Source: Candidatus Avipropionibacterium avicola (GTDB lineage Bacteria > Actinomycetota > Actinomycetes > Propionibacteriales > Propionibacteriaceae). Taken from it: a stretch of DNA of 14,575 bases. Made by a program: the position numbers and the translations under genes. Positions 1-14,575 of the stretch are shown one piece after another (position 1 is the first letter of the stretch; the number at the start of each line of letters is the position of its first letter). The stretch lies in the NCBI GenBank assembly GCA_018715445.1, contig DVLP01000442.1, positions 1 to 14,575 on the forward strand. Reading direction: 5' to 3'. The notes beneath the pieces are model-generated. The model was given only the letters and a program-made list of their open reading frames with translations, had not been told where the DNA came from and made no database searches.

Positions 1-160
1 CCCCTCGACGGGCTCGGGGGTCGGCGGGGGCTCGGGCTCGGGGTCGTGGCGGGGGACCCGGGTTCGGGGGTCGTGACAGCACGACTCCCCCTCGGCTGAG
101 GCTCGACCGAGGTCGGCGTCAGGAGGGGGAGTCGTTCGGTGTGGATTGTCAGGGGTCGGC
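1..160. other. G-rich region left of padR, no confident gene
   Basis: The first 80 bases are a low-complexity run of gggctcggg-like triplets on the + strand. Read in + frame 2 they give a Gly/Ser-rich peptide ending at TGA 74-76, immediately before a strong hairpin. This could be the tail of a convergent gene entering from the left. + frame 1 ends at TGA 97-99, and a minus-strand reading (GTG near 77-79) gives a Pro/Arg-rich peptide. With so few codons and such biased composition I cannot choose between these, so no CDS is called. The part from 136 to 160 holds nothing recognisable apart from a second in-frame padR stop at 149-151. Confidence 0.4.
81..135. terminator. Long hairpin, candidate bidirectional terminator
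   Basis: A perfect 13-base inverted repeat: left arm 81-93 (ACGACTCCCCCTC), right arm 123-135, with a 29-base loop that itself contains a short stem (104-108 with 111-115). It begins 26 bases after the padR stop on the minus strand and 5 bases after a possible + strand stop at 74-76. That placement suits a terminator between convergent genes. There is no T-run on either side, so it is not a classical intrinsic terminator. GC-rich actinobacteria often use such U-less stems, but termination here is inferred. Confidence 0.45.
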
Positions 161-1006
161 TCAGGACTCCGCATCGCCCTCGGCCTCGCCGGCCAGGGTG
201 AGGTAGAGCTCACGCTTGGCCTTGGTCAACACGCTGGCCGCGGCTGCCACCTGGCTCTCGTCTCCGCTCACGGCGATCTGACGGACCGCCACCTGGATGT
301 CGCGCAAGGCCGCGCGAAGGTCAGGCCCGGACCGTTGGTCGGTGAAGGCGGCGAAGGGATCGCCGAGCGTTTCGCCCTGCTGGGACAGGAAGTCCTGACC
401 TGCCGGGGTGAGGCTGGCGAGCCGTCGGCCGCCGTCCTGCTCGGTGGAGACCAGGCCCTCGTCCTCGAGTTGGGAGATCGTGGGATAGATCGCGCCGGCA
501 CTGGGGCTCCAGGCCCCGGACGTCCGGTCAGCGATGGTCTGCATCAGCTGGTAGCCGTGCATCGGTTCCTCGGCGAGCAGCAGCAGGACCGCTGCTCGGA
601 CGTCGCCGCGTTGGGCTCGTCCTCGACCGCGACCACCGCGACGGCCGGGTCCGCCACCGTGTCCACGGGGTCCACCGTGTTCGTGGGGTCCACCGTGCGG
701 CGGTCCGCCGTGCGGTCCACGTCCTTCTCGAGGTCCACGTCCTTCTCGGGGTCCGCGACCTTCTCGGGGTCCGCGGGGACCGGGTCCGCCTCGGCCACCT
801 CGGCCGCGCGGTCCTGGCCCTGCCGGCCGGTCGAAGTCGGGGCCACCGACCTCGGGTCCGTCGAACGGGGTGTCGTCGGGGCCGGGGCCCCAATCGTTGC
901 GGGGGTCATGGCCTCCGGGGTGGCGGCGGTCGATGTGTCGCCGTCCGCGACGGGGGTGGCGCTCGCCGTACCCGTCGAATCCTTGTGATCTGTTGATGTG
1001 ACTCAT
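161..1006 (-). CDS. PadR-family transcriptional regulator with Gly-rich N-terminus
   Basis: Predicted cytoplasmic DNA-binding regulator of 281 residues. The PadR winged helix-turn-helix is at about residues 134-215: RGDVRAAVLLLLAEEPMHGYQL (134-155) opens it, followed by SAGAIYPTISQLEDEGLV and the wing GRRLASLTPAG. PadR proteins are usually near 110-190 residues; the excess here is a 130-residue N-terminal extension of Gly, Pro, Arg and His, including three copies of GPREGR (residues 79-96). A helical C-terminus (about 245-281) fits the PadR dimerisation helix. The start ATG 1004-1006 has AAGGACGG about 9-12 bases upstream. The gene is divergent from the penicillin-binding lipoprotein gene, and a palindrome sits in its own promoter, which suggests autorepression. 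The ligand and other targets cannot be told from sequence. Confidence 0.88.
   Translation of the reverse strand: MSHINRSQGFDGYGERHPRRGRRHIDRRHPGGHDPRNDWGPGPDDTPFDGPEVGGPDFDRPAGPGPRGRGGRGGPGPRGPREGRGPREGRGPREGRGPHGGPPHGGPHEHGGPRGHGGGPGRRGGRGRGRAQRGDVRAAVLLLLAEEPMHGYQLMQTIADRTSGAWSPSAGAIYPTISQLEDEGLVSTEQDGGRRLASLTPAGQDFLSQQGETLGDPFAAFTDQRSGPDLRAALRDIQVAVRQIAVSGDESQVAAAASVLTKAKRELYLTLAGEAEGDAES
718..771 (-). repeat. 18-base tandem repeat inside padR (three copies)
   Basis: Three head-to-tail 18-base units at 718-735, 736-753 and 754-771, differing at only a few bases, encode the GPREGR repeats of the Gly-rich N-terminal extension. The in-frame unit length means copy number could change without breaking the reading frame. 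The neighbouring sequence 655-717 holds looser repeats that encode GGPHGG-like peptides. Confidence 0.85.
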
Positions 1007-1033
1007 GTGCTGTCACCGTCCTTCCACAAGAGA

Positions 1034-1059
1034 CTGTATCACGATATATCGCGACATAG
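1034..1059. promoter_or_regulatory. Palindromic operator, probable PadR autoregulatory site
   Basis: A perfect 10-base palindrome CGATATATCG (1042-1051) is extended on both sides so that 5 of the next 8 base pairs also match, giving an imperfect 26-base dyad with outer TGT/ACA half sites. It is strikingly AT-rich against its surroundings. Being between the -35 and -10 of padR, binding would block polymerase, the usual PadR autorepression arrangement. The + strand also holds TATATC (1045-1050), a possible -10 for the divergent gene, so one bound repressor might control both directions. Binding by this particular PadR is inferred from position. Confidence 0.6.
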
Positions 1060-1063
1060 TCAA
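1035..1063 (-). promoter_or_regulatory. padR promoter
   Basis: On the minus strand a -35 box TTGACT (complement of 1058-1063, 5 of 6 to consensus) lies 17 bases from a weaker -10 GATACA (complement of 1035-1040). An alternative -10, TACAGT, lies 19 bases from the -35. The predicted transcript start near 1028 leaves a leader of about 22 bases before the ATG at 1006. The spacer is filled by the palindrome described separately. Confidence 0.55.
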
Positions 1064-1128
1064 GTCGGATTCGCTCCGAGTCCTCGCCGGCGGGAAATCG
1101 CGGTGTCAACGGGTGTGGCGTCTCGACC

Positions 1129-1149
1129 TCTTCCCGGGCGGCGGGAAGA
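1129..1149 (+). promoter_or_regulatory. Hairpin overlapping the Shine-Dalgarno region of the PBP gene
   Basis: Inverted repeat TCTTCCCG (1129-1136) with CGGGAAGA (1142-1149), 8 perfect pairs around a 5-base loop. It ends 9 bases before the ATG at 1159. The 3' arm contains GGGAAG (1143-1148), the only purine-rich ribosome-binding candidate for that gene, so the stem would hide it in the mRNA. It could equally be a protein-binding dyad in DNA. Confidence 0.35.
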
Positions 1150-1158
1150 CTGGGCCCG

Positions 1159-3114
1159 ATGTCCGGATCACGCCTTCTCACCGCAGCCACCGCCCTGCTC
1201 CTGGTGGTGCTGATGGCCGGTTGCACGGGCGGGACGCCGCAGCGGCAGCGACCGGCCGAACCAGTCGATCCGCAGGTGGCCGCCCTGGTCGCCGGGCTGG
1301 CCGAGGGCGACCTGTCGCAGGTCCCGGCCAGCAGCAATGAGCTGGCCGAGGCCGACCTGGCCGACATCCTCAAGGGGATGGACGGGTACCTCCCGACGGT
1401 GACGGCCGACGAGCCCGGGTACGACGGCGGCCTCGCGACCGTCGTCCTGCACTACACCTGGCCATTCCCCAGCGGGGACTGGACCTACGACGCCACCGCC
1501 ACTTTCCGGGCCGACGACGACCGTTGGGTGCTGCAGTGGGAGCCGAGCCTGGTCCACCCCGAACTCACCTCGCAGTCCCGTCTGGTCCACACCCGGACAC
1601 AGGCCACCCGCGGCAAGATCGTCGGCAAGTCCAACACCGTCCTGATGAAGCAGATGCCGGTGCTGCGACTGGGGATCGACAAGACCAAGGTGTCGGGCCG
1701 CGACGCCGTCGACTCGGCGACCCGACTGGCCAAACTGCTCGACATCAATGCCAAGGCCTTCGTGCAACGGGTGCGCGACGCCGGCGACCAGGCCTTCGTC
1801 GAGGCCCTGGTGGTCCGGGGATCGCGGGCCGACGTCAGCCCGCGGTTCGGCGACATCGACGGTGCGGTGATCCTCGACGCCGAGCGCGTGCTGGCCACCC
1901 GCCCCGGGGTGGCCACGAACATCCTCGGCACCGCCGGTGAGGCCACGGCAGAGATCGTCGAGAACTCCGACGGGCGGGTCCAGCCGGGTGACACCGTCGG
2001 TCTCAGTGGCCTGCAACAGCGTTACGACGAGCAGCTCGCCGGCAAGCCCGGGGCCACCGTCACCCTGGTCCCTCGCCCCCCGGTGGTCATCGCCACAGAT
2101 CCCGAACCCTCGCAGGGCGCCAGCGGTCAGGCCGAGCCGAGCGACCCGGGCCAGAGCCCGGCAGCCACCCCGAGCGGGGAGCGCAAGGTCCTGGTCGAAT
2201 TGGACCCGGTGGCCGGCAAGAACGTGAAGACCACGCTCGACATCAAACTGCAGGCCCGTGCCGAGAAGCTGGTCGCCTCGTCGAAGTCACCGGCCGCGAT
2301 GGCGGTGGTCGACCCCAGGACCGGAGCCGTACGGGTGCTGGCCGTCAGCCGCAGTGCGCGGGGCCAACAGCTGGCCAACACCGGTCGGTACGCGCCGGGC
2401 TCCACCTTCAAGATCGTCACCGCCCTGGCGCTGCTGCGCTCCGGGCTCAAGCCGACCAGCACCGTCAACTGCCCGGCCACCACCACCGTCGACGGCCGGG
2501 TGATCAAGAACTACACCGACTTCCCGGCCGACCGGATCGGACGCATGAGCCTCACCGAGGCGATCGCGCTGTCCTGCAACACCGCCTTCGTCAACGAACG
2601 CGACCGGCTCTCGGGCAAGGCCCTGCGCGAGGCCGCAGCCAGCCTCGGCATGGGCGTCGACCATGACGCCGGTTTCCCCGTCTTCTACGGCGACGTCCCC
2701 AAGCCGGAGAACGTCGTCGGCCTGGCCGAGGCGAGCTTCGGGCAGGGCACCGTCCAGGCCTCACCCCTGGCGATGGCCGGGGTCGCGGCCTCGGTCAGCG
2801 CCGGACGCACCACGGTCCCGTACCTGATCGACGACAACCGCCCGAAGCAGAAGGGCAAGGCCCTCACCCGGTCCGAGGCCAAGGACCTGCGCACCATGAT
2901 GAGGGCGGTGGTCACCGCGGGCTCGGGACGCACGCTCAGTGGGCTGGCCACCGGCGCGAAGACCGGCACGGCCGAGTACGGCAACGCCAAGCCGCCCAAG
3001 ACCCATGCCTGGATGATCGCGTACAACTCCGATCTGGCCGTGGCGATGATGGTCACCGACGGCACCTCGGGCTCGGGGACCGCCGGGCCGTACATCCACG
3101 ACCTGCTCTCCTGA
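1159..3114 (+). CDS. Penicillin-binding lipoprotein (class B transpeptidase with MecA_N-like domain)
   Basis: Predicted D,D-transpeptidase that cross-links peptidoglycan on the outer face of the membrane; 651 residues. A lipoprotein signal (hydrophobic LLTAATALLLVVL, lipobox MAGC, lipidated Cys22) anchors it. Residues about 35-145 fit the NTF2-like MecA_N domain. About 150-345 is the PBP dimerisation domain, beginning near RGKIVG, with a Ser/Pro/Gln linker at about 314-344. About 355-651 is the transpeptidase. All three active-site motifs are present: STFK (nucleophile Ser415), SCN (472-474) and KTG (601-603). This architecture resembles the mycobacterial lipoprotein PBP Rv2864c. The ATG 1159 is chosen because it starts the signal peptide directly; its GGGAAG lies 10 bases upstream, within a hairpin. 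The rhomboid gene follows after 45 bases. Confidence 0.9.
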   Translation: MSGSRLLTAATALLLVVLMAGCTGGTPQRQRPAEPVDPQVAALVAGLAEGDLSQVPASSNELAEADLADILKGMDGYLPTVTADEPGYDGGLATVVLHYTWPFPSGDWTYDATATFRADDDRWVLQWEPSLVHPELTSQSRLVHTRTQATRGKIVGKSNTVLMKQMPVLRLGIDKTKVSGRDAVDSATRLAKLLDINAKAFVQRVRDAGDQAFVEALVVRGSRADVSPRFGDIDGAVILDAERVLATRPGVATNILGTAGEATAEIVENSDGRVQPGDTVGLSGLQQRYDEQLAGKPGATVTLVPRPPVVIATDPEPSQGASGQAEPSDPGQSPAATPSGERKVLVELDPVAGKNVKTTLDIKLQARAEKLVASSKSPAAMAVVDPRTGAVRVLAVSRSARGQQLANTGRYAPGSTFKIVTALALLRSGLKPTSTVNCPATTTVDGRVIKNYTDFPADRIGRMSLTEAIALSCNTAFVNERDRLSGKALREAAASLGMGVDHDAGFPVFYGDVPKPENVVGLAEASFGQGTVQASPLAMAGVAASVSAGRTTVPYLIDDNRPKQKGKALTRSEAKDLRTMMRAVVTAGSGRTLSGLATGAKTGTAEYGNAKPPKTHAWMIAYNSDLAVAMMVTDGTSGSGTAGPYIHDLLS

Positions 3115-3123
3115 GCCACGCCA

Positions 3124-3136
3124 CCGACGCTGTCGG
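3124..3136 (+). terminator. Short hairpin after the PBP gene
   Basis: CCGAC (3124-3128) and GTCGG (3132-3136) form a five-pair stem with a three-base loop, 9 bases after the PBP stop. There is no T-run. It may weakly end or attenuate the PBP transcript before the rhomboid gene, but a stem this short is common by chance in such DNA. Confidence 0.2.
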
Positions 3137-3146
3137 CAGGGGTCCG

Positions 3147-3152
3147 TACCCT
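3147..3152 (+). promoter_or_regulatory. Possible -10 box for leaderless rhomboid transcript
   Basis: TACCCT (3147-3152) fits the TANNNT pattern and ends exactly 7 bases before the ATG at 3160, the spacing typical of leaderless actinobacterial genes. There is no convincing Shine-Dalgarno before this ATG, which agrees with that reading. No -35 box is evident. The alternative is read-through from the PBP gene. Confidence 0.3.
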
Positions 3153-3159
3153 TGGGGCC

Positions 3160-3753
3160 ATGTCGATCACCGCCAGCCCGCAGCTGCGTCGCGAGACCAT
3201 GGTGCGCAGCCTGCCGCCGGTGGTGCTGGTCGCGCTGATGTGGATCAGTGAAGGGATCGACACCCTGCTGGGCGGAGCGCTCGACGCCTTCGGGATCCGA
3301 CCGCGGGAGGCCGAAGGGCTGATCGGTTTGGTGACCGCCCCCTTCCTGCACGACGGCTTCGCCCATCTGGTGGCCAACACCTCCACCTTCGTGGTGCTGG
3401 GCCTGCTGGTCGCCTGGCTGACCCGTTGGTTCTGGCTGGTGACCGTCGGGGTCGCCGTGCTCGGAGGCCTGGGCGTGTGGTTGTTCGGGGCCCCGCTCAC
3501 GGTCCACGTCGGCGCCAGCGGTCTGGTGTACGGCTATGCCGCCTTCCTCGTGGCGTACGGGTTGGTCGCGCGGCGCGTGACCGCGGTGATCGTCGCGGTG
3601 GTGGTCTTCCTGGTCTACGGCAGCATCGTGTGGGGAGCGCTGCCGGGCGAGGCCGGGGTCTCCTGGGAGGGGCACCTGTTCGGCGCGGTCGCCGGAGTGC
3701 TGCTGGCGGTGTGGTGCGGACGCCGTGACCGCAAGCCGGTCCGGAGGCCCTGA
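3160..3753 (+). CDS. Rhomboid-family intramembrane serine protease
   Basis: Small rhomboid of 197 residues, predicted to have about six membrane helices and to cut substrate transmembrane segments within the bilayer. The catalytic pair is visible: GASG with nucleophile Ser120 and the general base His172 in SWEGHLFGAVAG. The upstream HDGFAHLVAN (His64, His69, Asn73) matches the conserved rhomboid histidine/asparagine segment that shapes the oxyanion site. Length is that of a minimal six-helix bacterial rhomboid with no extra soluble domain. It lies 45 bases after the PBP gene, and is followed by a 138-base spacer before the tubulin-like cluster, so it may be a separate unit. The substrate is unknown; the nearby single-span VWA protein is a candidate by inference only. 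Confidence 0.9.
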   Translation: MSITASPQLRRETMVRSLPPVVLVALMWISEGIDTLLGGALDAFGIRPREAEGLIGLVTAPFLHDGFAHLVANTSTFVVLGLLVAWLTRWFWLVTVGVAVLGGLGVWLFGAPLTVHVGASGLVYGYAAFLVAYGLVARRVTAVIVAVVVFLVYGSIVWGALPGEAGVSWEGHLFGAVAGVLLAVWCGRRDRKPVRRP

Positions 3754-3759
3754 CACATG

Positions 3760-3801
3760 GGGCGAGTGGACATCGGGCGAGTGGACAGGGAGCGACTGGA
3801 C
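3760..3801. repeat. Three direct repeats of 15-base period upstream of the tubulin-like cluster
   Basis: GGGCGAGTGGAC occurs at 3760-3771 and again at 3775-3786. A third copy with two mismatches, GAGCGACTGGAC, is at 3790-3801. All three are exactly in phase at 15 bases. They lie in the noncoding spacer, about 50 bases upstream of the -10 box of the following gene, a position suited to an activator or iterated regulator. Function is not known. Confidence 0.6.
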
Positions 3802-3826
3802 GGCCTCGTGGATCGTCGAATCGTGA

Positions 3827-3841
3827 ACGGTACGACACCGT
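3827..3841. promoter_or_regulatory. Small inverted repeat over the -35 region
   Basis: ACGGT (3827-3831) and ACCGT (3837-3841) form a dyad with a five-base spacer. A -35 box for the TATACT at 3850 would be expected at about 3827-3832, and the bases there are poor as a -35. The dyad could be an operator or activator site. Short arms make chance occurrence possible. Confidence 0.3.
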
Positions 3842-3849
3842 CGCACTCC

Positions 3850-3855
3850 TATACT
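3850..3855 (+). promoter_or_regulatory. -10 box of the tubulin-like gene cluster promoter
   Basis: TATACT (5 of 6 to TATAAT) is the only good AT-rich hexamer in the 138-base spacer. It predicts a start near 3862 and a leader of about 30 bases to the ATG at 3892, which has GGAG at 3881-3884. No matching -35 is seen at the expected distance, which would fit an activated promoter. It would serve the cluster from 3892 rightward. Confidence 0.5.
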
Positions 3856-3891
3856 GGCCCGGCGAGTCATCCCCAACCCCGGAGCAGGTAG

Positions 3892-4488
3892 ATGTCGGAG
3901 CAGAATCCTTGGGACTTCAGCGATCTCAGCGAGTCCCAGAACGCCTCGCCGCCGCCTGCTGGATCCGGGTTCGGTGCCGCTCCGCCCAACGGACCTGCGA
4001 CAGCGCCACCGTTCGCGGCGAGCTCGGCCACGCCGGCGACGATGCCGGCCACCGACCAGCAGCAACCCGGCGCCCCGTTCGCCCCGGCGGACGGACCCTT
4101 CGGGCCCGGTGCCCTCGATGCCGCGACGCCCGCGCCGGCCGGTGTCCCCGCCGCCTTCGGTGACTCCGCTCCCGCCGCACGGTTGGACACCTCCCGCGCT
4201 CCGGTGCAGTGGTTGTTGATCGCCGGTGGCCTCGCCGTGGTGGGGATCGTGGTGGCCCTGGTCCTGGGCGGGTTGCCGCCGGTGGCGATCGCCGCCTGGC
4301 TGATCGCCGGTCCGATCGGGATCGGCTGCCTCGCGTTCTTCACCACCCGTGACCTCAAGGCCCGTACGGGAGCGGTGTACCTGGCCCAGAGTTGGGTGCG
4401 ACCGCTCTACTGGGTGGCGTTGGTGTTGTGCTTTGCCGGAGCGATGGTCGCGGCCTGGCGGATTGCGGAGTGGGTGGGTCGACTGTGA
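3892..4488 (+). CDS. Three-helix membrane protein with Pro/Ala-rich N-terminal tail
   Basis: Unrecognised protein of 198 residues. Residues 1-103 are disordered-looking (Pro, Ala, Gly, Gln) and begin with the short conserved-looking peptide NPWDFSDL (5-12). Hydrophobic helices lie at about 107-127, 130-151 and 172-194, with RDLKARTG and QSWVR between the second and third. No signal peptide is visible, and by the positive-inside rule the basic 153-170 loop suggests a cytoplasmic N-terminus is possible; topology is not certain. The ATG has GGAG 7 bases upstream. The stop overlaps a GTG in the VWA gene frame (GTGA at 4485-4488), so the two are probably translationally coupled. It is the first gene of the tubulin-like cluster, and its NPWDFSD resembles NPFEFGD at the end of the VWA protein. 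Probably a membrane partner of that complex. Confidence 0.8.
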   Translation: MSEQNPWDFSDLSESQNASPPPAGSGFGAAPPNGPATAPPFAASSATPATMPATDQQQPGAPFAPADGPFGPGALDAATPAPAGVPAAFGDSAPAARLDTSRAPVQWLLIAGGLAVVGIVVALVLGGLPPVAIAAWLIAGPIGIGCLAFFTTRDLKARTGAVYLAQSWVRPLYWVALVLCFAGAMVAAWRIAEWVGRL

Positions 4489-4502
4489 GGACAGGGACTG
4501 CG

Positions 4503-7500
4503 ATGGGCACTGCACAGCGGCGACGTCGACGCCTCGGCATCTGGGCGCTCCTGCTGGGCGTCATCGCCAGCCTCGGACTGCCGGGGGCCGCACCGGCCAA
4601 CGCTGCCGACTCGGCCGTCGACGTGTACGGCGGCTGCCTGGTCTCGGAGAAGGCCGGCGACATCATGATCGTGATCGACGAGTCGCAGAGCCTCGACGCC
4701 AACGACCCCGACAACGCCCGGATCACCTCCGCGAAGTACCTGCTGACCCAGCTCAACAACTTCGCCAAGCGCACCAAGGTGACCCTCGACGTCAACGTGG
4801 CCGGGTTCTCCCACAACTACGACGAGGCCCAGGGATGGACCAAGCTGGACGACTCCGGGCTGAAGAAGACCCTGGAGACCGTCGACGGGTTCGCCGATCG
4901 TCCGTACGGCTGGGAGACCGACTACTGGATGGCCCTCGAAGGGGCGCGGCGCTCCCTGGCCGACCACAACCCCGACGGTGACCGTTGCCAGGCACTGGTG
5001 TGGATCACCGACGGCAGCCTCGACCTCGACTTCCGCAAGAACCAGCAGCAGATCAACGACTACGGCGAGACCAAGCCGTACCTGTCCGACACCAAGCTCA
5101 CCAGCAAGGCGGCCGAGGAGAAGGCCGAGGCCGAGGCCGAGCGTCAGATCTGTCGCAACGGGGGACTGGCCGACCAGCTCCGCTCCTCCGACGTCACCCT
5201 GTTCGGCGTTGGGTTGCGGGGCGAGGAGTCCCCGGACTACACGTTGATGAAGTCGATCGCGCTCGGCGGGGACGCCGGTGGGCAGAAGTGCGGCAAGATC
5301 ACCAAACCACCGGGCAGCTTCACCGAGGCCGCCGACATCGACCAACTGCTTTTCGAGTTCGACAAGTTCTCCACGCCGAACCAGGAGCGCAAGGACACCG
5401 AGTCCGGTGTCTGCCAGGGCGAGCCCTGCCCGGAGGAGCGTCACACCTTCGTGCTGGACGATTCGGTCCAGTCGGTCCACATCTTCGGCAACTCCGACGT
5501 CGACGAGGCCGAGGTCTATCTGGTGACGCCCGAGGGGGACGAGCTCAAACTCGACCGGGGCACGATCGGCGACTCCGAGAAGACCGACTCCGACGACGTG
5601 ACCATCGAGCATTCCTGGCAGTCCGAGCGCACGATCGTGATCGACATGTCCGCCAGCGCCGGGGCCAAGGGATGGTCCGGACCGTGGTCGGTGGTGTTCG
5701 TCGACCCGACGGGGCAGTCACCCGACGGCAAGTCACGCACCTCCATCTCGATCGCCGGCGATGTCTTCCCGACCTGGCCGGACGCCGAGGACGCCCAGGT
5801 GCGTTCCGGTGAGCCGAACCAGATCCAGTTGGGTCTGGTGAACGCCGACGGCGACGAGATCGACTCGACCAAGCTGCTCGGCAAGGTGTCGATGGATGCG
5901 ACCCTGCAGACCGCCGACGACCAGGAGATCCCGCTCGCCCAGGGCCTCGACGGTGAAGGGATTGCCCAACCCCTCGACCTGGACCTGACCAATGTCGCTC
6001 CCGGCGAGGCAACCCTGGTGCTCTCGCTGACGATCACCACCAAGGACGCCACCGACTCCGAGGGCAAGACGGTGCCCGGCACCGAACTCAAGCCCCAGAC
6101 CGTACGGATCCCGGTGCAGATCGAGCCGCCGCCCGGCTACCCGTCGGTGAGCGGCCAGGTGAACTTCGGGGCCCTCGAGGGCAAGGCCGAAGGAGCACCG
6201 GGTGAGTTGACGGTCGCCGGCCCGGGTTGTGTCTGGGTGGAGGGCAACGGCGCGCCCAACGTGCTCGCAGGACCGGAGCAGATCGGTGAGGTGTCGATCA
6301 GCTCGACCCACAACTCGGCCGAGAACTGCCTCGAGATCCCCGACGGCCAGACCGCGACGCTGCCGCTGCAGCTGACCACCGAGGGGATGGACAACGGCAC
6401 GCTGAACGCCGAGTTCACCGTCAAGATCGCCCCGACCGGTGAGCCGGACCGGGTGCAGGATGCGACCGCATCGGCGACCGCCAGCTTCGAGAAGCCGCTC
6501 AACCCGGTCAACTTCACCCTGACGCTGATCGTCGCAGCGATCCTCGGCCCGGGCATCCCGCTGGCCCTGCTGTACCTGATGAAGTTCCTGACGGCCAAGA
6601 TCCCCGGCCGGGCCCTGATCGCCGAGGAGTACCCGGTCCAGGTCGAGGCCGGGCAGGTGCTGCGTGACGGTGGGCGCTTCGAGCTCAAGGACCGCGACCT
6701 CACCACGGGGATGGTGCCGCTGGCCAACAACGGATCCCGGACCGCTCAGGCGGGCTCGGTCACGTTGAACGCCAAGATGGGTGCCTCACCGTTCGGCGAG
6801 GGGTACGTCGAGGTCGAGTCACCCGGACGGATCGGGGCCTCCTCCTCGGACACCCGGGGTCACGGCAAGGAGTCGTACGCGCGACTCCCGCTCAACGTGC
6901 ACAACCACTGGGTGCTGCTCCAGGACCCGAACGGTCCGGCCGACAGCGCCACGGTGCTGTTGCTGGTCGCCGCCGATGCCCCGGCCGAGGTACGGGAGAA
7001 GTTGGTCGACGACATCAACGCCCGGGTGCCGGACGTGCTGGAGGCAATCCGGATGCAGGTCGGCGCACCGTCGGGCGGTGGTGACGGATCACCGTTCGGC
7101 GGGGGACCCGGCGGCGACGGTGGGCCCCAGCCCGGCGGCCCGGCTCCGTTCGACTTCGGACCGGACATGTCCGGCGGTCCGGGCGGGGCGAACCCGTTCG
7201 GTGACCCGGGCCAGGCCCTACCGCCAGGTGGGCCCGCCCCGATGGGTGGACCGGCCCCGATGGGCAGTGCTGCTCCCGGCCCTGTGCCGACTCCCAGCGG
7301 ACAGGCAAGTGCGCCGCCGGCGAGTGCCGCCTCGGCACCGGGGAGTGCGAACCCGTTCGACGGCGGCGGGCAGAATCCGTTCGCCCAGAGTGGGGACGCC
7401 AATCCGTTCGCCCAGGGTTCGTCCGCGCAGGGTTCGTTCGCGCAGGGATCGCCGCAAGCGGCCCCGCAGCAGTCGGCTTCGCAGCAGTCGGCTCCGCAAC

Positions 7501-7949
7501 CTCCTGCTCAGCAGCAGTTCGGTCAACCTGCTCAGCAGCAGTCGGCCCCGCAACCTCCTGCCCAGCAGCAGTTCGGCCAACCTGCCCAGCAGCAGCAGCC
7601 CGCTCAGCAGCAGCCCCACCAGGGCGCTCCGGAGCAGGCCGGCTGGGGACAGCAGCAGCCGATGGAGCAGCCTCCCGCGCAGCAGCCGCCGGCCCAGCAG
7701 CCGCCGGCCCAGCAGCCGCCGGCCCAGCAGGGTCAGCAGCCGCCAGCCCAGCAGGGTCAGCAGCAGTGGGGTGGCCCAGCGAGCCAGCAGCCGTCGGCAC
7801 CCGGTTCCGTACCGCAGGAGCCGGCGTCGGCGCCGAGTAGCGCCGGAGAGCCCGGCCCGGATCAGGAGCCACAGTTCCGACCGGAGGCCCCGCCCCCGGG
7901 GACACAGATCCGCAACCCCTTCGAGTTCGGGGACAATTCTGGAAGGTGA
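4503..7949 (+). CDS. Membrane-anchored VWA-domain protein with Gly/Pro/Gln-rich cytoplasmic tail
   Basis: 1148 residues from ATG 4503, chosen for AGGGA five bases upstream; GTG 4485 in the same frame overlaps the previous stop and would add six residues. A signal peptide (five Arg, hydrophobic 11-26, cleavage near ANA34/A35) exports the N-terminus. The VWA domain spans about 53-290 with a complete metal site: DESQS (Asp59, Ser61, Ser63), Thr139 and ITDG (Asp170). Beta-rich, Cys-containing regions follow to about 665, and one transmembrane helix lies at about 671-693. A cytoplasmic domain (about 694-850) leads into a low-complexity tail (about 855-1148) of Gly, Pro, Gln with NPF motifs at 897, 950, 958, 967 and 1138. 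MIDAS domains bind protein ligands through a divalent metal. It lies 79 bases upstream of the tubulin-like gene. Ligand and exact role are unknown. Confidence 0.88.
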   Translation: MGTAQRRRRRLGIWALLLGVIASLGLPGAAPANAADSAVDVYGGCLVSEKAGDIMIVIDESQSLDANDPDNARITSAKYLLTQLNNFAKRTKVTLDVNVAGFSHNYDEAQGWTKLDDSGLKKTLETVDGFADRPYGWETDYWMALEGARRSLADHNPDGDRCQALVWITDGSLDLDFRKNQQQINDYGETKPYLSDTKLTSKAAEEKAEAEAERQICRNGGLADQLRSSDVTLFGVGLRGEESPDYTLMKSIALGGDAGGQKCGKITKPPGSFTEAADIDQLLFEFDKFSTPNQERKDTESGVCQGEPCPEERHTFVLDDSVQSVHIFGNSDVDEAEVYLVTPEGDELKLDRGTIGDSEKTDSDDVTIEHSWQSERTIVIDMSASAGAKGWSGPWSVVFVDPTGQSPDGKSRTSISIAGDVFPTWPDAEDAQVRSGEPNQIQLGLVNADGDEIDSTKLLGKVSMDATLQTADDQEIPLAQGLDGEGIAQPLDLDLTNVAPGEATLVLSLTITTKDATDSEGKTVPGTELKPQTVRIPVQIEPPPGYPSVSGQVNFGALEGKAEGAPGELTVAGPGCVWVEGNGAPNVLAGPEQIGEVSISSTHNSAENCLEIPDGQTATLPLQLTTEGMDNGTLNAEFTVKIAPTGEPDRVQDATASATASFEKPLNPVNFTLTLIVAAILGPGIPLALLYLMKFLTAKIPGRALIAEEYPVQVEAGQVLRDGGRFELKDRDLTTGMVPLANNGSRTAQAGSVTLNAKMGASPFGEGYVEVESPGRIGASSSDTRGHGKESYARLPLNVHNHWVLLQDPNGPADSATVLLLVAADAPAEVREKLVDDINARVPDVLEAIRMQVGAPSGGGDGSPFGGGPGGDGGPQPGGPAPFDFGPDMSGGPGGANPFGDPGQALPPGGPAPMGGPAPMGSAAPGPVPTPSGQASAPPASAASAPGSANPFDGGGQNPFAQSGDANPFAQGSSAQGSFAQGSPQAAPQQSASQQSAPQPPAQQQFGQPAQQQSAPQPPAQQQFGQPAQQQQPAQQQPHQGAPEQAGWGQQQPMEQPPAQQPPAQQPPAQQPPAQQGQQPPAQQGQQQWGGPASQQPSAPGSVPQEPASAPSSAGEPGPDQEPQFRPEAPPPGTQIRNPFEFGDNSGR
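7482..7586 (+). repeat. 54-base-period repeat in the VWA tail
   Basis: Two 51-base units, 7482-7532 and 7536-7586, separated by one CAG codon, both encode QQSAPQPPAQQQFGQPA and differ only at third codon positions. Silent differences show the peptide has been kept while the DNA drifted, so this is not a recent duplication. Confidence 0.8.
7680..7730 (+). repeat. 15-base tandem repeat (QQPPA) in the VWA tail
   Basis: Three identical 15-base units CAGCAGCCGCCGGCC at 7680-7694, 7695-7709 and 7710-7724, plus the first six bases of a fourth. They encode QQPPA repeats in the Pro/Gln-rich part of the cytoplasmic tail. Perfect identity suggests recent slippage and possible length variation between strains, always in frame. 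Confidence 0.85.
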
Positions 7950-8028
7950 CCCTCGCTCACGATGAGCTGGGGCTTACGCTTCCGATGGTGAGACGTATGA
8001 CCTGCACGACGACGGAGGAGACTGAACT
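7950..8028 (+). promoter_or_regulatory. Spacer before the tubulin-like gene with strong ribosome binding site
   Basis: This 79-base gap holds GCTCA/TGAGC (7955-7959 with 7963-7967), a five-pair stem with a three-base loop and no T-run. It also has GGAGGAG at 8014-8020, eight bases before GTG 8029, a near-perfect Shine-Dalgarno that fixes the GTG as the start of the tubulin-like gene. TATGAC (7996-8001) could be a weak -10, with no good -35. It is the largest gap within the cluster apart from the one at 14246, so some independent expression is possible. Confidence 0.45.
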
Positions 8029-11000
8029 GTGAGGCGTTTTCTGGTCGTGGGTTGCGGTGGTTCCGGTGGAGCCACCCTGGCCTACATGATGGATCAGCTC
8101 AGCTCTGACCTCGCTGTGTGGGGCAAGACGCTGCCCAAGGGGTGGCAGTTCGTCCACATCGACGTGCCGTCGGGTGAGGAAGCCGGCCCCAACGGCCTGG
8201 GCAATGTCCAGGTGCAGGGTGGCCGCTACCTCGGGCTCGGCCCGCAGTCGGGAAGCTACGGCGACCTCGACCACGCCCTGAGCCAGAAGCTGACCGGGTC
8301 GCGCGGGTTGGAGCACATCGCGACCTGGGCGCCTCGTGCCCCGCAGTCGGTGCCCACCCCGATCTCGGTCGGTGCGGGCCAGTACCGCGCGGTCGGCCGG
8401 GCCATCACCCTGGTCCGTGCCGGGGACGTGCGTCAGGCGATCCAGCAGGCCTACGACGATCTGTTCCGGGTCGAGACCACCACCGAGATGAGTGAGCTCG
8501 CCCGGGCAGCCGGGGCCCGCTTCGAGCCGAATGAGCCCCCCATCGTGCTGGTGGTCTCGTCGATGGCCGGCGGCGCCGGTGCCTCGATGGCGCTCGACGT
8601 CTGCCGCCTGATGAGCCTGGCCGGGGTCGACCCCCGCCTGATGGCGGTCTTCATGGTCAGCGCCGACATCTTCGATGCGCTGCCCGAGTCCGCCCGGACC
8701 GGTGTGCGTGCCAATGCCCTGGCCATGCTCGGCGAGATCGTCGCCTCGCAGGCCGGGTCGTCGCGCGCCCACGACGTCGATGTGCTGTCCGCCCTCGGCC
8801 ATCGTGACGGTGCCGGGGCCGAGGTCCCGTTCGCCCGGGTGTTCCCGGTGGGGCGCAAGATGGGCGCCCAGCAGACCACCTTCGGCGGGGGCCGTCCCGA
8901 CGACGTCTACCGCGGGTTGGCCCGTGGACTGGCCGGGATGATGGTCTCCTCGGTCGCCACCTCCCAGTTCCAGCAGTTCGACCTCGGCAACACCGGCTCG
9001 GTCAGCCCCGACCCGAAGTACTTCGGGTGGGCCGCCAACGCCGATCCGCTGCCGTGGGGTTCGTTCGGCTTCGCCTCGCTCAGCATGGGTCGCGACCGGT
9101 ACGCCGAGTACGCCGCCCAGCGTCTGGCCCGCGGATCGGTCGACCGTCTGCTCGACGGCCACCTCCAGCCGGGCAACCCGGCCTCCAGTCTCGAACAGCT
9201 CAACACCCTGCTCGACTCGCAGTGGGGTGCGATCTGCAACCAGCTCCAACTCCCGGTCGGCGGGCCCAACCCAGCCGGTGAGCTCGGCAACTGGATGACC
9301 GGGGCCGCCCTGCCCCGGCAGGCCGCCGAAGGCGCCGCCCGCCATGTCACCGACAACGAGGTGGCCGGCTACATCCCCAACCCCGACGGGCAGCAGGCCT
9401 CGCAGTGGATGGTGATGCTGCAGCACCAGCTCAACGCCCGTCGCCATCCCCTGACCGAGGCCTCCAACGCCGCCGCCTACGAGTGGGTCTTCCGCTGGAA
9501 GGACGAGCTGCTCTCCCGCATCGAGTCGGTCACCGGGGACAACCTCACCCGGCTCGGCCTGCCCTATGCGGCGGGCCTGCTGGACCGTCTGGCCACCCAC
9601 CTCAAGGAGTACGTGATCCCTGGGGCCGAGTCGCTGTCCCAGCACACCCCGAACGACATCGTCGCGCTGCCGCCGCAGGTGCAGCAGACGATGGCCGGGG
9701 TGAAGGGTGTGGTCAGCAACGGTGCCCAGATCCACGAGATGATCGTGACCGGGATCCGTGGCCAGGTCCGGACCCAGATCTACGCCCACGCCTCCGGACT
9801 GGTAGCCCAGGTCCTCAAGGGCGTGCTCAGCGAGGTGCTGCCGCAGTTGGTCGACAGCCTCAAGGACACCCAGCGACTGTTGGAGAACGCCCGCAGCGCC
9901 GATGTCCGTCACGACGGCCTCGCCCAGCTCGCCACCGCCCAGTACGGCGCCTGGCCCAGCGACAACGACGCCCAGGTCCCGAGCCGGTTCGACGAGGCCA
10001 ACAACGAGATCCTGCTGACCACCTCGCGCCAGTTCATGAACCAGTTCGTCGCCGACGTGCAGCGGGCGATCCCGGACGGCCCGACGAACCTGCACGGCGC
10101 CCGTGAGGCGGTCCTCAGCTCGGTGGTCTCCGGTCGGTGGCAGACCACCGGCGGCGAGCAGGCCCCCGGTGGGCTGATGGAGCGCACCAGCGACTGGCGT
10201 CCCCGCTCGTTCGCCTTCGACCCGCTCTCGGGTGACTCGATCGTGCCGTCGCAGGCCCGTTACGACGTCCACGTCCGACCCGCCGAACTGCTCGAACGGG
10301 CCCGGATGTTCGTCGCGCGCCGCGGTGAGTCGTTCGACCGGTTCGTCTCGTTGTCGCTGCGCGACTTCGTCTCCGGGGTCGACGCCCCCGAGTCGGAGAA
10401 GGCCCAGCGCTCCCGTGACCTGGCATCCAAGTTCGCCGAGACCCTTTCGCTGGCGATGCCACTGATCAGCGTCAACGACAAGGCCGTCCAGGCCCTGCAC
10501 GGCCGCGACGTCGAGTACCGCTACAAGTTCTCCACGATCCCGTTCGCCGATCTGCCGATCGTGGGGGACCTGCGCAAGGTGTTGGAGTCCAACCCGCGCA
10601 TCGACGAGTCCTCGATGTCCAACCTCAACAAGGCGCTGTCGGACCAGGGTGACCCGCGCCGGGTCGACGTGTTCGGCTCGTACCCGCTCTATTCACCGTT
10701 GGCCTTCGAGTCCGTCCTCAAGCCGGTCGGCGTCCAGTGGGGTTCGACCCCGCCGGCGGGTCGCTCCGGGTTCTGGACCTACCGACGGGCCCGTCCGCTG
10801 GACGCCAGCCTGCCGATGGGTGACACCGAGCGACGGGCGATGGTGGCCGGCTGGTTCCTCGGCCAGGTGCTGGGGGAGCTGCGGCTGCCGGAGTCCCCGT
10901 ACGACCGCCCGGTCGAGATCTGGGACCGCGACGCCGGCAACTGGGCGGCGTTCCCGAACCCGCTGCTGACCCCGCCGGGATCGTTCCGGGCCACCTACGA

Positions 11001-11556
11001 CTGGCTGCCCGCGGTGCTGGAGTCGATCCTGCTGGCCCAGACCCGGGTGCACGAGACACCGGTGATGGCGAGCCTGCGGCCGTACGTGCTGCTGCGTGAG
11101 ATCTACGACTCGAACCCGCTCGGCACCTCGACCGGCATCCTCGACAAGGAGGGTGAGCGTCGCCTTGCCGAGTGGTTGCGTGACGGTCGTACGGCTTCGG
11201 GCATCCCGTCGCGGGTGCCCGCGATCGCCCAGGCCAGCACGGCCGAGGAACGGGCCGAAGCCGCCAAGCAGTGGCTCACCCAGATCGGTGACCTCGCCGG
11301 GACCCACTTCATGGGCCGTGGCCAGAGCGGTGCCCCCGGTGGTGGCAGCTTCTCCGAGATCGCCAGCCGCGACCAGGCCTCGCAGACGCCGATCTTCCGC
11401 GACCTCGCGCCGGACATCTTCCAGATGGTCGGGGAGTTGCAGGGCATGGTCGACCGGGCCCTGCAGCGCTCGCAGCAGGCCGAGGCGCCGGTCCAGGACC
11501 TGGGCGGGGCGCCGAAGTCGACCTCGATCCAGATGCCTGACGGAGGAGTGTTCTGA
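8029..11556 (+). CDS. Tubulin/FtsZ-superfamily protein (Tubulin_2 / FtsZl-like)
   Basis: 1175 residues. The N-terminus FLVVGCGGSGG (4-14) is the nucleotide-binding T1 loop form seen in the Tubulin_2 family, followed by a buried strand ending in FVHIDVPSGEE. The tubulin signature is at MAGGAGAS (179-186), preceded by strand PIVLVVSS. It is a relaxed version of GGGTG[ST]G. The later segment PWGSFGFASLSMGRDRYAEYAAQRL (about 343-367) also reads like this family. The remainder (about 370-1175) is helical and not recognised; no membrane helix or signal is seen, so it is cytoplasmic. Family members were proposed from gene context (Makarova and Koonin, 2010) to act in membrane remodelling with VWA proteins, the arrangement found here. 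GTP binding and polymerisation are inferred. GTG start has GGAGGAG eight bases upstream; the next gene begins four bases after the stop. Confidence 0.8.
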   Translation: MRRFLVVGCGGSGGATLAYMMDQLSSDLAVWGKTLPKGWQFVHIDVPSGEEAGPNGLGNVQVQGGRYLGLGPQSGSYGDLDHALSQKLTGSRGLEHIATWAPRAPQSVPTPISVGAGQYRAVGRAITLVRAGDVRQAIQQAYDDLFRVETTTEMSELARAAGARFEPNEPPIVLVVSSMAGGAGASMALDVCRLMSLAGVDPRLMAVFMVSADIFDALPESARTGVRANALAMLGEIVASQAGSSRAHDVDVLSALGHRDGAGAEVPFARVFPVGRKMGAQQTTFGGGRPDDVYRGLARGLAGMMVSSVATSQFQQFDLGNTGSVSPDPKYFGWAANADPLPWGSFGFASLSMGRDRYAEYAAQRLARGSVDRLLDGHLQPGNPASSLEQLNTLLDSQWGAICNQLQLPVGGPNPAGELGNWMTGAALPRQAAEGAARHVTDNEVAGYIPNPDGQQASQWMVMLQHQLNARRHPLTEASNAAAYEWVFRWKDELLSRIESVTGDNLTRLGLPYAAGLLDRLATHLKEYVIPGAESLSQHTPNDIVALPPQVQQTMAGVKGVVSNGAQIHEMIVTGIRGQVRTQIYAHASGLVAQVLKGVLSEVLPQLVDSLKDTQRLLENARSADVRHDGLAQLATAQYGAWPSDNDAQVPSRFDEANNEILLTTSRQFMNQFVADVQRAIPDGPTNLHGAREAVLSSVVSGRWQTTGGEQAPGGLMERTSDWRPRSFAFDPLSGDSIVPSQARYDVHVRPAELLERARMFVARRGESFDRFVSLSLRDFVSGVDAPESEKAQRSRDLASKFAETLSLAMPLISVNDKAVQALHGRDVEYRYKFSTIPFADLPIVGDLRKVLESNPRIDESSMSNLNKALSDQGDPRRVDVFGSYPLYSPLAFESVLKPVGVQWGSTPPAGRSGFWTYRRARPLDASLPMGDTERRAMVAGWFLGQVLGELRLPESPYDRPVEIWDRDAGNWAAFPNPLLTPPGSFRATYDWLPAVLESILLAQTRVHETPVMASLRPYVLLREIYDSNPLGTSTGILDKEGERRLAEWLRDGRTASGIPSRVPAIAQASTAEERAEAAKQWLTQIGDLAGTHFMGRGQSGAPGGGSFSEIASRDQASQTPIFRDLAPDIFQMVGELQGMVDRALQRSQQAEAPVQDLGGAPKSTSIQMPDGGVF

Positions 11557-11560
11557 GGCG

Positions 11561-14245
11561 ATGACGACCCCCGCATCCTCCCCGAACCCCTCGGCCCTGA
11601 CGGTCCTGCTCGCCGCGCCCGGGACCATGAACGCGGTCCGCGATGCGCTGACCGACTGGTCGGCGGTCGGGCTGGTCCAACCGTTCCTGTGGATCGACAG
11701 CTCGGGTGTGCAGCCGCACCATGTGCCGGCGCTCGGGATCGCCGACGGCCGCCCGCACGGCACCACCGTCCAGCACGCCCTGTCGGGCACCCGTTACGCC
11801 CGGATCCGGATCTGCTCGTTGGTCCCGTTGCTGGGGGCCAACGACGATCCGGCGACCACCCCGGTCGATGCCGCCGTCGAGGCGCAGATCGCCCAACTCG
11901 TGCTGGCCAACGCCCAGGCGAAGGTCGAGCTGGTGCGCTGCCTGGTGGCCCGCCCCGACGCCGCGCCCCGCTCCGAGGTGGCCCGGGAGGGTTGGCACAA
12001 CATCCTGATCAGCCCGGAGGACAGCCGGGGCCCGGGGCTGGGACGCACCGTGTTCACCGAGGACGACGACCCGCTGCACGTGGCCGGACCGGCCGCAGCG
12101 GCGATCGCCGGGCTGACCGGGTTGTGGACCGGGATCGGCGAGGCCCCGCTCGACGACGTCAGCCCGCCGCCGGGCCGCACCGTCCGACTGGCACGGACCT
12201 TCACCCGGGGCTTCACCGCCGCCGAGGTCGAGCAGCAGGTCCGGGCCGGGGTGCTCACCACCGAGGACGGCCTGCCGGCGCCACGCCAGCAGAGTGCGAT
12301 GTCGGTCCATGCCGAGGACGTGCCGGCCGCGACCTCGGCGATGGCCTCGGCGCTGTGGCACAAGCACCGCTCGATCCTGCGAGGCCCCCGTGCGACCGCC
12401 GCGCCCGAGACCGCCCAGGAGATCGGGGGAGGCCAGGCCTTCAAGATGTTCATGGGCTTCCTGTGGAACTCGTTGAAGGGCTCGCCGACGCGCTGGTACA
12501 CCGGCGTCGTCCACGCGGTCAGCTCGGCCACCGCCAAGGTCACCCACGAAATGGTCTTCGGAGCCGCGCCCTCCTCGTACGCCGTGGTGGTCGGGGGTGT
12601 CCGCGCCGACGGCAACCCGGCCGGATGGGAGGACCTCGCGCTGGCCTCGAGCCAGATGTCGGAGGCGCTCAACCAGGGTCAGCACCAGCAGGCCGCTCCG
12701 GCCGACCTGTCGACGGTGATGAAGGACTACGTGGCCGGAGCGATGACCCTGGCCGACGGCGGCGACCACGCCCACGGCATGCCACCGATCCAGATCGGCC
12801 CGGACCGTGCTGTGCTGCGTGATCCGTCCGACTGTGCCCCCGGACCGCAGGACAACCTGCAGATCCCGACCCATCTGGTCGACCAGGTCGGCTACCCGAG
12901 CCTGCACCCCAGTGATCTGCTGGGCACCCAGATGGCCCGGGCCCGACTCGGGGAGGCCTCCCGCAACCAGCACCTGGCCGTCGAGGCCGACCGGGTCGAC
13001 GCCGAGATCCAGGGCTGGCAGCAGCGGTTCGCCCGCTCGTACCCGGTCCAGGTCGGCAACACCTTGGTGCGCCAGATCCAGTCGACGGCCGGCGAAGTCC
13101 GCAGCCTGCTGAACAACATCCAGTCCGCGGCCGAGGTCCCGGACCTGAGCGGGGAGATCCAGGCCAAGCAGCGCAGCCTGGCGCTGGCGATGCGGATCGT
13201 GCTGGGGGCCTTCCTGGTCTTCCTGGCCGCCGACATCGTGGTGGCGGTCAAGGACCTGATCCTGGTCAAGCACGCGGTCTGGATCGGGATCGGGCTGCTG
13301 CTGTTGTGGTTGATCGTCACCGGGGCGATGTTCTTCACCGGTCAACGCGCGCTGTTCGGTGAGCTGCACCGACGACGGGTGGCGGCCGGGCAGGCCGAGG
13401 TGAACCGGGAGAACCTGCGCCATGCCAGCAACGACCTGAAGCGTCTCACCGAGACGTACGGGCACTACCTGGTCTGGAGTCGGATCGCCGGAGCGGCGAT
13501 CGCCCAACCCTTCGGGCCGGCACCGCAGGTCGCCCCCGACCCCGAGCCGATCAGCGCCGGGCTGCCGATGGCGACCCGCTTCGGCGTCGCCGAGGTGCAG
13601 CCCGACCAGGTCTCGCGGGCCGTGGTGACGATCCGGCGTGACCTGTACCGGATCGGGTGGATGACCGTGCCCTGGGAGCAGTTGCTCGCCGAGGCCGGCG
13701 CCCGGATCGGTCCGGACGGGTACGAGGTCAGCGAACGACCCGACCGGTTGTTCGGGATGGCGCCGGGTCCGCAGTCGCTGCTCTCGCGCTGGGCCGACGT
13801 GCTCGAGCACCAGGGCACCGGGACCACTTCGGGCAACCAGATCTGGCAGTACGTGCTGGGCACCTTCGACGGCCCGCAGGCCGAGCTGAAGGAGTCGTTG
13901 GTGACCCAGGTCCGGGTCGGCGCCGGTGGTCCCCGTGGGGTGACCAGCCAGCCGATGGCCGACTTCATGGCCAATGTCGACCTGGCCGGTCAGGCCGGGC
14001 AGGTCGGTCCGCAGTCGTTCGACGGGGCCGTGCTGTCGGTCGGCGCCCGGATGGGTTCGCGGACCGCGGTCACCCAGCAGTGGAGCCGGGGGTCCGGCAG
14101 CGGGCTGGCCCGGACCGTGGTCCTGGTGCAGCTGGGTGACGGGTTCCCCGACTACGAGCTGGCCATGCTCGACCAGAGCCTGGATGCCCCGCAGCACACG
14201 CAGGCCAAGCTGGGCAGTGAGGACGCGGCCACGTGGACCTTCTGA
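11561..14245 (+). CDS. Unrecognised 894-residue protein with membrane helical hairpin and flanking coiled coils
   Basis: I do not recognise a family. Residues 1-470 look soluble and mixed alpha/beta, beginning with strand ALTVLLAAPG after a short disordered start; no P-loop or protease motif is visible. Residues about 485-540 are heptad-like and hydrophilic, two transmembrane helices lie at about 546-563 and 572-592, and a second basic helical stretch follows to about 640. The result is a membrane hairpin with both large ends on the same, probably cytoplasmic, side. Residues about 665-894 form another soluble region ending in ATWTF. ATG 11561 lies four bases after the tubulin-like stop; GGAGGAG at 11542-11548, inside the previous gene, is 12 bases away. 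The tight spacing argues for co-expression and a physical link to the tubulin-like protein, perhaps as its membrane adaptor. Confidence 0.82.
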   Translation: MTTPASSPNPSALTVLLAAPGTMNAVRDALTDWSAVGLVQPFLWIDSSGVQPHHVPALGIADGRPHGTTVQHALSGTRYARIRICSLVPLLGANDDPATTPVDAAVEAQIAQLVLANAQAKVELVRCLVARPDAAPRSEVAREGWHNILISPEDSRGPGLGRTVFTEDDDPLHVAGPAAAAIAGLTGLWTGIGEAPLDDVSPPPGRTVRLARTFTRGFTAAEVEQQVRAGVLTTEDGLPAPRQQSAMSVHAEDVPAATSAMASALWHKHRSILRGPRATAAPETAQEIGGGQAFKMFMGFLWNSLKGSPTRWYTGVVHAVSSATAKVTHEMVFGAAPSSYAVVVGGVRADGNPAGWEDLALASSQMSEALNQGQHQQAAPADLSTVMKDYVAGAMTLADGGDHAHGMPPIQIGPDRAVLRDPSDCAPGPQDNLQIPTHLVDQVGYPSLHPSDLLGTQMARARLGEASRNQHLAVEADRVDAEIQGWQQRFARSYPVQVGNTLVRQIQSTAGEVRSLLNNIQSAAEVPDLSGEIQAKQRSLALAMRIVLGAFLVFLAADIVVAVKDLILVKHAVWIGIGLLLLWLIVTGAMFFTGQRALFGELHRRRVAAGQAEVNRENLRHASNDLKRLTETYGHYLVWSRIAGAAIAQPFGPAPQVAPDPEPISAGLPMATRFGVAEVQPDQVSRAVVTIRRDLYRIGWMTVPWEQLLAEAGARIGPDGYEVSERPDRLFGMAPGPQSLLSRWADVLEHQGTGTTSGNQIWQYVLGTFDGPQAELKESLVTQVRVGAGGPRGVTSQPMADFMANVDLAGQAGQVGPQSFDGAVLSVGARMGSRTAVTQQWSRGSGSGLARTVVLVQLGDGFPDYELAMLDQSLDAPQHTQAKLGSEDAATWTF

Positions 14246-14250
14246 GGCAC

Positions 14251-14271
14251 GCTCGCTGCGAGGGAGCGAGC
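14251..14271. repeat. Hairpin between the 894-residue protein gene and the next gene
   Basis: GCTCGCT (14251-14257) and AGCGAGC (14265-14271) form a perfect seven-pair stem with a seven-base loop, six bases after the stop at 14245. No T-run follows. It might reduce read-through, stabilise the upstream mRNA, or be a dispersed palindromic repeat; a genome-wide copy count would decide. The gap it sits in (14246-14318) otherwise shows only the ribosome binding site of the next gene. Confidence 0.4.
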
Positions 14272-14318
14272 CGAAGCACCGGGGGCGAGGGCACCATGTC
14301 GACAGGAAGGGGAGCTGA

Positions 14319-14575
14319 GTGAACGCCGGGCCAGCAGACGCCGAAGGCGCGTTGCAGCGTCTGAAGATGTGGCGGGACCGTGCAGCGGCCGACGGTCAGC
14401 CGGGCGCCGACAGCATCCGTGACATCCACCTCACCATGGTCGCCCGGTCCGGGCGCCGCATCCCCTCGGCGATCGCCGAGGTCCTGCCCCAGTCGCTGAA
14501 GAGCTTCTCCGACCAGATGGCCCGTGCGATGGTCCAGCCGGCGCGTCAGGCCCCACCCCCCGCAGGCCAGCCGGT
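14319..14575 (+). CDS. Unrecognised protein, N-terminal part only (runs off window)
   Basis: The reading frame is open from GTG 14319 to the window end, 85 full codons. GGAAGGGGAG (14305-14314) upstream is a strong ribosome binding site and selects this GTG. The N-terminal part is soluble: an amphipathic helix with LQRLKMWRDRAAAD (about 12-25), then DSIRDIHLTMVARSGRRIP (about 31-49), a helical segment AEVLPQSLKSF, and the start of a Pro/Ala-rich stretch (about 71-85). No signal peptide or membrane helix appears in the visible part. It is 73 bases after the previous gene, on the same strand, so it probably belongs to the tubulin-like cluster. No function can be assigned from this fragment. Confidence 0.7.
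   Translation, partial: MNAGPADAEGALQRLKMWRDRAAADGQPGADSIRDIHLTMVARSGRRIPSAIAEVLPQSLKSFSDQMARAMVQPARQAPPPAGQP

Follow-up and report, generated by a model that had tools for sequence, protein, structure and literature searches.

Genes of the window

The window, i.e., the whole 14,575-nucleotide stretch of DNA analyzed, contains five rightward genes, as the sequence-only reading had described: TM1, VWA1, TUB, MEM, and, at its end, an incomplete open reading frame (ORF) of the FN3 family (Table 1).

Table 1. Positions of genes and features within the window
Feature	Position	Strand	Basis
TM1, small membrane protein; N-terminal tail with NPWDFSD, then about three helices	3892..4488	+	ORF, 198 aa
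VWA1	4503..7949	+	1148 aa; VWA_2 (PF13519) 1e-7
TUB, Tubulin_2/FtsZl1 protein with N and C domains on either side of a helical insertion, then an additional helical region and a tail at the C terminus	8029..11556	+	1175 aa
TUB T1 glycine loop, GCGGSGG	8050..8070	+	Sequence; GxGGSG in 43/43 TUB ORFs
TUB T4 signature, SSMAGGAGAS	8557..8586	+	MAGGxG in 43/43 TUB ORFs
TUB helical insertion in the tubulin fold, residues ~377-655	9157..9993	+	Model helices; borders by eye
TUB C-terminal tail, ends MPDGGVF, probably disordered	11479..11553	+	pLDDT <50; tail comparison
MEM; N domain of alpha/beta type, middle part with coiled coil and TM hairpin, C domain with a final beta hairpin, tail	11561..14245	+	894 aa
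MEM transmembrane hairpin, approximate	13178..13330	+	Hydropathy of relative L042; model helices 530-563 / 569-648
FN3-family gene, first 85 codons, runs off contig end in Pro/Gln-rich linker	14319..14575	+	ORF; rest on C216

The TM1 family was recovered by HMM at the same position in 43 of 46 named loci. Of the 37 family members called, hydropathy assigns three helices to 31 and two to six, in agreement with the initial description of a three-helix membrane protein. VWA1 has a signal-peptide-like start, a vWA domain, a region that appears beta rich by eye, one predicted span, and a Pro/Gln-rich tail with NPF motifs. Its MIDAS is DESQS, and the D-x-[ST]-x-[ST] column is kept in all 43 aligned VWA1 proteins; together with the VWA_2 match and the one later span, this bears out the proposed single-span VWA protein with an intact MIDAS. 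Cruder regular-expression counts of the motif gave 35/44 and 33/44. An [ND]P[FW] motif occurs in 18/31 TM1 tails and 22/31 VWA1 tails, with some TM1 starts being guessed and a few TM1 tails (e.g., L057 and L086) including upstream codons from outside the gene.

TUB matches the Tubulin_2 profile PF13809 at 6.3e-45, with a score of 154 bits where the cut-off is 27, which upholds the assignment of a Tubulin_2-type protein of this length. The signature counts in Table 1 cover 43 TUB ORFs and exclude L072, L078, and L081, which are short or frame broken; T4 columns S177 to S186 are invariant apart from A183. Sequence comparison of TUB with the PDB found no tubulin, and Foldseek returned nothing below 1e-3, the best match being FtsZ at 1.4e-3. 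In the structural model, an FtsZ-like domain at the N terminus precedes an extended helical region and an alpha-helical C-terminal region, and 310 residues align with CetZ in a fold match that extends over 1..911. The model suggests that TUB has the tubulin fold with both domains. Identity with the cell division FtsZ was considered and rejected, as the sole PF00091 match found in the genome lies on contig C22, outside the window, and represents a separate FtsZ. The downstream gene had been read as a membrane-hairpin protein, and both the hydropathy of a relative and the model helices of MEM support a hairpin, at residues ~540 to 590.

Operon identity and conservation of gene order

The window is almost certainly the first half of an eight-gene actinobacterial operon of the tubulin-type GAP1-N2/DO-GTPase kind. 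It comprises all of contig C404, and the lack of a GTPase gene reflects the contig end only. Genes for the GTPase, GAP1, and VWA2 are located on contig C216 of the same genome, following on from the same FN3 gene family (remainder at L098:14133-16208, minus strand), and the cluster is intact in one piece in a genome of the same genus (L022). An exact end overlap of >10 bases between the window and C216 is absent; both end inside the FN3 Pro/Gln-rich linker, and their adjacency therefore rests on gene content and the same-genus genome. The sequence-only reading had treated the missing GTPase as a biological feature and proposed a different partner set. Neither suggestion survives, and a Gram-positive variant without the GTPase is excluded by the copy on C216. 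Its fifth gene, described as encoding an unknown protein, is present as stated but can now be placed in the FN3 family with its continuation on C216.

GAP1 on C216 matches GAP1-N2 (1.5e-22) and GAP1-M (7e-12), and N2 and M domains are also found in L022. The DO-GTPase of L022 scores 28.1 bits against a cut-off of 27, and that of the window's own genome scores 26.5 bits, slightly below the cut-off, with a double zinc ribbon at 0.0013; the Pfam DO-GTPase2 genome search overlooked this own-genome copy.

Gene order and strand are identical in all 46 named loci, and 40 of them contain all eight families. These loci were gathered via close TUB matches, so the linkage count is conditional on that; within this scope, the neighborhood survey indicates that the genes travel together, as a genuine gene cluster would. 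Of the six incomplete loci, contig ends truncate L067, L072, and L078; L081 has broken frames and begins within TUB; and VWA2 is the only family that the HMM misses in L074 and L076, where an ORF of 293/296 aa occupies its position. TM1-VWA1-TUB-MEM was also seen alone, with the GTPase half absent in searches, which suggests a four-gene core. For these genomes, an alignment search replaced the negative Pfam DO-GTPase2 result; it overlooked the GTPase in three A-type genomes, and divergent GTPases may therefore be present in four-gene genomes.

C-terminal tails and the nature of MEM

In several lineages, the C-terminal tails of TUB and MEM resemble each other within loci. In a first test, with 24 loci of <70% TUB identity, the last 4 to 8 residues gave z values of 4.6 to 5.8 (0/5000 permutations each), and the other 27 protein pairs gave −2.5 to 1.8 (last 6 residues). 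A second draw of 23 loci gave 5.4 to 6.2 (0/3000 permutations); 14 of these loci are A-type, and the independence of the two draws is incomplete, since some loci (e.g., L161) seem close to members of the first set. In the second draw, TUB and the gene two upstream also gave z values of 2.3 to 2.6 (last 6 to 8 residues). All of these permutations ignore kinship. The signal is carried by Corynebacterium, Actinomyces, and four-gene or distant loci, and the Corynebacterium pairing was reached by 2/720 permutations, the true one among them. It is null within eight Nocardiaceae/Gordonia/Mycolicibacterium loci and in a hand-chosen mixed set of eight loci (Propionibacteriaceae/Microbacteriaceae/other). 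In 14 large-genome A-type loci, where the protein downstream of TUB was counted as MEM by position, z was only 1.4 to 2.0; for L166 and L167, the second downstream gene was taken as MEM in this test after the tails had been inspected, which was not so in the second draw. In the window's genus, the two tails have the final F alone in common.

With MEM, Foldseek returned nothing below 1e-3 and a PDB sequence search returned nothing useful. Profile comparison with TUB or FtsZ was negative, and the TUB-FtsZ control failed likewise. On reading of the MEM consensus, the GTP-binding signature GGGTG[ST]G is missing. The commonest weak Pfam match of MEM proteins is DUF2207_C (17/34, best 0.0011), with none below 0.05 for the window's MEM. 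One relative carries the database name SLATT/DUF4231, which was rejected, as DUF4231 is weak in only 3/34 MEM proteins (best 0.047).

MEM may have a degenerate tubulin fold. A speculative extension is that MEM is a degenerate, membrane-embedded pseudo-tubulin whose hairpin interrupts the fold as the helical insertion does in TUB. TUB and MEM would then form a mixed membrane-rooted tubulin assembly with a C-terminal peptide coevolving in several lineages, TM1 and VWA1 would be paired by a second tail set, and TM1-VWA1-TUB-MEM would be the autonomous machine, with the DO-GTPase/GAP1 half a dispensable regulator. To our knowledge, the cytoskeleton field has no precedent for a tubulin relative that spans the membrane. 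If this reading is true, the published assignment of core and effector is reversed. There is about an even chance that MEM is instead a conventional membrane adaptor of the coiled-coil type whose alpha/beta domain is unrelated, in which case the FtsZ match and the tails would be coincidental or would reflect a widespread signal for degradation or processing.

Possible functions and comparison with known systems

Taken as a whole, the evidence is probably best explained by an eight-gene operon encoding a membrane-rooted TUB scaffold with a DO-GTPase switch. The following mechanism is offered tentatively. The metal-dependent vWA domain of VWA1 would lie on the outer side of the membrane and sense the envelope or a ligand, and matching aromatic NPF/DPF-type tails would hold TM1 and VWA1 together inside the cell. 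TUB, as a putative GTP-binding tubulin-fold protein, would assemble at the inner membrane face on MEM, which would anchor it and which carries a similar C-terminal peptide in several lineages. The DO-GTPase, a cytosolic zinc-ribbon protein, could form an add-on switch together with GAP1, FN3, and VWA2 that turns the scaffold on or off, and the scaffold may remodel or seal the membrane after envelope insult or invasion. The two pairs of proteins and the two types of short peptide are testable points in C. glutamicum, whose genome, included as a control, matches Tubulin_2, GAP1-N2, and DO-GTPase2.

Two published proposals give the system other roles, and each appears unlikely. In the conflict proposal of Kaur et al., invader sensing falls to GAP1 and FN3, the DO-GTPase acts as the switch, and the assembly of TUB contains the invader or kills the cell. 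The gene set equals their actinobacterial theme, and Tubulin_2 is patchily distributed, being found in 10/296 genomes of the phylum and 27/394 of the class (counts that include the window's own genome). Among eight close pairs, protein identity is lowest for GAP1 in five and dN/dS is highest for GAP1 in four, but the lowest dN/dS belongs to TUB or the GTPase in all eight (all values are <1, and several dS values are close to saturation). In addition, the named loci do not vary in gene content, although a conflict system would be expected to exchange its effector, and no PADLOC-DB 2023 match at E≤0.01 was obtained for the window's FN3 fragment or for any of eight representatives, one per family. 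The cluster was found in no phage record and, among 72,556 plasmid records, in two Rhodococcus megaplasmids only. In a quick TUB tree, 6/7 listed genera each hold as one group, subject to long-branch warnings.

The strong constraint on TUB and a tree largely in step with genera speak for a housekeeping-like membrane remodeling or vesicle machine without any conflict role, as envisaged by Makarova and Koonin. So do the membrane proteins of the constant core and the occurrence of this core without the GTPase half. Against such a role, TUB is present in only 10/57 genomes of its own family and is therefore dispensable, and membrane remodeling by the cluster is itself a hypothesis. As side observations, PADLOC-DB 2023 gave a single stray match (0.049) on TM1, a second Tubulin_2 match was seen in G590 (contig C181), and GAP1-N2 occurs in 7/296 phylum genomes, co-occurring with Tubulin_2 in that sample in the window's own genome only.

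The relationship to the FtsZl1 (Tubulin_2) system of Makarova and Koonin (2010, PMC2875224) suggested at the outset holds: both have a Tubulin_2 protein, a vWA protein, a GTPase, and lineage-specific membrane proteins. The actinobacterial version is not new, since that paper contains an actinobacterial clade, its reviewer points to vWA proteins in C. glutamicum and Micromonospora, and the theme recurs in Kaur, Burroughs, Iyer, and Aravind (2020, PMC7159879). Unlike the FtsZl1 system, the window's five genes have no OmpA or kinase match in the profile search, which agrees with the earlier statement on OmpA. The TUB model gives both tubulin domains, whereas the authors of PMC2875224 found no C-terminal similarity by sequence. 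TUB differs from CetZ, FtsZ, and TubZ in its large helical insertion and additional C-terminal region.

The cluster also resembles the actinobacterial theme of PMC7159879; both have a single tubulin whose C-terminal region is helical, GAP1-N2/GAP1-M, a DO-GTPase with N-terminal zinc ribbons, and a membrane vWA protein. The main-text section on that theme makes no mention of a MEM-like or TM1-like protein, the tails, or a stand-alone core. It describes FN3 repeats as rapidly evolving, whereas in the present loci conservation is lower for GAP1 than for the FN3 protein. Its FNIII-repeat protein is fused to HRDC; here, HRDC matches the window fragment weakly (E, 0.93), and Pfam FN3 and HRDC gave no match at E≤1 in seven FN3-family proteins. 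Its membrane vWA protein has FNIII and a beta-rich domain; in VWA1, the vWA domain and span were found, and the beta-rich region is apparent by eye. No experimental study of tubulin-vWA-GTPase operons was among the literature matches listed. Such operons were predicted in 2010 and 2020, and the present analysis suggests a four-gene core and adds the modeled two-domain fold of TUB.

Completion of the cluster

As the sequence-only reading described, the rightward genes for a small membrane protein (TM1), a vWA membrane protein (VWA1), a Tubulin_2/FtsZl1 protein (TUB) and a membrane-hairpin protein (MEM), followed by the start of a fifth gene leaving the contig, are all present. Profile matches to Tubulin_2 (6.3e-45) and VWA_2 (1e-7) bear out its tubulin-like and vWA calls, and profile searches with MEM and TM1 gave no match above the cut-off. 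The source genome is a draft of 469 contigs, of which the window wholly covers C404. The cluster is unbroken in a same-genus relative (G318, recorded as an uncultured Propionibacteriaceae bacterium, with TUB 91% identical to that of the window), where four further genes follow (see the table). In the window's own genome, the remainder of FN3 and the GAP1, VWA2 and GTPase genes are all on contig C216, with matches to GAP1-N2 (1.5e-22) and DO-GTPase2 (6e-6; 26.5 bits versus a cut-off of 27), and the ends of C216 and of the window both fall within the Pro/Gln-rich linker of FN3. The reported lack of a GTPase therefore mirrors the contig end.

A PadR regulator, a penicillin-binding protein and a rhomboid protein lie upstream of the cluster; similar-sized genes occupy the place of the latter pair in L042, a locus of the same genus. 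The genes downstream of the GTPase, identified by eye, are common to both same-genus genomes (C216 and L022).

Features in and around the cluster and related loci
Feature	Location	Position	Size	Match or detail
Penicillin-binding protein with MecA_N domain and rhomboid protein	Window	1159-3753, directly upstream of cluster		Same strand as cluster; weak rhombosortase match (rhomboid protein)
FN3	G318	Directly after MEM	765 aa	
GAP1	G318	After FN3	1106 aa	GAP1-N2 3e-21, GAP1-M 1e-9
VWA2	G318	After GAP1	342 aa	vWA-like by eye; family vWA matches sub-threshold only
Zinc-ribbon GTPase	G318	After VWA2	385 aa	DO-GTPase2 1.9e-6
Flotillin-like, NfeD-like, MFS transporter genes	C216 (L098)	3224-6896		
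Extra small membrane gene	L162 (G561)	Between MEM and FN3	139 aa	
Extra small membrane gene	L164 (G637)	Between MEM and FN3	199 aa	
MEM-like protein fused to trypsin-like peptidase	L037 (G247, four-gene locus)	5587-8838		Trypsin_2 1.3e-28
TUB/MEM tails	L087			MPGEDLF/MPGEDLF
TUB/MEM tails	L160			EREFL/DREFL
TUB/MEM tails	G230			VDTGV/YDSGI

Linkage, distribution and rates of change

Among 46 named loci collected starting from TUB, with families assigned by HMM, gene order and strand were identical throughout and all eight families were present in 40; four of the incomplete loci are limited by contigs and two lack VWA2 only. Hosts belong to the Propionibacteriaceae, Mycobacteriaceae, Nocardiaceae, Gordoniaceae, Corynebacteriaceae, Microbacteriaceae and Actinomycetaceae. 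Distribution is patchy: TUB occurs in 10 of the 57 genomes from the window's family (two as pieces), and Tubulin_2 occurs in 10 of 296 phylum genomes and 27 of 394 class genomes, counting the window's own in each. A quick TUB tree, for which the program warns of long branches, left six of seven listed genera each undivided and required three changes for Rhodococcus. By tblastn, two Rhodococcus megaplasmids carry the cluster and phage records contain none. Five Corynebacterium loci (L065, L066, L068, L069 and L079) have the same flanking genes, by eye antiporter-like on one side and groEL-like on the other, with no defence island visible around the cluster. Many broken frames interrupt TUB and MEM in L081 (Rhodococcus sp. 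JCM 9791), perhaps reflecting sequence quality.

Mean pairwise identity across 31 loci was 48.0 for the GTPase, 47.7 for TUB, 38.5 for VWA1, 34.7 for FN3, 33.1 for MEM, 32.6 for TM1, 28.9 for GAP1 and 27.7 for VWA2. In eight close pairs, dN/dS was always lowest in TUB or the GTPase and was highest in GAP1 (four pairs), TM1 (three) or VWA2 (one), bearing in mind that stop-to-stop ORFs may include non-coding codons and that some dS values are near saturation. Protein identity was lowest in GAP1, which has a low-complexity N-terminus, in five of the eight pairs. Should any of these proteins contact a changing partner, GAP1 would be a stronger candidate for this than FN3.

Four-gene loci and paired tails

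The phylum and class samples hold 34 distinct Tubulin_2 genomes (G000, G123 and G230 being common to both), and TUB was called by the gene caller in 31 of the 33 neighbourhoods other than the window's own. Four of these (L161-L164) follow the eight-gene pattern as far as each stretch reaches, two with an additional small membrane gene; one of these two genomes, G637, carries another GAP1-N2 locus at a different place. Six genomes (G230, G247, G294, G632, G548 and G402) have loci of four genes, encoding a small membrane protein, VWA1, TUB and a MEM-like membrane protein, with no other family match within the fetched stretches. HMMs matched VWA1 and TUB in all six and MEM in five, the MEM-like assignment in G230 being by place and architecture only. 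MEM is apparently split into two genes in G548 (L166) and G402 (L167), the second bearing membrane spans and a tail resembling that of TUB.

Across whole genomes, GAP1-N2 was found in none of the six four-gene genomes and in five of five eight-gene controls; GTPase relatives were found in none of the six and in three of three controls, by a search that missed three A-type genomes. The twelve A-type loci, mostly from large genomes and presumably Streptomyces/Micromonospora kin, all have a membrane protein directly after TUB, followed by a weak GTPase-family match (21-40 bits), and the gene preceding TUB matches the VWA1 HMM in four. The remaining nine neighbourhoods were truncated, had no clear pattern or had no GTPase match. 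GAP1-N2 occurred in 7 of 296 phylum genomes, together with Tubulin_2 only in the window's own. Given the four-gene loci without GAP1-N2 or GTPase matches and this small overlap, the window's half seems to be the constant part, with the GTPase half optional.

Within loci, TUB and MEM resemble each other in their final residues (z 4.6-5.8, 24 loci; z 5.4-6.2 in a further set of 23). The effect is clade-limited: several groups lack it, among them the set containing the window's relatives, in which a final F alone is common to both tails. Within the six four-gene loci, z was 3.5-4.0 (22 to 116 of 20,000), with the second downstream gene taken as MEM in L166 and L167 after the tails had been viewed. 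As the likeness occurs in four-gene loci, the peptide reader should be one of the four core proteins or a host protein.

The motif [ND]P[FW] is abundant in TM1 N-terminal tails (32 observed versus 1.9 +/- 1.3 shuffled; 18 of 31 loci) and VWA1 C-terminal tails (54 versus 2.5 +/- 1.6; 22 of 31), in loci below 85% TUB identity, and its reverse is absent from both sets. Aromatic five-mers of the two tails were more alike within than between loci (z 4.05, 0 of 10,000; 24 loci), and twelve control comparisons gave z between -1.6 and 1.5. The small membrane protein and VWA1 have common C-terminal residues (RDSW/DDSW, ELPIH/DLPIS) in L164 (G637) and L037 (G247), possibly a C-terminal form of the pairing.

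Relation to described systems

Judged by gene set, the cluster is a further example of an already described kind of system. It corresponds to the tubulin theme that Kaur et al. (PMC7159879) describe in actinobacteria, and overlaps in gene set with the FtsZl1 system of Makarova and Koonin (PMC2875224). The tubulin theme as a whole accounts for ~52% of GAP1-N2 neighbourhoods with firmicutes and actinobacteria pooled. HRDC and FNIII were not confirmed at Pfam sensitivity. The four-gene core, the paired tails and a possible pseudo-tubulin nature of MEM are leads that are new here. In the scheme of Kaur et al., DO-GTPase/GAP1 is constant and tubulin is a variable component, whereas here the window's half looks constant.
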